Shown here piece after piece: positions 1 to 64,000 of a stretch of DNA of 64,000 bases. The notes beneath the pieces were generated by a model. It had not been told where the DNA came from, did not search any database, and saw nothing but the letters and a program-made list of their open reading frames with translations. This stretch comes from Micrococcaceae bacterium RIT 802 (GTDB taxonomy: Bacteria > Actinomycetota > Actinomycetes > Actinomycetales > Micrococcaceae). Every line of letters starts with the position of its first letter. Positions within the stretch are counted from its first letter, which is position 1. The stretch is taken from contig JAFEMX010000014.1 in NCBI GenBank assembly GCA_016892645.1, forward strand, positions 1-64,000, given 5' to 3'. The position numbers were made by a program, and so were the translations under genes.

Positions 1-28
1 ATAAGGGACAGCCTAGGAGGAGAGCACC

Positions 29-1015
29 ATGAGCACAGAACCACTGCACGACGCCGGCGCCCCCCAACCGCCCTCGGCCTCCGCGAGACCCGGGTCCAGC
101 CGGTCCAACACCCCCGGCATGCTCCGCCTGCTGCTGCGCGACAAGTTCGCCACCACCGGCGCGGTCATCCTCCTGATCGTCCTGGCCACCGCCGCCTTCG
201 GCCCGGCACTCATGGGGGACCTGGCCACCAAGCAGAACCTGATGTTCGCCAACAAGGCACCCTTCAACCCAGACAACGGCTGGGAGTACCTGCTCGGCTC
301 GGACTCGCTCGGCCGCTCCGAACTGGCCCGGCTGGTCGTCGCCACCCGCACCACCCTGCTCGTGGCCGTCCCCGCCGTCGCGGTCTCCCTGCTCGTGGGG
401 TCCCTGTGGGGCGTCTGGGCCGGCTACCACCGGGGGATACGCGAGACGGTGTCCATGCGCATCGCGGACATCATCATGTCCTTCCCCTCGCTGCTGCTCG
501 CCGTCGTCGTGCTCTACGTCTTCAGCCCGTCCATCGCGAACATCGTGCTGATCCTGGCCATCACGCGCATCCCCATCTACCTGCGCACCGCCCGCGCCGA
601 ATCGGCGGAGCTGCAGTCACGGACCTTCGTCGACGCCGCCCGGACCTTCGGGACCCGGCCGAACTCCATCATCGCCCGCCACGTCATCCCCATCGTCACC
701 CCGACCCTGCTGACGTTGGCCACGCTGGAATTCTGCTACGTGATGCTGGCCGAGTCCTCGCTGAGCTTCCTGGGGATCGGCATCCAACCGCCGGACATCA
801 GCTGGGGCCTGTTGGTCGCCCAGGGACGCCAGTACCTGCAGACCGCCTGGTGGCTCTCGATCTTCCCCGGCGTCGCGATCGTGGTCACCGCCATCGCCGC
901 CAACATGCTCGCCGCCTGGTTGCGCATCGCCACCGACCCCGCCCAACGGTGGCGGCTGGCCCTGCCCGGACGCAAGAAGCTCATCACCACCACCCGGACC
1001 AAGGAGTCGAAGTGA
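29..1015 (+). CDS. Dipeptide/oligopeptide-type ABC transporter permease (DppC/OppC family)
   Basis: This is an inner-membrane permease of a peptide/opine/nickel-type importer, the second permease of the usual A-B-C-D-F order. The 328-residue protein has a cytoplasmic N-terminus of about 40 residues, a first membrane segment at about residues 41-62 (ILLIVLATAAFGPAL), a large external loop, and five further hydrophobic segments. The permease-ATPase coupling loop (EAA region) lies near residues 190-215, around VDAARTFGTRP. The start is well set: AGGAGG at 15-20 lies eight bases before the ATG. The two ATPases follow with a three-base gap, so the genes form one operon; the binding protein and first permease should lie just left of the window. 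The substrate cannot be read from the permease. Family certain, substrate unknown. Confidence 0.93.
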   Translation: MSTEPLHDAGAPQPPSASARPGSSRSNTPGMLRLLLRDKFATTGAVILLIVLATAAFGPALMGDLATKQNLMFANKAPFNPDNGWEYLLGSDSLGRSELARLVVATRTTLLVAVPAVAVSLLVGSLWGVWAGYHRGIRETVSMRIADIIMSFPSLLLAVVVLYVFSPSIANIVLILAITRIPIYLRTARAESAELQSRTFVDAARTFGTRPNSIIARHVIPIVTPTLLTLATLEFCYVMLAESSLSFLGIGIQPPDISWGLLVAQGRQYLQTAWWLSIFPGVAIVVTAIAANMLAAWLRIATDPAQRWRLALPGRKKLITTTRTKESK

Positions 1016-1017
1016 CG

Positions 1018-2061
1018 ATGACCGCCCTTCCGCACACCGACAGCACCACCGGCAAGGGACGCCAGGCGGTCCTGGACGTCGAGGGACTCGACGTCGACAT
1101 CAGGACACCGCAGGGCACCGTCCGCGCCGTTTCCGACGCGGGGTTCACCGCCTACGCCGGGCAGACCATGGCCCTGCTGGGCGAATCCGGATGCGGCAAG
1201 TCCATGACGGCCAAGGCCGTGGCCGGGCTGCTGGACCCCATCGCCCACATCGCCGGCGGGACGATCCGGCTCAACGGCCGCGAACTGGCCGGCCTGGCGG
1301 AGCGCGACCGGCTGAAGATCGCCGGCACCGAGCTGGGGATCGTCTTCCAGGACGCCCTGACCGCGCTGAACCCGGTGTACCCGGTGGGCGTGCAGATCGG
1401 GGAGTCCTTCAGGATCCACCGGGGCATGAACCGCAAGCGTGCCCGCGCCGAGGCCATCGCGCTGATGGGCCGCGTGGGCATCCCCGAGCCGGAGTCCCGC
1501 GTCGACGCCTACCCGCACCAGTTCTCCGGCGGCATGCGCCAGCGCATCCTCATCGCCATGGCCGTGGCGCTGGGCCCCCGTCTGCTCATCGCCGACGAGC
1601 CCACCACGGCGCTGGACGTCACGGTGCAGGCCCAGATCATGGAACTGCTGCGCCGGCTGCGCACCGAGGAGGACATGGCCGTCGTGCTCATCACGCACGA
1701 CCTCGCCGTCGTGGCGGAGGAAGCGGACGCCGTGACCGTCATGTATGCCGGAACGGTGGCCGAAACCGGCTCGGTCGACCAGGTCTTCGCCCGACCGGCC
1801 CACCCCTACACGCGCGGGCTGTTGGATTCCGTGCCGGTCAACGCCGAACGCGGGTCGCAGCTCTCCTCGATCGCCGGAAGCCCGCCGGAGCTCAAGGACA
1901 TCCCCGCCGGTTGCGTCTACCAGGACCGGTGCCCGCTGGCCAGCGCCATCTGCCGGGTCGAACGCCCGGCCCTGCGCGAGGTGGCACCGGGCCAGCATGC
2001 CGCCTGCCACTTCGCCGACCAGGTCCAGGACAGCACGACCCTCCAGGAGGCACGGCCATGA
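1018..2061 (+). CDS. Dipeptide/oligopeptide-type ABC transporter ATP-binding protein (DppD/OppD family)
   Basis: This is the first of two ATPases driving the importer. The 347-residue protein carries Walker A GESGCGKS at residues 55-62, a signature FSGGMRQR, Walker [13 protein letters not shown] and an H-loop THDLAVV. The C-terminal oligopeptide-type extension has the Cys-containing stretch [15 protein letters not shown] that is typical of DppD/OppD and is not found in generic importers. An in-frame reading continues upstream inside the permease gene in another frame, but the ATG at 1018 is chosen because it follows the permease stop closely and begins MTALPHTDS, just ahead of conserved sequence. 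A GTG at 1012 is an alternative start. The stop overlaps the next start as ATGA, which implies translational coupling. Confidence 0.93.
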
Positions 2062-3149
2062 ACACGACACTGAAGCACGGACCCGACCCCGAGGATGCAG
2101 CCCTGCGCGTCACCGAGGTCACCAAGACCTTCCAGGTCGGACGCAGCGCGTCGGGCAACAACCGCCTGAGGGCCCTCGACGGGGTGAGCCTGACGATCGG
2201 CCGCGGGGAGACCCTGGGATTGGTCGGGGAATCCGGCTGCGGCAAATCCACGCTCGCCCGCACGCTCATGCTGCTGGAAAAACCCGATTCCGGAACCGTC
2301 GACTTCGAGGGGCGTGACCCGTTCGCACTGCGCGGCAAGGACCTGCTGTCGTGGCGGCGGCGGGTGCAGATGGTCTTCCAGGACCCGTTCGCGTCGCTGA
2401 ACGCCCGCATGACGGCGGGGCAGATCATCGCGGAACCGTGGGCCACCCATCGGGGCCTGTACAAGACGTCGCGCGAACGGGAAGCCCGCCTGAACGAGCT
2501 GCTCCAACTCGTGGGGCTGCGGCCCTCGGACGCCCGCAAGTCGCCCCAGGAATTCTCCGGTGGACAGCGCCAGCGCATCGGCATCGCCCGGGCCCTGGCC
2601 CTGAACCCCGACCTGATCATCCTCGACGAGCCGGTGTCGGCGCTCGACCTCTCCGTCCAGGCCCAGGTGCTGAACCTCCTCAACGACCTGCAGCAGAAGC
2701 TCGGCGTCAGCTACCTGTTCATCTCGCACGATCTCTCCGTGGTCCGCCATGTGACCGACCGCGTCGCGGTCATGTACCTGGGCCGCGTCATCGAAACCGG
2801 GGACACCGAGGACGTCTTCGAGCGGCCCCTGCACCCCTATACGGCCTCGCTGATGTCCGCCTCACCGCGACTTGACCCCGCCGCCCGGCCCGCGGAACGG
2901 ATCGTCCTGCGCGGGGAGCTGCCCTCGCCGGTGGACCCACCATCGGGTTGCCGTTTCCGCACCCGGTGCTGGAAGGCGCAGGACATCTGCGCCGAGCAGG
3001 CCCCGCCGCGGGTCACCGCAGCCGACGCCGGACGGGTGGCGCTGCCGCTGCCCTCGATCGGCGAGCCGACCCTGCACGCCGCCGAATGCCACTTCCCCCT
3101 GGCCGACCGGGCGGAGGCCGGGTTGGCCGCCAGCGCCACCGGGGCGTGA
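2058..3149 (+). CDS. Dipeptide/oligopeptide-type ABC transporter ATP-binding protein (DppF/OppF family)
   Basis: This is the second ATPase of the same importer. The 363-residue protein has Walker [10 protein letters not shown], signature FSGGQRQR, Walker B LIILDEPVSALD, an H-loop SHDLSVV and a C-terminal oligopeptide-type domain with the paired cysteines of GCRFRTRCWKAQDIC. The start is the ATG of the ATGA overlap with the upstream ATPase; the CCAGGAGG at 2043-2050 is its ribosome binding site. DppD and DppF normally pair as a heterodimer on the two permeases. The C-terminal 30 or so residues are Ala/Arg-rich and probably unconserved. Its own stop overlaps the following TauE/SafE gene as GTGA. 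Confidence 0.93.
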   Translation: MNTTLKHGPDPEDAALRVTEVTKTFQVGRSASGNNRLRALDGVSLTIGRGETLGLVGESGCGKSTLARTLMLLEKPDSGTVDFEGRDPFALRGKDLLSWRRRVQMVFQDPFASLNARMTAGQIIAEPWATHRGLYKTSREREARLNELLQLVGLRPSDARKSPQEFSGGQRQRIGIARALALNPDLIILDEPVSALDLSVQAQVLNLLNDLQQKLGVSYLFISHDLSVVRHVTDRVAVMYLGRVIETGDTEDVFERPLHPYTASLMSASPRLDPAARPAERIVLRGELPSPVDPPSGCRFRTRCWKAQDICAEQAPPRVTAADAGRVALPLPSIGEPTLHAAECHFPLADRAEAGLAASATGA

Positions 3150-3868
3150 GCCCGGGGGAGTACCTGGCCCTCGCGCTGGCCCTGCTGGTGGGCTCGGGCC
3201 TGCAGGGATCGATCGGATTCGGGGCCGGACTGGTCGCCGCACCCGTCATCGCCCTCGTCCGTCCCGACCTGCTGCCCAGCCTCGTGGTCTGTTCGGCGCT
3301 GGTCATCACGACCGTCGTGACGATCCGCGAGCGCTCCGAGCTCGACCTGCGAGGCGCCGCCTGGGCCCTGGCCGGCCGCATCCCCGGCTCGGTCATCGGT
3401 GCGTGGATGGTCGTGGCGATCTCGACCACCGCCTTGTCCTGGGTGGTCGCGCTGAGCGTGCTGCTGGGCATCGGGTCGGCCTTCCTGGGGTGGCGGCCGA
3501 CGCCGTCGCGCCCCCTGCTCATCGGGGCGGGGGCGTTGTCGGGGATCATGGGGACGTCCACCTCCATTGGCGGGGCCCCGATGGCGATCGTCTGGCAAGG
3601 GCAGGAGCCGGCACGCCTGCGCGGGACCATGAGCGCCTTCTTCCTGGTGGGCTCCGCGGCCTCCCTGCTGCTGTTGGCATCCGCGGGCGCCGTCACCTCC
3701 CAGTCGCTGGTGGCCTTCGCCTGGCTCGCGCCGTTCGTGCTGGCCGGGGTGGGCCTCTCCCGGCTGTTCAACCGGCTGCTCGACGCCGCGCGCCTGCGGG
3801 TCCTCGGATTGGCCGTCTCGGCCGGCGGGGCCGTCCTGCTTTCGGTGCGCCTGCTGGCCGGCGGCTGA
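3146..3868 (+). CDS. TauE/SafE family sulfite/organosulfonate exporter-like membrane protein
   Basis: This is a 240-residue polytopic membrane protein with about seven to eight hydrophobic segments. The N-terminal segment ends GLQGSIGFGAGLVAAP, the hallmark glycine-rich motif of the TauE/SafE family, and a second family-like glycine-rich motif (GIMGTSTSIGGAP) lies in the middle. Members export sulfite, sulfoacetate or other small anions. The GTG at 3146 is the likely start because it overlaps the preceding ATPase stop by four bases (GTGA), which makes this the last gene of the importer operon. Its presence beside a peptide/opine-type importer and an organic-acid catabolic operon suggests export of a by-product, but that is inference. 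Confidence 0.82.
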   Translation: MSPGEYLALALALLVGSGLQGSIGFGAGLVAAPVIALVRPDLLPSLVVCSALVITTVVTIRERSELDLRGAAWALAGRIPGSVIGAWMVVAISTTALSWVVALSVLLGIGSAFLGWRPTPSRPLLIGAGALSGIMGTSTSIGGAPMAIVWQGQEPARLRGTMSAFFLVGSAASLLLLASAGAVTSQSLVAFAWLAPFVLAGVGLSRLFNRLLDAARLRVLGLAVSAGGAVLLSVRLLAGG

Positions 3869-3905
3869 TCGGCGGATCCGGGCACGACGGCGATGGCCGG
3901 GACAC

Positions 3906-4035
3906 GATGAAGGCCCCGGCTTGGGGGAAAGCCGGGGCCCTGATTCATCACTCGCACCTTTGAGGTAGTCACCACTCTAGGCAGCCAACCTAGGTGCCGG
4001 CTGTCAGTGGCCGGTGCATTCCCCGGCAGTCCCCA
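3906..4035 (+). repeat. Structured intergenic repeat, copy A
   Basis: This is the first of four similar elements in the left part of the window. A long hairpin pairs GATGAAGGCCCCGGCTT (3906-3922) with AAGCCGGGGCC (3929-3939) and, after a short bulge, TTCATC (3944-3949). Then comes the invariant linker ACTCGC and a small hairpin ACCT-TTG-AGGT (3956-3966). Farther on, similarity with copy B continues through a CTAGG...CCTAGG stretch and a GCCGGCTGT block to about 4035. It sits between convergent genes, so the first hairpin could terminate transcription from either side. The strand given is the one on which all copies read alike; the transcribed strand is unknown. Confidence 0.6.
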
Positions 4036-4051
4036 CGATGCGGGGGGCTGG

Positions 4052-4954
4052 CTACCGCGGCGGCAGGCCCAGCAGCCGGGCCCCGTTGTCCCACAGCACG
4101 GAGCGCAACCAGTCGTCCCCGAGCCCGAGCCGGGCCAGGGCCTGCAGCTGGTGGGCGTACGGATAGGGGATGTTCGGGAAGTCCGAGCCCAGGACGATCC
4201 GATCGCGCAACCCGGGCAGCCGCTCCAGGTACCGCCGCGGCATCGGGGCGAACTGGTTGGTGAAATCGGTGCCGACCATGGTCGTGTCCAGATGGACTCC
4301 CGGGTATTGCCCGACGAGGTCGGCGAACGCATCGTATTCGGGCATGCCCTGGTGGGCGATGACCAGCACCAGCCGGGGGTGGCGTTCCAGCAGCCGCCGC
4401 ACCGGGGCCGGCCCCGTGTGGTCCCCACTGCTCGGGGCGGACCCGGCATGGATGACCACGGGGACCTGGGCCTCCTCGAGGGCCAGCCAGGCGTCGTCGA
4501 GCCGTGGATCGGCGGGGGAGAACCCTCCGACCTTCACATGGACCTTGAAGAGCCGGGCGCCCCGGGCGATCTCGTCGCGCACCTGCTCGCCGACGCCGTC
4601 CTCCGGGTAAAACGTCGCGCAGTGCACTCCGCCCGGAACCCGGGCGGCGAACTCCCTGCTCCACTCGTTCAGCCAGCCCGCCATGCCCGGTTTGTGCGCG
4701 TAGGACAGGGCGGGGATCGCCCGGAGTCCGAATCCGCGCAGGGTCTGCAGCCGCGTCTGCTCGTCGGTGCGGTACCGGATCGGCCACGCCCGGCCGTAGT
4801 TCGCCTCCGCCGCGTCGAAGTAGGCCCACACCTTGCGCATCATCGGCTCCGGCAGGAAATGGACGTGGATGTCCGCCAGCCCGGGGAGTCCCAGGTCATG
4901 GAGGAAAGCGGGGATGCCGGCGTCGGACGTCGGCCCCGGACGTGCTGTGCTCAT
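4052..4954 (-). CDS. Amidohydrolase family protein (ACMSD / amidohydrolase_2-like)
   Basis: This is a 300-residue TIM-barrel metal hydrolase or decarboxylase of the amidohydrolase_2 group. The metal-binding His-X-His is at residues 30 and 32 (ADIHVHF), later strand motifs are VIHAGS and VIAHQG, and the C-terminal aspartate lies in LGSDFPNIPYP. The start is the ATG at 4954 with GGAGGA a few bases upstream; a longer open frame begins inside the neighbouring gene but lacks a ribosome site. It is the last gene of a leftward operon with the hydroxyacid dehydrogenase and glucarate-dehydratase-like genes. Members of this group decarboxylate or hydrolyse carboxylated aromatic or lactone substrates, so lactone opening in the same pathway is plausible. 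Confidence 0.85.
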   Translation of the reverse strand: MSTARPGPTSDAGIPAFLHDLGLPGLADIHVHFLPEPMMRKVWAYFDAAEANYGRAWPIRYRTDEQTRLQTLRGFGLRAIPALSYAHKPGMAGWLNEWSREFAARVPGGVHCATFYPEDGVGEQVRDEIARGARLFKVHVKVGGFSPADPRLDDAWLALEEAQVPVVIHAGSAPSSGDHTGPAPVRRLLERHPRLVLVIAHQGMPEYDAFADLVGQYPGVHLDTTMVGTDFTNQFAPMPRRYLERLPGLRDRIVLGSDFPNIPYPYAHQLQALARLGLGDDWLRSVLWDNGARLLGLPPR

Positions 4955-5003
4955 CGGTCCTCCTCGACTGGTCCGGCGGGAGCTGGAACCCACCGTCGGC
5001 AGT

Positions 5004-6041
5004 CTAGGCAGAATCGGCGGAGGACGGCGAATCCCCACGGACCAGATGGGCCAGGGGGGTGCCGTGGGCGAGCGCCTCGACATTGGCCGCGATGTCGGCC
5101 GACCTCCCCACGAAGGTCGCGGTGGCATGGCCCGAATAGTGCGGGGTCAACACGACATTCGCCAACGACGAAAAGTCGACATCGGCCGGTGGCGTGCGCC
5201 CCGGCTCCGGGGTACCCCACCACACATCGAGCGCGGCCCCGCCGATGCCCCGTCCGGTGCCGGCGGGTGCCGTGAGGGCGCCGAAGAGGGCCACCTGGTC
5301 GACGATGGGGCCACGGGAGACATTGACCAGCAGCGCGTCGGGGCGCATGGCGTCCAGCTCGCGCTCGCCGATCAGTCCCCGGGTCGCCTCCGAGAGGGGA
5401 ACGGTCACGACCACGACGTCGGATTCCTCCAGCAGGCGCGGCAGGTCCGCGCTGCCGCCCACCCAGCGCGGCGCGACGCCGGCGGGCAGCGGCGCCGATG
5501 GATCCGTGCGGACCGCCACCGTGTCCATGCCCCAGGCCGAGGCCAGGCGGATGGTCTCGGCGCCGATGCCGCCCAGGCCGATCGTGCCCAACGTCAGCGA
5601 GTCAAGCGTGCGGTGCGCCGGAACCGAACCGTCGACGGCCAGGTTCCGCCACTGCCCGCGGCGCAGGGCCGCATCGGTCGGTACCAGGCGCCGTTCGAGG
5701 GCCAGGACGGACATCATGACGTGCTCGGCGATGGGCCGGGCGTGGTGGTAGGTGTTGGCCACCAGCGCCCGTGGAGGCAGGGCGTCGACGGCGACCCGGT
5801 CCAACCCGGCGCCCGTCACCTGGACCAGGGCCGCACCGCATCCGGCCGCTGCCTCCGCCGAGAGCCGGGCACAGACCAGCACGTCGCAGGCGGCCATCGC
5901 CCCGGGCAGCCGCGGGTCCCGTGGGTCGGTCAGGAAGGTCCATTCGTGATGGGGTGCACCGTCCAGGAGGTTCCCTGCGTAGCGTTCGATGATCGGGTCG
6001 GTGACCAGCACCGCCAGCCGTCGGCCGGTGCCGGTCACCAC
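5004..6041 (-). CDS. D-2-hydroxyacid dehydrogenase, NAD(P)-binding
   Basis: This 345-residue protein belongs to the D-isomer-specific 2-hydroxyacid dehydrogenase family, which reduces 2-keto acids or oxidises 2-hydroxy acids. The Rossmann nucleotide motif is GTIGLGGIGAETIRLA, the catalytic arginine lies in VNVSRGPIVD, and the catalytic histidine in TPHYSGHA near the C-terminus. The N-terminal substrate domain is short. Translation probably begins at GTG (6041), overlapping the stop of the glucarate-dehydratase-like gene by seven bases, so the two are co-expressed. It may act on the keto acid produced by the dehydratase next door; that is inference from position. Confidence 0.88.
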   Translation of the reverse strand: MVTGTGRRLAVLVTDPIIERYAGNLLDGAPHHEWTFLTDPRDPRLPGAMAACDVLVCARLSAEAAAGCGAALVQVTGAGLDRVAVDALPPRALVANTYHHARPIAEHVMMSVLALERRLVPTDAALRRGQWRNLAVDGSVPAHRTLDSLTLGTIGLGGIGAETIRLASAWGMDTVAVRTDPSAPLPAGVAPRWVGGSADLPRLLEESDVVVVTVPLSEATRGLIGERELDAMRPDALLVNVSRGPIVDQVALFGALTAPAGTGRGIGGAALDVWWGTPEPGRTPPADVDFSSLANVVLTPHYSGHATATFVGRSADIAANVEALAHGTPLAHLVRGDSPSSADSA

Positions 6042-7360
6042 CGGGGGGCCTTCAGCTCGTAGTCCGGGTGCACGCGACGCATGTAGCCGGTGTCGTCGCG
6101 TTCGCGGATCCCGCAGTCCAGGTACTGGCGATGCAGGCGCTCGAGAGCGTCGTGGTCCAGTTCGATGCCCAGTCCCGGTCCGGTGGGCACGGCGACGGCG
6201 CCGTCGCGGAACCCGAGGACACCGGGGGCGACGACGTCATCGGCCGGGTCCTTCCAGGGCCAGTGGGTGTCGCAGGCGTAGTCGAGGTTCGGGGTTGCGG
6301 CAGCCAGATGGACCATGGCGGCCAGGCTGATCCCCAGGTGCGAGTTCGAGTGCATCGACAGGCCCAGGCCAAACGTTTCGGCCAGGCCCGCCAGCGTCTG
6401 CGAGCGCCGAAGCCCACCCCAGAAATGGTGGTCGGAGAGCACGATGTCGACGGACCCGGCGGCGATGGCCGGGGGGATGTCGGCGAAGCTGACGACGCAC
6501 ATGTTCGTCGCCAGCGGGAGCCGTGTCTGGCGCCGGACCTCGGCCATGGCCTCGAGCCCGGTGGTGGGATCCTCGAGGTACTCGAGCTGGGATTCGAGCC
6601 GGCGGGCCACGGCGACCGACGTGGGAACGCTCCAGGCGCCATTGGGGTCGATGCGCAGGGCGATCCGCGGGAACTGGGAGTGCAGGGCCTCGATGGCCGC
6701 CGCCTCCTCGTCCGGCGGGAAGACGCCGCCCTTGAGCTTGAGCGCGGTGAAGCCGTAGTCCCGGACCATGCGGCGGGCCTGTTCCACCACGCCCTCCGGA
6801 TCCAACGCCTCGCCCCAGGCATCGGCGGGTGCCCCGGGGCGGCCGGCCCACTTGTAGAAGAGGTAGCCGCTGAAGGGGACGGACGGGCGCACGGCGCCCC
6901 CGAGGAGGTCGCTCACGGGTACGCCGAGCAGCCGGCCCTGGATGTCCAGCGCGGCCACATCGAAGGCCGAGAGCACGCGGTCGGCCGTGGAGGAGCCGGT
7001 GACCATGCCGCTCATGCCATGTCCGCCGCGGCTGGTGTCGCCGTCCAGGGAGTGCGTGATGAGGGCGCGCAGGGAGTTGATGTTGAACGGGTCGGCCCCG
7101 AGCACGGCATCGGCGGCCAGCCGTAGCCTCCCCAGGTGGGCCGCGTCGCCGTAGGTCTCGCCGAGGCCGGTCGCCCCGGCGTCGGTGTGGACCTGGACGA
7201 TGGCGCGCAGCGCGAAGGGCTCGTGGACGCCGACGGTGTTCAGCAGCGGGGGATCGGCGAATGCCACGGGGGTGATGTCGACCGAGGTGATCCTGGTCGG
7301 GCCCCGGGTGGGTGCCGGAGTTGCGGCAGGACGGGAGGTGGTGGGCGTGGGGGAGGGCAT
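6035..7360 (-). CDS. Glucarate dehydratase-like enolase superfamily enzyme
   Basis: This 441-residue protein is an enolase-superfamily acid-sugar dehydratase close to GudD. The catalytic lysine region is TALKLKGG, the metal ligands lie in LRIDPNGAW and QLEYLEDP, and the later family marks are ATNMCVV, LSDHHFWGG, MHSNSHLGISLA, YACDTHWPWK and GPGLGIELD, which follow the order and wording of glucarate dehydratases. The N-terminus has about 25 unconserved Thr/Pro-rich residues before the capping domain. The ATG at 7360 follows AAAGGAAC and is preferred over an extended frame. It is the first gene of the leftward operon and is divergent from a LysR regulator. Glucarate itself or a related acid sugar is the likely substrate. 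Confidence 0.87.
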   Translation of the reverse strand: MPSPTPTTSRPAATPAPTRGPTRITSVDITPVAFADPPLLNTVGVHEPFALRAIVQVHTDAGATGLGETYGDAAHLGRLRLAADAVLGADPFNINSLRALITHSLDGDTSRGGHGMSGMVTGSSTADRVLSAFDVAALDIQGRLLGVPVSDLLGGAVRPSVPFSGYLFYKWAGRPGAPADAWGEALDPEGVVEQARRMVRDYGFTALKLKGGVFPPDEEAAAIEALHSQFPRIALRIDPNGAWSVPTSVAVARRLESQLEYLEDPTTGLEAMAEVRRQTRLPLATNMCVVSFADIPPAIAAGSVDIVLSDHHFWGGLRRSQTLAGLAETFGLGLSMHSNSHLGISLAAMVHLAAATPNLDYACDTHWPWKDPADDVVAPGVLGFRDGAVAVPTGPGLGIELDHDALERLHRQYLDCGIRERDDTGYMRRVHPDYELKAPRW

Positions 7361-7464
7361 GGGTTCCTTTCGGTGCCGGCGGGAGTGGCTGCTCCCACGG
7401 TAGGTCCGGTGATCGATGCCTGTCCAAGCTAAGATGTGCACTAAAGAATGCAAGGAGTGAATCG

Positions 7465-8385
7465 ATGTTCTCGTTGGTGCAGTTGGAATCCTTCGTCGCC
7501 GTGGCCGAGGAGCTCCACTTCGGGACGGCGGCCCAGCGGCTGAACATGACCCAGCCGCCACTGAGCCGCCAGATCCAGATGCTGGAGAGGGAATTGGATG
7601 CCCGACTCTTCGAGCGCAGCAGCCGCCGTGTCGAATTGACCGAGGCGGGCCAGGCGCTGCTCCCGTCGGCCCGCCGGATCCTGGACCTGTGTACGAAGAC
7701 CGACCTCGATGTGCGCCGCGTCGCCACCGGCGATGCCGGATCCATCGTCATCGGCTACACGGCCATCGCGGGCCAGACCGGACTGCCGCCGATCCTGCGG
7801 TTGGTGAAGGAGCAGCTGCCCGGGGTATCGCTCGTCCTGCGTGAGGCGGTCTCGACCGACCAGCTGGACATGCTCTCCAATGGCTCCATCGACCTCGGGT
7901 TGCTGCGTCCGGTGGTCTCGCGTGCCGGGATCGTGGACCGCAGGGTCCTCGACGACCGCATGGTGGCAGCTTTCCCGGTCGGCCACGAACTGGCCACCGG
8001 CCGGGGCGTCATGATCCGCGAACTCGATTCCCTGCCGTTGATGATGTATTCCACGGCCGAGGCCCGCTACTTCCACGACCTGGTCCTGCGGCTCTTCGAC
8101 AGCGCGGGGGCGCGGGCGAACGTCACGCAGTTCGCCAGCCAGATCCCGGCGCTTTTGGCCTTCGTGGCCGCCGGGCTCGGGGTCAGCCTGGTGCCCGCCT
8201 CGACGATGCGCTGGGCGCCGAAGGAGGTCGCGTTCGAGGAGCTCCATGGTCCGGCGGGATTGGCCCAGCTCAACCACGCGAACCTGCATCTGGCCTGGAA
8301 CGAGTCCAACGGGAACCGGGCGGTCGCCAGGCTGCTGGAGCTGATCCTGGCGGAGGACGGCGGGATCTTTGGCGGGGTGAGGTAG
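7465..8385 (+). CDS. LysR family transcriptional regulator
   Basis: This 306-residue regulator has an N-terminal winged helix-turn-helix (residues 1-60; FVAVAEELHFGTAAQRLNM then SRQIQMLERELDARLFER) and a LysR substrate-binding domain behind it. The ATG at 7465 is preceded by AAGGAG at 7452-7457; a longer upstream frame is not supported. It is transcribed away from the glucarate-dehydratase-like operon, the usual arrangement for an activator of the divergent genes. The 104-base gap holds TGCA-N8-TGCA at 7437-7452, just upstream of the start, which could be an autoregulatory half-site pair. The inducer is unknown, probably an intermediate of the adjacent pathway. Confidence 0.93.
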   Translation: MFSLVQLESFVAVAEELHFGTAAQRLNMTQPPLSRQIQMLERELDARLFERSSRRVELTEAGQALLPSARRILDLCTKTDLDVRRVATGDAGSIVIGYTAIAGQTGLPPILRLVKEQLPGVSLVLREAVSTDQLDMLSNGSIDLGLLRPVVSRAGIVDRRVLDDRMVAAFPVGHELATGRGVMIRELDSLPLMMYSTAEARYFHDLVLRLFDSAGARANVTQFASQIPALLAFVAAGLGVSLVPASTMRWAPKEVAFEELHGPAGLAQLNHANLHLAWNESNGNRAVARLLELILAEDGGIFGGVR

Positions 8386-8393
8386 CCGGACAT

Positions 8394-8525
8394 GATGAAG
8401 GCCCCAGCCGGGGGGACGGCTGGGGCCTCTTTTTCATCACTCGCACCTTGATGAGGTGCTTTAAACACTAGGGGCCGAAGCTTGGAACCGGCTGTACGCG
8501 CCGTGGGTATTCGCCCGGTATCCCC
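8394..8525 (+). repeat. Structured intergenic repeat, copy B
   Basis: This copy has a perfect ten-base stem GGCCCCAGCC/GGCTGGGGCC (8400-8409 with 8418-8427) extended by GATGAA (8394-8399) and TTCATC (8433-8438), with a T-rich bulge TCTTT between. The linker ACTCGC and a second hairpin GCACCT/AGGTGC (8443-8448 with 8454-8459) follow. Downstream the block CTAGGGGCCGAAGCTTGG is nearly shared with copy D, and ACCGGCTGT is shared with copy A. It lies between the convergent LysR and AI-2E genes. The loop of the first hairpin is a run of six Gs, thus six Cs on the other strand. Confidence 0.62.
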
Positions 8526-8529
8526 GGAG

Positions 8530-9738
8530 TCAGGAAGGGGATGCGGATTCCGCCTCGTGTGCCTCCACGGCGTCCGAGTCGCGGCCGCTCCAGATCTTCA
8601 CGATCGCCCAGCCGACGGCAGTCAGCGGAACCGAGAGCACGGCACCGACGATGCCGCTGAGCACCGTGCCGATCGTCAGGGCCAGCAGGATGACCAGCGC
8701 ATGGAGGTGCAGGGCCTGGCCCATGACCACCGGCTGCAGGAAGTTCCCCTCGAGCTGGTTCACGAGGATGACCACGCCCAACACGATCAGGGCCACCACG
8801 GGGCCGTTCGCCACCAGTGCCACCAGCGTGGCCAGGATGCCGGCGAAGGTCGCGCCCACGATCGGGATGAACGCGCTGATGAACACGATGGCCGCCAGCG
8901 GCAGGGCCAGCGGGACATTCATGATCCACAGCGCAACCCCGATGCCGGTGGCGTCGACCAGCGCGACGATCGCCGTTCCGCGGATGTATCCGCCGAGGGT
9001 GGTCAGGGTGCGGTCCCCGCTGGCCCGCCACTTGGGCTCGTGGCTGCGGGGAATCCAGGACAGGAAGAAGGCCCAGATCTTGTCGCCGTCCTTGAGGAAG
9101 AAGAACATGATGACCAGGAGCAAAACCAGCCCGGTGAAGAAGCTGCCCGCGGCGGAGAGGCCGGTCAGGGCCCCTGCACCGAACTGCTTGCTGGTCAGGA
9201 AGTCGGTGACGGTTTTCACGCCCTCGTCGATCTGGCTCTGGCTGATCTGGAAGGGCAGATCAGTCGCCAGTCCCTGCAATTGGTGGAAGCCCTGAACGGC
9301 CTGGTCGACCAGGCCGGACCACTGGGCGCGCACGGCGAAGACGATCCCGGTCCCGACGCCGCCCAGGACGACGAACGACCCGAGGAAGACCGTCCACGCG
9401 GCCAGCATGGGCGACATGAATCGGCGCATCAGCCGCACCAGTGGCCACAGGGCGCTGGTGAGGATCAGGGCGATCAGCAGGGGCAGGACCACCACGCTGA
9501 CCCGGGCGAGTCCGAAGACCGCCGCGCCGGCCAGAACCAGCAGCAAGAGGACCTGGCCGGCGCGGGTGGCGCTGCGGCCCAGCCCACCGGACCACAGCAA
9601 CGCCACGCGGTCGGTGGGCGCCACACGGACGTCGGCGGCGCCGAGCGCGTCGACGCGGGCGTGGCGCCCACCGGATCCCAGCGGAGTTGCAGGGCCCTCC
9701 TGTGCGGGCCGTCGGCGGCGGAAGGGACGAAAGCTCAT
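8530..9738 (-). CDS. AI-2E family transporter
   Basis: This 402-residue membrane protein belongs to the AI-2E (PF01594/PerM-like) family, whose members are proposed exporters or ion antiporters. A basic, disordered N-terminus of about 60 residues precedes about eight membrane segments. The family's long amphipathic periplasmic-type region lies in the middle (residues about 130-200), followed by the conserved run FFFLKDGDKIW and, near the end, NQLEGNFLQPVVMG, which is diagnostic for the family. It stands alone, with its own ATG and no overlap with neighbours. Its transported substrate is not known in general. Confidence 0.88.
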   Translation of the reverse strand: MSFRPFRRRRPAQEGPATPLGSGGRHARVDALGAADVRVAPTDRVALLWSGGLGRSATRAGQVLLLLVLAGAAVFGLARVSVVVLPLLIALILTSALWPLVRLMRRFMSPMLAAWTVFLGSFVVLGGVGTGIVFAVRAQWSGLVDQAVQGFHQLQGLATDLPFQISQSQIDEGVKTVTDFLTSKQFGAGALTGLSAAGSFFTGLVLLLVIMFFFLKDGDKIWAFFLSWIPRSHEPKWRASGDRTLTTLGGYIRGTAIVALVDATGIGVALWIMNVPLALPLAAIVFISAFIPIVGATFAGILATLVALVANGPVVALIVLGVVILVNQLEGNFLQPVVMGQALHLHALVILLALTIGTVLSGIVGAVLSVPLTAVGWAIVKIWSGRDSDAVEAHEAESASPS

Positions 9739-9795
9739 GCGGTCTCCTCGGTCGTCATGCTGCCTACTCTAGGGTAGGCAGCACCAGGGACCGAG

Positions 9796-11196
9796 TTAAT
9801 CCGCGATGTAGAGCAGCCGCTTGTTCACGAATTCATCCATGCCCAACGGGCCCAACTCGCGGCCGAACCCCGAACGCTTGACGCCGCCGAAGGGCAGGTC
9901 TGCGTCCTCGCCGATGCCATTGACGTTGGCCATGCCGACCTCCAGCCGCTGGGCGACCTTCCGGGCACGCTCCTCGTCGGTGCTGAAGACCGCGCCCCCC
10001 AGCCCGTACCGGGTGTCGTTCGCGAGCCTGAGTGCCTCCTCGTCGGAGGCGACCTTGTAGACGACGGCGACGGGCCCGAAGAGCTCCTCGCTGTAGGCGC
10101 GCATGTCCTCGGTGATGCCGGTCAGCACCGCCGGGGAGTAGTAGGAAGCGGGGCCGTCGTGGAGGGTCCCCCCGGCATGCAGGGTGGCGCCCTTGGAGAC
10201 GGCGTCCTGGACCTGCTCGTGCAGGGCCTCGGCGGCGGCACGTGAGGACAACGGGCCGAACGTGCCCTCCTTCTCCTGGGCCGGGTCGCCCGGGACCAGG
10301 CCGTCGGCCTGTTCGGTGAGGCCGGCAACGAACTCGTCGTAGATGTCCTCCATGACGATCATGCGTTTGTTGGAGTTGCAGGCCTGGCCGGTGTTCTCGA
10401 TGCGGGTGTCCCAGGCGAGCTTGGCGGCGGCCTTGACGTCGTCGGAATCCAGCACGACGTACGGGTCGGAGCCGCCGAGTTCGAGCACTGCCTTCTTCAG
10501 GTTCTGCCCGGCGAGCTGGCCGATGATGGCCCCGGCACGTTCGGAACCGGTCAGCGAGACACCCTGGATGCGCGGATCGGCGATGACGTCGGCGATCTGC
10601 TCGTGGGAGGCGAACAGGTTCACGTAGGCACCCGCGGGGACGCCGGCGTCGTCCATGATCTTCTGGATGGCCAGCGCGGAGCGCGGGCAGGTCTCGGCGT
10701 GCTTGAGGATGATCGTGTTGCCGAGCATCAGGTTCGGAGCGGCGAAACGGGCGACCTGGTAGTACGGGTAGTTCCAGGGCATGATGCCCAGCAGCGGGCC
10801 GACCGGCAGACGCTGGACCATGGCGCGGCCGCCGCCGATGGCCTTGATCTCCTGGTCGGCGGCCAGGGTGGGGCCCTCGTCGGCGAAGTAGTTGAAGATG
10901 TCGGTGCAGAATTCCGCTTCGCCCTTGGACTCCGAGAAGGGCTTGCCCATTTCCTCGGTGATCGTGGCGGCCAGCTCGTCGGCACGTTCGGTGAACAGCT
11001 CGGCGACCCGCTTGACGATGGGAGCACGCTCGGTGATGGGCAGCGCGCCCCAGGACTCGTACGCGGACTGCGCTGCGGCCAGGGCCTCGCCGACCTGCGC
11101 GTCGGTGGCGGTATCGAAGGTCTCGACGACCTCGCCCGTGGCGGGGTTCAGTACGCGGTAGCCGGGCTGGTTGGACTGCTGGGCGGTGGTGGACAC
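9796..11196 (-). CDS. gabD: NAD(P)-dependent succinate-semialdehyde dehydrogenase
   Basis: This 466-residue aldehyde dehydrogenase most resembles the succinate-semialdehyde group that finishes GABA degradation. Catalytic residues are visible: Asn142 in PWNYPYYQ, Glu239 in LELGGSDPYVV, and nucleophilic Cys273 in NTGQACNSNKRM. The asparagine and serine after the cysteine (CNSNKR) are usual for bacterial SSADH/YneI-type enzymes. The C-terminus has the expected PFGGVKRSGFGRELG. It is monocistronic; the 160 bases upstream form its promoter region. Substrate assignment by family is good but not proven, since related enzymes accept other short semialdehydes. Confidence 0.88.
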   Translation of the reverse strand: MSTTAQQSNQPGYRVLNPATGEVVETFDTATDAQVGEALAAAQSAYESWGALPITERAPIVKRVAELFTERADELAATITEEMGKPFSESKGEAEFCTDIFNYFADEGPTLAADQEIKAIGGGRAMVQRLPVGPLLGIMPWNYPYYQVARFAAPNLMLGNTIILKHAETCPRSALAIQKIMDDAGVPAGAYVNLFASHEQIADVIADPRIQGVSLTGSERAGAIIGQLAGQNLKKAVLELGGSDPYVVLDSDDVKAAAKLAWDTRIENTGQACNSNKRMIVMEDIYDEFVAGLTEQADGLVPGDPAQEKEGTFGPLSSRAAAEALHEQVQDAVSKGATLHAGGTLHDGPASYYSPAVLTGITEDMRAYSEELFGPVAVVYKVASDEEALRLANDTRYGLGGAVFSTDEERARKVAQRLEVGMANVNGIGEDADLPFGGVKRSGFGRELGPLGMDEFVNKRLLYIAD

Positions 11197-11356
11197 TGCC
11201 TGACTCCTTGTCGTTGGAACTAGGGGGCGCGCTCGGTGGAGCGGCGCACGAATCCATCATGTCCCGGATGGGCGGGTTTGTGAATCGGGTCACTGCATCT
11301 GCACATTTTGGCCGCTCGCCAACAGTGCAGGGGACCGGAACCGTGGCGGTCCGGGC

Positions 11357-12859
11357 CTAGAAACTCGACGAGCTGCCGGCTCCGGAGAAGCTGCCGCCAC
11401 TGCTGCCGTAGCCGGTGCTGGAGCCGCCTCGTGCGCTGTAGACCGATTCCTGGCCGGAACTGTAGCCGGCGCCCACGCTCGCGGCGCCCCAGTAGTAGAC
11501 GCCGGGGTAGGACGTCGTCAGGATGCTGCTGCGCCGGGCCCGTGGCCGGGTGGCGTCCGCCTGGGCCTGCTGGAGTTGCCCGCGCATGAGTTCCTCCTCC
11601 GACTCGGACGTGGCGTAGGTGGTGATCATGGCCTCGGCGTGCTCCCGGAACAGATCGGATAGCCGGGCCCGGGCCTCCCGGACGGCGTCGAGCCCCTCGT
11701 CGGGCGTCATGCTCCCGTCGGCCAGTCCGGCTCCCCACGCCTGGAGGGAAGCGCGGGCATCCTCGCGGAAGCACAACAGCGTTGCCGCCGTGGGTTCGCC
11801 CGGTTCCGTGTCCGAAGTCTCCAGGACCCCCTCGATGCCGCCCAGGTCCTCGCGCAGATCCCGGGTCTGGTGGTCCCACGCCTCGTCCCAGTTCGAGGCG
11901 TGGTTCAGGAAGGCGTTGGAATCGGCGATGACGTCGTCGAGCTTGTCCAGGGCGACCGCAGCCTCGGCGAAGGCTTCCGCCTGCGCGACGCCGTCCGGGA
12001 CGGAGCGCCGCTTCTTCGGGACCCCGTCGAGTTCGCGGCGTTGGTCGTTGAGCCGGGTGTACTGGGCGCGGAACTCCCGGTAGCGCTCCAGCACCAGGGC
12101 GCCGTAGGTGGATTCGGCGGGGATGGTGCGGGCATTGAGCTCGGTGGCGTCCAGGTCCAGGGTCACGCTCGTGTAGGCGGCGTCGCCCTGGGCGACCGCT
12201 TCGGCGAACTTGCGCCGGTTGTTGTGCCGCGACACCAGGATGCCCACGACCACTGCCCCGACGGCCAGGACCCCGAGTCCGGCGAGCACCAACGTGACCG
12301 GGCTGAGGTACCACGGCCGGTTGATGATCCGGGCCCCCGTCTGGACCGCTTCGATGGCCCCGTCCGTCCACTGGGCGTCGGCCAGCAGGTCCTTCGCGGA
12401 GTCCTGGATGTCCCCCTGGGCGTCTTGGCTGACCTTGCGGTCCTCGCCCATGTAGGTGCCCACATGTCGGCCCTCGGGGTCGATGCCGACGATGAAGAGC
12501 CCGTCGGCCCACTTCTGCCCATCGTCGCTGAGCCATGCGGGATGATGGGCGCGGGCAAAGGCCAGCACCCGCTCGTTGAAGTTGTCGTCCTTGGCCCCGC
12601 GTTGGGTGAAGACCACGACGGTGGTGGGGTTGCGGAAACTGGTGTCCTCGATGGCCGGCTTCAGCGTGGCCTGGTCCAGGATGCCGGCGGTGTCCGCCAC
12701 GACCACGTCGGTTGGCGGCACGGCCTGGGCCGGGGTGCCGAGGCCGAGCAGCGTGGCCCCCGCGAGCGCGACGGCGGCCAGGAACCGCGCCATCCGGGCG
12801 AGCGGGGGAACCGTCGTCGTCGTTTCAGCAGGCCGGACTGGTCGCAGATCGGTGCTCAA
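11357..12859 (-). CDS. DUF5129 domain-containing membrane-anchored protein (TPM-like)
   Basis: This protein of about 500 residues is exported and membrane anchored. An N-terminal hydrophobic signal (LAAVALAGATLLGLGTPAQA) precedes a TPM/DUF5129-like domain (VVVADTAGILDQA ... GLFIVGIDPEGRHVG), then a transmembrane segment (LVLAGLGVLAVGAVVVGILV), a long charged helical region with coiled-coil character, and a Ser/Gly/Tyr-rich tail ending in five Ser and Phe. Translation most likely starts at TTG (12859), because AAGGAG lies eight bases before it; the upstream frame has no ribosome site. Such proteins are common in actinomycetes with unknown function; a role at the cell envelope is inferred from topology. 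Confidence 0.8.
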   Translation of the reverse strand: MSTDLRPVRPAETTTTVPPLARMARFLAAVALAGATLLGLGTPAQAVPPTDVVVADTAGILDQATLKPAIEDTSFRNPTTVVVFTQRGAKDDNFNERVLAFARAHHPAWLSDDGQKWADGLFIVGIDPEGRHVGTYMGEDRKVSQDAQGDIQDSAKDLLADAQWTDGAIEAVQTGARIINRPWYLSPVTLVLAGLGVLAVGAVVVGILVSRHNNRRKFAEAVAQGDAAYTSVTLDLDATELNARTIPAESTYGALVLERYREFRAQYTRLNDQRRELDGVPKKRRSVPDGVAQAEAFAEAAVALDKLDDVIADSNAFLNHASNWDEAWDHQTRDLREDLGGIEGVLETSDTEPGEPTAATLLCFREDARASLQAWGAGLADGSMTPDEGLDAVREARARLSDLFREHAEAMITTYATSESEEELMRGQLQQAQADATRPRARRSSILTTSYPGVYYWGAASVGAGYSSGQESVYSARGGSSTGYGSSGGSFSGAGSSSSF

Positions 12860-12899
12860 CGGGGGCACTCCTTGTCGGTGGTGGCTTCCGCCGTCCCGC

Positions 12900-13961
12900 C
12901 TACGACTCGGAGAACCGGCGCCAGATGTCCACGCTATCGGCCCCGCGGGTGATGCCGTCAATCAGGTCGAGTTCCTTCGCGGTGAACGAGGTGTTCTTCA
13001 CTGCCGCCAGGTTCTCGTCGAGCTGGCGGGTCGAGGAGGCCCCGACGAGCACGGAGGTGACCCCGCCCTCGCGCAGCAGCCAGGCGATGGCCAGCTGCGC
13101 CAGGGTCTGGCCGCGCTGTTCGGCCAGCTTCGCCAGTTCGCGGGTCTTGCCCAGGTTCTCCTCCGTCAACCCGGCCAGCGAGGAGCGGCCGCCGGAGGGC
13201 ACCGCATTCTTGTCGTCGAGGTACTTGCCGGTCAGCAGCCCCTGGGCCAACGGGGTGAACGCGATCGAGCCCATGCCCAGATCCGAGAGGGTGTCCAGCA
13301 GGCCGTCCTCGACCCAGCGGTTGAGCATCGAGTAGGAGGGCTGGTGGATGACCAGCGGGGTGCCGAGCTCGTCGGCGACCTTCTTTGCCGCGGCCGTGCG
13401 CTCGGGGGAGTAGGAGGAGATCCCGACGTAGAGCGCCTTGCCCTGGCGGACCAGCGTGTCCAGCGCGCCGATGGTCTCCTCGATGGGTGTCTCGGGGTCG
13501 GGGCGGTGGGAGTAGAAGATGTCGACGTAGTCCAGCCCGAGGCGCTGCAGGGACTCCTCGGCCGAGGCGATGAGGTACTTGCGCGAGGCCCAGTTGCCGT
13601 ACGGACCGGGCCACATGTCGTATCCGGCCTTGGAGGAGACGACCAGCTCGTTGCGGTAGGCCTTGAAGTCGGTGCGCAGCATCCGCCCGAAGTTCTCCTC
13701 GGCGGACCCATAGGGCGGGCCGTAGTTGTTCGCCAGGTCGAAGTGGGTGATGCCGTGGTCGAAGGCGTGGCGCAGGACCTCGCGCTGGGTGTCGAAGGGC
13801 CGGTTGTCACCGAAGTTCCACCACAGACCCAGGCTCAGCGGCGGGAGCAGCAGGCCCGAGGTGCCGACCCTGCGGTAGCCGAGCTTGTCATACCGGTCCT
13901 CGGCGGCGGCGTAGGGGCGGTGTCCTTCAGGGACGCGGTCGACGTGGATGTCCTGGACCAA
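12900..13961 (-). CDS. Aldo/keto reductase, YghZ/L-glyceraldehyde 3-phosphate reductase type
   Basis: This protein of about 353 residues follows YghZ-type enzymes almost motif for motif: LSLGLWWNFGD, HFDLANNYGPPYGSAE (catalytic Asp and Tyr), VSSKAGYDMWPGPYG (catalytic Lys), FYSHRPDPETPIEE (catalytic His) and GSIAFTPLAQGLLTGKYL. It is a soluble NADPH-dependent reductase of small aldehydes and ketoses, with proposed roles in methylglyoxal or triose detoxification. The start is taken as TTG 13961, preceded by GAGGAG; GTG at 13976 is an in-frame alternative adding five residues. It is leftward and not obviously in an operon. Confidence 0.88.
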   Translation of the reverse strand: MVQDIHVDRVPEGHRPYAAAEDRYDKLGYRRVGTSGLLLPPLSLGLWWNFGDNRPFDTQREVLRHAFDHGITHFDLANNYGPPYGSAEENFGRMLRTDFKAYRNELVVSSKAGYDMWPGPYGNWASRKYLIASAEESLQRLGLDYVDIFYSHRPDPETPIEETIGALDTLVRQGKALYVGISSYSPERTAAAKKVADELGTPLVIHQPSYSMLNRWVEDGLLDTLSDLGMGSIAFTPLAQGLLTGKYLDDKNAVPSGGRSSLAGLTEENLGKTRELAKLAEQRGQTLAQLAIAWLLREGGVTSVLVGASSTRQLDENLAAVKNTSFTAKELDLIDGITRGADSVDIWRRFSES

Positions 13962-14003
13962 GGCGGGTCTCCTCACGGGATGACGGGTGGGTTCAGCCCC
14001 ATG

Positions 14004-15101
14004 CTACGCGGTGGCCGCCAGCACGTCCCGGGCCAGCCGGTGGCCCACGAGCGGGCCCATGGTCAGGCCGGCCGGACCGAACCCGGCGTTGGCCCAGACG
14101 CCCGCTGACAGTTGGCGGGCTATCGGCAGGGCCTCGGGGCTCATCGGGCGGATGCCGACGCGCGTTTCCACCACGGTGGCCTCGGCCAGCCCCGGGGCCA
14201 GCTCCAGCACGCCATCGAACAGCTTGCGCTGCCCGGCAGCGGTGCGCCGCACGTCGATGCCGGATCCGTCCTCCCGGGTGGCCCCGAAGACCAGCCGGGA
14301 GCCGCCGAAGGCGACCATGTAGACGTCGGAGAGCGGGTGCACGCTGGGCCAGTCGTCCGTGGTGTGGCCGTCGGCGCACAGATGCAGGATCTGGCCGCGC
14401 TGGGGCACGACGCCGGTGTGCACTCCCAGCGGGGCGAGGACCTGGTCGGTCCAGGCCCCCGCGGCGACGACCACGGCAGTCGGCGACACCACCCGGCCGG
14501 CGGCGACGATGTCCGGGGCGCCGGACGTCGTCCGGGAGGGAACCAGCGTGGCTTCCGCCTCGATGAGCTCGGCGCCGCAGGCCAGGGCGCCGCGGATCAG
14601 CCCGTCACGCAGTGACCGCCCGTCGACCCGTGCGGCTCCACCGAGGTGCAGGCCCGACAGCCCCGGGCGCAGGGGCGGGAAGAGGCCGTGTGCCTCCTCG
14701 GCGTCCACCCGGCGCAGGGTGCCGGCCACCGCGGAACCGGTGATCCGCGCCGAGATCCGTTCCGCCGTCGTGCGCAGGAGGTCTTCGTCGTCGTGGACGA
14801 TGAGGCCGCCGGTGACGCGGTAGTCGACGTCGTCCACGCCCACGGCGGCCAGCTGCTCCAAGAGCCGCGGGTAGTATTCGGCGCCGGCGGCGTAGAGACC
14901 GTAGAACGGGCCCTCGCTGCGGGTGGCCCACGGCATGATGATGCCGGCGCCGGCCGGGGTCGCGGCACCGGTGCTGGCCGCGTCCACGAGGGTGACACGG
15001 ACGCCGGCACGGGCCAGGGCGAAGGCGGTGGACGCGCCGGCGACTCCGGAACCGATGACCGCGACATGCGGTGTGGTCTTCACGGGCAGGTCGGTGCTCA
15101 T
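14004..15101 (-). CDS. FAD-dependent oxidoreductase (DadA/glycine oxidase-like)
   Basis: This 365-residue flavoenzyme of the DAO family has the N-terminal dinucleotide motif VAVIGSGVAGASTAFALA with the acidic strand end VTLVDAAS, and the C-terminal FAD motif FGPAGLTMGPLVGH. It would oxidise a secondary or primary amine, for example a D-amino acid, glycine or N-methyl amino acid. Its start overlaps the sulfatase stop as ATGA, so it is translated from the same message as a choline-sulfatase-like enzyme. That link hints at oxidation of an amine released from a sulfated or related precursor. The exact substrate is unknown. Confidence 0.87.
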   Translation of the reverse strand: MSTDLPVKTTPHVAVIGSGVAGASTAFALARAGVRVTLVDAASTGAATPAGAGIIMPWATRSEGPFYGLYAAGAEYYPRLLEQLAAVGVDDVDYRVTGGLIVHDDEDLLRTTAERISARITGSAVAGTLRRVDAEEAHGLFPPLRPGLSGLHLGGAARVDGRSLRDGLIRGALACGAELIEAEATLVPSRTTSGAPDIVAAGRVVSPTAVVVAAGAWTDQVLAPLGVHTGVVPQRGQILHLCADGHTTDDWPSVHPLSDVYMVAFGGSRLVFGATREDGSGIDVRRTAAGQRKLFDGVLELAPGLAEATVVETRVGIRPMSPEALPIARQLSAGVWANAGFGPAGLTMGPLVGHRLARDVLAATA

Positions 15102-16675
15102 CGTGGGGTGTCCGCGATCTTCCCGTACTCCAGGGCTCCCCAGAAGTCACCGCGGACGTAGCGTTGTTCGGGCTCCGGGTTGAAATCCCACGGGTGGGTC
15201 TTGCCCCGTCGGAGTGCTTCGGCCACCAGGCGACGCCGCTCCTGGCTGGCCACGACGTCCGCTTCCAGCTTCTCGACGCCGTACCGGGTGTCCAGCTCCT
15301 GGCGCAGCAGGTGAACCAACCCGGCATGTTCGGTCCCCGAGGCCAGGTTCCGCAGCTCATGCGGGTCGGTGTCGAGGTCGAAGAGCTGGTCCGGATCCCC
15401 GGGGCAGACGATGTACTTGTAGCGCCCACGCACCAGCGTGAGCTGGGGACGGTAGGTGCCTTCGGCAAGGTATTCGATGACGACATCGCGATCCTGCGGT
15501 CCTGCCTGGCCGGCCGTCTCGCGGCGTGCGGACTCCAGCAGGGACAGCCCGTCCCGACCGGATGGCGCCTGGCACTGGTTCGTTGCCCTCTCGGTCCGGG
15601 GCACGGCTTCGACGTCGGGTGCCCCGGAGAGTTCCAGCAGGGTGGGCATCAGATCCACCAGCGAGACGGGGTTGGCGAACCGCCCCCGGGGGATCAACCG
15701 CTCCGGGCCGTGGAGGATGAGCGGCACGCGGGAGGATTCCTCGTACGGCGACATCTTGTACCAGAGGCCCTTCTCGCCCAGCATGTCGCCGTGGTCGCTG
15801 GTGACGATGATGACGGTGTTCTCCGACAAACCCAGGTCCTCCAGGCGCGCACGGATGCGGCCCACGTGGTCGTCGATGTAGCTGACCGCCGCGTAGTAGG
15901 CCCGGCGGGCCCGCCGGACCTCTTCGCTGCCCGGAACGCGCTGGTCGAACCCACTCATCACCCGGAGCCGGTGGGTATGCGGGTCCTCCGTCGAACTGGG
16001 GACCTGCGGATGTTTCGGGGACGGGATCTCAACATCTGCAAAGCGGTCCCAGTGCTCGCGCGGCGGTTCGTACGGGTCGTGGGGGTGGATGAAGCTGGCC
16101 ACCACCAGGAAGGGGAGGTCCTCACCGGCAGCCTGATTAGCCCTGGCCCGGTCGTTGAGATGCCGCAGGGCGCGGAATCCCACCTCATCGTCGAAGTCCT
16201 GCTGGACCGTGGCCTTGGAGACGCCCGCGGTGAAGACGGCGTCGGCGTCGTGATACCACTGCAGCCGTTCACCCAGGGGCCGCTGCCAGTCCGGGACCAT
16301 GTCCAGGTCCGCCGGGTAGACATCGGTGGTCAGGCGCTCCTCGAACCCGTGCTGCTGGTCGGGCCCGATGAAATGCATCCGCCCGACCAGGGCCGTGTGG
16401 TAGCCGCCGGCCCGCAGGTGGTGGGCAAAGGTCGGCGTCGTGGCCAGGAAGTCGTCGCCGTTGTCGTAGCAGCCGATGTCCGAGGGCATCCGGCCGGTCA
16501 TCATGGAGGCCCGCGAGGGCGCGCACAACGGGGTGTTGCAGTACGCTCGGTCGAACACGGCGCCGTCTGCGGCCAACCCATCGATGTGAGGTGTCCTCGC
16601 GGCTTCGTCCCCGTAGGCGCCCAACGCCTGCGCTGCCATCTGGTCAGCTTGGATCACGACGATATTGGGTTTCAC
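15098..16675 (-). CDS. Sulfatase, choline-sulfatase-like
   Basis: This 525-residue type I sulfatase hydrolyses a sulfate ester using formylglycine. The site Cys51-Ala-Pro-Ser-Arg is intact (NTPLCAPSRASMMTGR), as are the metal-site elements IQADQM near the start and TSDHGDMLGEKGLWYKM. The stretch ALVGRMHFIGPDQQHGFEER and the following TTDVYPADLD read like choline-sulfatases (BetC) rather than arylsulfatases. It has no signal peptide, so it acts in the cytoplasm. The start is GTG (16675), preceded by GGAGAGGA. It is co-translated with the flavin oxidase and divergent, 45 bases away, from the formylglycine-generating enzyme needed to activate it. Confidence 0.88.
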   Translation of the reverse strand: MKPNIVVIQADQMAAQALGAYGDEAARTPHIDGLAADGAVFDRAYCNTPLCAPSRASMMTGRMPSDIGCYDNGDDFLATTPTFAHHLRAGGYHTALVGRMHFIGPDQQHGFEERLTTDVYPADLDMVPDWQRPLGERLQWYHDADAVFTAGVSKATVQQDFDDEVGFRALRHLNDRARANQAAGEDLPFLVVASFIHPHDPYEPPREHWDRFADVEIPSPKHPQVPSSTEDPHTHRLRVMSGFDQRVPGSEEVRRARRAYYAAVSYIDDHVGRIRARLEDLGLSENTVIIVTSDHGDMLGEKGLWYKMSPYEESSRVPLILHGPERLIPRGRFANPVSLVDLMPTLLELSGAPDVEAVPRTERATNQCQAPSGRDGLSLLESARRETAGQAGPQDRDVVIEYLAEGTYRPQLTLVRGRYKYIVCPGDPDQLFDLDTDPHELRNLASGTEHAGLVHLLRQELDTRYGVEKLEADVVASQERRRLVAEALRRGKTHPWDFNPEPEQRYVRGDFWGALEYGKIADTPR

Positions 16676-16720
16676 GATCTAGGATTCCTCTCCATTGATT
16701 CCGACTGAGGAGCTTGAAAA

Positions 16721-17674
16721 ATGAGTGCATGCTGCGGGCCCGCGCGGGACGCTGCCTCCGGCACCCCGAAGGGACCGGCCATGGCCTCCGGAACGGGATC
16801 GCTTCCGGGGGTGGGAGACGAACGGCAACGTCTGGAACGACTTGCCGGGCCAGCTCCGCAGCAGCTGCAGCTCGTGGGTCTTCCCGGCGGCACGTTCCGC
16901 AGCGGTAGCGAGGATTCCGGAGCTTATCCGGAGGACGGCGAGGGGCCCGTGCGGAAGGCCTCGGTGGGACCCTTCGCGATCGGCGCGACCACGGTGACCA
17001 TCGCCGAGTTCGCGGTTTTCGTGGTGGACACCGGATATCGAACCGATGCGGAGCGGCACGGGGACTCGTTGGTCTTCGCCGGTCTGCTTCCGAAGGGCCT
17101 GCGGGATCGTTCGCCCGCGGTGTCGGCGACTCCCTGGTGGCGGCAAGTGGACGGTGCCTGCTGGTTTCGGCCCGAGGGTCCGGGATCGTCCGTCGATCGC
17201 CGTGCCGATCATCCGGTCACCCATGTCTCCCGATTCGACGCGGAGGCCTACGCCCGGTGGGTGGGGGCCCGGCTTCCGACGGAGACCGAGTGGGAGTACG
17301 CGGCCCGCGGTGGTCTCGACCAGCAACCGTATCCGTGGGGCAGCGTCATGGAGCCCTCGGGACGGCCCCGCATGAACGTCTTCACCGGCGAATTTCCGGA
17401 CAAACCCAGCGGACCGGTCGGCACCGAGCCGGCGTCGTCGTTCCCTCCCAATGCCTATGGCCTGTACAACATGACCGGCAACGTGTGGGAATGGACCTCG
17501 AGCCGGGCCAGCGCCGGCGATGCCCGGCCCGTGCTCCGCGGTGGATCGTATATGTGCCACGCCTCCTACTGTAGGAGGTACCGCACGTCGGCACGTACCT
17601 TCTCCACGGCTGAGACGTCCCTCGGGCACACGGGGTTCCGGCTCGCGCTGACCACCGGCCGGGGCCGAGGTTAA
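16721..17674 (+). CDS. Formylglycine-generating enzyme (sulfatase-modifying factor)
   Basis: This 317-residue enzyme converts the sulfatase active-site cysteine to formylglycine using copper and oxygen. The redox cysteines are Cys279 and Cys284 (GGSYMCHASYCRRYR), with the spacing of five found in human and Streptomyces FGE. Other family marks are TVTIAEFAVFV, GGLDQQPYPWG, NAYGLYNMTGNVWEW and the closing GHTGFRLAL. The first 45 residues, which include an early Cys-Cys pair, are poorly conserved. The ATG at 16721 follows GAGGAG at 16706-16711. Divergent pairing with the sulfatase makes a self-contained maturation unit. Confidence 0.93.
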   Translation: MSACCGPARDAASGTPKGPAMASGTGSLPGVGDERQRLERLAGPAPQQLQLVGLPGGTFRSGSEDSGAYPEDGEGPVRKASVGPFAIGATTVTIAEFAVFVVDTGYRTDAERHGDSLVFAGLLPKGLRDRSPAVSATPWWRQVDGACWFRPEGPGSSVDRRADHPVTHVSRFDAEAYARWVGARLPTETEWEYAARGGLDQQPYPWGSVMEPSGRPRMNVFTGEFPDKPSGPVGTEPASSFPPNAYGLYNMTGNVWEWTSSRASAGDARPVLRGGSYMCHASYCRRYRTSARTFSTAETSLGHTGFRLALTTGRGRG

Positions 17675-17676
17675 AT

Positions 17677-17812
17677 GAATGAAGCACCGGCCATAGCGGA
17701 CAAGGAGGCGACAAACCGCTATAACCGGTGCTTCTGATCACTCGCACCTTTGAGAAGGTTCCTTCAGCCTAACCAGCGATCCTTGGAGCCACCTGTGCGT
17801 CCGGTGTCAGGT
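17677..17812 (+). repeat. Structured intergenic repeat, copy C
   Basis: This copy pairs GAAGCACCGG (17681-17690) with CCGGTGCTTC (17725-17734), with a nested stem ATAGCGG/CCGCTAT inside. The shared linker ATCACTCGC follows, then a second hairpin ACCTT-TGAG-AAGGT (17746-17759), which is one pair longer and has a different loop from copies A and B. After it come CCTAACC and CCTTGGAGCC, matching the positions of CTAGG...CTTGG in copy B. It lies between the convergent FGE gene and the small acidic protein gene. The stem sequence differs completely from A and B while pairing is kept. Confidence 0.58.
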
Positions 17813-17831
17813 CGATGGGAGCCGCGGGGGG

Positions 17832-18002
17832 TCAGTAGTTCGACGGCGGATCCGAGGCGGGGAAGGACTCCTCTTCCCACTCGTCCACGCGCTCGTCGTC
17901 GTGGTCATGCTGGACCCGGGCCGCCTTCGTGGCCGCATCCTCGGTGTCCTCCGGACCGACGGCTGCGCCGTCGTCGGGCTGCTCGAATGGGTTCTCGCTC
18001 AT
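17832..18002 (-). CDS. Small acidic protein with SFPASDPPS C-terminal motif
   Basis: This 56-residue protein is too short for most gene finders. It is strongly acidic, starts MSENPFEQPDD, and ends EEESFPASDPPSNY. The ESFPASDPPS motif recurs at the C-terminus of many small or short bacterial proteins of unknown function. GAGGAGG lies nine bases before the ATG, a near-ideal ribosome site, which argues for real translation. It has no hydrophobic segment. It is flanked by two copies of the structured repeat (C downstream, D upstream). No function is assigned. Confidence 0.75.
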   Translation of the reverse strand: MSENPFEQPDDGAAVGPEDTEDAATKAARVQHDHDDERVDEWEEESFPASDPPSNY

Positions 18003-18103
18003 GGCATCCTCCTCGTTGACGTGCCTACGATCCCAGTCTCGCCCCGAACCGGTGGCCTGTCGAGGGCGGGCTGTCGCGGCGGTGCCGCCGGCCTTAACGA
18101 GAC

Positions 18104-18230
18104 GAGCACCGGCTGGATCGATAGTTGGGGGGAATCATCGATCAACCAGCCGGTGCTCTCATCACTCGCACCTCCATGAGGTACTTAAGAACAATAAGGG
18201 GCGAAGCTTGGCGTTCGCTGGAAACGACGG
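18104..18230 (+). repeat. Structured intergenic repeat, copy D
   Basis: This copy pairs GAGCACCGGCTGG (18104-18116) perfectly with CCAGCCGGTGCTC (18146-18158); inside it ATCGAT pairs with ATCGAT around a G-rich loop that contains six Gs. The linker TCATCACTCGC and a second hairpin ACCTC-CAT-GAGGT (18170-18182) follow. The tail AAGGGGCGAAGCTTGG matches copy B closely. Unlike the other copies it lies between divergent genes, upstream of both the small acidic protein and the alpha/beta hydrolase, so it cannot merely be a convergent terminator here. Confidence 0.6.
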
Positions 18231-18290
18231 CAACGCGAAGTGTGAAGGGACGGTTTACTTCCCGCGCCGGGCCGCGGATAGCCTGAAACC

Positions 18291-19067
18291 ATGGCCGAAA
18301 CACGCAATCCCCTGGACGGGACCACCATCTCCTACGACGTGGCGGGGGAGGGCCCCGCGGTCGTCCTGTTGCACGGTTCGGCACTCTCGCGGGCGATCTG
18401 GCGCGGCCTCGGATACGTGAGGGCACTCGACGGCTTCACGGTGGTGCGGATCGACCTGCGCGGGCACGGGCGCAGCGGCAAGCCCCACGAGTCCGGGGCC
18501 TACGCGATGGACCTGCTGGTCGCCGATGTCCTGGCGGTCATGGATGCCGAGCAGCTGGCCGGCGCCGCCGTCGTCGGCTACTCGTTCGGTTCGCGGGTCG
18601 GGTTCTCGCTGGCGGCGACGGCACCGGGGCGGGTGGAGAAGCTGGTCACCCTGGGCGGGACGTTCAGGCCGCAGTCGGGCCAGGTGGCGAAGGTGTTCTT
18701 CGACGGCTACCTCGATGCCCTCCGCACCGGGGGGATGCGGGCCTTTGTCGACGGGCAGCGGCTGGACCCGCAGACCCGGGCCGCCTTCATGGCCAACGAC
18801 TCCGAGGCCCTGGTCGCCTACTTCGAGCACACCGAGGTCGAGCCCGGACTCGATGAATCCGTGCTGCCCGACCTCGGCCTTCCGGCGCTGCTGATGGCCG
18901 GGACCCGGGACCGGGAACGCTACCTCGACTCGCGCCGGGCCGCCGAGCTGATGCCCGACGCCCGGTTCGTGCCCCTGGAGGGGCGGACCCATGGTTCGAC
19001 CCTTTTCCCCGCGGACGAGGTGCTGGCCGAGATGCTCCCGTTCCTGCGCGACCGGACGGCCTCCTGA
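18291..19067 (+). CDS. Alpha/beta fold hydrolase
   Basis: This 258-residue cytoplasmic hydrolase has an oxyanion-hole motif LLHGSALSRAIW, the DLRGHGRSGKP loop and the nucleophile elbow GYSFGS with Ser98. The acid is probably in MAGTRDRER, and the histidine is in GRTHGSTLF near the C-terminus. The ATG at 18291 is the only well-placed start. It ends exactly where the convergent acyl-CoA dehydrogenase ends, with no intervening base. Substrate is unknown; the family includes esterases, lactonases and haloperoxidase-like enzymes. Confidence 0.87.
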   Translation: MAETRNPLDGTTISYDVAGEGPAVVLLHGSALSRAIWRGLGYVRALDGFTVVRIDLRGHGRSGKPHESGAYAMDLLVADVLAVMDAEQLAGAAVVGYSFGSRVGFSLAATAPGRVEKLVTLGGTFRPQSGQVAKVFFDGYLDALRTGGMRAFVDGQRLDPQTRAAFMANDSEALVAYFEHTEVEPGLDESVLPDLGLPALLMAGTRDRERYLDSRRAAELMPDARFVPLEGRTHGSTLFPADEVLAEMLPFLRDRTAS

Positions 19068-20327
19068 CTACTTGTTGAAGGCCGAAATGCCGGTGATGGA
19101 ACGGCCGATGATCAGCGCCTGGACGGTCTCGGTGCCCTCGTAGGTGTGCACCGCCTCGATGTCCGCCAGGTGGCGCGCGACGCGGTTCTTGAGCAGGATG
19201 CCGTTGCCGCCGAGCAGGTCCCGGGCGTTGGAGGCGATTTGCCGGGCGGTGCGGGTGCAGGTGTACTTGGCCAGCGAGGCCTGCACGGGCGAGAGCTCGC
19301 CCTTTTCCTCGCGGCGGGTCATCTGCATGACCATCAGCTGCATGGTCGCCAGCTCGGAGTGCATGCGGGCCAGCCGTTCCTGGACGACCTGGGCCGAAGC
19401 CAGGGTCCGGCCGAACTGGGTGCGCTGGGAGGCGTATTGCACGGCGCTCTCGTAGCAGGCGGTGGCATGCCCGACGGCGGACCAGGCGACCCCCAGCCGG
19501 GTCGCGAAGAGGACCTTGGCGGTGTCCTTGAACGAATTCGCCCCGGGCATGACGTGGGAGTCGGGGACGAAGACGTTCTCCAGGCGGATGTGGGCCTGCC
19601 AGATGGCGCGCAGGCTCAGCTTTCCGGGGATCGTGGTCCCGGTGTAGCCATCCCACTCCTGCTGGACGATGAACCCGCGGATGTTCCCCTCGTCGTCGCG
19701 TGCCCAGACGACGGTGATGCCGCCGGTCGAGCCGTTGCCGATCCACTTCTTCTCGCCGTTGAGCACATAACCGCCGTCGACGCGGGTCGCGCGGGTCTCC
19801 AGGGACACCGAATCCGAGCCATGGGTCGGCTCGGTCAGGGCGAACGCGCCCAGGACCTCGGCGCGGGCCATCTTCGGGACCCATTGGGCGATCTGCTCCG
19901 GGGAACCGCAGTAGGCGATTGAGCGCAGCGCGAGTCCGGCCTGCACGGCCCCGATCGTGCCCACCGAGCCGTCTGCCCGCGAGAGCTCCATGTTGACCAG
20001 CCCCGCGGCCAGGGTGCTCATGGCCGGGTATCCGTCGACGTCGATGCCGTCGCGCAGCAGGTCGAGGTCACCAAGGCGGGTGGCCAGGTGGAAGGGGTAG
20101 TCGGAACGGTCCCAGTAGTCGTCGATGACCGGGCGCACCTCCTCCAGGCCGAACCGGCGGGCGCGGTCCCAGTAGGCGCGGTCCACCGCGGGGATGTTGT
20201 CCTCCCCGAACAGGCCCGCGGGGTCGACGTCCACCTCGCCCCAGAGCTCGTACTCCGGCTCGACGACGCCGAGCGGGAATTCGGCCAGCGGGGAATCCGT
20301 CGTGGTGGTGGTCTCTGAAGTGCTCAC
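19068..20327 (-). CDS. Glutaryl-CoA dehydrogenase-like acyl-CoA dehydrogenase
   Basis: This 419-residue flavoprotein resembles glutaryl-CoA dehydrogenase, which oxidises and decarboxylates glutaryl-CoA to crotonyl-CoA in lysine and tryptophan breakdown. Marks are FALTEPTHGSDSVSLET, NGEKKWIGNGS, SQRTQFGRTLASAQ, RDLLGGNGI and the catalytic glutamate in HTYEGTETVQALIIGRSITG; this ending is characteristic of the GCDH branch. The GTG at 20327 (MSTSETTTTTD) is preferred because the longer frame has no conserved sequence. An N-terminal Thr-rich stretch is probably disordered. It is transcribed alone. Confidence 0.87.
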   Translation of the reverse strand: MSTSETTTTTDSPLAEFPLGVVEPEYELWGEVDVDPAGLFGEDNIPAVDRAYWDRARRFGLEEVRPVIDDYWDRSDYPFHLATRLGDLDLLRDGIDVDGYPAMSTLAAGLVNMELSRADGSVGTIGAVQAGLALRSIAYCGSPEQIAQWVPKMARAEVLGAFALTEPTHGSDSVSLETRATRVDGGYVLNGEKKWIGNGSTGGITVVWARDDEGNIRGFIVQQEWDGYTGTTIPGKLSLRAIWQAHIRLENVFVPDSHVMPGANSFKDTAKVLFATRLGVAWSAVGHATACYESAVQYASQRTQFGRTLASAQVVQERLARMHSELATMQLMVMQMTRREEKGELSPVQASLAKYTCTRTARQIASNARDLLGGNGILLKNRVARHLADIEAVHTYEGTETVQALIIGRSITGISAFNK

Positions 20328-20448
20328 GGTGGTGTCCTTCGGCTCGACACGGCCGGGCGCTCGGGCGCCTGCGGTCCGGGGGTGGTTACCCCCCAGCATC
20401 GCTGAAACTGCGTGTCACGTCAAGACACCCAGTGTCATCCGGGGCGGC

Positions 20449-21147
20449 TCAGGCGGAGGACGAATCCGTCCGGAGGGCCCGGCGGACGGCCTCGAGGACG
20501 TCGTCGGTGCCCGAGCCGGAAGGGGCGATGGCGACCACGACCCGGCCGCTCGGCGCCGCGTCCGGTTCGGTGCCGGAACCTTCGAGCCGGGGCAGGAAGA
20601 TCCCGGCCAGCTGGCCCAGTTCGGTGGCCAGGCGGCCGCGCAACGTGTCGTCCCGGTCGGAGAGCCAGCTGCGCAGGAACGCGTTGTGGACCGCGACGAC
20701 GGCCGCGGCGTAGGCCGTGACGCCGAGCTGCCGGCTTCCCAGCCCCGGTCCGACACCGAGCGAGGCCCGGAGCCCGTGGCGGAAGGCGCGTTCGTACCGG
20801 TGCGTGCTGACCAGCTCCCGGTCGCGCAGTGCGGGGACCTCGTGCAGCAGGCGGAACCGCAGCTCGGAGGCCTTGGGCCGCGACGTGTGGTGGTCGAAGA
20901 CGGACAGCGCGGCCGCGGAGACCTTCTCGGCGATCCCGCTGCCGGACGCCGACAGCTGCCGTTGGACCGCGTCGATGACGGCTTCCATGTCGGAGAAGAC
21001 CATGTCCTCCTTGGAGCCGTAGCGCCGGAAGAAGGTGCTGCGGCTCATGCCCAGGACCTCCGCCAGCTGGTCCACGCTGGTGGCGTCGAAGCCGCGCTCG
21101 ACGAGCAGTCGCAGGGCGGGCTCGGGCACGCTCAGGGTGTGGTCCAT
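20449..21147 (-). CDS. TetR family transcriptional regulator
   Basis: This 232-residue regulator has an N-terminal TetR helix-turn-helix at about residues 10-50 (TSVDQLAEVLGMSRSTFFRRYGSKEDM) followed by a helical ligand domain. It starts at ATG 21147, 26 bases after the stop of the efflux gene on the same strand, so it is probably the second gene of that operon and represses it. The open frame runs far upstream in the track of the neighbouring gene but in the wrong frame; only the portion from the methionine is regulator-like. Ligand unknown. Confidence 0.87.
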   Translation of the reverse strand: MDHTLSVPEPALRLLVERGFDATSVDQLAEVLGMSRSTFFRRYGSKEDMVFSDMEAVIDAVQRQLSASGSGIAEKVSAAALSVFDHHTSRPKASELRFRLLHEVPALRDRELVSTHRYERAFRHGLRASLGVGPGLGSRQLGVTAYAAAVVAVHNAFLRSWLSDRDDTLRGRLATELGQLAGIFLPRLEGSGTEPDAAPSGRVVVAIAPSGSGTDDVLEAVRRALRTDSSSA

Positions 21148-21173
21148 GCCGGTGAATCTAGCACGGGAGAGTT

Positions 21174-22700
21174 TCAGCCGCGGGTCTCCGGGACGGCAAC
21201 CGGACGCCGGAAGAACAGGCAGACGACGGCGGCGAAGACGGCAACCAGGCCCGGCAGCAGCAGCGACTGGCCCAGCGCCGTGGAGAACGCCCCGTGCAGG
21301 AACTCGGGGATCGTCTGGCCCATCGTGGCCTCCGACCCGGCGCCGGCGGAGTCGGCATCCCCGGTCTGCGGCATCGTCGCCAGCACCGCCGTGGATTCGA
21401 CGCTGATGCGGGCCTCCATGAGGAAGGCGATCAGTGCCGAACCGAGCACGGCGCCGACCTGGCGGGTCGTGTTGTAGACACCGGACCCGGCACCGGCGTC
21501 GGACTGGCCCAGGTCCCGCGTCGCGGTCAGGGACACCGACGGCCAGATGCCGGCGCTGCCGATGCCCATGACCACGGGCGGCAGCAGCAGCACCCACAGG
21601 GGCATGTCGGGGGTGAGTAGCAGGCCGTAGGCGACGATCCCGCCGCCGAAGAGCAGGAAACCGGGGACGGCGAGGACCTTGGGGTCGATCTTGTTGGTCA
21701 TCCGGCCGGCGAGCGGTGCCAGCACGCCGGAGACGACGGCCATCGGGGCGATCATCAGCGCGGACATCGTCGGGGTCATGCCGCGCACCGACTGGAGGTA
21801 GAGGATCATGGGGAAGCTCATGGCGGTGATCGCCAGGCCCATCGCGGTGATCGCGACGTTGGCCAGGGAGAAGTTGGCGTTGCGGAACAGGCCCAGCGGC
21901 AACAGCGGCTCGCGCCGGTTGAAATGCTGCCAGACGACGAAGCCGACCAGCACGATGACCCCGGCGATGATCAGCGACCAGACGGTGACCGGCCCGACGA
22001 TGGTTCCCCAGTCGTAGGTGTTGGCCTCCTGGATGCCGAAGACGATCAGGAACATGGCCACCGCCGAGAGCACCACGCCCAGCCAGTCGAAGCTGCGGCT
22101 GTGGCGGGGCAGCTGGGGGACCTTGACCCAGACCCGCCACATGGCCAGCAGGCCGACGGGGACGTTGACGAAGAAGATCCATTCCCATCCCAGGGTGTCC
22201 ACCAGGACGCCGCCGAGGATCGGCCCGGCCAGGGTCGCGACACCGGCCACGGCGCCCCAGACGCCCATCGCCGCCCCGCGGCGCTGCGCCGGGAACATGC
22301 GGGTGATGAACGTCATCGTCTGCGGCGTCATCATGGCCGCGCCCAGCCCCTGGGCCACGCGGGCGGCGATGAGCATGCCGATGCTCGGGGACAAACCGCA
22401 CCACAGCGACGAGGCGGTGAACAGGGCCAGCCCGATCACGTAGAGGTTCTTCGGTCCGAACCGGTCGCCCAGGCGTCCGGTGACCAGCAGCGGCACGGCG
22501 AACGCCAGCAGGTAGGCGCTGTTGACCCAGATGACGCCGTTGATCCCGGTGTCCAGGCCGCGCATGATCGCCGGCATGGCCGTGGAGACGATCGTGGAGT
22601 CGACCAGGATCATGAAGAACCCGATCACCAGGGCCCACAGGGCGGTCCAGGCGGCGCGGTCGTCCGGGGCGGTCTTCGGGGAGGTCTGTGCGTTGGTCAC
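21174..22700 (-). CDS. MFS drug efflux transporter, DHA2 (14-TM) family
   Basis: This 508-residue protein has about fourteen membrane segments and the DHA2/EmrB/QacA marks: LVIGFFMILVDSTIVSTAMP (antiporter motif start), GRLGDRFGPKNLYV, RVAQGLGAAMMTPQTMT, and the motif-C-like GPILGGVLVDTLGWEWIFF. It exports cationic or lipophilic compounds in exchange for protons. The linked TetR gene downstream points to substrate-induced expression. The start ATG at 22700 begins MTNAQTSPKTAPDD, a short cytoplasmic tail before the first helix. Confidence 0.92.
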   Translation of the reverse strand: MTNAQTSPKTAPDDRAAWTALWALVIGFFMILVDSTIVSTAMPAIMRGLDTGINGVIWVNSAYLLAFAVPLLVTGRLGDRFGPKNLYVIGLALFTASSLWCGLSPSIGMLIAARVAQGLGAAMMTPQTMTFITRMFPAQRRGAAMGVWGAVAGVATLAGPILGGVLVDTLGWEWIFFVNVPVGLLAMWRVWVKVPQLPRHSRSFDWLGVVLSAVAMFLIVFGIQEANTYDWGTIVGPVTVWSLIIAGVIVLVGFVVWQHFNRREPLLPLGLFRNANFSLANVAITAMGLAITAMSFPMILYLQSVRGMTPTMSALMIAPMAVVSGVLAPLAGRMTNKIDPKVLAVPGFLLFGGGIVAYGLLLTPDMPLWVLLLPPVVMGIGSAGIWPSVSLTATRDLGQSDAGAGSGVYNTTRQVGAVLGSALIAFLMEARISVESTAVLATMPQTGDADSAGAGSEATMGQTIPEFLHGAFSTALGQSLLLPGLVAVFAAVVCLFFRRPVAVPETRG

Positions 22701-22798
22701 CGGTAGAGACTACTCCGCTCGGCTCCGCCGGGGATCCCCGGAAACCGGTGATCTGGGCGACATCGTGCCCCGCATCGCGCCCGGCGTCGGCAGCGCGG

Positions 22799-23776
22799 TC
22801 AGCCGGTGCGGACGGTGCCCTCGATGCAGGTGATGACCTGCCCCGAGACCCAGATCCCGCCGTCGTGCTCGGAGAGCCCGACCTGCCCGTCACGTCCCAG
22901 CCGGGTCCCCTGGCGCACGGTGTACGACGACGGGGCGAGGCCGGCCGGGATCATCCACTGGGCGATGCCCGCGTTCAGGCTGCCGGTCACGGGGTCCTCG
23001 GGCAGGCCCTCGCCGGGGCAGAAGGCGCGGACCTCGAAGTCGGCGGGCACGCCGGCGACTGCCGTTTCGAAGGCGGCCGCGTCGCCGGCCGGACGCAGCG
23101 GTTCGAGCTCGGCGCGGGTGCCCTTGGGGCGGTGTTCGTTCCGGCGGGCGTAGGAGCCGGCGTCCACCCCGGGGGCCAGATGGGGGCCGATCACGCCGAT
23201 CTCGAGCCCCTCCAGCGCCGGGAAGTCGGGTTCCAGGGCCAGCACCGCCTCGGCGTCGCGCAGCACCAGCACCGCCCACTGGGGCCCGTTGGCCACCCAC
23301 TGGTGGTCGAGCACGTCGGCAGCCGTCAGGCCCAGGCCGGACAGGGCCCAGGCCAGGACGTCGTCCTCCAGCGGCCCGGTGCGCTGCAGGGGAGGGGAGC
23401 GGAATCCCAGCCGGTTCCCGCCGGCCTCGTCGTGGCCCTCGGTGCGGACCTCGACGAGCCCGGCGCCGCATTCCTGCACGATCACCCCCGGGCGGCGGGG
23501 CCGGCCGCCGGCCTCGAGCCAGGCGTGGGCCGTGCCCAGGGTGGGGTGCCCGGCGAAGGGCAGTTCCGTCGTCGTGGTGAAGATCCGCACGCGGTAGTCC
23601 GCCGCCGGATCGGTGGGCGGGAGCACGAACGTGGTCTCCGCCAGGTTGGTCCAGTTCGCGAAGCGCAGCATCTCCGCCTCGTCCATCCCGTCGGCATCGA
23701 GGACGACGGCGAGGGCGTTGCCCAGGTGGGGTGTGGAGGTGAAGACGTCGACCTGGCGGAAGGGGCGAAAGGTCAT
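22799..23776 (-). CDS. PhzF family phenazine biosynthesis protein-like isomerase
   Basis: This 325-residue protein has the diaminopimelate-epimerase-like fold of PhzF. It shows VDVFTSTPHLGNALAVVLDA, the catalytic glutamate at about residue 48 (NLAETTFV), PFAGHPTLGTAHAWL and GEGLPEDPVTGSLNAG, all diagnostic. Most genomic PhzF homologues are not in phenazine clusters and their isomerase substrates are unknown; nothing else here suggests phenazine synthesis. The ATG at 23776 is preferred over an upstream in-frame extension of six residues. Confidence 0.9.
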   Translation of the reverse strand: MTFRPFRQVDVFTSTPHLGNALAVVLDADGMDEAEMLRFANWTNLAETTFVLPPTDPAADYRVRIFTTTTELPFAGHPTLGTAHAWLEAGGRPRRPGVIVQECGAGLVEVRTEGHDEAGGNRLGFRSPPLQRTGPLEDDVLAWALSGLGLTAADVLDHQWVANGPQWAVLVLRDAEAVLALEPDFPALEGLEIGVIGPHLAPGVDAGSYARRNEHRPKGTRAELEPLRPAGDAAAFETAVAGVPADFEVRAFCPGEGLPEDPVTGSLNAGIAQWMIPAGLAPSSYTVRQGTRLGRDGQVGLSEHDGGIWVSGQVITCIEGTVRTG

Positions 23777-23855
23777 GGCGCCATCGTGGCACACCGGACC
23801 CGGCGGGGGTCGGCCCCGCCGGGTTCATGACGCGATGGTTACCGGTGCAGAGGCA

Positions 23856-24383
23856 TCACCACCGGTGGGCGACGTCGATGACCAGGCGCGAGCCGGTCCC
23901 CGGGCCGTCGAGGATGAACGTGCGGAACGGCAGCCTTGCGCGCACACCGAGCCCGAAGGAGGTCTGGCCCTCGAAGCTGCCCAGGTAGGCCACCTGCTCG
24001 AACGTGCGGAAGCCGGAGACGTTCACCGCGCGCGTGTCGCTGGCCGGGTTGTAGGGGCTGTTGCCGGTGCGCACGATGATCCGCAGGTCGGCGGCGCCGT
24101 CGAGCGGAACCCGCTTCCCCTGGCCCTCGGTGTAGACGGCGCTGACATAGCGCACGTCGTAGCCGCGGACCTTCCCGCGCAGGTCGATGACCAGGCGGTC
24201 GTAGCAGGTGTGCTGTCCGGCGCGCGCGTTGGTGACCCGCGCCGTGGACGTGGCGGAGGAGGAATCGGCGAGCGATCCCCAGGTGATGCCGCAATACGGT
24301 GCGGCGGCCGCTGGTGCTGCCGGGGCCAGCCCCAACCCCGCAACGAGGAGGGCGCTGGCAAGGCCCGCTTTCAGTGTCTTCAT
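23856..24383 (-). CDS. Secreted AMIN-like domain protein
   Basis: This 175-residue exported protein has a clear signal peptide (residues 1 to about 28, ending APAAPAAAA) and a beta-rich domain of the AMIN-like type found in actinomycete secreted proteins and lipoproteins. Typical phrases are CYDRLVIDLRG, GYDVRYV, TFEQVAYLGSFEGQTSFGLGVR and GSRLVIDVAH. There is no lipobox; a Cys pair (one near residue 31, one in HTCYD) could form a disulfide. The family probably binds cell-wall or surface glycans, but function is unproven. Confidence 0.82.
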   Translation of the reverse strand: MKTLKAGLASALLVAGLGLAPAAPAAAAPYCGITWGSLADSSSATSTARVTNARAGQHTCYDRLVIDLRGKVRGYDVRYVSAVYTEGQGKRVPLDGAADLRIIVRTGNSPYNPASDTRAVNVSGFRTFEQVAYLGSFEGQTSFGLGVRARLPFRTFILDGPGTGSRLVIDVAHRW

Positions 24384-24694
24384 GGTTCCTTCACTCCAAG
24401 GGTGCTTGTTTGGCTGGTGCCCCCTGCTGCCCCATGATCCGCCCCCGACGGCCTCGGGAAAAGGGATTAATCACGTTGGTGCATAAATGTGATGAAAGGC
24501 CGGCTTCACGCCGATGCGGCGTCGGTTCGGGCAGCGGTCGGATGGAGTTTCGGCCACGATGGGCGGCCCCGGGCCGGGGACGGTCACGATCGCGTTCCGA
24601 TGTCCCGGGGTCATCCCACGGTAGGACCCCCGCGCGGCCAGGTTCAGCTCTGCGGTGGATCCGCGAGGGCACCACCCGGCGGAAGACTGGGACC
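24384..24694. other. Divergent intergenic region without a gene
   Basis: These 311 bases separate the secreted AMIN-like gene (leftward) from the ABC ATPase gene (rightward), so they must hold two promoters. The only conspicuous element is an interrupted inverted repeat ATCAC...GTGAT at about 24476-24495 around TGCATAAAT, in a locally A/T-rich stretch; it could be an operator. No open frame in the interval looks coded. Confidence 0.4.
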
Positions 24695-25492
24695 ATGCAC
24701 GAAAACACACCGCACCCGCACGCATCCCACCCGCACAGCCCGCACCCACACCATCCCTCGACCCCGCGCCCCGCCCCGGTCCTGGCCGCCCGCGACCTCA
24801 CCCGCGCGTTCGGCAGCACGATCGCCCTGGACCGCCTCGGCCTGGACATCGAAGCCGGCGGATCGCTGGCCATCATGGGTCCGTCCGGCTCCGGCAAGTC
24901 CACCCTGTTGCACACCCTGGCCGGCATCGAACGCCCGGACTCCGGTTCCGTGCTGTTCCAGGACCCCTCGGGGACCACCGGCCCCGTGGAGATCGCCGCG
25001 CTCGGGGAATCCGCCCGCTCCCGGCTGCGCCGCGGAAGCTTCGGGTTCGTTTTCCAGTCGGGCCTGCTCATCCCCGAGCTCACCGCCATCGAGAACGTCG
25101 CGATGGCGCTGATGATCACCGGGGTCCCGCGCTCGGCGGCCCTGCCGCGCGCGGCCGAATGGCTCCACGCGCTGGGACTGGCCGGGATGGAGGAGCGCCG
25201 CATCGGCCAGCTCTCCGGCGGCCAGGCCCAACGCGTGGCCATCGCCCGCGCCCAGGTCACCGGCGCCACCGTCACCTTCGCCGACGAACCCACCGGCGCC
25301 CTGGATTCGGCGACCTCGTCCGAGGTGCTCGACATCCTGCTCGAGGCCACGGTCGGCCGCGGCAACACCCTGGTCATGGTCACCCACGATCCCGACGTCG
25401 CCTCCCGCTGCCACCGGGTCATCCACCTGCTCGACGGCAGGATCCAGCACGACGCCGGTGTCCCCACCCCGGGTGCGGAGGCCCGGTCGTGA
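24695..25492 (+). CDS. ABC transporter ATP-binding protein (LolD/MacB type) with His-rich N-terminus
   Basis: This 265-residue ATPase has Walker A GPSGSGKST, signature LSGGQAQRVAIARA, Walker B VTFADEPTGALD and an H-loop VTHDPDVASRCHR; the ADEPTGALD wording is typical of LolD/MacB/FtsE-like ATPases that work with FtsX-type permeases. The N-terminus is odd: eight histidines occur within the first 20 residues, alternating with Pro (HPHASHPHSPHPHHP), a possible metal-binding tail. The ATG at 24695 is the only start before this stretch. It overlaps the permease gene as GTGA. Confidence 0.88.
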   Translation: MHENTPHPHASHPHSPHPHHPSTPRPAPVLAARDLTRAFGSTIALDRLGLDIEAGGSLAIMGPSGSGKSTLLHTLAGIERPDSGSVLFQDPSGTTGPVEIAALGESARSRLRRGSFGFVFQSGLLIPELTAIENVAMALMITGVPRSAALPRAAEWLHALGLAGMEERRIGQLSGGQAQRVAIARAQVTGATVTFADEPTGALDSATSSEVLDILLEATVGRGNTLVMVTHDPDVASRCHRVIHLLDGRIQHDAGVPTPGAEARS

Positions 25493-26805
25493 AGGCCTTC
25501 TCCCTCGCCTGGCTGCTGGGCCGTCCTACCCGCGGGCGGCTGGCACCGCAACTGCTCACCATCACCGCCTACGCGCTGACCACCACCCTGCTGCTGCTCG
25601 TGGCCGCCGGCGGGCTGTCGTTCAGGGCGGTGCAGGACGAGCTGACGGGCCTGTACCTGATCCTGGCCGGCACCGCCGTCGTGCTGCTCGTGGTGCCCCT
25701 GGCAGTCCTCGGCGGTGCCGCGGCCCGCCTGTCCGCCCGCTCGCACGACGAGCGGCTGGCCACGGTCCGGCTGCTGGGCGGCACCCCGGCGCTCGCCGGC
25801 GCGGTGACGGTCATCGACTCCGCGGCGCTGGCCCTGCTCGGCGCCGCCGGAGGCATCGTGCTGTACCTGGTATCGGCGCCGCTGGTCGGACTGGTGCATT
25901 TCCGTGGCCGGGCGATCGGTTCCGGGATGTTCATGGCGCCGGGGATCGTGGCCGCGCTCGCCTTCGCCGTCGTGCTCATCGGGATCGTCTCGGCAGTGGT
26001 GGGGTTGCGCCGGCTGAACGTCTCGCCCCTGGGGGTGCGGACCCGGGCCGTCGCCCCGGGCGCCCGCTGGATCCGCGCCCTGGTCGCCGGCATCGTCGTG
26101 GTCGTGGCGTTCACCGCCCTGCAGCAGCTCAGCGCCTTCCGCGACCTGGCCGTCATGATCGCCGTCATGCTCGGTGCGTTCGCCGCCGTGCTGGCGGTGC
26201 TGAACGTCGTCGGACCATGGGTCGTGCGCCTGCTGGCCGGGCGCTCGCTGCGCAAGGCCGAGAACCCCGAGCGGCTCCTGGCGGCCCGCATGATCCTCGA
26301 GTCGCCGCAGGCGGCCTGGCGGCAGGTCTCCGGCGTCGCGATGACCAGCTTCGTCGCGGTCTTCGGCGGCTCCGGGGCGGCCATGATGAAGGCCTCGGCG
26401 GGCGGCCAGGCCAGCCCGCAGGACCTGGCCCTCGTCGACGACGTGCTGACCGGGGTGCTGGTGACGATCCTCGCCTCGTTCCTCGGCGTGTGCTGCTCGG
26501 CGGTCATCAACCAATGCGCCCTCACCCTGGACCGCCGCGACCTCTACACGAACCTGGACCGGCTGGGCATGGATCCGGCCACGATGGACCGCGCCCGGGT
26601 GCGGTCGGTCATGGCACCGCTGCTGTGGGTCTCGTTGGGGTCGGCACTGGTCGCCGGCGTCCTGCTCCTGCCGCTGGTCGGGATCGCGATGATCGTCTCC
26701 CCGATGACGATCCTGGTCGTTGCGGCGACCCTGGCAGCCGGGGTGCTGGCCGTGCGGGGCGCGCTGACCGTCGCCGGATCGCGCACCGTCCTGCGGGCGG
26801 CGTAG
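25489..26805 (+). CDS. FtsX-like ABC transporter permease
   Basis: This 438-residue membrane protein pairs with the preceding ATPase. It has about eight hydrophobic segments arranged in two halves, with FtsX-like loops such as DERLATVRLLGGTPALAGAV in the first half and RDLYTNLDRLGMDPATMDRARV in the second; these match the coupling-helix regions of duplicated FtsX domains. The large external domain of MacB is absent, so it resembles bacteriocin/antimicrobial-peptide or lipid extrusion permeases. The start is GTG 25489 overlapping the ATPase stop. A strong terminator follows. Confidence 0.83.
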   Translation: MKAFSLAWLLGRPTRGRLAPQLLTITAYALTTTLLLLVAAGGLSFRAVQDELTGLYLILAGTAVVLLVVPLAVLGGAAARLSARSHDERLATVRLLGGTPALAGAVTVIDSAALALLGAAGGIVLYLVSAPLVGLVHFRGRAIGSGMFMAPGIVAALAFAVVLIGIVSAVVGLRRLNVSPLGVRTRAVAPGARWIRALVAGIVVVVAFTALQQLSAFRDLAVMIAVMLGAFAAVLAVLNVVGPWVVRLLAGRSLRKAENPERLLAARMILESPQAAWRQVSGVAMTSFVAVFGGSGAAMMKASAGGQASPQDLALVDDVLTGVLVTILASFLGVCCSAVINQCALTLDRRDLYTNLDRLGMDPATMDRARVRSVMAPLLWVSLGSALVAGVLLLPLVGIAMIVSPMTILVVAATLAAGVLAVRGALTVAGSRTVLRAA

Positions 26806-26827
26806 GCCCGGGACACCCCGGCGCGGA

Positions 26828-26859
26828 GCCGGGCATCGGAGGGGTCTCCGGTGCCCGGC
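26828..26859 (+). terminator. Rho-independent-like terminator after the FtsX-type ABC operon
   Basis: GCCGGGCATCGGAG (26828-26841) pairs with CTCCGGTGCCCGGC (26846-26859) with one mismatch around a four-base loop, and a short TTTT run follows at about 26865. It lies 22 bases after the permease stop and insulates the iron importer operon downstream. Confidence 0.75.
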
Positions 26860-26947
26860 CCCGCGTTTTCCGTGCCAGAGACGAGTTGTTTAATCAACTT
26901 TTCGTTATGTGACATGAATAACACCAGCATCGATGATCGTTATTTAC

Positions 26948-26966
26948 ATAGGGCAGGCTAAGTTAA
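26948..26966 (+). promoter_or_regulatory. DtxR/IdeR-type iron box before the siderophore importer
   Basis: The 19 bases around AGGCTAA match the DtxR/IdeR consensus (TTAGGTTAGGCTAACCTAA) at 14 of 19 positions by eye. They lie 56 bases before the start of the siderophore-binding protein gene in a locally A/T-rich promoter region, so iron-loaded DtxR is expected to repress the four-gene operon. Confidence 0.68.
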
Positions 26967-26967
26967 C

Positions 26968-27009
26968 GATGAAGACCCACCCGCCGGCCCCAGCGGCCTT
27001 CATCACTCG
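26968..27009 (+). repeat. Leader hairpin resembling the structured repeat (possible short copy E)
   Basis: GATGAAG (26968-26974) pairs perfectly with CTTCATC (26998-27004), enclosing CCGC/GCGG, and is followed directly by ACTCG. Copies A and B have the same GATGAA...TTCATCACTCG outline. Here the sequence then turns into the ribosome binding site AAGGAT and the ATG at 27022, so the hairpin is in the 5' leader of the siderophore-binding protein. The second small hairpin is absent, and chance similarity cannot be excluded. Confidence 0.4.
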
Positions 27010-27021
27010 TAAGGATCAACG

Positions 27022-27999
27022 ATGTCCTCCATCAAACTGCGCCTCGGCGTACTGCTCGGTGTTTCCGCCCTCGCCCTCACCGCCTGCGGCGGCGCATCGT
27101 CGGCATCCACCGACGCGGCCGGCGACGCCCCCACCATCGAGGTCCAGGACAACAACGGGACCCAGAACGTGAAGACCCCGCCCGCTTCCGTCGTCGCCAC
27201 CGACAACCGGACCTTCCAGACCCTCGCGGACTGGGGCGTCGAACTCTCCGCCGGCGCCGTCAGCCTCATGCCGGACAGCATCGCCTACACGCAGGACGAG
27301 TCCATCGTGGACCTGGGCAGCCACCGCGAACCCAACCTGGAATCCGTCGTTGCCGCGGAACCCGACCTGATCGTCAACGGCCAGCGCTTCGCCCAGTTCC
27401 ATGAGGACTTCGCGCGGCTGACGCCCGAGGCGACCATCCTGGAACTGGATCCGCGCGACGGGCAGCCCCTCGACGCGGAACTGAAGCGCCAGACGAGCGT
27501 GCTCGGCGAGGTCTTCGGCAAGCAGGCGGAGGCCCGGCAGCTCAATGATGACCTCGACGCCTCCATTGCCCGCGCCCGGAAGGCCTACGACGAGAGCGAC
27601 AAGGTCATGGCCGTGATCACCTCCGGTGGCGACATCGGCTACTCGGCACCGGGCAACGGGCGCACGCTCGGGCCGGTGTTCGACATCCTGGGCCTGACCC
27701 CGGCACTCGAGGTGGACGACGCGAGCGAGGACCACCAGGGCGACGACATCTCCGTCGAGGCCATCGCGAAGTCGAACCCTGACTGGATCCTCGCGATGGA
27801 CCGCGACGCAGCCGTCGCCGCCGACGACGCCTCCTACGAGCCGGCCAACGAGCTCATCGGGACGTCCGCGGCCCTGAAGAACGTGCCGGCGGTGAAGAAC
27901 CAGCACATCGTCTACATGCCCGCCGACACCTACACCAACGAGGGCATCCAGACCTACACGGAGTTCTTCAACTCCTTCGCCGACGCCCTCGAGGGCTAG
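27022..27999 (+). CDS. Siderophore ABC transporter substrate-binding lipoprotein (FecB/YclQ-like)
   Basis: This 325-residue lipoprotein captures an iron-siderophore outside the membrane. The lipobox is LTAC with Cys22, followed by a Ser/Thr-rich linker and a two-lobed periplasmic-binding-type domain (VVATDNRTFQTLADWGVEL, VVAAEPDLIVNGQRF, FDILGLTPALEVDD). It is closest in style to CeuE/FatB/YclQ-type catechol siderophore binders. The start follows AAGGAT; an iron box and a leader hairpin lie upstream. Two permeases and an ATPase follow on the same strand with overlaps, forming a complete importer. Confidence 0.92.
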   Translation: MSSIKLRLGVLLGVSALALTACGGASSASTDAAGDAPTIEVQDNNGTQNVKTPPASVVATDNRTFQTLADWGVELSAGAVSLMPDSIAYTQDESIVDLGSHREPNLESVVAAEPDLIVNGQRFAQFHEDFARLTPEATILELDPRDGQPLDAELKRQTSVLGEVFGKQAEARQLNDDLDASIARARKAYDESDKVMAVITSGGDIGYSAPGNGRTLGPVFDILGLTPALEVDDASEDHQGDDISVEAIAKSNPDWILAMDRDAAVAADDASYEPANELIGTSAALKNVPAVKNQHIVYMPADTYTNEGIQTYTEFFNSFADALEG

Positions 28000-28014
28000 G
28001 AACGATCCGACACG

Positions 28015-28995
28015 ATGACCACCACGGCCCAGCGCGCCGCCTCCAAGGGCAGTCTCTTCGAACCACGGCTCCTCATCGGTGTCGCCGTCGTCGGTACCCT
28101 GCTGGTGTTCTCCCTGTTCACCGGCGTCTACGACGTCTTCGGCGGTGAACAGGGCGGGGAGATGTTCGGGATCACGCGCATCCCGCGCACCATTGCCCTC
28201 GTGCTGGCCGGCGCGGCCATGGCGATGTCCGGGTTGGTGATGCAGTTGCTGACCCAGAACCGCTTCGTCGAGCCCACGACGACGGGGACCACGGAGTGGG
28301 CCGGGCTGGGCCTGCTGGCGGTCATGATCGTCGAACCCGGTGCCAGCATCACCGTGAAGATGATCGGAGCCGTCGTGGCCGCCTTCATCGGCACGATGGT
28401 CTTCTTCGGCTTCCTGCGGCGGGTCTCGCTGAAGGAGTCCCTGACGGTCCCGATCGTCGGCATCATGCTCGGTGCCGTCGTCGGGGCCGTCTCCACCTTC
28501 ATCGCCCTGCAGACCGACATGCTCCAAAGCCTGGGCATCTGGTTCGCCGGGAGCTTCACCTCCGTGTTGAAGGGCCAGTACGAGGTCCTGTGGATCGTCG
28601 CCCTGGTGGGCATCGCCGTCTTCCTGGTCGCCGACCGGTTCACCGTCGCCGGCCTCGGCGAGGAAGTGGCCACCAACGTCGGCCTGAACTACCACCAGGT
28701 CATCCTCCTGGGGACCGGCCTGATCGCCATCGCCACCGGGATCGTCACCGTGGTGGTCGGCAGCCTGCCGTTCCTGGGGCTCATCGTGCCGAACATCGTC
28801 TCGATGTTCCGCGGTGACGACCTGCGCGGCAACCTGCCGTGGGTCTGCCTGCTGGGCATCGGCATCGTCACCGTCTGCGACCTGGTCGGGCGGACGATCA
28901 TCATGCCCTTCGAGGTCCCCGTCTCGCTGATCCTGGGGGTCGTCGGGGCCATTGTCTTCATCGGACTCCTCCTGAGGCAGCGCCGTCGTGCTTAA
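28015..28995 (+). CDS. Iron-siderophore ABC transporter permease (FecCD family), first
   Basis: This 326-residue permease has about nine to ten membrane segments and FecCD-family marks: RIPRTIALVLAGAAMAMSGLVMQLLTQNRFVEP near the start, and the coupling region GEEVATNVGLNY followed by GSLPFLGLIVPNIV. It begins 15 bases after the binding-protein gene. The wording TGTTEWAGLG fits the CeuB/FatD/YclN branch, in which two different permeases form the channel. The second permease overlaps its end by eight bases. Confidence 0.92.
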   Translation: MTTTAQRAASKGSLFEPRLLIGVAVVGTLLVFSLFTGVYDVFGGEQGGEMFGITRIPRTIALVLAGAAMAMSGLVMQLLTQNRFVEPTTTGTTEWAGLGLLAVMIVEPGASITVKMIGAVVAAFIGTMVFFGFLRRVSLKESLTVPIVGIMLGAVVGAVSTFIALQTDMLQSLGIWFAGSFTSVLKGQYEVLWIVALVGIAVFLVADRFTVAGLGEEVATNVGLNYHQVILLGTGLIAIATGIVTVVVGSLPFLGLIVPNIVSMFRGDDLRGNLPWVCLLGIGIVTVCDLVGRTIIMPFEVPVSLILGVVGAIVFIGLLLRQRRRA

Positions 28996-30043
28996 GACCG
29001 CCGCGCCACCGCACCCCGCCACGTCCCCGCCCCGCACCACGCCGCGCGGATCCGGCCCCCTCCCCACCGCCCGGTCGCGTCGCCGCTACCGGATCGTGCT
29101 GGGGGCCCTCATCGTCCTCGCCGCCGGCTTCGGCTGGGGCCTGCTGGCGTGGGACAACCCGATGCCACCGGGCACGCCCGGATTCTGGAGGATCGCCGAA
29201 CTGCGGGGCACCAGCGTCGTGGTGATGCTCGTGGTCGCCTTCTGCCAGGCCATGGCCACCGTCAGCTTCCAGACGGTGACGAACAACCGGATCATCACCC
29301 CCTCGATCATGGGGTTCGAATCCCTCTACATCGCCGTGCAGACCGCTGCCGTGTTCTTCCTGGGGGCCGCGGGCGTCACCGCAGTGCAGGGCATCCCGCA
29401 ATTCATCGTGCAGGTCCTGGTCATGGTCGGGCTGTCCGTGGCCCTCTACGGCTGGCTGCTCTCGGGCAAGTACGGAAACCTGCAGGTCATGCTGCTGATC
29501 GGCATCATCATCGGCGGAGGGCTCGGTTCCGTGTCCACCTTCATGCAGCGGTTGCTCTCGCCCAGCGAATTCGACATCCTGACCGCACGGCTTTTCGGCT
29601 CGGTCTCCAACGCCGATGCCTCCTACCTGCCGATCGCCATCCCGGTGTGCCTGGTCGCCGGCGGGCTGCTCTGGGCGAACTCCCGGCGCCTGGACGTCGT
29701 CGCCCTCGGCCGGGACACCACCACGAACCTCGGGCTCAACCACCGCGCGGAGGTGATGCGGAGCCTGTTCCTGGTCTCCCTGCTCATGGCCATCTCCACC
29801 GCCCTGGTCGGGCCCATGACCTTCCTGGGCTTCCTGGTGGCCACCCTGGCCTACCAGCTGGCCGACACGCATGACCACCGCTACGTCTTCCCGGTCGCCG
29901 TGCTCATCGGGTTCGTCGTCCTGGCCGGCTCGTACTTCATCATGAAGAACGTCTTCTACGCCGAGGGCGTCGTCTCGATCATCATCGAGGTCATCGGCGG
30001 CTCCCTCTTCCTGTACTTCATCCTCCGAAAGGGCCGCCTGTGA
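28988..30043 (+). CDS. Iron-siderophore ABC transporter permease (FecCD family), second
   Basis: This 351-residue permease is the partner of the preceding one. It has a proline-rich cytoplasmic N-terminus of about 35 residues, then the helices. FatC/CeuC/YclO-like marks include MATVSFQTVTNNRIITPSIMGFESLY, the coupling region RDTTTNLGLNHR and GPMTFLGFLVATLAYQ. The GTG at 28988 lies inside the first permease gene, so translation is coupled. The sequence MGFESLYIA replaces the loop seen in vitamin B12-type permeases. Confidence 0.92.
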   Translation: MLKTAAPPHPATSPPRTTPRGSGPLPTARSRRRYRIVLGALIVLAAGFGWGLLAWDNPMPPGTPGFWRIAELRGTSVVVMLVVAFCQAMATVSFQTVTNNRIITPSIMGFESLYIAVQTAAVFFLGAAGVTAVQGIPQFIVQVLVMVGLSVALYGWLLSGKYGNLQVMLLIGIIIGGGLGSVSTFMQRLLSPSEFDILTARLFGSVSNADASYLPIAIPVCLVAGGLLWANSRRLDVVALGRDTTTNLGLNHRAEVMRSLFLVSLLMAISTALVGPMTFLGFLVATLAYQLADTHDHRYVFPVAVLIGFVVLAGSYFIMKNVFYAEGVVSIIIEVIGGSLFLYFILRKGRL

Positions 30044-30795
30044 TCACCCTCAACGACGTCCGCAAGAGCTACGGCGACGACGTCGAGATCGGCCCGGTCA
30101 GCCTCGAGATCCCGACCGGAGGCATCACCGCCCTGGTGGGGCCCAACGGCGCCGGCAAATCGACCCTGCTGACCATGATCGGCCGGCTGCTCGGCCTCGA
30201 CGCCGGCGCCATCGAGGTCGCCGGCTACGACGTCGCGAGCACCGCGTCGAAGGACCTGGCCAAGATCGTGTCCATCCTGCGCCAGGAGAACCACTTCACC
30301 GCGCGCCTGACCGTCCGCCAACTCGTCGGGTTCGGCCGATTCCCCCATTCTCGCGGTCGACTGACCACCGTCGACGAGGAGGCCATTTCCCGCTCGATCG
30401 ATTTCCTGAACCTCGGCGACCTCGAGAACCGCTACCTCGACCAGCTCTCGGGCGGCCAACGCCAGCGCGCCTATGTGGCCATGGTGCTGGCCCAGGACAC
30501 CGAACACGTCCTGCTGGACGAGCCGCTGAACAACCTCGACATGATGCACTCGGTCCAGATGATGCAGCACCTGCGCCGGGCCGCCGAGGAACTGGGCCGC
30601 ACCATCGTCATCGTCATCCACGACGTCAACTTCGCCGGGCACTATGCGGACCACATCTGTGCGGTCAAGGACGGGAAGGTCGTCGAATTCGGCACCCCGG
30701 AGCAGATCATGACCGACGACGTGCTCAGCCGGGTCTTCGACACCCCCGTGCAGGTCATCGACGGCCCCCACGGACCGCTCGCCGTCTACTACTGA
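30040..30795 (+). CDS. Iron-siderophore ABC transporter ATP-binding protein
   Basis: This 251-residue ATPase drives the iron importer. It has Walker A GPNGAGKST, a Q-loop ILRQENHFTARLTVRQLV, signature LSGGQRQRAYVAMVLA, Walker B HVLLDEPLNNLD and an H-loop VIHDVNFAGHYAD. The LLDEPLNNLDMMHSVQMM wording is typical of CeuD/YclP-type ATPases. The start is GTG 30040, overlapping the second permease by four bases. It ends the operon; no clear terminator is visible in the 72 bases before the next gene. Confidence 0.93.
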   Translation: MITLNDVRKSYGDDVEIGPVSLEIPTGGITALVGPNGAGKSTLLTMIGRLLGLDAGAIEVAGYDVASTASKDLAKIVSILRQENHFTARLTVRQLVGFGRFPHSRGRLTTVDEEAISRSIDFLNLGDLENRYLDQLSGGQRQRAYVAMVLAQDTEHVLLDEPLNNLDMMHSVQMMQHLRRAAEELGRTIVIVIHDVNFAGHYADHICAVKDGKVVEFGTPEQIMTDDVLSRVFDTPVQVIDGPHGPLAVYY

Positions 30796-30867
30796 TGTGA
30801 GTTCCGCCGGAGGCCGGTCGAGGGTCGGTGGTGGCCCTGGTCGGTTCCGTCGGGGATCATTCGATGC

Positions 30868-31407
30868 ATGACCCGCCCGCTGGCACTTCCCGACCCACCG
30901 CCCGCTTCCGGCGAGGTGTTCCTCCGCGCCTTCACAAGCGCCGACATCGCGATGGTGCGCGATCTGGCCACCGATCCCTATGTGCCCCATATCGGCACGC
31001 TTCCCGCCCACGCCGACACGACCCAGGCCCTCGAGTACATCGAACGCCAATGGGCCCGCCTGGCAGCGGGCACGGGATATTCCTTCTGCGTGGCGCTGCG
31101 CGAAACGGGACAGGCCGTCGGCCAGGCGGGACTCTGGACGAGCGGAGCGCAGGTGGCTTCGGCCGGCTACGCGATTGCGCCGGAGTATCGGGGCCATGGG
31201 TATGCGGCGCACGCGTTGAGGGCCCTTTCCGGATTTGGGTGGACATTGCCGGATCTGGATCGCATCGAGCTGCACATCGAACCGTGGAATGCCCCGTCGC
31301 TTCGGACCGCAGAAGTGGCCGGGTTTCGCGCGGATGGCACCATGCCGCATCCCCGCCACACAGGTGCGGAGCCCGTGGAGATGCTCCTGTACGCCGTCGG
31401 CCGGTGA
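30868..31407 (+). CDS. GNAT family N-acetyltransferase (RimJ/RimL-like)
   Basis: This 179-residue acetyltransferase has the RimJ/RimL-type opening (VFLRAFTSADIAMVRDLATDPYV), the beta4 strand and acetyl-CoA loop SAGYAIAPEYRGHGYAAHALRAL with the R/Q-x-x-G-x-G/A pattern, and IELHIEPWNAPSLRTAEVAGF. It would acetylate an amine, such as a protein N-terminus or a small molecule. It is separated from the iron operon by 72 bases and may share read-through transcription. Confidence 0.87.
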   Translation: MTRPLALPDPPPASGEVFLRAFTSADIAMVRDLATDPYVPHIGTLPAHADTTQALEYIERQWARLAAGTGYSFCVALRETGQAVGQAGLWTSGAQVASAGYAIAPEYRGHGYAAHALRALSGFGWTLPDLDRIELHIEPWNAPSLRTAEVAGFRADGTMPHPRHTGAEPVEMLLYAVGR

Positions 31408-31477
31408 CGCTGCGGCGCCCGGGCAGCACCCTGACATGTCAGCCGGGCGGGGGTGCGGCGTTGCCTATGATTGGTCC

Positions 31478-31756
31478 ATGAACACCCGGATCCTGTTACG
31501 CGTCCTGCCCCTGACAGCGGTGGCGGCCGTGGTCGTGGGACTCGTCGTCATGCTCCAATCGGAGGCACGACCCGCGACCTTCGGGTGGTTCGCCTATGCG
31601 CCGCTATCCGACGAGACCGGCACCCTGGAGGGCATGCACGTCATCTCCACGGCCGGAGTGGTGGGAGCCATCGTCCTGGTCGTCGGACTGGTGGTGTTGG
31701 CGTTCTGGGCGGGACTGCGTTGGGGCGGACGCAGGAGCCGTTCCCGCACGCTGTAG
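31478..31756 (+). CDS. Small two-helix membrane protein of unknown function
   Basis: This 92-residue protein has two hydrophobic helices, residues about 9-27 (LPLTAVAAVVVGLVVML) and about 57-80 (STAGVVGAIVLVVGLVVLAF), joined by a polar loop, and a basic tail GGRRSRSRTL that should stay in the cytoplasm. The methionine at 31478 is chosen because the preceding frame is uncoded. I do not recognise a family; such proteins are common in actinomycetes. Confidence 0.65.
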   Translation: MNTRILLRVLPLTAVAAVVVGLVVMLQSEARPATFGWFAYAPLSDETGTLEGMHVISTAGVVGAIVLVVGLVVLAFWAGLRWGGRRSRSRTL

Positions 31757-32096
31757 CCCGGCCGTCGCCTCACCCCGACCTGCAGTGGTGCGGTTTCGGT
31801 AGCGCATCGCCTCGAAAATTCCCCGGGGCTTTAGTCAGGCATTCGCGTAAACCACCAGCCCGCCGATCCTTCGTTCCCTGGCCCGCGTTGCCGCATCCGG
31901 TCCGAAAAATCCACCGGGCTGTGACAGTCACTCTTCTTGTCGACTGTAAAGACAAATTCCAACTCATTAACGTTTGATGTTGAATAAGTCTTTCAAAACT
32001 AGTCAACACATGCTTAGTATCCGTTGCGTGACCCGATCGGTCCCCCTTGCGGGGCCGTCGGGGACATTCGGCACGAACGACACAAAGGAGTGCACT
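31757..32096. other. Intergenic region before the subtilisin gene
   Basis: These 340 bases contain no convincing gene. Their right half (about 31930-32025) is distinctly A/T-rich for this genome and should hold the promoter of the secreted protease. A near-inverted repeat GTTTGA...TCAAAAC at about 31972-31999 is the only visible structure. No hairpin terminator for the small membrane protein gene is obvious. Confidence 0.35.
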
Positions 32097-33566
32097 ATGG
32101 GTGTGAAACCCACCAGATCAATCCGCACCATGGCCCTGTCCGCGGCGGCAGTGGTTGGTACCTGTTCGCTGATCGGCGGACTCTCCGTGCTTCCGGCGAA
32201 CGCCTCCGACCCAACAGCCCGGCCGGCGTCCACGGACGCACCCGCCGTCCAGCAGGCCACGGTCGCGACAGGTGCGCTGGAATCGGGGCAGCAGTACGAC
32301 CAGTTCATCGTCACCTACAAGGACTCGGCACGCACTGCAACGAAGCAGGCCCGCGTGAAGTCCCTGGGCCCCGCGGCACAGGATGCCGGCGTCGCCATGA
32401 AGGAGCTGCGCCCGACGGCCACCGGAGCCCATGTGGTGAAGGCCGATGCGAAGATGACGGCGAAGGAGGCCAGGCAGTTCATGGTCGACGCTGCCGAGAC
32501 GGGGACCATCTCCTCGATCGAGCCCGACGTGCGCATGACGATTTCCGCGCTGTCGCCCAACGACACGCGCTACGGCGAACAGTGGGACTTCACCGGTTCC
32601 ACCGGCATGCGCACCCCGGGCGCCTGGAACTACTCGACCGGCAGCGGCGCCGTGGTCGCGATCCTGGACACGGGGATCACCAGCCACTCCGACCTGAATG
32701 CCAACGTCCTGCCCGGCTACGACTTCGTCTCCGACGCCACGGCCGCCCGCGACGGAAACGGCCGCGACGCCAACCCCGCCGACCAGGGCGACTGGTTCAA
32801 TGCCGGGGAGTGCGGCTCCGGCAGCGGCAGCAACTCCTCCTGGCACGGAACCCACGTCGCCGGAACCGTCGCCGCGGTGACCGGCAACGGCAAGGGAGTC
32901 GCCGGCGTTGCCCCGAACGCGAAGGTCGTCCCCGTGCGGGTCCTGGCCAAATGCGGTGGCATGCTCTCGGACATCGCCGACGCCATCGTGTGGGCTTCCG
33001 GGGGCACCGTTCCGGGCGTCCCGGGCAACCCGAACCCGGCCGACGCCATCAACATGTCCCTCGGTGGGGGCGGGGCCTGCGGCACCACCTACCAGAACGC
33101 CATCAATTCGGCCGTCTCCCGCGGCACGTCGGTGGTCGTCGCCGCCGGCAACGAGCAGCAGAATGCCTCGAATTCGCGGCCGGCCAACTGCAACAACGTC
33201 ATCACCGTGGCCGCCAGCGACAAGTCCGGTGGCATGTCCTGGTACTCCAACTACGGTTCACGGGTCGACGTCACCGCACCCGGCGGGGACACCTCGAGCA
33301 CCGGAGGCGGCATCCTCTCGACGCTGAACTCGGGCCGGACGACACCGGGTACCGAGGCCTACGCGGAGTACCAGGGCACCTCGATGGCCACCCCGCACGT
33401 CGCGGGTGTCGTGGCGCTCATGCGCTCAGAGAACCCGTCGATGAGCCCGAGGGCGCTGGAGTCGGCACTGAAGGCCGGAACCCGCGCACTTCCGGGCGGT
33501 TGCTCGCTGGGCTGCGGCTCGGGCCTGGTCGACGCCGGGAAGGTGCTCGCCGGCGTCGGGGGCTGA
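32097..33566 (+). CDS. Secreted S8 family serine peptidase (subtilisin-like) with I9 propeptide
   Basis: This 489-residue preproprotease has a signal peptide (to about residue 37, ending LPANA), an inhibitor-I9-type propeptide (about residues 65-148; QYDQFIVTYKDSA to SSIEPDVRM), and a catalytic domain with Asp191 (AILDTGI), His250 (SSWHGTHVAG), oxyanion Asn352 (AAGNEQ) and Ser429 (QGTSMATPHVAG). Cysteines in the catalytic domain suggest disulfides, as in extracellular actinomycete proteases. There is no C-terminal anchor. The ATG at 32097 follows AAAGGAG. It degrades proteins outside the cell for nutrition. Confidence 0.94.
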   Translation: MGVKPTRSIRTMALSAAAVVGTCSLIGGLSVLPANASDPTARPASTDAPAVQQATVATGALESGQQYDQFIVTYKDSARTATKQARVKSLGPAAQDAGVAMKELRPTATGAHVVKADAKMTAKEARQFMVDAAETGTISSIEPDVRMTISALSPNDTRYGEQWDFTGSTGMRTPGAWNYSTGSGAVVAILDTGITSHSDLNANVLPGYDFVSDATAARDGNGRDANPADQGDWFNAGECGSGSGSNSSWHGTHVAGTVAAVTGNGKGVAGVAPNAKVVPVRVLAKCGGMLSDIADAIVWASGGTVPGVPGNPNPADAINMSLGGGGACGTTYQNAINSAVSRGTSVVVAAGNEQQNASNSRPANCNNVITVAASDKSGGMSWYSNYGSRVDVTAPGGDTSSTGGGILSTLNSGRTTPGTEAYAEYQGTSMATPHVAGVVALMRSENPSMSPRALESALKAGTRALPGGCSLGCGSGLVDAGKVLAGVGG

Positions 33567-33590
33567 CGCACGGTGGGACCTCAGACAGCG

Positions 33591-33626
33591 CGCTGGCCGG
33601 GACACCTCAGGGTGCGCCGGCCAGCG
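33591..33626. terminator. Hairpin between convergent protease and SDR genes
   Basis: CGCTGGCCGG (33591-33600) pairs perfectly with CCGGCCAGCG (33617-33626). It sits between two converging genes and can act in both directions; no T-run follows, which is usual for actinomycete terminators. Confidence 0.65.
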
Positions 33627-33654
33627 ACGTGTCATGTACGGATCAATCGGCGGC

Positions 33655-34458
33655 TTAGCGCCCGCGCTGGGCGATGCGCGCGACCAGGGCATCGGGGGCG
33701 ATGCGGGCGAAGAAGGTGATGACCTTGTATTTCGTGCTGGGGATCGACACCGACCGCCCGGCCATGGCGTCGGTCAGGCCGCTGCGCACGACCTCTTCGG
33801 CCTCCAGCCACGACCAGGAGGGGATCGATTTCTTGTCGACCTGCATGCGGTCGTGGAACTCGGTGTGGGTGAAGCCGGGGCAGACGGCGGTCACGGAGAT
33901 GCCGCGGTCGCGGTAGAAGACGTTGGCCCAGCGGCTGAAGTTGACCAGGAAGGCCTTCGCCGCGGAGTAGGTGCCGCGCGGGGTGAACGCGGCGACCGAG
34001 GCGACGTTGATGATCCGGCCGCCACCGATTTCCGCCATGGTCCGCAGGGCGGCGTGGGAGAGGATCAGCGGCGTGCGGATGTGGATGCTGATGTGGGTGA
34101 GCTCCTCCGCCAGGTCGTTGTCGGCGAAGTTCCCGGTGAGCCCATAGCCCGCGTTGTTGACCAGGGTGGTGACCGGATGGTTCGAGTCGGCGAGCCGGTT
34201 CGCGACCGTCTGCACGCCGGATTCGGTCACGAGGTCGGCGCTGATGGTCTGGACCTGCACGGCGTAGCGGGCCCGCAGCGAGTCGGCCGTGGAGTCCAGG
34301 CGCTCCTGGTTGCGGGCCACGAGCACGAGCGAATAGCCCTGCGCCGCCAGCTGCCGGGCGAACTCGGCGCCGAGGCCCGAGGTGGCGCCGGTGATGAGCG
34401 CCGTGACGGACGGCTGGGCGGAATAGTGCGTCTCGGGATGCTGCGTGGGGCTGGCCAT
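33655..34458 (-). CDS. SDR family NAD(P)-dependent oxidoreductase
   Basis: This 267-residue short-chain dehydrogenase has the cofactor motif TGATSGLG, the NNAG motif (LVNNAGYGLTG), and catalytic Ser with Tyr-x-x-x-Lys in NVASVAAF and TYSAAKAFL. It matches the DltE/YqjQ-like reductase subgroup with the C-terminal phrase SIPSTKYKVITFFARIAPD. The ATG at 34458 (MASPTQHPETH) is preferred over a longer frame starting at 34524. An iron box lies about 110 bases upstream. Substrate unknown. Confidence 0.88.
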   Translation of the reverse strand: MASPTQHPETHYSAQPSVTALITGATSGLGAEFARQLAAQGYSLVLVARNQERLDSTADSLRARYAVQVQTISADLVTESGVQTVANRLADSNHPVTTLVNNAGYGLTGNFADNDLAEELTHISIHIRTPLILSHAALRTMAEIGGGRIINVASVAAFTPRGTYSAAKAFLVNFSRWANVFYRDRGISVTAVCPGFTHTEFHDRMQVDKKSIPSWSWLEAEEVVRSGLTDAMAGRSVSIPSTKYKVITFFARIAPDALVARIAQRGR

Positions 34459-34567
34459 GTCTCGACTGTAGCGGGGTGCACCGGCCAGTCCAAAGAGGCA
34501 GCGCGGGCGAGATGGAATCGTCATCGGGCGGCAATAGGTGACTCCGGCTTTGCGTAATAACCGGGGC

Positions 34568-34586
34568 TAAGGTTAGCCTAACAAGA
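34568..34586. promoter_or_regulatory. Orphan DtxR/IdeR-type iron box
   Basis: TAAGGTTAGCCTAACAAGA contains the near-perfect palindromic core AGGTTAGCCTAAC of the DtxR/IdeR consensus and is a better match than the box before the importer. It lies upstream of the leftward SDR gene (110 bases) and downstream of the leftward metallo-hydrolase. No iron-related gene starts beside it on either strand; the SIP fusion begins about one kilobase to the right. Confidence 0.65.
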
Positions 34587-34708
34587 CAGTATTCTTCCGG
34601 GTCGTCCCCGGCGCCAACCGTGAGGGGAGACCAGTGTGGATTCCAGATGCCATGCCCTCCCCTGCGCGCCGAGTGCGGCGCGGGCCTGACGTGCCGGCCC
34701 CCGCCTCC

Positions 34709-35524
34709 CTAGGCCCGTCCCGTGGCCCCGAACAGGTAGTCCAATTGTGCTGCCACCGAGCGCTCGGCTGCCCCGCGCACCGCCGAGTCGACGTCGGCAT
34801 ACACCACGTCGGTGACCTCGCCGACGGACGGCCGGGCCGCCGTCTTCCCGCCGGTGATCCGGGCGACGGCGTCGCGGACCTGGTCCAAACGCTGCAGACG
34901 ATGGGCCGTGTACTGCTCGACGATGGTGCCCAGATGCGGATGGGCCGGCCCGTGGGCCGGGAGCATCGTGGCCCGGGCGAAGCCGGAGAGGACGTCGAGG
35001 CTGGCCAGGTAGTCGCCGAGGGTTCCGTCCGGGAAATCCAGGATCGTCGTCCCGCGTCCCAACAGGGTGTCGCCGGTCAGGACCGAGCCGTGGTGGCCGT
35101 CTTCGGGCACCAGGAAGCACAACGAGTCCGAGGTGTGCCCCGGAGTGGCGACCACCTGGATCGCCACCCCCGCCGCGGTGAGGACATCGCCGTCGGACAG
35201 CGGCTCGGCGGACCGGCAGTGTTCGGCCAGCGCCGCGCGCACCGGCGCACCGGTCAACTCGTGCAGCCGGTCGATCCCCTCCGTGTGGTCGCCATGGCGG
35301 TGGGTGACGAGGATGAGGTCGACGCGCCCTTGGCTCGCCAAGGCCTGCAGATGGCCCTCGTCTGCGGGGCCCGGGTCCACGACCACGACCGAGTCGGCGT
35401 CCCGCGTGGCACGCAGGAGGTACGAATTGGTTCCGTCCAGTGTCATCGGGCCGGGGTTCGGGGCCGTGATCATGGCTGCGCCATCGGTCACGTGCAGGAG
35501 CGGGGCAGAGGTCGGCTGGATCAT
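34709..35524 (-). CDS. MBL fold metallo-hydrolase
   Basis: This 271-residue enzyme of the metallo-beta-lactamase fold has the zinc motif LVTHRHGDHTEG, a further His in TPGHTSDSLCF, Asp in LTGDTLLGRGTT and His in LPAHGPAHP, so both metal sites are complete. It resembles the LACTB2-like hydrolases, which include RNA endoribonucleases and thioesterases. The start is ATG 35524. The leftward gene is not overlapped; its 5' end faces the ABC-SIP fusion gene across a 98-base divergent gap. Confidence 0.88.
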   Translation of the reverse strand: MIQPTSAPLLHVTDGAAMITAPNPGPMTLDGTNSYLLRATRDADSVVVVDPGPADEGHLQALASQGRVDLILVTHRHGDHTEGIDRLHELTGAPVRAALAEHCRSAEPLSDGDVLTAAGVAIQVVATPGHTSDSLCFLVPEDGHHGSVLTGDTLLGRGTTILDFPDGTLGDYLASLDVLSGFARATMLPAHGPAHPHLGTIVEQYTAHRLQRLDQVRDAVARITGGKTAARPSVGEVTDVVYADVDSAVRGAAERSVAAQLDYLFGATGRA

Positions 35525-35622
35525 GCCGCCAGTCTAGGGCAGCGGCACCGACCCGAACCCGTGAGCCGGCCAGCAGAATCCCGCGCGTGCGCCGCGGCCA
35601 CACACCACCACCGGAGGAACAC

Positions 35623-37461
35623 ATGAACACCCTGAAGGCAGAGCGGCTGCCCCTGGAATTCCCTGCCGGGGCGATCACCATGGTCTTCGGCGCCAACGGC
35701 AGCGGAAAATCGACCTTGTTACGCGATCTGGCGGGGCATCCCCCGGCCGGCTCCGCCGACGTGCCGGCCCTGCTGGCCGAACCCCATCCGGCACTCGACG
35801 GAGCCACCGCGCGGGAATACGTTGCCCTCGGCCGGTCGGCAGAAGGGACCGTCTCGACAGCGTGGACACCGCACGACGACGAGGCGATCGACCGGGTGCT
35901 CGCCGCCACCGGTTGCTCGGGGCTCGTGAACCGCACGGCAACGGCTCTGCCGGCCGATCAGCTCCAGCTGCTCGCGGTGGCCCGGGTCCTGGGCCGGGAG
36001 ACCGGCGTCGTGCTCTTGGATGAGCCGACGAACCACCTGGACGTCGCGCAGCAGCTGCTGGTGCTTGATGCCGTCGCCGATCTGAACCGCCGGCGAGGCA
36101 CCACGGTCATCATGGTGGTGCACGACCTCAATCTGGCCACCCGCTACGCGGACCACCTGGTCGCGCTCGTCGGCGGGACGGTGGCCGCGGCCGGGCGCCC
36201 CTCGGAGGTGTTGACCGCCGAGTTGGTCCAGGACGTGTTCGGGCTGCCGGCGCGGGTCATCACCGACCCCGTCGCCGGTTCGCCGTTGGTCCTGCCGATC
36301 GGCCGCCACCGGGTGCTGCGTCCGGAAGCGGCCGAGGGCGGCGCACGGTTCCGCACCACCCGGCTCGATGACGAAACCCCTGCCGCGCAGGAGGTGCCGA
36401 CGGAGGCGAAGGCCACCACTACCGGGCAGGGAGGCGGAGACACCGCCGTCGTGCCCGAGCCGCGGCGCCCCTCGGTGGAGGTCTGCCCGACCCTGGCGTT
36501 CGGCCTCACGGCAGTGGACGTCCAGGACCTGGGCCCCAGCTTCCGCCGGCTGACGCTGGCCGGGCCGGAACTGGAGCACTTCGGCACCGGCGGCCACCCG
36601 TTGGACCTGCGGATCAAGGTCCTGGTGCCGCCACCCGGCGAGGACGCCGTGGCCCGCATGCGCGGGCTCTTCGCCGACCTGGCCCCCGACGGGACGATCA
36701 GCGACGACGACGCGTCCGGCTGGTACCGCGCCTGGCTGGCCAAGGACCCGTCCGAGCGCGGCTCGATGCGCACCTACACGGTCAGGTCCTTCCGCCCCGC
36801 CGGGCACCCCGGAAACGCCGGACCGGATCCGGAACTTGACCTGGACTTCGTGCTGCATGTGCGCCGGGAGGACGGCGTCCTGGTCGGCGGACCCGCCTCG
36901 GTGTGGGCCGCGGAGGCACAGGTCGGCGACGAGGTCATCATCCTCGGGCCGAACCGTGCCCTGTGCGGCCACGACTACGGCGGCATCGAATTCCGTCCCG
37001 GCCAGGCCCGGCGCATCCTGCTGGCCGGCGACGAGACCGCCGCCCCGGCGATCTGCTCGATCCTGGAGTCGCTACCGCCGGGCATCACCGGCGACGCGTT
37101 CATCGAGGTGCCCTCGGTGGAGGACATCCAGGGGTCGTTCACCCGGTCCGGAGTGGCCGTGCAGTGGCTGCCGCGCGGCATGCAGGCCCCGGGGAACCTG
37201 CTGGAGGCGGCCGTGCGCTCCGCGGTCGCCGTTCCCGGTGCCGGCGCCGTGGACCCGGGCAAGGACTTCGAGGACGTGAACGTCGACGAGGGAATTCTCT
37301 GGGAGACGACGTCGGGATCGGGCCAGCCCTTCTACGCGTGGATCGCCGGCGAGGCCGGGGTCATCAAGTCGATGCGCCGCTACCTGGTGCGCGACGTCGG
37401 CATCGACCGCAAGCAGGTCTCCTTCATGGGGTACTGGCGGACGGGCCGCGCCGAGGGGTAG
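35623..37461 (+). CDS. Fusion of a siderophore-type ABC ATPase with a siderophore-interacting (SIP) reductase
   Basis: This 612-residue protein joins two functions normally encoded apart. Residues 1 to about 240 form a FecE-like ATPase: Walker A GANGSGKST (23-31), Walker B VVLLDEPTNHLD and an H-loop VVHDLNLATRYAD are intact, but the usual signature LSGGQ is replaced by LPADQLQLLAVARV. The domain lacks about 15 N-terminal residues relative to FecE. After a Thr/Gly-rich linker, residues about 290-612 form a SIP-type FAD reductase: flavin motif RTYTVRSFRP at about 383, LLAGDETAAPAICSILESL for NAD(P), and QVSFMGYWRTG at the end. SIP enzymes release iron from ferric siderophores in the cytoplasm. 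AGGAG precedes the ATG. Confidence 0.88.
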   Translation: MNTLKAERLPLEFPAGAITMVFGANGSGKSTLLRDLAGHPPAGSADVPALLAEPHPALDGATAREYVALGRSAEGTVSTAWTPHDDEAIDRVLAATGCSGLVNRTATALPADQLQLLAVARVLGRETGVVLLDEPTNHLDVAQQLLVLDAVADLNRRRGTTVIMVVHDLNLATRYADHLVALVGGTVAAAGRPSEVLTAELVQDVFGLPARVITDPVAGSPLVLPIGRHRVLRPEAAEGGARFRTTRLDDETPAAQEVPTEAKATTTGQGGGDTAVVPEPRRPSVEVCPTLAFGLTAVDVQDLGPSFRRLTLAGPELEHFGTGGHPLDLRIKVLVPPPGEDAVARMRGLFADLAPDGTISDDDASGWYRAWLAKDPSERGSMRTYTVRSFRPAGHPGNAGPDPELDLDFVLHVRREDGVLVGGPASVWAAEAQVGDEVIILGPNRALCGHDYGGIEFRPGQARRILLAGDETAAPAICSILESLPPGITGDAFIEVPSVEDIQGSFTRSGVAVQWLPRGMQAPGNLLEAAVRSAVAVPGAGAVDPGKDFEDVNVDEGILWETTSGSGQPFYAWIAGEAGVIKSMRRYLVRDVGIDRKQVSFMGYWRTGRAEG

Positions 37462-37527
37462 GAGCCGCGCCTGCGCTGGTCCCGCCAACGGTGGCCGGGC
37501 CGGCGCGCGGCGTGCCATGGTGGGGGG

Positions 37528-38034
37528 ATGACACGCCCCACGGTCCGAGCAGCTGGCACCCACGACTGGCAGGACTTGCGGGCGGTGCGTCTGCAGGCCC
37601 TCGCCGATGCCCCGGCGGCTTTCTGCTCCACCCGGGCCCGCGAATCGGCCTTCACGGAAGCCCAATGGCGCCAGCGGGCCACCCAGGGCAACTGGTTCCT
37701 GGCCTGGCCCGCGACACCATCCGGCACTCAGGCCGCGGCGCCCGACGGGGTGGCCAGCGGGATCCTGCGGCCCGGATCCGGCGGGTGCGAACTCGCCGGC
37801 ATGTGGGTGGGGCCGGCGGCGCGCGGATCGGACGTGGCCGGGGAACTCATCGCGGCCGTGGCCGGATGGGCCCGACGATCGGGTGCCGGACGGCTGGACC
37901 TGTGGGTCTTTGCGGACAACCGGAGGGCCCGGACCTTCTACGTGCGGCAGGGCTTCCTCGAAACCGGTGAGACGCAGGAGTTCCCCGAACGCCCCGCGGG
38001 CGTGGAAATCGGCATGACGCTGCCGCTCATCTGA
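37528..38034 (+). CDS. GNAT family N-acetyltransferase
   Basis: This 168-residue acetyltransferase begins RAAGTHDWQDLRAVRLQALADAP and contains the N-terminal motif SAFTEAQWRQRA, the acetyl-CoA region MWVGPAARGSDVAGELIAAV, and LDLWVFADNRRARTFYVRQGF, all typical of the family. The usual R-G-x-G loop is RGSDVA here, which is somewhat divergent. It lies 66 bases after the SIP fusion on the same strand. The substrate is unknown. Confidence 0.85.
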   Translation: MTRPTVRAAGTHDWQDLRAVRLQALADAPAAFCSTRARESAFTEAQWRQRATQGNWFLAWPATPSGTQAAAPDGVASGILRPGSGGCELAGMWVGPAARGSDVAGELIAAVAGWARRSGAGRLDLWVFADNRRARTFYVRQGFLETGETQEFPERPAGVEIGMTLPLI

Positions 38035-38072
38035 CGTCGATCCGGGGCCCACGTCCATCCGGCCCCTCCGGG

Positions 38073-39026
38073 TCAGCTGGAGATCGGGGCGTCCAGGTAC
38101 CGCACCTGCGTGAGTTCCTCGGAGAGCTCCCATAGGCGACGGGCCGCCATCAGATCCCGTGCGCTCGCGGACGATTTTGCGTGGCGGGGCGCCCCGCGCA
38201 ATCCGCCGGGCCCTCCGGGGCCGAAGTACTCGCCGCCACGGGCCGACGGGTCGGTGGCGGCCCGCAGCGTCGAGCGCGCCCCATTCCGCGTCCGGGGCAT
38301 CACGGCGTTGAAGACAAACCGTGCCGGCCGGAGCGAGCGCCGGTCGAACACGTGCCCGAACAGGTCCGTGCCGACCACGCCGGGGTGTGCGGCCACCGCG
38401 ATCGTGTCCCGGCCGGCGGCCTTCAGACGGCGGTCCAGTTCATGGGTGAAGAGCAGGTTGGCCAGCTTCGAGCGGTTGTAGGCCGCGGCGGGGGAGTACC
38501 CGCCGTGCTCGAACATCGGGTTGTCGAAGTCCAGGCTCCCGCCACGGTGGGCCAGGCTCGACAACGTGACGACGCGTGCCCGCGGTGCGGCGCCCAGGGC
38601 GTCCAAGAGCAAACCGGTGAGGGCGAAGTGGCCGAGGTGGTTGGTCCCGAACTGCAACTCGTGGCCGTCGGCCGTGAGCCCGTAGGGCGTCATCATGATG
38701 CCGGCGTTGTTGACGAGCAGGTCGAGTTTCAGGTGGGTCCCCAGGAACTCCGACGCGAAGGAACGGACCGTGGACAAGATGGACAGGTCCACCGGCATGA
38801 CCTCGGCGCGCAGCTCACCGACCGCCTCGAGGACCGCGGGCCGCAGCGCCCGGACCGCGCCGAGGCCTTTCTCCCGGTCGCGGCACGCGAGCACCACGTG
38901 GGCCCCGTGGACGAGCAGTTCGCGGGTCGTGGCCAGGCCGAGCCCGTTGTTGGCGCCGGTCACGATGGCGGTCTTTCCCGTGAGGTCACCGATGTCCTCG
39001 GTGGTCCAAGTGGGGGTGCGGGGCAT
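38073..39026 (-). CDS. SDR family oxidoreductase (retinol-dehydrogenase/WWOX-like)
   Basis: This 317-residue protein has the cofactor motif IVTGANNGLGLAT, NNAG (LLVNNAGIMMTPYG), FGTNHLGHFALT and the catalytic YNRSKLANLLFTHEL, which is the retinol-dehydrogenase-like long SDR pattern. The C-terminus carries the AHPGVVGTDLFGHVF element. The start is ATG 39026. It is 43 bases downstream of the MarR gene on the same strand, so the two may be co-transcribed. Physiological substrate unknown. Confidence 0.87.
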   Translation of the reverse strand: MPRTPTWTTEDIGDLTGKTAIVTGANNGLGLATTRELLVHGAHVVLACRDREKGLGAVRALRPAVLEAVGELRAEVMPVDLSILSTVRSFASEFLGTHLKLDLLVNNAGIMMTPYGLTADGHELQFGTNHLGHFALTGLLLDALGAAPRARVVTLSSLAHRGGSLDFDNPMFEHGGYSPAAAYNRSKLANLLFTHELDRRLKAAGRDTIAVAAHPGVVGTDLFGHVFDRRSLRPARFVFNAVMPRTRNGARSTLRAATDPSARGGEYFGPGGPGGLRGAPRHAKSSASARDLMAARRLWELSEELTQVRYLDAPISS

Positions 39027-39069
39027 GGGCGGCTCTCCTGCCGGAAGGCGGTGGGGTGTGTTCCCCACC

Positions 39070-39615
39070 CTAGACCCGGCGCGGGCCCGGCCAGTGGCCA
39101 TCGGATCCGTCCTCGCCCAGGACGCCCAGGAGCCGGGCCAGCTCGGCGCGTTCGCCGGATTCCAGCCGGGCGAAGTACTCGTTGGCCTGTTCCCGTCGGG
39201 CCCGCTGCACGTCGGAGCGCAGGTCCTGCCCGGCCGCCGTCAACTGGACCAGCACGGCACGGCGGTCGTGCGGATCCGGGAGCCGTTCCACCAGCCCCTT
39301 GGCCTCGAGCTGGTCCACCACCTCGGTGGCCGAGCGCGGGGCGATCCGCAGCTGTTCGGCCAGTGCCTTCAGCCGGAGCACCCCCTCGGGTGAGGCCACC
39401 GCGGCGCGCAGGGCCGCCGTCGTTCCTGCCCCCGCCGCGGGGGCACACGCGTCCCCGTGCCGCGCCAGCGTGTTCAGGGCGCGCCACTGGTGCGGGGTCA
39501 TCTCGAAGGGGGCCAGCTCGTGGGCCCAGCGGCGGCGGAGCCCGCGGAAGGCGGCGTGGAAGAGTTCACCCAGATCGGGTTCGTCGGCGTCGGGATCCGC
39601 ATCGTGGGAGGTCAT
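39070..39615 (-). CDS. MarR family transcriptional regulator
   Basis: This 181-residue regulator has a MarR winged helix: LKALAEQLRIAPRSATEVVDQLEAKGLVERLPDPHDRRA contains the recognition helix and wing. An insertion rich in Ala/Gly lies before it (residues about 55-65). It diverges from the ABC exporter gene across a 101-base gap that holds a palindrome, so it probably represses both genes and responds to a compound exported by the transporter, as many MarR-exporter pairs do. Confidence 0.9.
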   Translation of the reverse strand: MTSHDADPDADEPDLGELFHAAFRGLRRRWAHELAPFEMTPHQWRALNTLARHGDACAPAAGAGTTAALRAAVASPEGVLRLKALAEQLRIAPRSATEVVDQLEAKGLVERLPDPHDRRAVLVQLTAAGQDLRSDVQRARREQANEYFARLESGERAELARLLGVLGEDGSDGHWPGPRRV

Positions 39616-39642
39616 GGCACCAGTGTACCCACTTGCGTGGCA

Positions 39643-39657
39643 ACCACATAATGAGGT
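39643..39657. promoter_or_regulatory. Palindrome between MarR and ABC exporter genes (candidate operator)
   Basis: ACCACATAATGAGGT is close to a perfect inverted repeat (arms ACCxCAT and ATGxGGT around one base). It lies 28 bases upstream of the marR-like start and 60 bases before the exporter start. MarR regulators usually bind such short palindromes in the divergent promoter. Confidence 0.6.
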
Positions 39658-39716
39658 AACCTCTGCATAGTTGGCGCGAAACCCGTGCCACCCCTTCGAC
39701 CCAGGAGGTGGTGCCG

Positions 39717-41606
39717 ATGGCGTCGGCCCCTACACCCACCCCATCCTCCACCACTCCCGCGGCGGGAGCCATGGGCGGCGGTCGGCCCGGCGGACCGGGC
39801 CCGGCGAAAGTCAGCGCCGCCGACCGCGACCAGCTCTCCGGCCACCCCGTGAGCCTGCGCCGCGTCGCCGCCCTGTTCGCTCCGCACAAGGGCATGATCA
39901 CCGTGCTGGTGCTGCTGATCAGCGTCGCCTCGATCGCCGGCCTGGCCCAGCCGTTCCTGATCCGCGCGATCATCGACGACGCCATCCCGCACCAGGACAT
40001 CCCGCTGCTGGGCACCCTGGCCTGCGCCATGGTCGTCATCGCCGCGGTCACCGCGCTGATCGGCGTCGTGCAGACCTGGATGGCCACCGACATGGGCCAA
40101 CGCGTCATGCACACCCTGCGCTCGGGCATGTTCACCCACCTGCAGGCCCAGTCGCTCGCCTTCTTCACCCGCACCCGCGGCGGCGAGGTCCAGTCCCGGC
40201 TGACCAGCGACATCGCCGGCATGCAGTCCGTGGTCACCACCACCGCCACGTCCATCGCCTCGAACCTGACCACCGCCGTCGCCACGGCCATCGCCATGGT
40301 CGCCCTCTCGCCGATGCTCAGCATCCTCTCGCTCATCGTCATCCCGCCCGCGGTGATCCTCAGCCGCCGCGTCGCCCTGATGCGCCGCGACATCACCGCC
40401 GACCGCCAGGCCGAGCTCGCCAACCTCTACACCCAGGTCGAACAGGGCCTCTCCGTCTCCGGGGTGCGCCTGTCCAAGACGCTGGGCACCACCGAGCGCG
40501 ACGCCGAACGCTTCACCGCCAGCTCCCACCGACTCATCGGCCTGGAACTGCGCTCCCAGCTGGCCGGCCGCTGGCGGATGGCCACGATGCAGATCGTCTT
40601 CGCCGCCATCCCCGCGGTCATCTACTTCGCCGGCGGCTTCCCGGCGGCCACGGGCGGCATGACCATCGGCACGATCGTCGCGTTCACCGCCCTGCAGTCG
40701 GCGATCTTCCGCCCGATCATGGGCCTGCTCAACGTCGGGGTCCAGTGGGTGACCGCGATGGCGCTGTTTAGCCGCATCTTCGAATACCTCGACCTCGTCC
40801 CCGAGATCACCCCGCCCGAGCATCCGGTCGCCATCGACCCGGCCGCCGTGCGCGGGGAGTTGCGCTTCGAGGGGGTGGGCTTCTCGTACGACGGCGATGC
40901 CCGGGTCTTGTCGGATATCGATCTGCTGGTGCCTGCAGGGACCGCGACGGCGATCGTCGGGGCCACCGGCTCCGGCAAGTCCACCCTGGGCTCGTTGGTC
41001 CCGCGGCTGCATGACACCACTACTGGCCGGGTCACCATCGACGGGATCGACGTGCGGGACATGGCGCCGCAGGACCTTGCCAAGATCGTGGGCGTCGTCT
41101 CGCAGGAGTCCTACCTGGTGCACGCCTCGATCCGGGAGAACCTGCTCATGGCAGACCCCGACGCCGACGACCAGACGCTATGGTCCGCGCTCGAAGCAGC
41201 GCAGATCGACCAGCTGATCTCGGGCCTGCCACGCGGGTTGGAGACGAAGGTGGGTGCCCGGGGGCACCGGTTCTCCGGCGGCGAGCAGCAGCGCCTCGCC
41301 ATCGCCCGGACCATCCTGCGCAATCCGCGGGTGCTGGTGCTGGACGAGGCGACATCGGCGCTGGACAACACGACCGAGGCCCAGGTCCAGGCCGCCCTGG
41401 ACCGGCTGGCCGAAGGACGGACGACGATCACGATCGCCCACCGGCTCTCCACGGTCGAGCAGGCCGACCAGCTGGTGGTCCTCGATGGCGGACGCACCGT
41501 CGAGCAGGGAACCCCTGCCGCGCTGCGCGCCGGAGACGGGCCCTTTGCCCGGTTGCTGCGCTCCCGCGCACAGGCCGAGGGCCTGCCGCTGGGGATCAAC
41601 CGGTAG
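39717..41606 (+). CDS. ABC exporter, fused membrane and ATPase domains
   Basis: This 629-residue half-transporter exports a lipid, drug or peptide as a dimer. A Pro/Gly-rich N-terminus (about 35 residues) precedes six membrane helices (residues about 50-330) and the ATPase with Walker A GATGSGKST, Q-loop VVSQESYLVHASI, signature FSGGEQQRLAIARTI, Walker B VLVLDEATSALDN and H-loop IAHRLSTV, all complete. ATG 39717 has AGGAGG at 39703-39708; upstream GTGs are alternatives. MarR control is likely. Two later pieces of very similar DNA (46820-46889 and 48712-49499) are damaged relatives of this gene. Confidence 0.93.
   Translation: MASAPTPTPSSTTPAAGAMGGGRPGGPGPAKVSAADRDQLSGHPVSLRRVAALFAPHKGMITVLVLLISVASIAGLAQPFLIRAIIDDAIPHQDIPLLGTLACAMVVIAAVTALIGVVQTWMATDMGQRVMHTLRSGMFTHLQAQSLAFFTRTRGGEVQSRLTSDIAGMQSVVTTTATSIASNLTTAVATAIAMVALSPMLSILSLIVIPPAVILSRRVALMRRDITADRQAELANLYTQVEQGLSVSGVRLSKTLGTTERDAERFTASSHRLIGLELRSQLAGRWRMATMQIVFAAIPAVIYFAGGFPAATGGMTIGTIVAFTALQSAIFRPIMGLLNVGVQWVTAMALFSRIFEYLDLVPEITPPEHPVAIDPAAVRGELRFEGVGFSYDGDARVLSDIDLLVPAGTATAIVGATGSGKSTLGSLVPRLHDTTTGRVTIDGIDVRDMAPQDLAKIVGVVSQESYLVHASIRENLLMADPDADDQTLWSALEAAQIDQLISGLPRGLETKVGARGHRFSGGEQQRLAIARTILRNPRVLVLDEATSALDNTTEAQVQAALDRLAEGRTTITIAHRLSTVEQADQLVVLDGGRTVEQGTPAALRAGDGPFARLLRSRAQAEGLPLGINR
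41537..41606 (+). repeat. 70-bp direct repeat, left copy (3' end of the ABC exporter gene)
   Basis: The last 70 bases of the exporter gene, including its stop, recur at 46820-46889 with about three mismatches. The two copies bracket the hypothetical gene, MHS transporter, M20 peptidase and LysR genes. This is the left copy and remains part of the intact gene. Confidence 0.75.
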
Positions 41607-41696
41607 ATTCGGTCGCATCAACCCCCAGTGGCTGGACCAGGAGGCAGCCGCCGTGCCAGCCTTGGGCATCTGGACGGCGAGCACCGAGGAGCGGCG

Positions 41697-42413
41697 ATGA
41701 GACGACTAGCAGGCAGGCAGTTCAGCGCAGCGGGTGGCCGTGTTTTCGCCGTCGTTTTCAAGGTCTTGAAGCGGGTTCGCCCTGACCGGCCGATCCACCC
41801 GGAAGGTGTGGCCCTGGTGGGGACCCTTAAGCGGTACGGCCACGATTCGGCGTCGGGGATACCCTGGGTCGACTCCCCGGGCATGGAGCACGTCACTGCC
41901 CGGTTCTCCCGATCCCTCGGCCTTCCGGACGCCTGGCCCGACATCCTTGGGCTCGCTGTGCGGATCCCCAACGGGGAAAAACATGCCGACGTTCTGCTTG
42001 CCTCCACTGGTGCTTCCCGGGCAGGCCGATTCATGCTCACACTGCACCGTCGAGCTGCCGCGGCCGTGTTCACAACCATGATGCCCTACAAGGGCGCAGC
42101 CGGGCCGATACTCTTGGCGGCCCGCACCCTTCATGCTCCGACCCGGCTCCCGGCCGCCCCCAGCTCGTTCCGTCGGGCACTTGGGACTCACCAGTGGATT
42201 CTCGGTCTCTACTACGCGCGGCCATGCGATGCCTGGACCCAGTTCGCGACCCTCGCCTTGGAAACCGCGCCCGAACTCGCCGACACCGCCACGCGCTTCG
42301 ACCCGGTCCGGAATCCGCTGTTCGGAACCAGCACCTACGGATGGGCAAGCCGGCTCCGTGAGCCCTCATACGCAACAGCCCGTCGACAGCCACCTTCATC
42401 AGCCGGACGGTGA
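41697..42413 (+). CDS. Conserved protein with weak catalase-fold resemblance
   Basis: This 238-residue protein has the order HPEGVALVGTLKRYG, then EHVTARFSRSLGLPD, then WPDILGLAVRIPNGEKHADVLLAS. That parallels the barrel core of catalase-related proteins (His-x-x-G-x-x-x-x-G-T, then x-R-F-S-x-x-x-G, then D-x-x-G-x-A-x-R), but I see no secure haem tyrosine, so activity is doubtful. The C-terminal FDPVRNPLFGTSTYGWASRLREPSY is a recognisable signature of an uncharacterised actinobacterial family. The ATG at 41697 follows GAGGAGCGG. It sits just inside the left direct repeat, at the edge of the imported-looking block. Confidence 0.68.
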   Translation: MRRLAGRQFSAAGGRVFAVVFKVLKRVRPDRPIHPEGVALVGTLKRYGHDSASGIPWVDSPGMEHVTARFSRSLGLPDAWPDILGLAVRIPNGEKHADVLLASTGASRAGRFMLTLHRRAAAAVFTTMMPYKGAAGPILLAARTLHAPTRLPAAPSSFRRALGTHQWILGLYYARPCDAWTQFATLALETAPELADTATRFDPVRNPLFGTSTYGWASRLREPSYATARRQPPSSAGR

Positions 42414-42924
42414 GCCACACAGCCATTCGGGATGTGGCGGGACGTTTCCGGTGTTGCTTGATCCCTGCCGAGAACGAGGGCGAGGAACTTCAAGCATGTC
42501 CCTGCCGCCGACTGCTGACTGCCACGGCCATAGCTGGGCAGGCGCGAGGGATCTCGGGCCTGCCCGACGCAGCGCAGTTCCCCTGCGACAAGGGCTCAAC
42601 GTCGGTGAGTTAAGTCGCGCAGGGGATCGGCGGACGCCGCGCTTGTTGTCGATACTCCAGCGTTCTTCTTTGGGCTTCGTTTTCTTGATCATGATCAAAA
42701 TGAGGGCAATGGGGCCGTGTCGCCTCGAGCGTTTACGCGTGGTCTGCTCGGCGGGGCACGAACTGTTTGCCGGTTCCTCCGATACCTGGGGCCGGAACAG
42801 CCTCCGAGGGAACCTGCGCTTGCGAGGCATCTTTCCTATGCGGGTTTGTTGTGCCCTGAACCTCCCGGTAATGGCAGAAGAGGTGTGATGCGCTTTCCAT
42901 GACGAGAGGCCGTGTGGCCGAGGT
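42414..42924. other. Gene-free stretch inside the variable region
   Basis: These 511 bases lie between the catalase-like gene and the convergent MHS transporter gene. Base composition falls noticeably toward the right. Open frames exist on both strands but none has a ribosome site, hydrophobic pattern or recognisable motif, so I read this as remnant or spacer DNA at the boundary of the lower-GC block. Confidence 0.4.
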
Positions 42925-44217
42925 TCATCGTTTGCCCAACTTTTTCCAGAGCACAACCATGGAAACAATGCTCACGATGGCAGCGAAAAGGACCCAAAAG
43001 CTTGGAGCCATATCATTTCCGGTGGCGTTGATAAGCAAGGTCGCGATTAGCGGTGTGAAGCCGCCAAAGATGGTCACGCCAATGTTGTAGCCGACTGCCA
43101 TGCCGGTGGCACGCGTTTCTGCTGGAAAGATGGCCGCCATCGCTGCGCCCATCGGGCCGTAGTAGGTGGCCTTGAGCAATGCCATAAAAAAGAGGACGAG
43201 CAGCAGTGTCCCGAGAGCCGGTACCGAGACCATGAGGGCAAACATCGGGTAAATCAGGAGGAGGATAAGTCCGGCGGCCGGAATCATTATTCTCAATTGG
43301 CCCAATTTATCGGAGAAGTGGCCGGCGAATGGAGTGACGACAAGCAGCACCAGGCCCGCGACGATGGTGGCCATGAACCCGCTCGAGTCGGGGAGATGCA
43401 GGGTCTTGATGGCGTACGTCGGGATGTAGGTGATCATGTAGTTGAGGCAGGTGGTCACCGCCAGCAAGCCTACGGTGAGCAACACCAGCAACTTCTGACC
43501 GCGGAGGATGGTGCGGACAGGCGTTTTGGGCTGGTCGCTCTTGATGTGTGCTTCAGCTTCCGCCGTTTCAGGGACATGCTTCCGGATGTAGATCCCCACG
43601 GGACCTACGAGCAAACCGAACACGAAGGGGATGCGAAATGCCCACGACTCGATTTGCTCAGAACTCAAGGTCGTGGTCAGCAAGGTACCGATGCCGGCGG
43701 CCATGAGGCCAGCCATGGCCTGACTCGCGAACTGCCAGCTGGCCGCGAAGCCTCGACGTCCGGGAAGATGCTCGACCATCATGGCCGTCGCCGTGCCGAA
43801 TTCGCCGCCTGCAGCGAATCCCTGGATGAGTCGGGCCACCAGAATGCCGATCGGGGCTGCGACTCCAATGACCGCATAGGTGGGCATGATGCAGATGAGT
43901 AGCGAACCGACGACCATCAGGCCAAGGGAGAGCGTCAGTGCTGGTTTACGACCTTTTCGGTCCGCGTAGGATCCGAGGAGAAGTGCTCCAAGAGGCCGGA
44001 TCAGGAACGACACCGCAAAGGTGCCCAATGCGAGGACAAGCGAAAAGGCGGGATCTTCGCTGGGGAAAAACACGCGCGCGATGTACACGGCAAAGTAGCC
44101 GTAAATTGCAATGTCGTACCATTCGAGGGCATTGCCGACACAAGCCGCGGCAATGATCTTCGAAGGACTTAACGGCTTCTTGGTGCTCGTCGAGTCATAC
44201 GTGGCTTTGGTACTCAT
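42925..44217 (-). CDS. MFS transporter, metabolite:H+ symporter (MHS) family
   Basis: This 430-residue importer has twelve membrane segments and MHS-family marks: CVGNALEWYDIAIYGYFAVYIAR, SFLIRPLGALLLGSYADRKGRK, RLIQGFAAGGEFGTATAMMVEHLP and RAT-G-MAVGYN (ETRATGMAVGYNIG). Relatives carry citrate, dicarboxylates, shikimate, proline or betaine. The gene is visibly lower in GC and less biased in codon use than its surroundings. It lies 42 bases after the M20 peptidase gene on the same strand, so uptake and hydrolysis of one substrate is likely. Confidence 0.92.
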   Translation of the reverse strand: MSTKATYDSTSTKKPLSPSKIIAAACVGNALEWYDIAIYGYFAVYIARVFFPSEDPAFSLVLALGTFAVSFLIRPLGALLLGSYADRKGRKPALTLSLGLMVVGSLLICIMPTYAVIGVAAPIGILVARLIQGFAAGGEFGTATAMMVEHLPGRRGFAASWQFASQAMAGLMAAGIGTLLTTTLSSEQIESWAFRIPFVFGLLVGPVGIYIRKHVPETAEAEAHIKSDQPKTPVRTILRGQKLLVLLTVGLLAVTTCLNYMITYIPTYAIKTLHLPDSSGFMATIVAGLVLLVVTPFAGHFSDKLGQLRIMIPAAGLILLLIYPMFALMVSVPALGTLLLVLFFMALLKATYYGPMGAAMAAIFPAETRATGMAVGYNIGVTIFGGFTPLIATLLINATGNDMAPSFWVLFAAIVSIVSMVVLWKKLGKR

Positions 44218-44259
44218 GACTTACTCCTTGTTGTGACTGGATGTTGTCGGAAACCACGA

Positions 44260-45660
44260 TTAGTCGGCGGTCGAAAGCCAATCCGGATCGAGCTCGCCCA
44301 GATCCCAAAAGAGTCCGGCCATAATCTGCATTGCCTCCCTCATGAGGGGAGCCAACAGATGCTCGTTGGGCGCGTGCTGTGCGCAGCCGGGATAGGAATG
44401 GGGAATCCAGATCGTCGGCAATCCGAGGACATCGGCGAACGCATCGTTGGGCAAGGTTCCGCCCAGGTTGGGGAGGACCGAAGCCGTCTTGCCGGTAGTG
44501 GCCGCTAAGGACGCGAGGGTCCATCTCACCCACTTGTTTTCCGGGTCGAGCCTCGTAGCGGCGACCCCGTGCTCGACATTGACGTCGACCATGGGAAACC
44601 CCCGGCTGTCGAGGTGCTCTCGTAAGATCGATTCGGCCGCTTGCCAATCGGTGCCGACGACGAAACGCAGTTGGCAATGTGCGCGCGCACTGGCTGGGAT
44701 GGCATTGACCGGCCCGTCGGGATTTCCTGCCGTCATGGCGAGGATCTCCAACGTGTTCCACCCGAAGAGACGCTCGCTTGGGGTAAGCCCCGGCTCGCCC
44801 CAGTTTTCTTCGATCTGTGGGCTTTCAGGCGAAGTATCGACGGAGATGTCTGCCAAGGCGGCTCGGACTGAAGCGGGGATCGGAGAGGGTCTGAGTCCTT
44901 TGACAAGAATCTCGCCCCGTCCGCTCACCATGCTTGAAAGGGCGTTGGCCAGCACTATTGCGGGGTTGCTCAGCACTCCACCCCAGTTGCCTGAATGGTG
45001 GCTCTCGTCGCGTGAGTCGACGGTGAGGGTGAAGTTGACCGCGCCCCTCGCGCCCAAGAAGAGTGTGGGGTTTTCGGCCGCGAGCCGCGGCCCATCGGAA
45101 GCGATGAGAAGGTCGGCGGACAACTCGTTCTGCAGTAGTTCGCATATCTCGTTGAGACCCGGGGAGCCAGACTCTTCACCCATGTCCAGGAGGACCGTGA
45201 CGTTGAAACCCAGACGGCCTCCGCGAGCTTGGACAACGCGTTCCAATGCCGCCAAATTGACCGTGTGTTGCCCCTTGTTGTCGGCGGTGCCCCGGCCGTA
45301 CCAGCGGTCATCTTCCATGACGATTTCCCATGGATCGAGGCCTGCTCGCCAATCAGGCTTATGGGCGAGCTGCACGTCGCCATGGCCATAGGTCAGTACC
45401 GTGGGATACGAGGCGTCTTCATATCGGTGGGCAACGAGAAACGGATGATTGCTGGATACCGGGTTCTCAACCACCCGTGCCGTGAAGCCCATGCGCTCTA
45501 CATGCGGAATGATTTCATCCGTGAGGTAGGCATGCATGACGGTTGCGCTCTCGGGGTCCTGACTCTCCGTTCGATACGACACCCGCCGGTCAAGATCGGT
45601 TTTGAACTGCCCTGAGTCGAAGTATTCTGTGGCAAGTTCGATCGCAGAAGTGCGGGTCAA
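44260..45660 (-). CDS. M20 family metallopeptidase/amidohydrolase
   Basis: This 466-residue zinc hydrolase of the M20 (ArgE/DapE/carnosinase-like) family has TYGHGDVQ (metal His), YGRGTADNKGQH (bridging Asp), LDMGEESGSPG (catalytic Glu-Glu) and IWIPHSYPGCAQHAPNEH (late His). The dimerisation domain lies at about residues 205-330. The start is taken as TTG 45660 with GGAGG upstream; an in-frame TTG at 45723 is an alternative. It belongs with the MHS transporter in a leftward operon and shares the lower GC of the block. Substrate may be a dipeptide, N-acyl amino acid or carbamoyl compound. Confidence 0.88.
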   Translation of the reverse strand: MTRTSAIELATEYFDSGQFKTDLDRRVSYRTESQDPESATVMHAYLTDEIIPHVERMGFTARVVENPVSSNHPFLVAHRYEDASYPTVLTYGHGDVQLAHKPDWRAGLDPWEIVMEDDRWYGRGTADNKGQHTVNLAALERVVQARGGRLGFNVTVLLDMGEESGSPGLNEICELLQNELSADLLIASDGPRLAAENPTLFLGARGAVNFTLTVDSRDESHHSGNWGGVLSNPAIVLANALSSMVSGRGEILVKGLRPSPIPASVRAALADISVDTSPESPQIEENWGEPGLTPSERLFGWNTLEILAMTAGNPDGPVNAIPASARAHCQLRFVVGTDWQAAESILREHLDSRGFPMVDVNVEHGVAATRLDPENKWVRWTLASLAATTGKTASVLPNLGGTLPNDAFADVLGLPTIWIPHSYPGCAQHAPNEHLLAPLMREAMQIMAGLFWDLGELDPDWLSTAD

Positions 45661-45731
45661 GTGGAATCCTCCGATGGATCTGATACGCGCAGCACATGGC
45701 AGCGACAGTTGCTGATGTTCCAACTTGTCAC

Positions 45732-45792
45732 CATGATCTGGTCGTACGTTGCTGGCAAAATATGATCGCCTTGGTGGCGGCTCCAGATCATG
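45732..45792. promoter_or_regulatory. Perfect 10-bp inverted repeat in the LysR/M20 divergent promoter
   Basis: CATGATCTGG (45732-45741) and CCAGATCATG (45783-45792) are exact reverse complements 41 bases apart. The core GATCTGG also recurs at about 45832. They lie between the divergent M20 and LysR genes, the expected place for LysR recognition and activation sites. Confidence 0.6.
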
Positions 45793-45897
45793 TTTGCAGG
45801 GTGACGTACCTCATACAAGACGAATTCCTCGATCTGGTTCTAGCAATTTGTAGACGCTAGCGTTGCCGCAACGGCAATGGTCCAGTAGGTTCAGTAG

Positions 45898-46800
45898 ATG
45901 CCCCTCTATGATCCTGCTCTGCGATATTTTCTCGCGGTCTTCGAGTCCGGGTCGATCAATGCCGCTGCCCGGCAACTGCATGTGGCCGGCTCGGCCGTTA
46001 GCCGGCAAATCAGCAGACTCGAAAAGGAAGTTGGATCTGTCCTTTTTGAACGCTTGCCATCGGGCGTTGTGGCGACGGAATCCGGCGACATGTTTGCCGG
46101 ATTCGCGCGACGGGTGATCCAGGATGCCGGACATGTCGTCGACGAGATCCACGAGCGCCGCGGCGCGGAATCGCTCATCTCGATCGCCGCACCAAGCGGC
46201 GTCGGTCACGAATTCCTGCCTCGCATAGCTGCCGACTACAGAAAGATTCATACGGGAACGTGGTTCGTTCTCAAACTGACCGAGCCGGCTACAGCTACTC
46301 AGATGGTTCGTGACGGTGCGACAGATGTGGCCGTGACCTTCAACCTCGCGATTGATGCGGGTGTCAAAATCATTGATTCGCGTCCTGCGCCACTGATGGC
46401 CGTAGTGCGCGCCGGCCATCCTCTGGCATGTGAATCGTCGATTCGTTTGCGAGAGCTCCTCTCGTATCCATTGGCTCTTTCCGCACCCAATACGACCAAC
46501 CGACATCTTTTTGACGTTGTCGTCAAGTCCGCGTCCCGGGGCGTCGAACCGGTCTTCGTCTGCGACAACCCGGATGCATTGCTGAGCTTCGTGCGACAAG
46601 GAGACGCGGTAACCCTGATGGGTCGAATCACGACCGAGCGCGACTTGGCAGCGGGTGACGTCGTGGCGATTCCCCTCAAAGAGAAGGAACTGGGGCAACG
46701 AAACTTGCAGGTCCAGACGAAGGCGGGAAGGGAGCTGCCCGCTGCCTTGGCGGATTTCATCGACTTTCTGGTTGCCGCCCTTGGGGCGACGGAAGTCTAA
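45898..46800 (+). CDS. LysR family transcriptional regulator
   Basis: This 300-residue regulator has the winged helix FESGSINAAARQLHVAGSAVSRQISRLEKEVGSVLFERL (about residues 16-54) and a substrate-binding domain with LMAVVRAGHPLA and CDNPDALLSFVRQGDAV. It diverges from the M20-MHS operon and is the likely activator. Its GC content matches that block rather than the chromosome at large. The gene ends 20 bases before the right copy of the 70-bp direct repeat. Confidence 0.92.
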   Translation: MPLYDPALRYFLAVFESGSINAAARQLHVAGSAVSRQISRLEKEVGSVLFERLPSGVVATESGDMFAGFARRVIQDAGHVVDEIHERRGAESLISIAAPSGVGHEFLPRIAADYRKIHTGTWFVLKLTEPATATQMVRDGATDVAVTFNLAIDAGVKIIDSRPAPLMAVVRAGHPLACESSIRLRELLSYPLALSAPNTTNRHLFDVVVKSASRGVEPVFVCDNPDALLSFVRQGDAVTLMGRITTERDLAAGDVVAIPLKEKELGQRNLQVQTKAGRELPAALADFIDFLVAALGATEV

Positions 46801-46819
46801 AATCTGGCAAACTGGGCCT

Positions 46820-46889
46820 CGGGCCCTTTGCCCGGTTGCTGCGCTCCCGCGCACAAGCCGACGGGCTGCCGCTGGGGATCAACCGGTAG
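46820..46889 (+). repeat. 70-bp direct repeat, right copy (detached 3' end of an ABC exporter gene)
   Basis: These 70 bases repeat 41537-41606 with about three mismatches, and in the exporter frame still read GPFARLLRSRAQADGLPLG ending in the stop. There is no exporter gene upstream; the LysR gene ends immediately before. This right copy closes the lower-GC block like an attachment or recombination junction. Confidence 0.75.
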
Positions 46890-47053
46890 GTAGCCTCGGT
46901 GAGCGGTGCCCGCACCCGGGGATATCAGTCGTGAACACGTCATCTCCCGGGAAGGCCGGAGCCAAGCGGCGAGGTTTATGCCATTCGAACCGCTTATGTG
47001 GCTGTTTTAGTCTCTTTAACTCTTTGGGAACTTATTGGGGTTGTTTTCGACCC

Positions 47054-47098
47054 CATTAGTGCTGACTCGTGCTAATGTGTTGTTATCCACCCCATTAG
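47054..47098. promoter_or_regulatory. HipB operator array (three CATTAG half-sites)
   Basis: CATTAG (47054-47059) and its reverse complement CTAATG (47072-47077) form an inverted pair, and a third CATTAG lies at 47093-47098, within CCCATTAG contexts. They end just before the AGGAGG of the antitoxin gene and fit autoregulatory operators of a HipB-type repressor. Confidence 0.65.
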
Positions 47099-47111
47099 CG
47101 CAGGAGGAGTA

Positions 47112-47393
47112 GTGGATCACCAACTGCAACGCATCGGAGTTGCACTCCGTGCCCGACGCATCGAACTCGGCCTGTCGCAAGGGGAGCTCAGTGACACCAC
47201 TGGGCTCGACCGCAAGCGGATCAGCAACATCGAACGCGGGTTGCCCGGCCGCTCCTCCATCCTCACCGAAGTCGCCAATGCCTTGGGCATGGACTTGGTT
47301 GCCCTCCCGCGCGAGGACCCCCGCGCAGCGTCGGCCCGATACGAAGCCGACAACTACGATGCAACGCGCCGACGAGGGCGGAGCCAGCCATGA
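47112..47393 (+). CDS. hipB: HipB-like helix-turn-helix antitoxin
   Basis: This 93-residue DNA-binding antitoxin has an Xre/HTH_3 domain at residues about 8-62 (LRARRIELGLSQGELSDTTGLDRKRISNIERG). The recognition helix ends NIERG as usual. The remaining tail is short, charged and basic. The start is GTG 47112 with AGGAGG three to eight bases earlier. It overlaps the HipA gene as ATGA. It should neutralise HipA and repress the operon through the half-sites upstream. Confidence 0.85.
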   Translation: MDHQLQRIGVALRARRIELGLSQGELSDTTGLDRKRISNIERGLPGRSSILTEVANALGMDLVALPREDPRAASARYEADNYDATRRRGRSQP

Positions 47394-48664
47394 CGCTCAT
47401 CGCGTGGCTCAACGGGGATCCTGTCGCCGAACTCAATGACGCGGGCCAAGGATACATGTCCTTGAGGTACACGGAAGAGGCCGTTCGGCAACATGGGCCG
47501 GGAAGCATCCTGCTCTCCCTCAAGCTCCCCGTGCGCGCCGCGCCGTACCCTGGGACGGAGGCCAAATACTTCCTGGACGGGTTGCTCCCCGAAGACCACG
47601 TCCGTGCAGCCCTCGCGGACAGGGCCCGGATATCGGCCGAGGACACCTACGGACTACTCAAGGCTTACGGGCTGGACTGTGCCGGCGCCATCCAGGTCAC
47701 CGAACCAGACCAGGGCCCCGGCACCAGGCAAGGCGGCGTCCATTGGCTCGACGGCTCCGACCTGAAGAAGGCGATCTCGGATCTGCCCGCCGCGCCTCTG
47801 GGCATCGACGTCGACCCCGGTGTCCGGTCTAGCCTCGGAGGCCTGCAGGGCAAGTTGGCCGTGGTCCTCGACAGCGAACGGGTGGGACTGCCGGTGAACG
47901 GCGCCCCGTCGACTCATATCCTCAAACCGGCCAGGCTCACCGACGAAGGCATCGAGAGATGGCCGGGCATAGCGGCAGCCGAACACTTTGCAATGCGGTT
48001 GACCCTCCTGTCCGGCCAGTCGAAGGGCATGAAGGTCAGGGCGGCTGAAACCGAAGTCCGGGACATCATGGGCCGATCCGCCATCCTCGTGCGCAGATTC
48101 GACAGACGAAGGAACGGCAAGTCCCTGCGCCGGATACACCAGGAGGACTTCGGGCAGTCGCTGGGCATCACGGAGAAATATCAGAACAACTCCTACGAGA
48201 TGCCGCGTCTCGTGGACATCGCCCAACTGCTCGTCCAGCACTCGACCGGAATCGCCATGCAGCCGCTCCTTGAACGCCTCACCCTGGGAACGCTCCTGGG
48301 GGACTGCGACGCCCACGTCAGGAATCATACGGTCCTGTTGGATGATGGGCGGGTGGAGCTATCGCCCGCCTATGACGTAGTCCCCACGGCGGCATGGGCC
48401 GACCATAGCCGTGAACTCGCACTGCGTATTGGCGGGGAGGTATTCATCGACGATGTCCGGGACAAGAATCTCGTCGACGAGGCAATGTCCTGGGGGATGA
48501 GGCGCCAGGCAGCCACGATGATCATCCGGCGGTCCCTGGAGGCAGCCAGCTCGCTCATGCCGGTCCTGCTCACCGAATCGAGGGACCAGGGCTGGTACCA
48601 CCCCGTCCTCGGGGACGTCATCCGGGGCGCCGAAGAGCGCATCCGCGCGCTGACCCCCAGATAA
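47390..48664 (+). CDS. hipA: HipA-like Ser/Thr protein kinase toxin
   Basis: This 424-residue HipA-family kinase arrests growth, in known cases by phosphorylating glutamyl-tRNA synthetase. The N-terminal subdomain (LIAWLNGDPVAEL to KYFLDGLLPED) and the core motifs are present: RSSLGGLQGKLAVVL (GG-x-Q-x-K type), THILKPARL, RRFDRRRNGK, QEDFGQSLG, the catalytic loop GDCDAHVRNHTVLL and the metal-binding LSPAYDVVPT. The catalytic Asp and Asn are intact, so it may be active. Gene order antitoxin-toxin with ATGA coupling is standard. It lies between two remnants of an ABC exporter gene. Confidence 0.88.
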   Translation: MTLIAWLNGDPVAELNDAGQGYMSLRYTEEAVRQHGPGSILLSLKLPVRAAPYPGTEAKYFLDGLLPEDHVRAALADRARISAEDTYGLLKAYGLDCAGAIQVTEPDQGPGTRQGGVHWLDGSDLKKAISDLPAAPLGIDVDPGVRSSLGGLQGKLAVVLDSERVGLPVNGAPSTHILKPARLTDEGIERWPGIAAAEHFAMRLTLLSGQSKGMKVRAAETEVRDIMGRSAILVRRFDRRRNGKSLRRIHQEDFGQSLGITEKYQNNSYEMPRLVDIAQLLVQHSTGIAMQPLLERLTLGTLLGDCDAHVRNHTVLLDDGRVELSPAYDVVPTAAWADHSRELALRIGGEVFIDDVRDKNLVDEAMSWGMRRQAATMIIRRSLEAASSLMPVLLTESRDQGWYHPVLGDVIRGAEERIRALTPR

Positions 48665-48711
48665 CCGCTCTCCGAAAGGCAGCCGCCACGTTGGTCCTGC
48701 GCACAAACTGG

Positions 48712-49499
48712 GGCGGCGACGGGCGGGATGACCATCGGCACGATCGTGGGGTTCACCGCGCTGCAGTCGGCGATCTTCCGCCCGATCATGGGCCTGCTCA
48801 ACGTCGGGGTCCAGTGGGTGACCGCGATGACGCTGTTTAGCCGCATCTTCGAATACCTCGACCTCGTCCCGGAGATCACCCCGCCCGAGCATCCCGTGGC
48901 CATCGACCCGGCCGCCGTGCGCGGGGAGTTGCGCTTCGAGGGCGTGGGATTCTCGTACGACGGCGATGCCCGGGTTTTGTCGGATATCGATCAGCTGGTG
49001 CCGGCCGGGACCGCGACGGCGATCGTCGGGGCCACCGGTTCCGGCAAGTCCACTCTGGGCTCGCTGGTCCCGCGGCTGCATGACACCACTACCGGCCGGG
49101 TCACCATCGACGGGATCGACGTGAGGGACCTGTCCCCGGCGGACCTGTCGCGGATCGTCGGCGTCGTCTCCCTGGGGTCTTACCTGGTGCACGCCTCGAT
49201 CCGGGAGAACCTGCTCATGGCAGACCCCGACGCCGATGAGCAGACCCTGTGGGCCGCGTTGAAGGCAGCGCAGATTGACGAGCTGATCTCGGGCTTGCCA
49301 CTCGGGTTGGAGACGAAGGTGGGTGCCCGCGGGCACCGGTTCTCCGGCGGGGAACAGCAACGCCTCGCCATCTACCGCACCATCCTGCGTAACCTGCGGG
49401 TCCTGGTGCTCGACGAGGCGACCTCGGCGCTGGACAACACCACCGAGGCTCAGGTCCAGACAGCCTTGGACCGGCTGGCGGAAGGCCATACCACGATGC
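48712..49499 (+). pseudogene. Truncated second copy of the ABC exporter (end of TM domain plus ATPase)
   Basis: This stretch is highly similar to 40640-41430 in the intact exporter gene. It begins in the fifth membrane helix (MTIGTIVGFTALQSAIF) and stops after Walker B (VLVLDEATSALDN), before the H-loop. It has no start or ribosome site. It is functionally dead as well as truncated: the Q-loop VVSQESYLV has become VVSLGSYLV and the signature region LAIARTI has become LAIYRTI. The right end is a junction with a broken AlbA_2-type gene read from the other strand. Confidence 0.85.
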
Positions 49500-50377
49500 T
49501 AAGGGCTTCACAGGCCAGCGCGGTTATCCGATCCAGCGCGGTAGTTCTGTCTTCCGCTGAGGAGTCTTTAGACGCCTGATACTGCGCTTTGGCCTGAATG
49601 AGAAAGCGCCTTAGCGGATTGATGTGGTTGTCGTCCAGGTTCCTTTTCACTGCTGTTGCGAACGTATAGGGATCCATGGCAACGTCTGGGGCCACGCGTT
49701 CCTCGCGAACATTAGGGGATCCGACCTGTTCGACGACGCGTTTGACGAGTGGCTGAATGTCAGACTGCGCGTCAGCGTGAACGCGGTGTCGTTAGTTTTC
49801 CAAAATCACGGACCACGTTTGGTGGGTCGCAAGCACGTTGGACGTTCCCATCCGCGTATAGACCGTACCGGCACGGAGGACGAACTTTGGTCGCCCGTCG
49901 CCTGTCCAGGAGCCGTCTTTGGAAACGACGGCGGGCAATCCATCCACGGGCGGAGCAACATATATGAGGATCATTGGTCCCGTCCCCGACGCGGTCCGGG
50001 CACCGGGGTGGAATTGGGCCCGGATATCGACATGGCTGTCGACGTAGCCTCACACGATTTCGGAGAGACCGGCGGAGTCGAACGTGGATTTCTGCGGGGG
50101 ATCGGCGTCAGAGGCCAACTGTCCGTTGTCCGTTGCACCCACGACTATGTAGCCGCCATGGGACAGGTTCATCATGGCGGTGCAATCCTTGATGAAATCG
50201 AGTTTCTTCCTCTGGTCTCGAAGGTCCAGTGATTGCTTGAAATCCAATGCCGAAAATTCTGCTCCGGCGTTGAGGAGTTCGTAGAGCTTTTCTTCGTCTA
50301 CGCGTCCGTCGCAGACAAACGGCAGGAAGGGCTCAGGGCTGTTCGCGCCCGTCCTGCCTCCCCATCGTTATCGACAT
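49500..50377 (-). pseudogene. Broken AlbA_2-type (Schlafen/ATP-binding-like) regulator gene
   Basis: Read leftward from an ATG at 50377, one frame can be followed after removing a single extra base in the CCC run at 50336-50338: PEPFLPFVCDGRVDEEK, then ALDFKQSLDLRDQRKK, MMNLSHGGYIVVGATDNG, LIYVAPPVDGLPAVVSKD and so on to ALDRITALACEAL. The D-F-K-x-S...MMN...GG-x-I-V-V-G pattern is the AlbA_2 DNA-binding domain. Two in-frame stops interrupt it, TGA at 50050-50052 and TAA at 49792-49794. The 3' end is cut off at about 49500 where the exporter remnant begins. Confidence 0.75.
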
Positions 50378-51010
50378 CTCCCCGCACGGTGTCCCCGCTT
50401 TGTTGATCGTTCTAAACATATAGGTCCATCATCCCGTAGGGGGGGCGTGACGGGGATGAGGGATCGAGGTGAGTTGCAACCATAGATTCCCTCCCAAATA
50501 ACGTTCGTTTAATGAGATGACATTGAGTCCGAGCTTGCTAATGGTCGAATGGCGTCGGACATCGTAGAAATCGCGGGGATCCCTGTACTTTGGCCGTTGT
50601 ACGCGCGGTCTCAATAGCCTCTCTAATTCGCACTTGTTTCATCTGAGCTAAAGCGAATGAGTTCTTGAGAACGATGGTGCATGTGATACTTTCGCGCCAA
50701 CCTCCGCCGCTCACTTGCTGTGATGGTTGAGAATGAGGGGCGAAATTTGAAGTCGTTGTCGAAGCCGGCCTCGGTGACGAGGGTTGGACTTGAGACTCCC
50801 GAACGGTTTTTCAGTCGTTGAAGATTCACGTCGCCCACACTTGGGACTGCAACCGTTGGCGGAGTGTCGATAGCGCTGCACTATTGGGCGTCCTCAACAG
50901 TCGAGGCTTGGCGACTGGAATGACGTGGATCGATTGCGTGTTCTTGGTCAGCGATCCGTGGGGACGCCGCTTCTCAGAGAGCTGCCACATCACGAACCGT
51001 GCAGGATGAC
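50378..51010. other. Lower-GC degenerate DNA without an intact gene
   Basis: These 633 bases are the least GC-rich run in the window. Short leftward open frames (50429-50614 and 50623-50838) read VQRPKYRDPRDFYDVRRHS and TITASERRRLARKYHMHHR; they look protein-like but lack ribosome sites and match nothing I recognise. They may be remnants of the same imported segment as the AlbA_2-type pseudogene. Confidence 0.4.
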
Positions 51011-51712
51011 TCAGCCCCTGCCAACCAGCCAGAGTGCCGCGGCCGCATCGCTCGGCAGCGAAGCCAGTCCACCGTCGTTGTACTCAAGGGGAATGGAGCT
51101 GGAACTGGCGTCGCGGGTTCCCACGGTGATCATGGACCCGGGACGCAGGCCGTGGCCAGCGAGCAGGCGCAGGATGGCCGGGTCGTCATCGGAGATGCGC
51201 GTGACCTCGTAGCTGCCCGGACTGGCATCGGTGAGATTGACCGCGTGCTCCGGGTGCGGCGAGGTGCCGTCGGCCGCGGGGATGGGGTCGCCGTGCGGGT
51301 CCCGGTCGGGGTGGCCCAGGAGGGCGTCGATGCGCTCGATCATGGTTTCGGAGACCGCGTGCTCGAGGTTCTCCGCCTCGTCGTGCACCTCCTCCCACGA
51401 GTAGCCCAGGGTGCGGACCAGGAACGACTCGATGAGCCGGTGCTTGCGGACCATGGCCACGGCGTGGCGCTCGCCGGCTGTGGTGAGGCGGACCGGTTTG
51501 TAGGGCTCGTGGCTGACCAGGCCCTGCGCGGTGAGGCGGCGGATGGTGTCGGAGACGTTGGCGGCCGTGGTCCCGAAGCGCTCGGCCAGCGCCTTGCCGG
51601 TGATGGGTGCGCCGCCCCATTCGGTGGCGGACCAGATGGCCTTGAGGAAGTCCTCGGCGACCCGGCTGATGCCCTCGGCAGGCGGCGGGGTGGACGGTGT
51701 GCGGGCGGTCAT
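51011..51712 (-). CDS. mntR: Metal-dependent transcriptional regulator, DtxR/MntR family
   Basis: This 233-residue repressor has the DtxR winged helix (EDFLKAIWSATEW, then FGTTAANVSDTIRRLTAQGLVSHEPYKPVRL), the metal-binding and dimerisation helix EEVHDEAENLEHAVSETM with family ligands, the phrase DPHGDPIP, and a C-terminal SH3-like/FeoA domain. Its ATG overlaps the mntH stop as ATGA, so it is co-transcribed with the manganese importer. It most likely senses Mn(II) and represses the operon through the palindrome upstream of mntH. An iron role is the alternative. Confidence 0.87.
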   Translation of the reverse strand: MTARTPSTPPPAEGISRVAEDFLKAIWSATEWGGAPITGKALAERFGTTAANVSDTIRRLTAQGLVSHEPYKPVRLTTAGERHAVAMVRKHRLIESFLVRTLGYSWEEVHDEAENLEHAVSETMIERIDALLGHPDRDPHGDPIPAADGTSPHPEHAVNLTDASPGSYEVTRISDDDPAILRLLAGHGLRPGSMITVGTRDASSSSIPLEYNDGGLASLPSDAAAALWLVGRG

Positions 51713-52956
51713 CAGGCGGCTCCCGTCACGGTGAGGTAGATCAGCAGGAGGTTCAGCGCGACGATCGCGACGGTGATGGTCCACGCGAAGACCTGGGTCG
51801 CGGCGGAGTTGGCGTTCGGTCCCATGAGCGAGCGCAGGCCGGTGTAGCGGACCAGCGGGATCAGGGCGAAAGGGATGCCGATGGAGAGGAACACCTGGCT
51901 GAGGACGAGCGCCCAGGTCGGGTCGACGCCGATGGACAGGATGATGAGCGCGGGGATCAGCGTGACCAGCCGACGCATCAGCAACGGGATGCGCCGGTGC
52001 AGCAAGCCCGACATGATCGCCGAACCGGCGTAGCAGCCGACCGAGGTGGAGGCGAGGCCCGAGGCGAGCAGGCCCACCCCGAACACGACGCCGATGAACG
52101 GTCCCAGCGCCTCAACGATGGCTGCGTGGGCACCCTGGATGGTGTCGGTCCCCTCGACCCCGCGCAGGCTCGTGGCGGCCAGCAGCAGCATGGCGATGTT
52201 GACCGAACCGGCGACGACGAGCGCCAACCCGACGTCCCAGCGGTTGGCCCGCAGCAGCCGTTTCAGGCCGGCGGGGGAGTGGCCGCCGCCGTGGCGGTCG
52301 CGGGAGAGCGAGGAGTGCAGGTAGATGGCGTGCGGCATGACGGTCGCGCCGAGCATGCCGGCGGCCAGCAGCACCGTTCCGGCGCCCTCGAACCGAGGGA
52401 CGAGGCCGCTGGCGGCCGCTCCCCAGTCGGTCGGGCTGACGAACAGGCCGGCGACGAAGCCAATGGTGATCAGCACCAGCAGCGCCATGATGACCAGTTC
52501 GAACGGCCGTTGCCCGTGGCGTGACTGGATGGCCAGCAGAACCATCGACACGATCCCCACCAGCAACCCGCCCAGGGGTAGTGGCAGTCCGAAGAGGATC
52601 TGCAGGGCGATGGCGCCGCCGATCACCTCGGCCAGATCGGTGGCCATGGCGATCAGTTCCGCCTGGCTCCAGAAGGCCAGCCGGCCCGTGCGCGGCAGGC
52701 GCTCGCCGAGGACCTCGGGCAGTGACCTGCCGGTGACCAGGCCCAGCTTGGCGGAGAGGTACTGGATCATGACGGCCATGACGTTGGCGACCACGAGCAC
52801 CCAGACCAGCAGGTACCCGTACTGGGCGCCGGCGGTGAGATTGGCCGCGACGTTGCCGGGGTCCACGTAGGCGATGGCCGCCACGAAGGCGGGGCCGAGC
52901 AGCCAGATCAGGCGGCGTTGGGGTCGGCCCTGGCGCTCGATGACCGAAGTCGTCAT
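51712..52956 (-). CDS. mntH: Nramp family divalent metal (Mn2+) transporter
   Basis: This 414-residue proton-coupled manganese importer has eleven membrane segments and the Nramp signatures: AAIAYVDPGNVAANL in helix 1 (the Asp-Pro-Gly-Asn metal motif) and GATVMPHAIYLHSSL in helix 6 (Met-Pro-His). It is first in an operon with the MntR-type regulator. The start ATG at 52956 lies 33 bases left of a DtxR-type palindrome, so expression should fall when manganese is plentiful. Confidence 0.94.
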   Translation of the reverse strand: MTTSVIERQGRPQRRLIWLLGPAFVAAIAYVDPGNVAANLTAGAQYGYLLVWVLVVANVMAVMIQYLSAKLGLVTGRSLPEVLGERLPRTGRLAFWSQAELIAMATDLAEVIGGAIALQILFGLPLPLGGLLVGIVSMVLLAIQSRHGQRPFELVIMALLVLITIGFVAGLFVSPTDWGAAASGLVPRFEGAGTVLLAAGMLGATVMPHAIYLHSSLSRDRHGGGHSPAGLKRLLRANRWDVGLALVVAGSVNIAMLLLAATSLRGVEGTDTIQGAHAAIVEALGPFIGVVFGVGLLASGLASTSVGCYAGSAIMSGLLHRRIPLLMRRLVTLIPALIILSIGVDPTWALVLSQVFLSIGIPFALIPLVRYTGLRSLMGPNANSAATQVFAWTITVAIVALNLLLIYLTVTGAA

Positions 52957-52988
52957 GGTGCTCCCTTGTCGCCGTCGTGCAAAAAAGT

Positions 52989-53005
52989 TAAGTTAGCTTA
53001 ACTTA
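52989..53005. promoter_or_regulatory. MntR/DtxR-type operator before mntH
   Basis: TAAGTTAGCTTAACTTA is an inverted repeat with arms TAAGTT and AACTTA and a five-base centre. It stands in an A/T-rich promoter between mntH (leftward) and the hydroquinone-reductase-like gene (rightward), and is the natural target of the MntR encoded in the same operon. Confidence 0.75.
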
Positions 53006-53062
53006 GCGCGATTGGTGACGAACCGCCAGCCGCGTACAACCGGCCCGGCGTAGGCTGGCTTC

Positions 53063-54175
53063 ATGAGCGAGAACCAGCACTCCACCCGCGGCGCCTACGT
53101 GACGCCGGGCGCCGAATTCACCCGGGACACCAACTACATCGACGACCGGATCGTCGCCGATCCGGAGGCCATCCGCGCCTCCACCGCCGAGCCCGGCGGA
53201 TCGATCGGGAACCCGGACGCCGGCCTGGCCGAGGGTGCTCAGGCGTGGCCCGTCGAGGCCGGTCGCTATCGGCTCGTGGCCGCCCGTGCTTGCCCCTGGG
53301 CGAATAGGACGCTGATCGTCCGTCGCCTGCTCGGTCTCGAGGACGCCATCAGCGTCGGCCTGCCCGGCCCGACCCACGACGCCCGCTCCTGGACCTTCGA
53401 CTTGGACCCCGACGGCCGCGACCCGGTGCTGGGCACCGAACGGCTGCAGGAGAACTTCTTCGCCCGCTTCCCCGACTACCCCCGCGGCATCACGGTCCCG
53501 GCCATCGTCGACATCCCCACCGGCGGCGTCGTCACCAACGACTACCCGCAGATGACCCTGGACTTCTCGACCCAGTGGAAGGACTTCCACCGCGAAGGCG
53601 CCCCGGACCTCATCCCGGCCGGCAGCTGGGAGGAGATGGCCCCGGTCATCAAGCGGATCTTCACCGAGGTCAACAACGGCGTCTACCGCTGCGGGTTCGC
53701 CGGCTCGCAGGAGGCCTACGACGCCGCCTACGACCGCCTCTGGACCGCCATGGACTGGCTGGAGGAGCGGCTGACGGGCCAGCGCTACCTGATGGGCGAC
53801 CGCATCACCGAGGCCGACGTCCGCCTGTTCACCACGCTGGCCCGCTTCGACCCGGTCTACCACGGGCACTTCAAGTGCAACCGCAACAAGCTCGACGAGA
53901 TGCCCGCCCTGTGGGGCTATGCCCGCGACCTGTTCCAGACGCCAGGCTTCGGGGACACGACCGACTTCGTGCAGATCAAGCGGCACTACTACATCGTGCA
54001 CGAGGACATCAACCCCACCCAGTTCGTCCCGCAGGGGCCGGACCTGTCCAACTGGCTGGACCCGCACGGTCGCGAATCCCTCGGCGGATCGCCGTTCGGA
54101 TCCGGAACGGCCCCCGGCCCGGTGCGCGCCGGCGAAGAGGTCACGCCCGGGCACAACCCGCTCTACCCGGCGTAG
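53063..54175 (+). CDS. Glutathionyl-hydroquinone reductase-like protein (YqjG/ECM4 family)
   Basis: This 370-residue protein is of the Xi-class glutathione transferase fold. The catalytic Cys77 lies in the signature AARACPWANRTLI, followed by a long thioredoxin-fold domain and an all-helical C-terminal half (NNGVYRCGFAGSQEAYD, LMGDRITEADVRLF). In glutathione users it reduces glutathionyl-hydroquinones. Actinomycetes generally make mycothiol instead, so the physiological thiol here is probably mycothiol or another; that is inference. It shares a divergent promoter region with mntH. Confidence 0.9.
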   Translation: MSENQHSTRGAYVTPGAEFTRDTNYIDDRIVADPEAIRASTAEPGGSIGNPDAGLAEGAQAWPVEAGRYRLVAARACPWANRTLIVRRLLGLEDAISVGLPGPTHDARSWTFDLDPDGRDPVLGTERLQENFFARFPDYPRGITVPAIVDIPTGGVVTNDYPQMTLDFSTQWKDFHREGAPDLIPAGSWEEMAPVIKRIFTEVNNGVYRCGFAGSQEAYDAAYDRLWTAMDWLEERLTGQRYLMGDRITEADVRLFTTLARFDPVYHGHFKCNRNKLDEMPALWGYARDLFQTPGFGDTTDFVQIKRHYYIVHEDINPTQFVPQGPDLSNWLDPHGRESLGGSPFGSGTAPGPVRAGEEVTPGHNPLYPA

Positions 54176-54227
54176 CGGCACCTGGTCGCGGGCATCGTCG
54201 TCCTGCTCCACAGGATGACTACCGGGG

Positions 54228-54680
54228 TTACGTAGCCTCGTCGAGGCCGATCACGAGGACGTTCTCGTGGATCCTGGTCCAGCCGTCGGCCGTGAAGGGG
54301 GACGTGTCGGTTCCATCGGACACGAGCATCGCGGAGCCACCCTGGAACGTCGTCGTGACGGGCGTACCGCCACCGCAGGCCGTCTGCTCCCGCTCCATGA
54401 CGACGAGGCAGAATGCCGGTTTCACCTGGGCCTCCTCCGGGGCGTTCTCGTCATCCGCCGGCAGCGCCACGTAGTAGGAGATGCCGCCGCTCTTCGCCGC
54501 GAACCGCACGCTATCCGGCTGGAGTGGGGTGGTATCGAAACGGGCGGACAGGGCATCGGCCTCGGTCGCCGGTTGCTCGAGCAGTTCGATCCCGGACGCG
54601 GCGTTCGAACCCGAGCATCCGGCCAGCAGCGGCAGCGACAGCGCGGCGACCAGGAGTGCTGACAGGCGGTTGACGTGCAT
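54228..54680 (-). CDS. Small lipoprotein of unknown function
   Basis: This 150-residue lipoprotein has a signal peptide and lipobox LLAGC (Cys near residue 22; ALSLPLLAGCSGSNA), then a globular domain with no family I recognise (SGISYYVALPADDENAPEEA, TACGGGTPVTTTFQGG, RIHENVLVIGLDEAT). Two further cysteines may pair. The ATG at 54680 follows a G-run that serves as ribosome site; a longer frame starting at 54728 is not supported. It converges on the hydroquinone-reductase-like gene. Confidence 0.75.
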   Translation of the reverse strand: MHVNRLSALLVAALSLPLLAGCSGSNAASGIELLEQPATEADALSARFDTTPLQPDSVRFAAKSGGISYYVALPADDENAPEEAQVKPAFCLVVMEREQTACGGGTPVTTTFQGGSAMLVSDGTDTSPFTADGWTRIHENVLVIGLDEAT

Positions 54681-54758
54681 GTTCCCCCCCAGAGGTTGTC
54701 GCTTCACCCTAGCGGCACCGGCATCCAAGCGACACCCCCACGTGGCAGGATGGGAACC

Positions 54759-55799
54759 ATGACGATTACCGCCGCAGCAGACGGCTCAGCACTGGGAAAC
54801 CCTGGACCGGCCGGCTGGGCCTGGTACGTCGACGACACCACGTGGCGTGCCGGCGGCTGGCCGCACGGGACCAACAACATGGGCGAGCTCATGGCCGTGC
54901 TGGACCTGTTCCGCGCCACGGCCCACGTCGCCGACGAGCACCTGCGCATCCTGTGCGACTCGCAGTACGTCATCAACTGCATCACCAAGTGGATGCCGGG
55001 CTGGAAGCGCAAGGGCTGGAAGAAGGCCGACGGCAAGCCGGTGCTCAACGTCGACCTGCTGAAGCAGATCGAGGACGCCATCGCCGGCCGCGACTACAGC
55101 TTCGAGTGGGTCAAGGGCCACGCCGGGCACTACCTCAACGAGGCCGCCGACGAACGCGCCCGCGCCGTCGCCACCGCCTACCAGGCCGGCCGCGGCAGCG
55201 ACATGGGACCGGGCTACCCGGGATCCGGCACGGCCGGTTCCGGCACGCCGTCCACCCCCGCTCCCACCTCCACGGCGCAGGCCGGCTCCGCGCGAACGCA
55301 GACCGCCACGCTGCCCGCCCAGGACGACCTCTTCTCCTCCCTCGAGGACCCCGCCGAAACCGGGCGGGGCAGCGCCGACATCGACGCCGTGGTCACGCTC
55401 GAACGCGAACTGCTGGACCCCTCGGTCCGCTCGGACGCCGGGCAGCTCGAGTTCCTGCTGCACCCTGACTACCGCGAGATCGCCGCGGACGGCACCCTGC
55501 GTGAACGCGACACCGCGATCGCCGTGCTGGCCTCCCAGGCCACCGACCTGCCGGAGGCCGCCGGCGAAGGCCTCGAGGACGACGACGATGCCCCCTCGGC
55601 CAGCTACGCGCCTCCGGTTGCATGGTCGAGCGCCGAACGCACCTTCGAGCTGCTCGAGGCAGCGCAGGTCGGCGCCGACTCCATCCACCTGGCCTACCGG
55701 CTGGTCGGGGACGAGACGGCCACGGCCGTCGGCTCCCTCTGGCATCGCCAAGACCAGCGCTGGCGGCTGCGCTTCCGGCAGGAAACCCCCGAACTCTAG
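54759..55799 (+). CDS. Ribonuclease HI fused to a C-terminal DUF4440/SnoaL-like domain
   Basis: This 346-residue protein has an N-terminal RNase HI domain (residues 1 to about 148) with catalytic Asp8 (AAADGSALGNPG), Glu in NNMGELMAVLDL, Asp in ILCDSQYVIN and the His/Asp pair in FEWVKGHAGHYLNEAADERAR, so it should cleave RNA in RNA-DNA hybrids. A Gly/Ser/Thr/Pro-rich linker (about 165-215) leads to a domain of the NTF2-like DUF4440 type (LERELLDPSVRSDAGQLEFLLHPDYREI to HRQDQRWRLRFRQE). DUF4440 domains are normally free-standing. The ATG at 54759 is preceded by GGCAGGATGGG. Confidence 0.87.
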   Translation: MTITAAADGSALGNPGPAGWAWYVDDTTWRAGGWPHGTNNMGELMAVLDLFRATAHVADEHLRILCDSQYVINCITKWMPGWKRKGWKKADGKPVLNVDLLKQIEDAIAGRDYSFEWVKGHAGHYLNEAADERARAVATAYQAGRGSDMGPGYPGSGTAGSGTPSTPAPTSTAQAGSARTQTATLPAQDDLFSSLEDPAETGRGSADIDAVVTLERELLDPSVRSDAGQLEFLLHPDYREIAADGTLRERDTAIAVLASQATDLPEAAGEGLEDDDDAPSASYAPPVAWSSAERTFELLEAAQVGADSIHLAYRLVGDETATAVGSLWHRQDQRWRLRFRQETPEL

Positions 55800-55836
55800 C
55801 CACGGCACCCACCCCGATCCCCAGGAGCGCCACCCC

Positions 55837-56982
55837 GTGACCGATCCGCGTTTTGCCCTCGTCGTCGACTTGCTGGAATCCTTCGCCGCGGCCGACCCCG
55901 ACTATTCGGCCCAGCTGTGCGTCTACGCCGGGGGCCAGCCGGTCATCGACCACGTCGTGGGGCCGAACAGCACCGCCGACTCGCTCACCGGAGTCTTCTC
56001 CGCCTCCAAGGGCGCCGCCGGGATGGTCATGGCCCTGCTGGTGCAGGACGGCCTGCTTGACCCAGGCGAGCCGGTGGCGACCTACTGGCCGGAATTCGCC
56101 GCGTACGGCAAGGACGCCATCACCGTCGGCCAGCTGCTCAGCCACCAGGGCGGCCTGCCGGGGATCGACGGAGGCCTGACCGTGGGCCAGTACACCGACT
56201 CGGCCACCGGTGCGGTCCGCCTCGCCGCGGCGCCGCCGGTCTGGAAGCCGGGCTCCACGCACCAGTACCACGCCCTGACGATCGGCGTCTTCGCCGAGGA
56301 GCTGGTCCGCCGGATCACCGGCGAGACGTTGCAGCAGGTCTACGAGACCCGGATCCGGGCGCCGTTCGGCATCGACTTCTACCTCGGGCTGCCCGAGGAC
56401 GAGGAGACCCGCTATCGCGACGTGCTCAAGCCCGTCCAGTCGCCACCGTTGCCCTTCATCGATCCCTTCGGCCCGCTGGGACTGGCCCTGAACTCGACTG
56501 GCGGCTTCGACGTCGGCGACGGCCAGGCGTACGACCTGCTGGACCTGCCCAACCTGCCGGTGATCCGCTCCGCGGGCATCGCGGCCGCCGGCGGCGTGGC
56601 CAGCGCCCGCGGCCTGGCGCGGCTCTACGCGGCGGCGAGCACCGGCGTCGTGCGTGAGGACGGGGCGGCCGACGGGCCTTTCCTGACGGCCGAGACGATC
56701 CACGCCGTCGCCGACGAGCGGGTGTTCGGGATCGACCGGGCCAACGGGTTGACCGGTGCGTTCGCGCTGATGTTCATGAAGTCCATCCCGCGCAACGACT
56801 TCGGTTCCTGGCGGGCCTTCGGGCACGACGGCGCCAACGCCACGCTCGCCTTTGCCGACCCCGCCTACGGCATCGGCTTCGGCTACGTGCCGGCGCGGGC
56901 GGAGGAGAGCGGCACCGGATCCCGCGGCGGGCAGCTCACCGTGGAGCTGCGCCGGGCGCTGCTGATCGCGGCCACCGACTGA
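55837..56982 (+). CDS. Serine hydrolase, class C beta-lactamase/EstB-like
   Basis: This 381-residue enzyme of the beta-lactamase (class C)/family VIII esterase group has the Ser55-x-x-Lys58 site (FSASKGAAG), the tyrosine region GSTHQYHALTIGVFAEEL and a late FGHDGANATLAFADP replacing the KTG motif with HDG, typical of esterases rather than lactamases. There is no signal peptide, so it is cytoplasmic. Translation begins at GTG 55837 after CAGGAGCG. It is 37 bases after the RNase HI fusion on the same strand. Confidence 0.87.
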   Translation: MTDPRFALVVDLLESFAAADPDYSAQLCVYAGGQPVIDHVVGPNSTADSLTGVFSASKGAAGMVMALLVQDGLLDPGEPVATYWPEFAAYGKDAITVGQLLSHQGGLPGIDGGLTVGQYTDSATGAVRLAAAPPVWKPGSTHQYHALTIGVFAEELVRRITGETLQQVYETRIRAPFGIDFYLGLPEDEETRYRDVLKPVQSPPLPFIDPFGPLGLALNSTGGFDVGDGQAYDLLDLPNLPVIRSAGIAAAGGVASARGLARLYAAASTGVVREDGAADGPFLTAETIHAVADERVFGIDRANGLTGAFALMFMKSIPRNDFGSWRAFGHDGANATLAFADPAYGIGFGYVPARAEESGTGSRGGQLTVELRRALLIAATD

Positions 56983-57032
56983 ATCCCACCGCCACGCGAG
57001 GGCGGGTTCGACCGAGGCAAAGGAGCAACATC

Positions 57033-58457
57033 ATGGAGCAACTGGACGTCGACACCCTGGTGATCGGCTGGGGCAAGGGCGGCAAGACCCTCGCCGGGCA
57101 ACTAGCCCGCAGTGGCCGACAGGTCGCCCTGGTGGAGCGGTCGCCGCAGATGTACGGAGGCGGGTGCATCAACGTGGCCTGCGTGCCGACCAAGGCGCTG
57201 ATCCACCAGGCCGGCGGCCGCCGCAACGGGGACGAACCCGTCGAGTGGTTCACCGCCTCGGTCGCCGCCCGCGACGGGCTCATCGGCAAGCTGCGGGCGA
57301 AGAACCACGAGATGCTCGCAACCGTCTCCACGGTCACGCTGATCGACGGGGACGCCCGCTTCGTCGTGGCCGGCGATGACGGGCAGGATGGCACGGCGCC
57401 GGGCCACCTGGTCGAGGTCACCGGCGGGGACGAGACCCTGCGGATCAGCGCCGAGCACGTGGTCGTCAACACCGGCACGTTCCCCGCCCGCCCGGCGCTG
57501 GACGGCCTGGCGGTCCTGGAACCGGCCGACGGGGTCTACGACTCGACCACCATCCAGCACGCCGACCCGTTCCCGCGTCGCCTCGCCATCCTGGGCAGCG
57601 GCTACGTGGGCCTGGAGTTAGCCGGGATGTTCGCCGACTTCGGCTCCGAGGTCACCGTGGTGGGCCGCTCGGAAGCGCTGCTTTCCGCCGAGGACGACGA
57701 CGTCGCCTCCGCGGTGCGCGAGGCCCTCGAGGCACAGGGGGTCACCTTCCGGTTGGGGACCTCGGCCACCTCGGTGTCGTCGTCGGGCGGCGTCGTGAAC
57801 CTGGGCGTCTCGGACGCCGCAGGGGAAGCCTCCATCGAGGCCGACGCCCTGCTCGTGGCCACCGGCAGGACCCCGGCCACCGCGGCCCTCGGACTCGAGG
57901 CGGCTGGCATCGCCACCGACGAGCGCGGCTACATCGTCGTCGATGAATTCCTGCGCACCAGCGTCGAGGGGGTCTACGCCGTGGGCGACGTCAACGGCGG
58001 GGACCAGTTCACCTACATCTCGCTGGACGATTCACGCATCCTGGCCGACCAGCAGATGGGCCAGGGGGCCCGCAGCCGGGCCGACCGGGTGGCCATCCCG
58101 TCCACCACGTTCCTCACCCCGCCGCTGGCCCGGGTGGGGCTGAACGAGAAGCTGGCCCGGGCCGCGGGGCGCGACGTGCTGGTCGCGTCGAAGAAGGTCG
58201 CCGAGATCGCCGCGATGCCGCGACCGAAGATCATGGAGCAGACCCGCGGCGTCATCAAGTTCGTCGTCGACCCGGAGACTGACCTGGTCCTGGGGGCGAC
58301 CCTTAACTGCATCGACGCCCAGGAACTCATCAACCTGGTGGCGCTGGCCATGCGGGCCGGCGTCACCGCGAGCGAGCTGCGCGACGGCATCTGGACGCAC
58401 CCCTCCAGCACCGAGGCGCTGAACGAGGTCCTCGCCGGACTGGCTCCCCTGGCGTAG
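57033..58457 (+). CDS. FAD-dependent pyridine nucleotide-disulfide oxidoreductase, RclA-like
   Basis: This 474-residue flavoenzyme has the opening LVIGWGKGGKTLAGQLA and the redox pair Cys45/Cys50 in GGGCINVACVPTKAL, which match RclA (the E. coli reactive-chlorine-resistance copper reductase) better than lipoamide dehydrogenase or mercuric reductase. The NAD domain is at LAILGSGYVGLELAG, the second FAD motif is VYAVGDVNGGDQFTY, and a C-terminal dimerisation domain ends WTHPSSTEALNEVL. It lacks N-terminal metal-binding repeats. It starts at ATG 57033 with AAAGGAG, 50 bases after the serine hydrolase gene. A role in oxidant or copper defence is likely. Confidence 0.87.
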   Translation: MEQLDVDTLVIGWGKGGKTLAGQLARSGRQVALVERSPQMYGGGCINVACVPTKALIHQAGGRRNGDEPVEWFTASVAARDGLIGKLRAKNHEMLATVSTVTLIDGDARFVVAGDDGQDGTAPGHLVEVTGGDETLRISAEHVVVNTGTFPARPALDGLAVLEPADGVYDSTTIQHADPFPRRLAILGSGYVGLELAGMFADFGSEVTVVGRSEALLSAEDDDVASAVREALEAQGVTFRLGTSATSVSSSGGVVNLGVSDAAGEASIEADALLVATGRTPATAALGLEAAGIATDERGYIVVDEFLRTSVEGVYAVGDVNGGDQFTYISLDDSRILADQQMGQGARSRADRVAIPSTTFLTPPLARVGLNEKLARAAGRDVLVASKKVAEIAAMPRPKIMEQTRGVIKFVVDPETDLVLGATLNCIDAQELINLVALAMRAGVTASELRDGIWTHPSSTEALNEVLAGLAPLA

Positions 58458-58471
58458 GCGGGGCCTACGCC
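58451..58471. terminator. Perfect hairpin overlapping two convergent stop codons
   Basis: GGCGTAGGC (58451-58459) pairs perfectly with GCCTACGCC (58463-58471) around a GGG loop. The RclA-like stop (58455-58457) is in the left arm and the ApbE stop (58465-58467, other strand) is in the right arm, so a single element ends both genes. Confidence 0.65.
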
Positions 58472-59295
58472 GGGAGCTGCAGCGGCCAGCCCGCGGAGGC
58501 GAGCAATTCGCCGTCGTGCCCGGAAACCAGGACGGCCACCCCGAACTCGCGGACCGCGGAGTCGAGGGTGGACGACCCGCCGGCGAGGATCGCCTTGGAG
58601 AGCACATCGGCGGTGACGATGTCCTCGGCCAGGACGCTGACCTGCAGGTACGCGTTCGAGCGGCCGTAGCCGTGCCCGGACGAGGTGGCCAGCGCCGCGG
58701 TGAATCCCGGTGTGCCGGCCAGGGGCACGTCGGCGACCAGGGCCGAGGGGTCGAAGGGGTCGGTGATGCCGGCACGCCAATGCCTGCCGTAGAAGGGGTC
58801 GGACCCGGTGGGTTCGGCCGGAAACGGGGAGCCGCTGCAGAGCACGTCGCCGCCGGCGGTGACCGACCAGTGCGGCAGCTCGAGGTCCATCAGGGCCTGG
58901 CCGGCGTGGGCGATCGCCCAGCCCTTGACGAGCCCGCGCAGGTCGACCGGGCCGGTGGGGGTGTGCGGGCTGAACGCGCCCTCGGTGGCGTTGCGCCAGC
59001 TGATGGCCTGTTCGTACAGGGCGCGCAGCCGGTGGTGGGAGTAGCGCAATTCGATCTCCCCGCGGCGCAATCCCTCCACGGAGCCCCGGCCGCCCACGCC
59101 GAAGTACTCTTCGGTCTCCGCGAAGACGCGGCGGACCGTCTGCACTGCGGCGTCCAGTTCGTCGGGATCCATGGGGGCGCTGATGGAGACCACCGTGCCC
59201 AGCGCCTCGAACGCGCGGTTGGCCAGGCGCGGGACCGGTGGATCGCCTGGTTCTTCGTCCGACACCCACTGCGGGTCGGTTCCGGCCATGCTCAT
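58465..59295 (-). CDS. apbE: FAD:protein FMN transferase (ApbE)
   Basis: This 276-residue protein attaches FMN covalently to Thr/Ser residues of redox proteins or otherwise traps FAD. It has the family start RAFEALGTVVSISAP, the core DLRGLVKGWAIAHAGQALMDLELPHWSVTAGGDVLCSG with Mg and FAD ligands, and ADVLSKAILAGG near the end. There is no lipobox, so it is cytoplasmic, unlike many Gram-negative ApbE. Its ATG at 59295 overlaps the stop of the FMN-binding-like gene as ATGA, so the two are co-translated. Confidence 0.88.
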   Translation of the reverse strand: MSMAGTDPQWVSDEEPGDPPVPRLANRAFEALGTVVSISAPMDPDELDAAVQTVRRVFAETEEYFGVGGRGSVEGLRRGEIELRYSHHRLRALYEQAISWRNATEGAFSPHTPTGPVDLRGLVKGWAIAHAGQALMDLELPHWSVTAGGDVLCSGSPFPAEPTGSDPFYGRHWRAGITDPFDPSALVADVPLAGTPGFTAALATSSGHGYGRSNAYLQVSVLAEDIVTADVLSKAILAGGSSTLDSAVREFGVAVLVSGHDGELLASAGWPLQLPA

Positions 59296-59597
59296 GCCAG
59301 CGACGTATCGAGGGCGGCCTGCTGGGTCAGGTCGTAGGCAGCGGCGGTGTAGCCCGGGCCGCTGAGCAGCTGGACGGGCTCCGTGCCGCGCAGCTGCCCA
59401 CGCCGAACCGTCGTGAGCGCTGCCGAGGCCGGGGCCAGACGTTGCGTGGCCGTCGAGGTCCCGGTGGGAGCCGAACCGAGGCGGTGGGTGGTCGGGGCCG
59501 AGGCGGACGGGGCGGCGGGTGCCGTGCCGCCGAGCCAACCGGAGGCCAATACCCCGGCGGAAGCCACGGAGGCGAAGATCGCCTGACGGATGTTCAC
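59292..59597 (-). CDS. Degenerate or truncated FMN-binding domain protein (exported)
   Basis: This 101-residue protein has an N-terminal hydrophobic export or anchor segment (AIFASVASAGVLASGWLGG) and a Thr/Ala/Pro-rich linker. Its end, LLSGPGYTAAAYDLTQQAAL, lines up with the end of FMN_bind domains (normally VSGATYTSxAYxxSLQSAL). The flavinylation motif S-G-A-T is replaced by S-G-P-G, and most of the domain body is missing. Translation starts at GTG 59597 with AAAGGA. Coupling to ApbE indicates descent from an ApbE substrate; whether it still carries flavin is doubtful. Confidence 0.65.
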   Translation of the reverse strand: MNIRQAIFASVASAGVLASGWLGGTAPAAPSASAPTTHRLGSAPTGTSTATQRLAPASAALTTVRRGQLRGTEPVQLLSGPGYTAAAYDLTQQAALDTSLA

Positions 59598-59926
59598 CAG
59601 GGGGTCCTTTCGGTGCCGGGGAGGGCAGGGACAGGTAGGTCATGCATGGCTCCAGCCTGTCGAACCGAACTGTGAACACCCTGTGCCGACGCTCCATATC
59701 GGCTCCGGCGGGACCCGTTTCAGCCGAAGGCGCAACGGTGTTCGGCCGGGGTGGCCGGCAAGTGTCCGGGAAACCGACGGAATGCCGCGCGGATCACGAC
59801 AATTTCCCGGACGGGAACGCTCCTCCGGCGGCTGGCCGGACGCGAACGCGGCGGCCGTCCCGGTGCCCGGCCCGGCGCGGCAGCCCCGCGCGCCATCCAC
59901 GGGAGTCGGCGGCGTAGGGTGGACCC
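59598..59926. other. Divergent intergenic region without a gene
   Basis: These 329 bases separate the leftward FMN-binding-like gene from the rightward GDSL hydrolase gene and must contain both promoters. Open frames here are GC-driven and none has a ribosome site or recognisable motif. I saw no hairpin or repeat that stands out. Confidence 0.35.
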
Positions 59927-60688
59927 GTGGAATTCGAGAAACGGTATGTGGCCCTGGGGGATTCATTCACGGAAGGCGTCGGCGACGACGACCCGACCCG
60001 CCCCAACGGGGTGCGCGGCTGGGCGGACCGGGTGGCCGAACAGCTGAGCGCCGCCGACCCGGACTGGGGCTACGCGAACCTGGCGATCCGCGGCAAGAAG
60101 ATCCGCCAGGTCATCGACGAGCAGCTCGAGGCCGCCCTGGCCCTGCAGCCGACCCTGGTCACGCTCTACGCCGGCGGCAACGACATCCTGCGCCCGCGCG
60201 TGGACATCGACGCGCTCATGGCCGGGTACGACGACATGGTGCGCCGCCTGCGGGAGGCCGGAGCCGCCGTCGTGCTGTTCACCGGGTTCGACTCCGCGGC
60301 CTCGGCCGTCTTCGGCACCACACGCGGCCGGACCGCGATCTACAACGAATGGGTGCGCGAGGCCGCCGACCGGCATGGCGCGGTCATCGCCGACTACTGG
60401 CGGTGGCGCGAGTTCAGCGACCTGCGCTACTGGGCCCGGGACCGCCTGCACATGGGCACGCCCGGGCACCTGCTGATGGCCAAGAAGGTGCTCGGCGTGC
60501 TGGAGGCCACCGACGCCATCGAGACCCCGGAACTCGAAACCGCGCCGTCCCGGACCCGGCGGGCCCGGATGCAGGAGGACGCCCGCTGGGCGCGCGAACA
60601 CGTGGTCCCGTGGGTCAAACGCCGGCTGACCGGGACCTCATCCGGCGACGCGCTCAGCCCGCGCTACCCCGGGTACGTCCGGCTGTAG
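59927..60688 (+). CDS. SGNH/GDSL family hydrolase
   Basis: This 253-residue esterase or acetylhydrolase has block I VALGDSFTEGVGDD (nucleophilic Ser), block II/III LAIRGKKIRQ and VTLYAGGNDILRP (Gly and Asn of the oxyanion hole), and block V DRLHMGTPGHLLMAKKVL with the catalytic His. The Asp may lie just before it. There is no signal peptide. The start is GTG 59927. A basic C-terminal segment (RTRRARMQEDARWAREHVVPW) is common in actinobacterial members. Confidence 0.9.
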   Translation: MEFEKRYVALGDSFTEGVGDDDPTRPNGVRGWADRVAEQLSAADPDWGYANLAIRGKKIRQVIDEQLEAALALQPTLVTLYAGGNDILRPRVDIDALMAGYDDMVRRLREAGAAVVLFTGFDSAASAVFGTTRGRTAIYNEWVREAADRHGAVIADYWRWREFSDLRYWARDRLHMGTPGHLLMAKKVLGVLEATDAIETPELETAPSRTRRARMQEDARWAREHVVPWVKRRLTGTSSGDALSPRYPGYVRL

Positions 60689-60716
60689 GACGGCGCGTGG
60701 AGCGGCCCGGGCCCGG

Positions 60717-61019
60717 TCAATCGCGGAGCGGGGAGCCGACGACGTCGAACCGCAGGCCGCCGAACTCGCCGGAGAGCAGTGGCCGGGCGGCGGCGATCGC
60801 CGCCTGGACCTCGGGCAACGCGAGCGAGTCCCGGTGCGCCGCCTCACTGACCCAGAGTTCGATCACGTAGACGGTGTCGGGATGTCCGTCGTCGACACCG
60901 ACCTCGTAGGCGAGGCACCCGATGCTGCCCAGCACATCGCTGCGCCAGGTCAAGTGGGCGACCAGTTCGTCGCGCTTGCCGGGGACGGTTCCGAGGGTTC
61001 CCACGTTGGCGAAAGTCAT
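60717..61019 (-). CDS. Antibiotic biosynthesis monooxygenase (ABM) domain protein
   Basis: This 100-residue protein folds as a ferredoxin-like ABM/quinol-monooxygenase domain: NVGTLGTVPGKRDELVAHLTWRS at the start, CLAYEVGVDDGHPDTVYVIELWVSEAAHRDSL in the middle, and VQAAIAAARPLLSGEF at the end. It would form a dimer and may oxidise quinols or bind aromatics without cofactor. The ATG at 61019 is chosen; the longer frame is uncoded. Confidence 0.82.
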   Translation of the reverse strand: MTFANVGTLGTVPGKRDELVAHLTWRSDVLGSIGCLAYEVGVDDGHPDTVYVIELWVSEAAHRDSLALPEVQAAIAAARPLLSGEFGGLRFDVVGSPLRD

Positions 61020-61072
61020 GCCTTCAGCGTAGCGCTGGCCCGCCGCGCGGCCGTGGTGGTTGACTGGACCGC

Positions 61073-61807
61073 ATGAGCAGCCTGTCAGAGCCCGCACCCC
61101 ATGCCGACGAGCCGCACGACTCCTCCGGACTTGCCGAGCGGCTGAACTGGTTGCGCGCAGGCGTCCTGGGGGCCAACGACGGGATCGTCTCGACGGCCGC
61201 CGTCGTCGTCGGCGTGGCCGGGGCGACCACCGCCACCGGGCCCATCCTCGCCGCCGGGGCCGCCGCCCTGATCGGCGGCGCGGTCTCCATGGCGTTGGGT
61301 GAATACGTCTCGGTGTCCAGCTCATCCGATTCGCAGAAGGCGCTGATCGCCACGGAGCGCCGGGAGCTGGCGGAGATGCCGGAGGAGGAGTTCGCCGAAC
61401 TGGCCTACCTCTACGAGCAGAAGGGCCTCAGCGCCGAGACGGCGGGCGCGGTCGCCCGGGAGCTCACCGCCCACGACGCGCTCGGCGCGCATCTGGACGT
61501 CGAACTGAACATCGACCCCGACGAGGTCGTCAGCCCATGGAACGCTGCGGTGGCTTCGGCGGTGTCCTTCACCATCGGGGCGTTGCTGCCGTTCCTCACG
61601 GCCGTCCTGTTGCCCGCCGAGTGGAAGATCCCGGTGACGTTCGTGGCGGTGCTGGTGGCGCTGGCGGTTACCGGCGGGCTGGGCGCCCGGTTGGGTCGGG
61701 CGCCGATGGTGCGTCCCATCGTGCGGGTGGTCATCGGCGGGATGCTGGCGCTGGGCGCCACGTTCCTCATCGGCACCTGGCTGGGCAGCAGCGGGGCACT
61801 CGGCTAG
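61073..61807 (+). CDS. VIT1/CCC1 family iron/manganese transporter-like membrane protein
   Basis: This 244-residue protein of the VIT family has WLRAGVLGANDGIVSTAAVVVGVAGA (helix 1 with the conserved Asn-Asp-Gly), SMALGEYVSVSSSSDSQ (helix 2 end), a cytoplasmic metal-binding helical domain with Glu repeats (EMPEEEFAELAYLYEQKGLS) and three further helices. It probably moves Fe(II) or Mn(II). Its stop overlaps the stop of the convergent permease gene within CTAG. The Glu-rich domain agrees with metal transfer. Confidence 0.88.
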   Translation: MSSLSEPAPHADEPHDSSGLAERLNWLRAGVLGANDGIVSTAAVVVGVAGATTATGPILAAGAAALIGGAVSMALGEYVSVSSSSDSQKALIATERRELAEMPEEEFAELAYLYEQKGLSAETAGAVARELTAHDALGAHLDVELNIDPDEVVSPWNAAVASAVSFTIGALLPFLTAVLLPAEWKIPVTFVAVLVALAVTGGLGARLGRAPMVRPIVRVVIGGMLALGATFLIGTWLGSSGALG

Positions 61808-63285
61808 CGGCGGGAGGAGGCCCCGACGTCGTACCCGGAGGCCACGGTGGAGCGTCGCCGGCCATAGGCCAGGTAGACCCCGGCACCCAGGACCATCCAG
61901 CAGCCGAACACGATCCAGGTCAGCGAGCCCAGGTTGACCATGAGGAACACGCAGCCGGCAACTGCCAGGATCGGCGTCACCGGGTAGAACGGCACGCGGA
62001 ACGTGCGCGGCAGGTCGGGGCGGTTGCGGCGCAGGTAGATCACCGACAGGCTGACCAGGCTGAAGGCGAAGAGCGTGCCGATGCTGGTGGCGTCGGCCAA
62101 CTGGCCCAGCGGGACCAGGCCGGCGGTGAGCGCGATGGTGCCACCGGTGATCAACGTGTTCAGCACCGGGGTCCCGGTCCGTGGATGCAGCTTGCCGAAC
62201 ACCCGCGGGACCATGCCGTCGCGCGACATGGCCACCAGCACGCGGGTCTGCCCGTAGAGCACCGTGATGACGATGCTGACGATCGCCACGACCGCGCCGA
62301 CGGAGAAGACGAGCGCGACCCAGGCCTGCCCGGTAATCTCCTCGAGGACCTGCACCAGGGCCGCCTCCTTGCCGATGAACCACTGCCAGTCCTTCGCCCC
62401 CACGGCGGCAACGGCGACCAGGATGTAGAGCACCGTGACGATGATCATCGAGGCGATGATCGCCCGGGGCAGGTCGCGCTGCGGGTTCACCGCCTCCTCT
62501 CCGGCGGTCGATGCCGCGTCGAAGCCGATGTAGGAGAAGAACAGGCGCGAGGCAGCGGCCGAAACCCCTGCGGTGCCCATCGGCAGCAGCGGGGCGAAGT
62601 TGCCGGTGTGGAAGGCACTGAAGGCGATGACGACGAAGAAGATGAGCACGGCGATCTTCAGGAACACCAACACCGTGTTCACCGTGGCGGACTCCTTGGC
62701 CCCGCGCATCAGCAGGACCATGGCCAAAAGGACCACGACGACGGCGGGGATGTTGAATACGCCCCCATCGGGCCCTGGAGGGTTGGTCAGGGCGGCGGGC
62801 AGCGAGACGTCGAACGCGCCGGCCAGCTCGTTGACGTATTCGCCGGCACCGACGGCGATGGCGGCCACCGATACCCCGTATTCGAGGATCAGGCACCAGC
62901 CGCAGATCCAGGCCAGGCCCTCGCCCATGGTGGCGTAGGTGTACGAATAGCTCGACCCGGAAACGGGGACGGCGCCGGCCATCTCCGCGTACGACAGCGC
63001 TGCCAGCAGGGCGGCGATCCCGGCGATCGTGAAGGAGATCCACACGGCGGGCCCAGCCAACGGCACCGAGGAGCCCAGGACCACGAAGATCCCGGTGCCC
63101 AACGTGGCGCCGACGCTGATCATCGTCAGCTGCAGCACGCCCAGGGTGCGGCGCATCGTTCCACCGCCGGAACCGTGCCCGGCCTCGGCGCTCAATGCCT
63201 CGACGTCCTTGCGCAGCAACAGCTGGCGGCCCAGGGGCAGCCGGGGTCGGGGGTCCGGGGCGGGGCGGTCGGCGGATGCCTGCAT
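61804..63285 (-). CDS. APC family amino acid permease
   Basis: This 493-residue importer has about twelve to fourteen membrane segments and the APC pattern of the cationic-amino-acid/YfnA subgroup: MISVGATLGTGIFVVLGSSV (helix 1), AALSYAEMAGAVPVSGSSYSYTYATMGEG (helix 3 region), FFSYIGFDAASTAGEEAVNPQRDLPRAI (helix 6) and VMSRDGMVPRVFGKLHPRTGTP. The start is ATG 63285. It diverges from the glycine riboswitch-gcvP unit; a link to amino-acid supply is plausible but it is not behind the riboswitch. Confidence 0.92.
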   Translation of the reverse strand: MQASADRPAPDPRPRLPLGRQLLLRKDVEALSAEAGHGSGGGTMRRTLGVLQLTMISVGATLGTGIFVVLGSSVPLAGPAVWISFTIAGIAALLAALSYAEMAGAVPVSGSSYSYTYATMGEGLAWICGWCLILEYGVSVAAIAVGAGEYVNELAGAFDVSLPAALTNPPGPDGGVFNIPAVVVVLLAMVLLMRGAKESATVNTVLVFLKIAVLIFFVVIAFSAFHTGNFAPLLPMGTAGVSAAASRLFFSYIGFDAASTAGEEAVNPQRDLPRAIIASMIIVTVLYILVAVAAVGAKDWQWFIGKEAALVQVLEEITGQAWVALVFSVGAVVAIVSIVITVLYGQTRVLVAMSRDGMVPRVFGKLHPRTGTPVLNTLITGGTIALTAGLVPLGQLADATSIGTLFAFSLVSLSVIYLRRNRPDLPRTFRVPFYPVTPILAVAGCVFLMVNLGSLTWIVFGCWMVLGAGVYLAYGRRRSTVASGYDVGASSRR

Positions 63286-63374
63286 GGCGCGTCCTCAGCG
63301 GGCTCGGTGGGCCCGGGGTCGGTGGTGGTTGCCGGATCGCGGCAACGGCCGAGGGTGGAAAGGGTCGGCTCATA

Positions 63375-63404
63375 TTTTTGCACTACCCTGCATGGTTGCA
63401 AAAA
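63375..63404. promoter_or_regulatory. 8-bp inverted repeat in the permease/gcvP divergent region
   Basis: TTTTTGCA (63375-63382) and TGCAAAAA (63397-63404) are perfect inverted arms 14 bases apart. They lie about 90 bases before the amino acid permease start and 20 bases upstream of the predicted gcvP promoter, so a regulator bound here could affect either. Confidence 0.5.
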
Positions 63405-63424
63405 CGCGGTACGGGCCGCTGCGC

Positions 63425-63454
63425 TTGTCTGTGGTGTGGATCTCGCCGTATCAT
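63425..63454 (+). promoter_or_regulatory. Predicted gcvP promoter
   Basis: TTGTCT (63425-63430) and TATCAT (63449-63454) are separated by 18 bases and fit sigma-70-type -35 and -10 elements. Transcription from about 63461 would include the entire glycine riboswitch before gcvP. Confidence 0.55.
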
Positions 63455-63487
63455 GGAGGGGTGTCCGCGAGGGCACACGCCAATGAC

Positions 63488-63697
63488 ATGCGGCGGGAGA
63501 GTCCCGTTCAGAACCACTGGCGGGCGCCGTAGGAGCAATACCCTCCCCGGGAATCTCTCAGGCATCCGTACCGCCGCGCAGAGGCAACTCTGGAAAGAAG
63601 CAGCACCCCTCGGGGTGCACTCACCGACGGTGCAAGCCACGTCCGGGACACCGGGCACGGCGGAATCTCTCAGGTCCAATACAGAGTCGGGGAGGAA
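63488..63697 (+). promoter_or_regulatory. Tandem glycine riboswitch (gcvT element)
   Basis: Two consecutive glycine aptamers are visible. The first spans GCGGGAGAGTCC, CGCCGTAGGAGCAA, GGGAATCTCTCAGGCA, and AGAGGCAACTCTGGAAAGAAGCA (read in two parts). The second has CTCACCGACGGTGCAAGCC, a CCGG stem, GGAATCTCTCAGG, and ends with ACAGAGTCGGGGAGGAA. These conserved blocks are diagnostic of the gcvT element, in which glycine binding switches on the glycine cleavage system. The GGAGGAA at its end is more than 50 bases before the gcvP ATG, so control is probably at transcription rather than at that ribosome site. Confidence 0.93.
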
Positions 63698-63749
63698 CCG
63701 AAGCTCATTCGGCGTGCACCGCACACCGACCACACTTGGAGTTCCCCTG

Positions 63750-64000
63750 ATGACCGAGACCACGGCCCGTCCCACCACCAGCCCCACCGGCGAGCTCGCG
63801 TTCGCCGACCGCCACATCGGCCCCCGCGGTGACGCCACCGCGACGATGCTCAAGCACCTCGGCTACGCCACCCTCGACGACCTCGTCGACACGGCGGTCC
63901 CCGCCGACATCCGCCAGTCGCAGCCGCTGGAACTGCCGGCCGCCCGCTCCGAGGCCGAGGTCCTGTCCGACCTGCGCGCCATCGCCGCCAAGAACATCAT
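63750..64000 (+). CDS. gcvP: Glycine dehydrogenase (decarboxylating), P-protein, 5' part
   Basis: The first 83 residues of the glycine cleavage P-protein are in the window; the gene continues to the right. It begins MTETTARPTTSPTGELAF and shows the P-protein opening FADRHIGPRGDATATML, LKHLGYATLDDLVDTAVPADIR and EVLSDLRAIAAKN. The full enzyme is a pyridoxal-phosphate decarboxylase of about 950 residues that starts glycine breakdown to CO2, ammonia and methylene-tetrahydrofolate. The glycine riboswitch immediately upstream confirms the assignment. Here gcvP is the first gene after the riboswitch. Confidence 0.93.
   Translation, partial: MTETTARPTTSPTGELAFADRHIGPRGDATATMLKHLGYATLDDLVDTAVPADIRQSQPLELPAARSEAEVLSDLRAIAAKNI

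Follow-up and report, generated by a model that had tools for sequence, protein, structure and literature searches.

A hairpin between divergent genes of Micrococcaceae bacterium RIT 802 probably belongs to a seven-copy, apparently uncatalogued set of small regulatory RNA genes

Introduction

What is a terminator-like hairpin doing between two divergent genes? The question is raised by copy D of a repeat found in a 64,000-nucleotide stretch of the Micrococcaceae bacterium RIT 802 genome (contig JAFEMX010000014.1, positions 1 to 64,000; the whole stretch is hereafter called the window). An earlier note on this DNA had argued that D must be more than a terminator and had suggested an independently transcribed RNA or a leader element. 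We compared D with its sister copies in the window, in its own genome and in related bacteria. Hairpin D, read on the minus strand, probably represents one of seven copies of a small regulatory RNA gene. Its family is near-universal in Arthrobacter, Micrococcus, Kocuria, Rothia and their relatives, bacteria in which small RNAs are little known, and it makes clear predictions regarding strand, RNA ends, loop bait and shared promoter repeats.

Results

The stem of D pairs positions 18104-18116 with 18146-18158 in 13 base pairs without a mismatch and, with its C-rich loop, forms a terminator-like hairpin on the minus strand (18104-18158). The palindrome, taken on either strand, folds with -50.5 kcal/mol (z -4.84), and none of 200 shuffled sequences was equally stable. 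On one side lies a small acidic protein gene (17832-18002, minus strand) coding for 56 amino acids and ending in ...EWEEESFPASDPPSNY, on the other an alpha/beta hydrolase gene divergent from D (18291-19067, plus strand; Pfam Abhydrolase). The perfect stem between divergent genes is thus as previously described, and the coordinates also place copy C on the far side of the same small gene, as had been claimed. The predicted RNA of copy C (17671-17759, minus strand; ~88 nucleotides) has the 5' hairpin ACCUUCUCAAAGGU and an apical loop with the anti-Shine-Dalgarno core CCUCCUU (17702-17708, minus strand) and is preceded by a -10 hexamer, TAGGCT (17766-17771, minus strand). Convergent with C is a formylglycine-generating-enzyme-like gene (16721-17674, plus strand), which adjoins it together with a sulfatase gene matching a choline-sulfatase C-terminal domain (15098-17674 for the two).

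Conservation of D extends for ~75 bases past the stem, on one side only, and this flank reads as a promoter followed by a 5' leader when taken on the minus strand. The predicted RNA of ~88 nucleotides (18094-18182, minus strand) would have its 5' end at ~18182 and its 3' end at about the GUUAA located at 18094-18098. From 5' to 3' it comprises a 5' hairpin, the conserved linker GUGCGAGUGAU, a long hairpin with the loop AUUCCCCCCAAC, and GUUAA. The -10 hexamer TATTGT is found at 18191-18196 on the minus strand, and the region of the four upstream repeats, phased at 11 bp, was read from the sequence at 18204-18247 (minus strand). Here, box 1 (TTCACA) and box 3 (TTTCCAG) are recognizable and box 2 is poor, D having retained only two good repeats.

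A 13-mer common to the copies, ATCACTCGCACCT, occurs exactly seven times in the 3.87-Mb genome, and the reversed pattern does not occur. Four of these exact matches lie in the window and represent copies A-D; with three mismatches allowed, the total in the window is at chance level. Copy A (3904-3966, minus strand; -10 TAGAGT at 3974-3979) and copy B (8391-8457, minus strand; -10 TAGTGT at 8465-8470) belong to the same small RNA family. Copies A-C share the layout of D, with repeats, -10, the leader ACCUCAUnAAGGUGCGAGUGAU that is conserved in the RNA genes, and a C-rich-loop hairpin, all on the minus strand and with one C-rich hairpin in each of A-D. Searching the own genome with 127 bases of D yielded, besides D itself, copy B and a similar stretch on another contig, and a strict repeat pattern found none of the own-genome copies. 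Our sequence-only model R1 (promoter plus leader, 89 rows) produced seven matches there, of which copy B is the best. In several genera, tandem copies are spaced ~163-175 nucleotides apart, each with its own -10 (L055, L066, L087, L093, L102, L128 and L038), and tandem second copies near proC carry the variant GGGTGCGAGTGAT. Elsewhere in the window, near-identical direct repeats are located beside ABC-transporter motifs (40643-40942/48712-49011, 95%; 41537-41606/46820-46889, 96%), which points to a recent duplication or to gene conversion.

Aligning the copies side by side revealed a stem that varies from copy to copy and one conserved flank, which reads as a promoter on the minus strand. A scan of public genomes with the pattern ATCACTCGCACCTN{1,3}TGAG gave at least 114 stretches, and the matches listed come mostly from Arthrobacter, Nesterenkonia, Glutamicibacter, Paeniglutamicibacter, Rothia, Kocuria, Micrococcus, Citricoccus and their kin. 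Among the retrieved loci we counted 163 distinct pattern places, having dropped those with less than 90 nucleotides of flank or with identical surroundings. A TANNNT motif is found 13-17 nucleotides upstream of CTCA on the RNA strand in 141 of them, at exactly -15 in 126 of those, although the 141 include at least one apparent chance match (L072, in a record titled Thiotrichaceae). The 22 places without the motif comprise 10 records titled as other bacteria, eight viral contigs, three loci without a listed title (L148, L161 and L162) and one Rothia aerolata locus (L096). With a relaxed finder we obtained 184 copies in 2.9 Mb, both strands included, and none in the same sequence reversed; after loci were added, the set grew to 229 copies. 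In this set, CA(G/A) peaks at -46, -35, -24 and -13 relative to the -10 (140, 131, 88 and 137 of 229 copies, respectively), a period of 11, and the upstream consensus is ATTCmCAG repeated every 11 bp. Direct repeats about one helical turn apart upstream of a -10 represent the layout of OmpR/PhoB-type sites, and across the 229 copies the upstream repeats are candidate sites of this type.

The predicted RNAs start with ACCUCAUnAAGGU, which may form a small hairpin, followed by GCGAGUGAU, behind which lie one or two long hairpins. In some copies of the Arthrobacter type (e.g. L057, L112 and L185), a C-run is found in the loops of two neighboring hairpins. The U-tracts are short (TTTAA, in D GTTAA), with TTT present in the expected stretch in 168 of 229 copies. 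We aligned D-type copies (27 rows, picked by stem motif with C-type copies set aside) and C-type copies (18 rows, leaving out L089, which runs into masked bases). Three of the 16 pairs in the D-type and five of the 19 pairs in the C-type alignment show two-sided changes. Cells with such changes number 22 for C-type (7.3 in shuffles) and 12 for D-type (4.2 in shuffles), a value that none of 500 shuffles reached in either case, and sliding the partner by 1-3 columns lowered the paired cells from 97-99% to 29-57%. Counting pairs with a change on both sides gave weak significance (32 and 16 of 500), and counting further pair types gave none (52 and 339 of 500 shuffles). The predicted stems, by these alignments, covary. 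We also asked whether the GUG of GAGUGAU might be coding: in 223 copies, its frame closes within 10 codons in 34 and stays open across the examined 120 nucleotides in 107. We reject this idea, because the +2 frame used as a control gives similar counts (36 closed, 101 open). The -10 and phased upstream repeats that each copy has for itself, together with stem covariation, support the earlier suggestion of an independently transcribed RNA, but on the minus strand, opposite to the one then assumed.

An apical loop containing CCCC or CCUCC is found on the RNA strand in 168 of 228 copies and on the antisense strand in 13 of 228. The 60 copies scored without a C-run loop are partly real misses, with apical loops such as UUCA or UUCG, and partly reflect the limit of the hairpin filter. 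The loop reads UUCCCCCC in D and (A/G)CCUCCUU in C. UCCCC occurs in the D-type loops of 12 of the 13 loci in which D and C bracket the small gene, and CCUCCUU in all 19 C-type RNAs, where 7-11 letters match the 16S 3' end. In seven of these 19 copies the CCUCCUU forms part of UCACCUCCUU, which corresponds to a portion of the 16S rRNA 3' tail. Four of 210 non-C-type copies share at least eight letters with this tail.

The exact pattern is present in 145 of 295 family genomes and 25 of 32 genera, the reversed control giving zero in every row. With model R1 (E≤0.01), 1-9 matches per genome are obtained in 166 of 178 family genomes, and each of the 32 genera is represented; matches near the training species are expected since R1 was trained on this bacterial family, yet it also reached genera missed by the exact pattern. 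One genus, g6, is counted through a single marginal match (E 0.007), and of the 12 family genomes negative for R1, nine belong to g6 and three to g3. When the order was scanned (198 genomes), R1 matched 14 genomes, 13 of them from the same family, the sole match outside it being marginal (E 6e-4) and confined to promoter positions. True copies also occur in records titled Acidobacteria MAG G2_11 (L071, beside proC) and Curtobacterium sp. S6 (L097), which are probably misbinned or misnamed. At gathering thresholds, Rfam 15 has no match for the RNA family in the window. Near C and D nothing of weight was found, the minus-strand matches of D (G2, PtaRNA1 and others) being far below thresholds, and seven other loci holding the family gave no match at E≤1. 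A glycine riboswitch (RF00504, 64.4 bits; 63484-63583, plus strand) is the only Rfam match at gathering thresholds in the window. No description of the family was found in a literature search that mostly covered papers free of subscription. With respect to Rfam 15 and these papers, the family appears to be uncatalogued; four small RNAs are reported for Arthrobacter oxidans KQ11 (PMC6696678).

We searched for the small acidic protein, which has no Pfam (E≤0.001) or NCBIfam (E≤1) family, in 120 family genomes and found it in 28. We retrieved 30 small-gene loci: 13 are flanked by D upstream and by C downstream, five have C only, one has D only and 11 have neither. The bracketing thus recurs in relatives, and in all 13 bracketed loci D and C lie on the strand of the gene, in the order D-gene-C. 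In the window's genus, both copies are present in three of three genomes; an apparent absence of D from two genus mates proved wrong, the exact pattern having missed copies that a relaxed search found in both. D, the small acidic gene and C form a conserved one-strand cassette, so that a common response served by the small protein and both RNAs is probable. This cassette is also the first clue to the small acidic protein.

Discussion

D could act on the small acidic gene as a 5' leader or attenuator, with transcription starting at the D promoter and ending at the hairpin unless termination is relieved. This is an unlikely reading. Of the 30 small-gene loci, 14 do have D ahead of the gene and in its orientation (13 with C, one without), a terminator-like hairpin lying in between, but the gene is also found with C alone (five loci) or with neither copy (11), and C, which has the same anatomy, sits downstream of it. 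A leader function, as the earlier note had allowed, is moreover unsupported as a general role because in 101 of 141 copies the RNA and its next downstream gene have opposite orientations, gene calls here being the rough output of a simple GC-based ORF picker.

It is very improbable that the elements are ordinary related terminators of plus-strand genes. A, B and C are located behind plus-strand gene ends, and TCTTTTTC follows the plus-strand arm of B, but no plus-strand gene end lies ahead of D, the best-conserved part is the leader and promoter on one side rather than the stem, and the fixed-place TANNNT and the 11-bp repeats would be left unexplained. We reject both the plus-strand terminator and the plus-strand leader reading of D since its conserved flank appears to be a minus-strand promoter, and D is, as had been argued, more than a terminator. 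We give almost no credence to a REP- or MITE-like mobile repeat with the bracketed gene as its passenger: the copies are dispersed and often in tandem (~165-200 nucleotides apart), but stems differ rather than being near-identical among copies of one genome, synteny is kept from genus to genus, with 47 of 141 copies divergent from proC (by the same rough gene calls), the D-gene-C order recurs, D as query has no match in a plasmid search, and none of 13 viral pattern matches is a true copy. Mobility of the bracketed gene, a point raised earlier, finds no support either: with gene order kept across genera and the same plasmid and viral results, the gene is, by the evidence here, apparently not mobile.

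We consider it likely, with good confidence, that D and its six paralogues are genes of trans-acting small RNAs, with their own promoters and with loops binding to G-rich ribosome-binding sites. The small-RNA reading builds on what the sequences show: their anatomy, strand and conservation, the covarying stems, the number of copies and the taxonomic range. From the sequences we infer how such RNAs would be transcribed, by which regulator, on which targets and with which sign they would act. The family RNAs, of ~65-110 nucleotides, would each arise from a promoter in which direct repeats with an 11-bp period precede a TANNNT -10. Transcription would start at or near ACCUC and end at the stable hairpin, and an OmpR/PhoB-type response regulator is probably in control. 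The apical loop would present a C-rich or anti-Shine-Dalgarno sequence, which most likely reduces the translation of several mRNAs by pairing with their G-rich ribosome-binding sites. These bacteria are not known to have Hfq. The RNAs of D and C would act in one response with the small acidic protein. The likeness of the C loop to the anti-Shine-Dalgarno tail of the ribosome makes direct competition for ribosome-binding sites testable. More tentatively, and as a possibility that we do not favor as it stands, this bacterial family as a whole may carry its own small-RNA system, with multiple copies that answer to one response regulator and whose loop bait is the main difference between paralogues; a 16S-3'-end-replica paralogue and a poly-C paralogue would bracket the small acidic protein in an RNA-protein-RNA module that throttles translation start.

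We compared the putative regulator sites to boxes reported for known response regulators. In Corynebacterium glutamicum, the PhoR box (CCTGTGAAaatCCTGTGAA) is an 8-bp repeat with a 3-bp linker, whose reverse complement, TTCACAGG-n3-TTCACAGG, resembles the family consensus ATTCmCAGnnAnCTCCCAG (PMC3353115). However, the repeat motif is not enriched in 30 pstS upstream regions of the family (mean best score 6.4 versus 6.7 in shuffles; two of 30 regions scoring at least 10 versus 50 of 600 shuffles). The box likeness is attractive, but we do not name PhoR as the regulator because the family's pstS promoters lack the motif. MtrA, judged by its published box only, is less likely, as RTAACAATttnRTAACAAT differs more from the family consensus than the PhoR box does (PMC3353115, PMC6265350).

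Several small RNA systems resemble the new family in part. The actinobacterial small RNA Ms1 is longer than the RNAs described here. It was found by synteny, is 6S-like and binds RNA polymerase (PMC9130861), whereas the new family has no Rfam match in the window or in seven other loci. The likeness to the CcsR/CcaF1 system of alphaproteobacteria lies in several like small RNAs being linked with a small-protein gene. CcsR loops carry CCUCC motifs. In Rhodobacter, reports on the CIN1 locus describe several homologous cuckoo RNAs, CcsR1-4, that are linked to the small-protein gene ccaF1, co-transcribed with this DUF1127 RNA-binding protein and processed from one precursor (PMC10253847, PMC8307010). 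Here, in contrast, each RNA comes with a separate -10 and hairpin, which disfavors one common precursor for the RNAs and the small gene, and the bracketed protein matches neither DUF1127 nor any other Pfam family (E≤0.001) or NCBIfam model (E≤1).

The closest worked case is the mycobacterial 6C RNA (RF01066), called B11 in Mycobacterium abscessus, which is also a small RNA of actinobacteria and also combines stable hairpins with C-runs in the loops. Either of the C-rich loops of B11 is enough for repression of a reporter that contains the eccB4 5' UTR with its six Gs (PMC10470900). By analogy, the C-rich loops of the new family would most likely bind G-rich ribosome-binding sites in the same manner. 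The family differs from 6C in its conserved leader, which was not seen in eight 6C loci examined, in the single C-rich hairpin of copies A-D and in the anti-Shine-Dalgarno loop of its C-type. Membership in 6C is rejected by model scans, which gave no match in the window (gathering threshold), none in the own genome and none in seven family loci (E≤1). At E≤0.001, 6C is found in two genera, g6 and g11; the idea that the two families exclude each other between genera was dropped because g11 holds both. Four g6 loci (L281, L284, L285 and L287) contain tandem hairpins matching 6C; in three of them, the C-rich loops and the match lie on opposite strands. Strict 11-bp repeats, missing from seven of the 6C loci, lie in the eighth, L211 (relative G105, 1500-1613), directly before a 6C-like RNA (44.6 bits; cut-off 47), a hint that one regulator may serve both RNA families.

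Follow-up and report, generated by a model that had tools for sequence, protein, structure and literature searches.

A siderophore reductase with a probably vestigial ABC ATPase domain in Micrococcaceae bacterium RIT 802

Results

The gene at 35623-37461 encodes an importer-type ABC ATPase fused to a siderophore-interacting (SIP) reductase. From sequence comparisons and predicted structures we consider it about 80% probable that the product is a working ferric-siderophore reductase that carries a vestigial, non-transporting ATPase domain. In the source genus only, the permease genes, which had separated the fusion from a divergently transcribed hydrolase gene, were deleted in place. All positions refer to the window, the whole stretch of 64,000 nucleotides that was analysed.

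27022-30795, plus strand: complete importer with a substrate-binding protein, two FecCD permeases and an LSGGQ ATPase (30040-30795)
34709-35524, minus strand: putative MBL-fold hydrolase (HRHGDH motif), the divergent neighbour, which adjoins the permease genes in relatives
35525-35622, no strand: 98-bp divergent spacer replacing two FecCD genes (about 2.2-2.4 kb in relatives), from synteny and spacer sequences
35623-37461, plus strand: ABC::SIP fusion gene, 612 aa, ABC degenerate and SIP intact (ORF, Pfam, AlphaFold2 pLDDT 82.5)
35623-36318, plus strand: ABC ATPase domain, probably vestigial, aa 1-232 (aligned to 34 intact fusions)
35941-35991, plus strand: ruined signature region, codons TALPADQLQLLAVARVL against the canonical DELSGGQRQRVWIAMAL (codon listing)
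36319-36483, plus strand: low-confidence linker between ABC and SIP, aa 233-287 (pLDDT below 50 for aa 228-272)
36484-37458, plus strand: FAD-binding 9/SIP domain of a ferric-siderophore reductase, aa 288-612 (Pfam hits, matches in PDB and by fold, invariant residues)

The fusion starts at the ATG at 35623, with GGAGGAACAC directly 5' of it, and runs as a single uninterrupted frame of 612 codons to 37458 (37461 with the stop codon) on the plus strand. Pfam placed ABC_tran at aa 9-137 (2e-11), FAD_binding_9 at aa 298-445 (3e-23) and SIP at aa 463-608 (4e-33), all above the gathering cut-off. The single frame and these domains bear out the proposal of an earlier note, made from the letters alone, that an ABC ATPase and a SIP reductase are joined in one polypeptide. 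The ATPase domain is of the FepC/FhuC type. The other half has PF08021 and PF04954 above the curated cut-off together with the RTYTVR, GDETAAPAI and GYWR motifs of the SIP family, and by sequence and model is most likely an NAD(P)H/FAD ferric-siderophore reductase. No membrane domain, as an IrtA-like protein would have, was found in the polypeptide by Pfam. AlphaFold2 models of the source protein (pLDDT 82.5, pTM 0.55) and of its Arthrobacter rhombi counterpart (pLDDT 80.2, pTM 0.56) both showed a confident RecA-like core and SIP domain with a low-confidence linker between them, and because of the low pTM the placement of the domains relative to each other is not predicted. The fold matches were SIPs (6k2l, 4yhb) and importer ATPases (5b58, 7lb8).

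The architecture, which the earlier note had proposed to look for in other Actinobacteria, proved to be established there. A single-frame ABC::SIP fusion was present in 25 of 149 genomes of the same family, and also in Brachybacterium, Helcobacillus and an Actinomycetales MAG. Many other genomes of the family encode the ATPase and the SIP as separate adjacent genes, for example G007, in which one match stops at 11623 and the following one starts at 11622. In the literature searched, a set that lacks most subscription journals, no description of an ABC::SIP fusion was found. As a side observation from the ABC-domain tree, the ATPase of Pseudoglutamicibacter albus was nearly identical to one of Corynebacterium amycolatum SK46 (L082 and L087, branches of 0.01-0.04), which suggests either that the gene was recently transferred horizontally or that a record carries the wrong label.

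Alignment and codon listing confirmed that Walker A (GANGSGKST), Walker B (VVLLDEPTNHLD, with the catalytic Glu) and the H-loop (VVHDLN) are retained, and that LPADQ stands where an ABC importer has its LSGGQ signature, both as first read. The damage goes further than the signature. The Q-loop Gln has become Glu (LLPQ to LLAE), and a deletion of 13 residues has removed the A-loop and first beta-strand that an importer ATPase has; a further strand segment of the ABC domain is gone as well. Only three genomes of the source genus were at hand, namely the source itself, A. rhombi (G017) and a MAG (G046), and the Q-loop Gln is replaced in all three (LLAE or LLPE). The two sisters keep the A-loop segment, but its aromatic residue is a His, and both carry an in-frame deletion from just past the Q-loop to beyond the signature, so that the helical and signature region is missing altogether. 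Walker A, Walker B and the H-loop survive in all three species. Comparison of the signature across relatives, as the earlier note had suggested, confined the damage to the source genus: LSGGQ and the Q-loop Gln were found in all 34 distinct fusions outside the genus and in none of the three within it. In the ABC-domain tree, these three nest inside the intact fusions, beside the genus of G027 and G055, thus the decay of the ABC domain is derived.

One could imagine an artefact of sequencing or assembly, affecting either the signature or the point where the domains join, since a close pair of compensating indels might have produced the three changes in LPADQ (S>P, G>A and G>D). However, two independent congener genomes are degenerate as well, by a different in-frame deletion, and the Q to E replacement is common to all three congeners. 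The fusion joint and the frame order recur in 36 other distinct fusions, two of them from congeners, which rules out a sequencing error that joined two genes, and we regard an artefact of any of these kinds as extremely improbable.

The claim that no permease genes adjoin the fusion holds for its immediate neighbours, but not farther off, as the complete FecCD importer at 27022-30795 lies 5.6 kb upstream. Each of the 22 other fusions in the family has a FecCD gene directly upstream, with at least one permease apiece among the matches listed. The order of fusion, two FecCD genes and divergent MBL-fold hydrolase was found in G020, G022, G126, Kocuria polaris and Zhihengliuella. The flanks of the G022 locus also match those of the source locus, with the MarR/ABC-exporter pair at one end and the SDR gene and second siderophore cluster at the other. 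Within the source genus these neighbours are kept, but the hydrolase and the fusion are separated by gaps of 98, 77 and 77 bp, the first of these taking the place of the adjoining FecCD pair in the source. An element of the ancestral divergent spacer that is common with relatives, CAGTCTAG, persists in the source spacer. The hydrolase (34709-35524) was named from its HRHGDH motif and not from a family search.

No IdeR/DtxR box was found within the 98-bp spacer upstream of the fusion, therefore iron control of the fusion could not be argued. Two observations were made outside the spacer. A DtxR/IdeR-like palindrome, AAGGTTAGCCTAACA, is located at 34568-34586 in the intergenic region between the SDR and MBL genes, and a similar site occurs in both congeners; it has 3 mismatches to the consensus used, at which none is expected by chance. 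Just after it follow a conserved GGGAGACCA and then GTGGATTC, which could begin a short leader ORF. A weak DtxR-like site with 5 mismatches was seen at 26948-26966, approximately 55 bp ahead of the gene for the substrate-binding protein (27022).

The genome holds six FecCD domains in three systems. Besides the importer at 27022-30795, there is a system on contig 36, with a divergent substrate-binding protein, two permeases and an ATPase, and one on contig 2, with an ATPase, a substrate-binding protein and a fused double permease; the substrate-binding proteins were identified by reading translations and not by family search. An LSGGQ ATPase is encoded with each of the three, and no orphan permease pair was found in the genome. 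This bears on the suggestion that the fusion forms a composite site with an intact partner. Paired with the ATPase at 30040-30795 or with the closer one on contig 36, it would then provide FecCD permeases with two ATP sites, one working and the other degenerate. Heterodimeric ABC transporters with one degenerate site do exist (PMC12038006, PMC5216877), and the source protein keeps Walker A, Walker B and the H-loop. Yet its Q-loop Gln and A-loop strand are gone, both sisters have lost the helical and signature region, which contacts permeases and partner, and the fusion has no accompanying permease gene. An asymmetric transporter would have a partner of its own or a permease in want of a second ATPase, and neither was found. 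The 30040-30795 ATPase, with its signature intact, already serves its own importer and is placed in the tree far from the ABC domain of the fusion; the FecCD systems on contigs 36 and 2 likewise have ATPases of their own. We therefore consider an asymmetric subunit very unlikely.

The ATPase on contig 36 shares about 60% identity with those of the intact fusions. The contig-36 FecCD and ATPase genes were considered as the relocated original and rejected, as the ATPase groups with stand-alone ATPases of Nesterenkonia (98% support). It could have taken over the former role of the fusion. A stand-alone ATPase of the congeners (L135 and L136, from G046 and G017) groups with the contig-36 one on a branch of 0.77 with a support of 63, and with so long a branch and such weak support the two systems may not be orthologous.

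The two halves of the fusion have evolved very differently. With the SIP topology fixed, the summed ABC/SIP branch-length ratio was 3.76 in the source genus versus 0.53 elsewhere, thus relative to SIP the ABC domain evolves approximately 7 times faster there. Residues invariant in the outgroup were kept in the genus at 83 of 84 SIP positions, compared to 63-71 of 114 in the ABC domain, where the losses cluster in the block of Q-loop, helical region and signature (Fisher p 1.5e-3 to 6e-9). Because dS was saturated in several pairs, absolute omega within the genus was taken only from A. rhombi and the MAG, for which a pairwise Goldman-Yang fit gave 0.22 for ABC and 0.06 for SIP; in unsaturated outgroup pairs, ABC omega was 0.01-0.07. 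The value of 0.22 is well below 1 (likelihood ratio 41), hence the ABC remnant is not neutral. GC3 remains gene-like in both domains.

An omega of about 0.2 rather than 1, together with a frame that is intact in all three species, would also suit a repurposed pseudo-ATPase, which does not transport but, bound to a nucleotide, to another importer or to a partner in the membrane, regulates or localises the reductase, for instance by sensing ATP or by docking on the other siderophore importers. Selection would then keep Walker A, Walker B, the H-loop and the fold, while the signature and coupling parts would have been shed differently in two lineages. The three motifs are indeed kept, and whichever of the two deletion types is modelled, the RecA-like core comes out with high confidence. 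Against this, the nucleotide pocket shows no significantly higher retention of residues than the remaining core (p 0.075-0.18), the constraint is explained equally well by folding and translation ahead of SIP, and the deletions differ between the two lineages as decay would predict. We consider such a repurposed role unlikely, although less so than an asymmetric subunit.

Discussion

The reading that we prefer, a working reductase with a vestigial ATPase domain, would have come about as follows. The gene presumably goes back to a siderophore-import cluster of the order fecC-fecD-[ABC::SIP], in which its ancestor stood last. In an ancestor of the genus, the two permease genes were deleted, as synteny shows, and the fusion came to lie beside the divergent spacer; the order of events is our reconstruction. 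Left without a permease, the ABC domain would then have shed the parts that close the ATP sandwich and couple to the permease, the parts now missing being the Q-loop Gln, the signature and the A-loop strand and, in the sisters, the helical subdomain. What is left, a RecA-like core with Walker A, Walker B and the H-loop, is predicted to be still foldable. The soluble SIP reductase, under strong purifying selection, would act on iron that the remaining importers bring into the cell, and the ABC remnant may be retained mainly for its start codon and ribosome-binding site, and for solubility ahead of SIP.

The source protein does fit the non-transporting part of an option that the earlier note had offered, while it may or may not act as the scaffold or sensor named there. 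The coupling of import to reduction first suggested for it is not supported, since permeases, signature, Q-loop Gln and A-loop strand are lost, and for the reasons given above the protein is unlikely to form a composite site with the ATPase at 30040-30795. For the intact relatives, in which fecC, fecD and ABC::SIP form one gene cluster, such coupling is plausible, and it is there that a coupling of import and iron release could really be tested. A widespread fusion of import ATPase and siderophore reductase, in Micrococcaceae and Brachybacterium, is hereby set apart from a decayed special case, in which a fused transporter-enzyme appears to be dismantled within one genus: the permeases are gone, the motor is worn away bit by bit in frame, and the enzyme half is preserved.

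Compared with known systems, the closest are the intact ABC::SIP fusions of Kocuria polaris, Zhihengliuella, Brachybacterium and Helcobacillus, which have the same domain order and full-length homology to the source protein at about 40-58% identity (BLASTP), but keep the LSGGQ and Q-loop Gln that it has lost. Those of the Micrococcaceae also have the same neighbourhood, with the adjoining permease genes kept that the source lost. Stand-alone SIPs (Aeromonas SipS 6k2l, Thermobifida 4yhb, Shewanella 2gpj, 6geh and 8c4l), the best PDB and fold matches, have the same FAD-binding/SIP fold and share RTYTVR, GDETAAPAI and the C-terminal GYWR with the source SIP, but have no ATPase domain. The N-terminal domain has the fold of the FhuC, HmuV and BtuD ATPases (7lb8, 4g1u, 5b58), its best ATPase matches, whereas the signature, Q-loop Gln and A-loop strand are lost and there is no permease. 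Mycobacterial IrtA, found among the PDB matches, is likewise a single polypeptide in which SIP and ABC transporter parts are combined, but there the SIP is N-terminal to an exporter-fold permease-ATPase, while in the source protein it is C-terminal and a membrane domain is lacking. The source gene is no new kind of transporter, but a clear case of a protein machine of which one half has been lost and the other kept.
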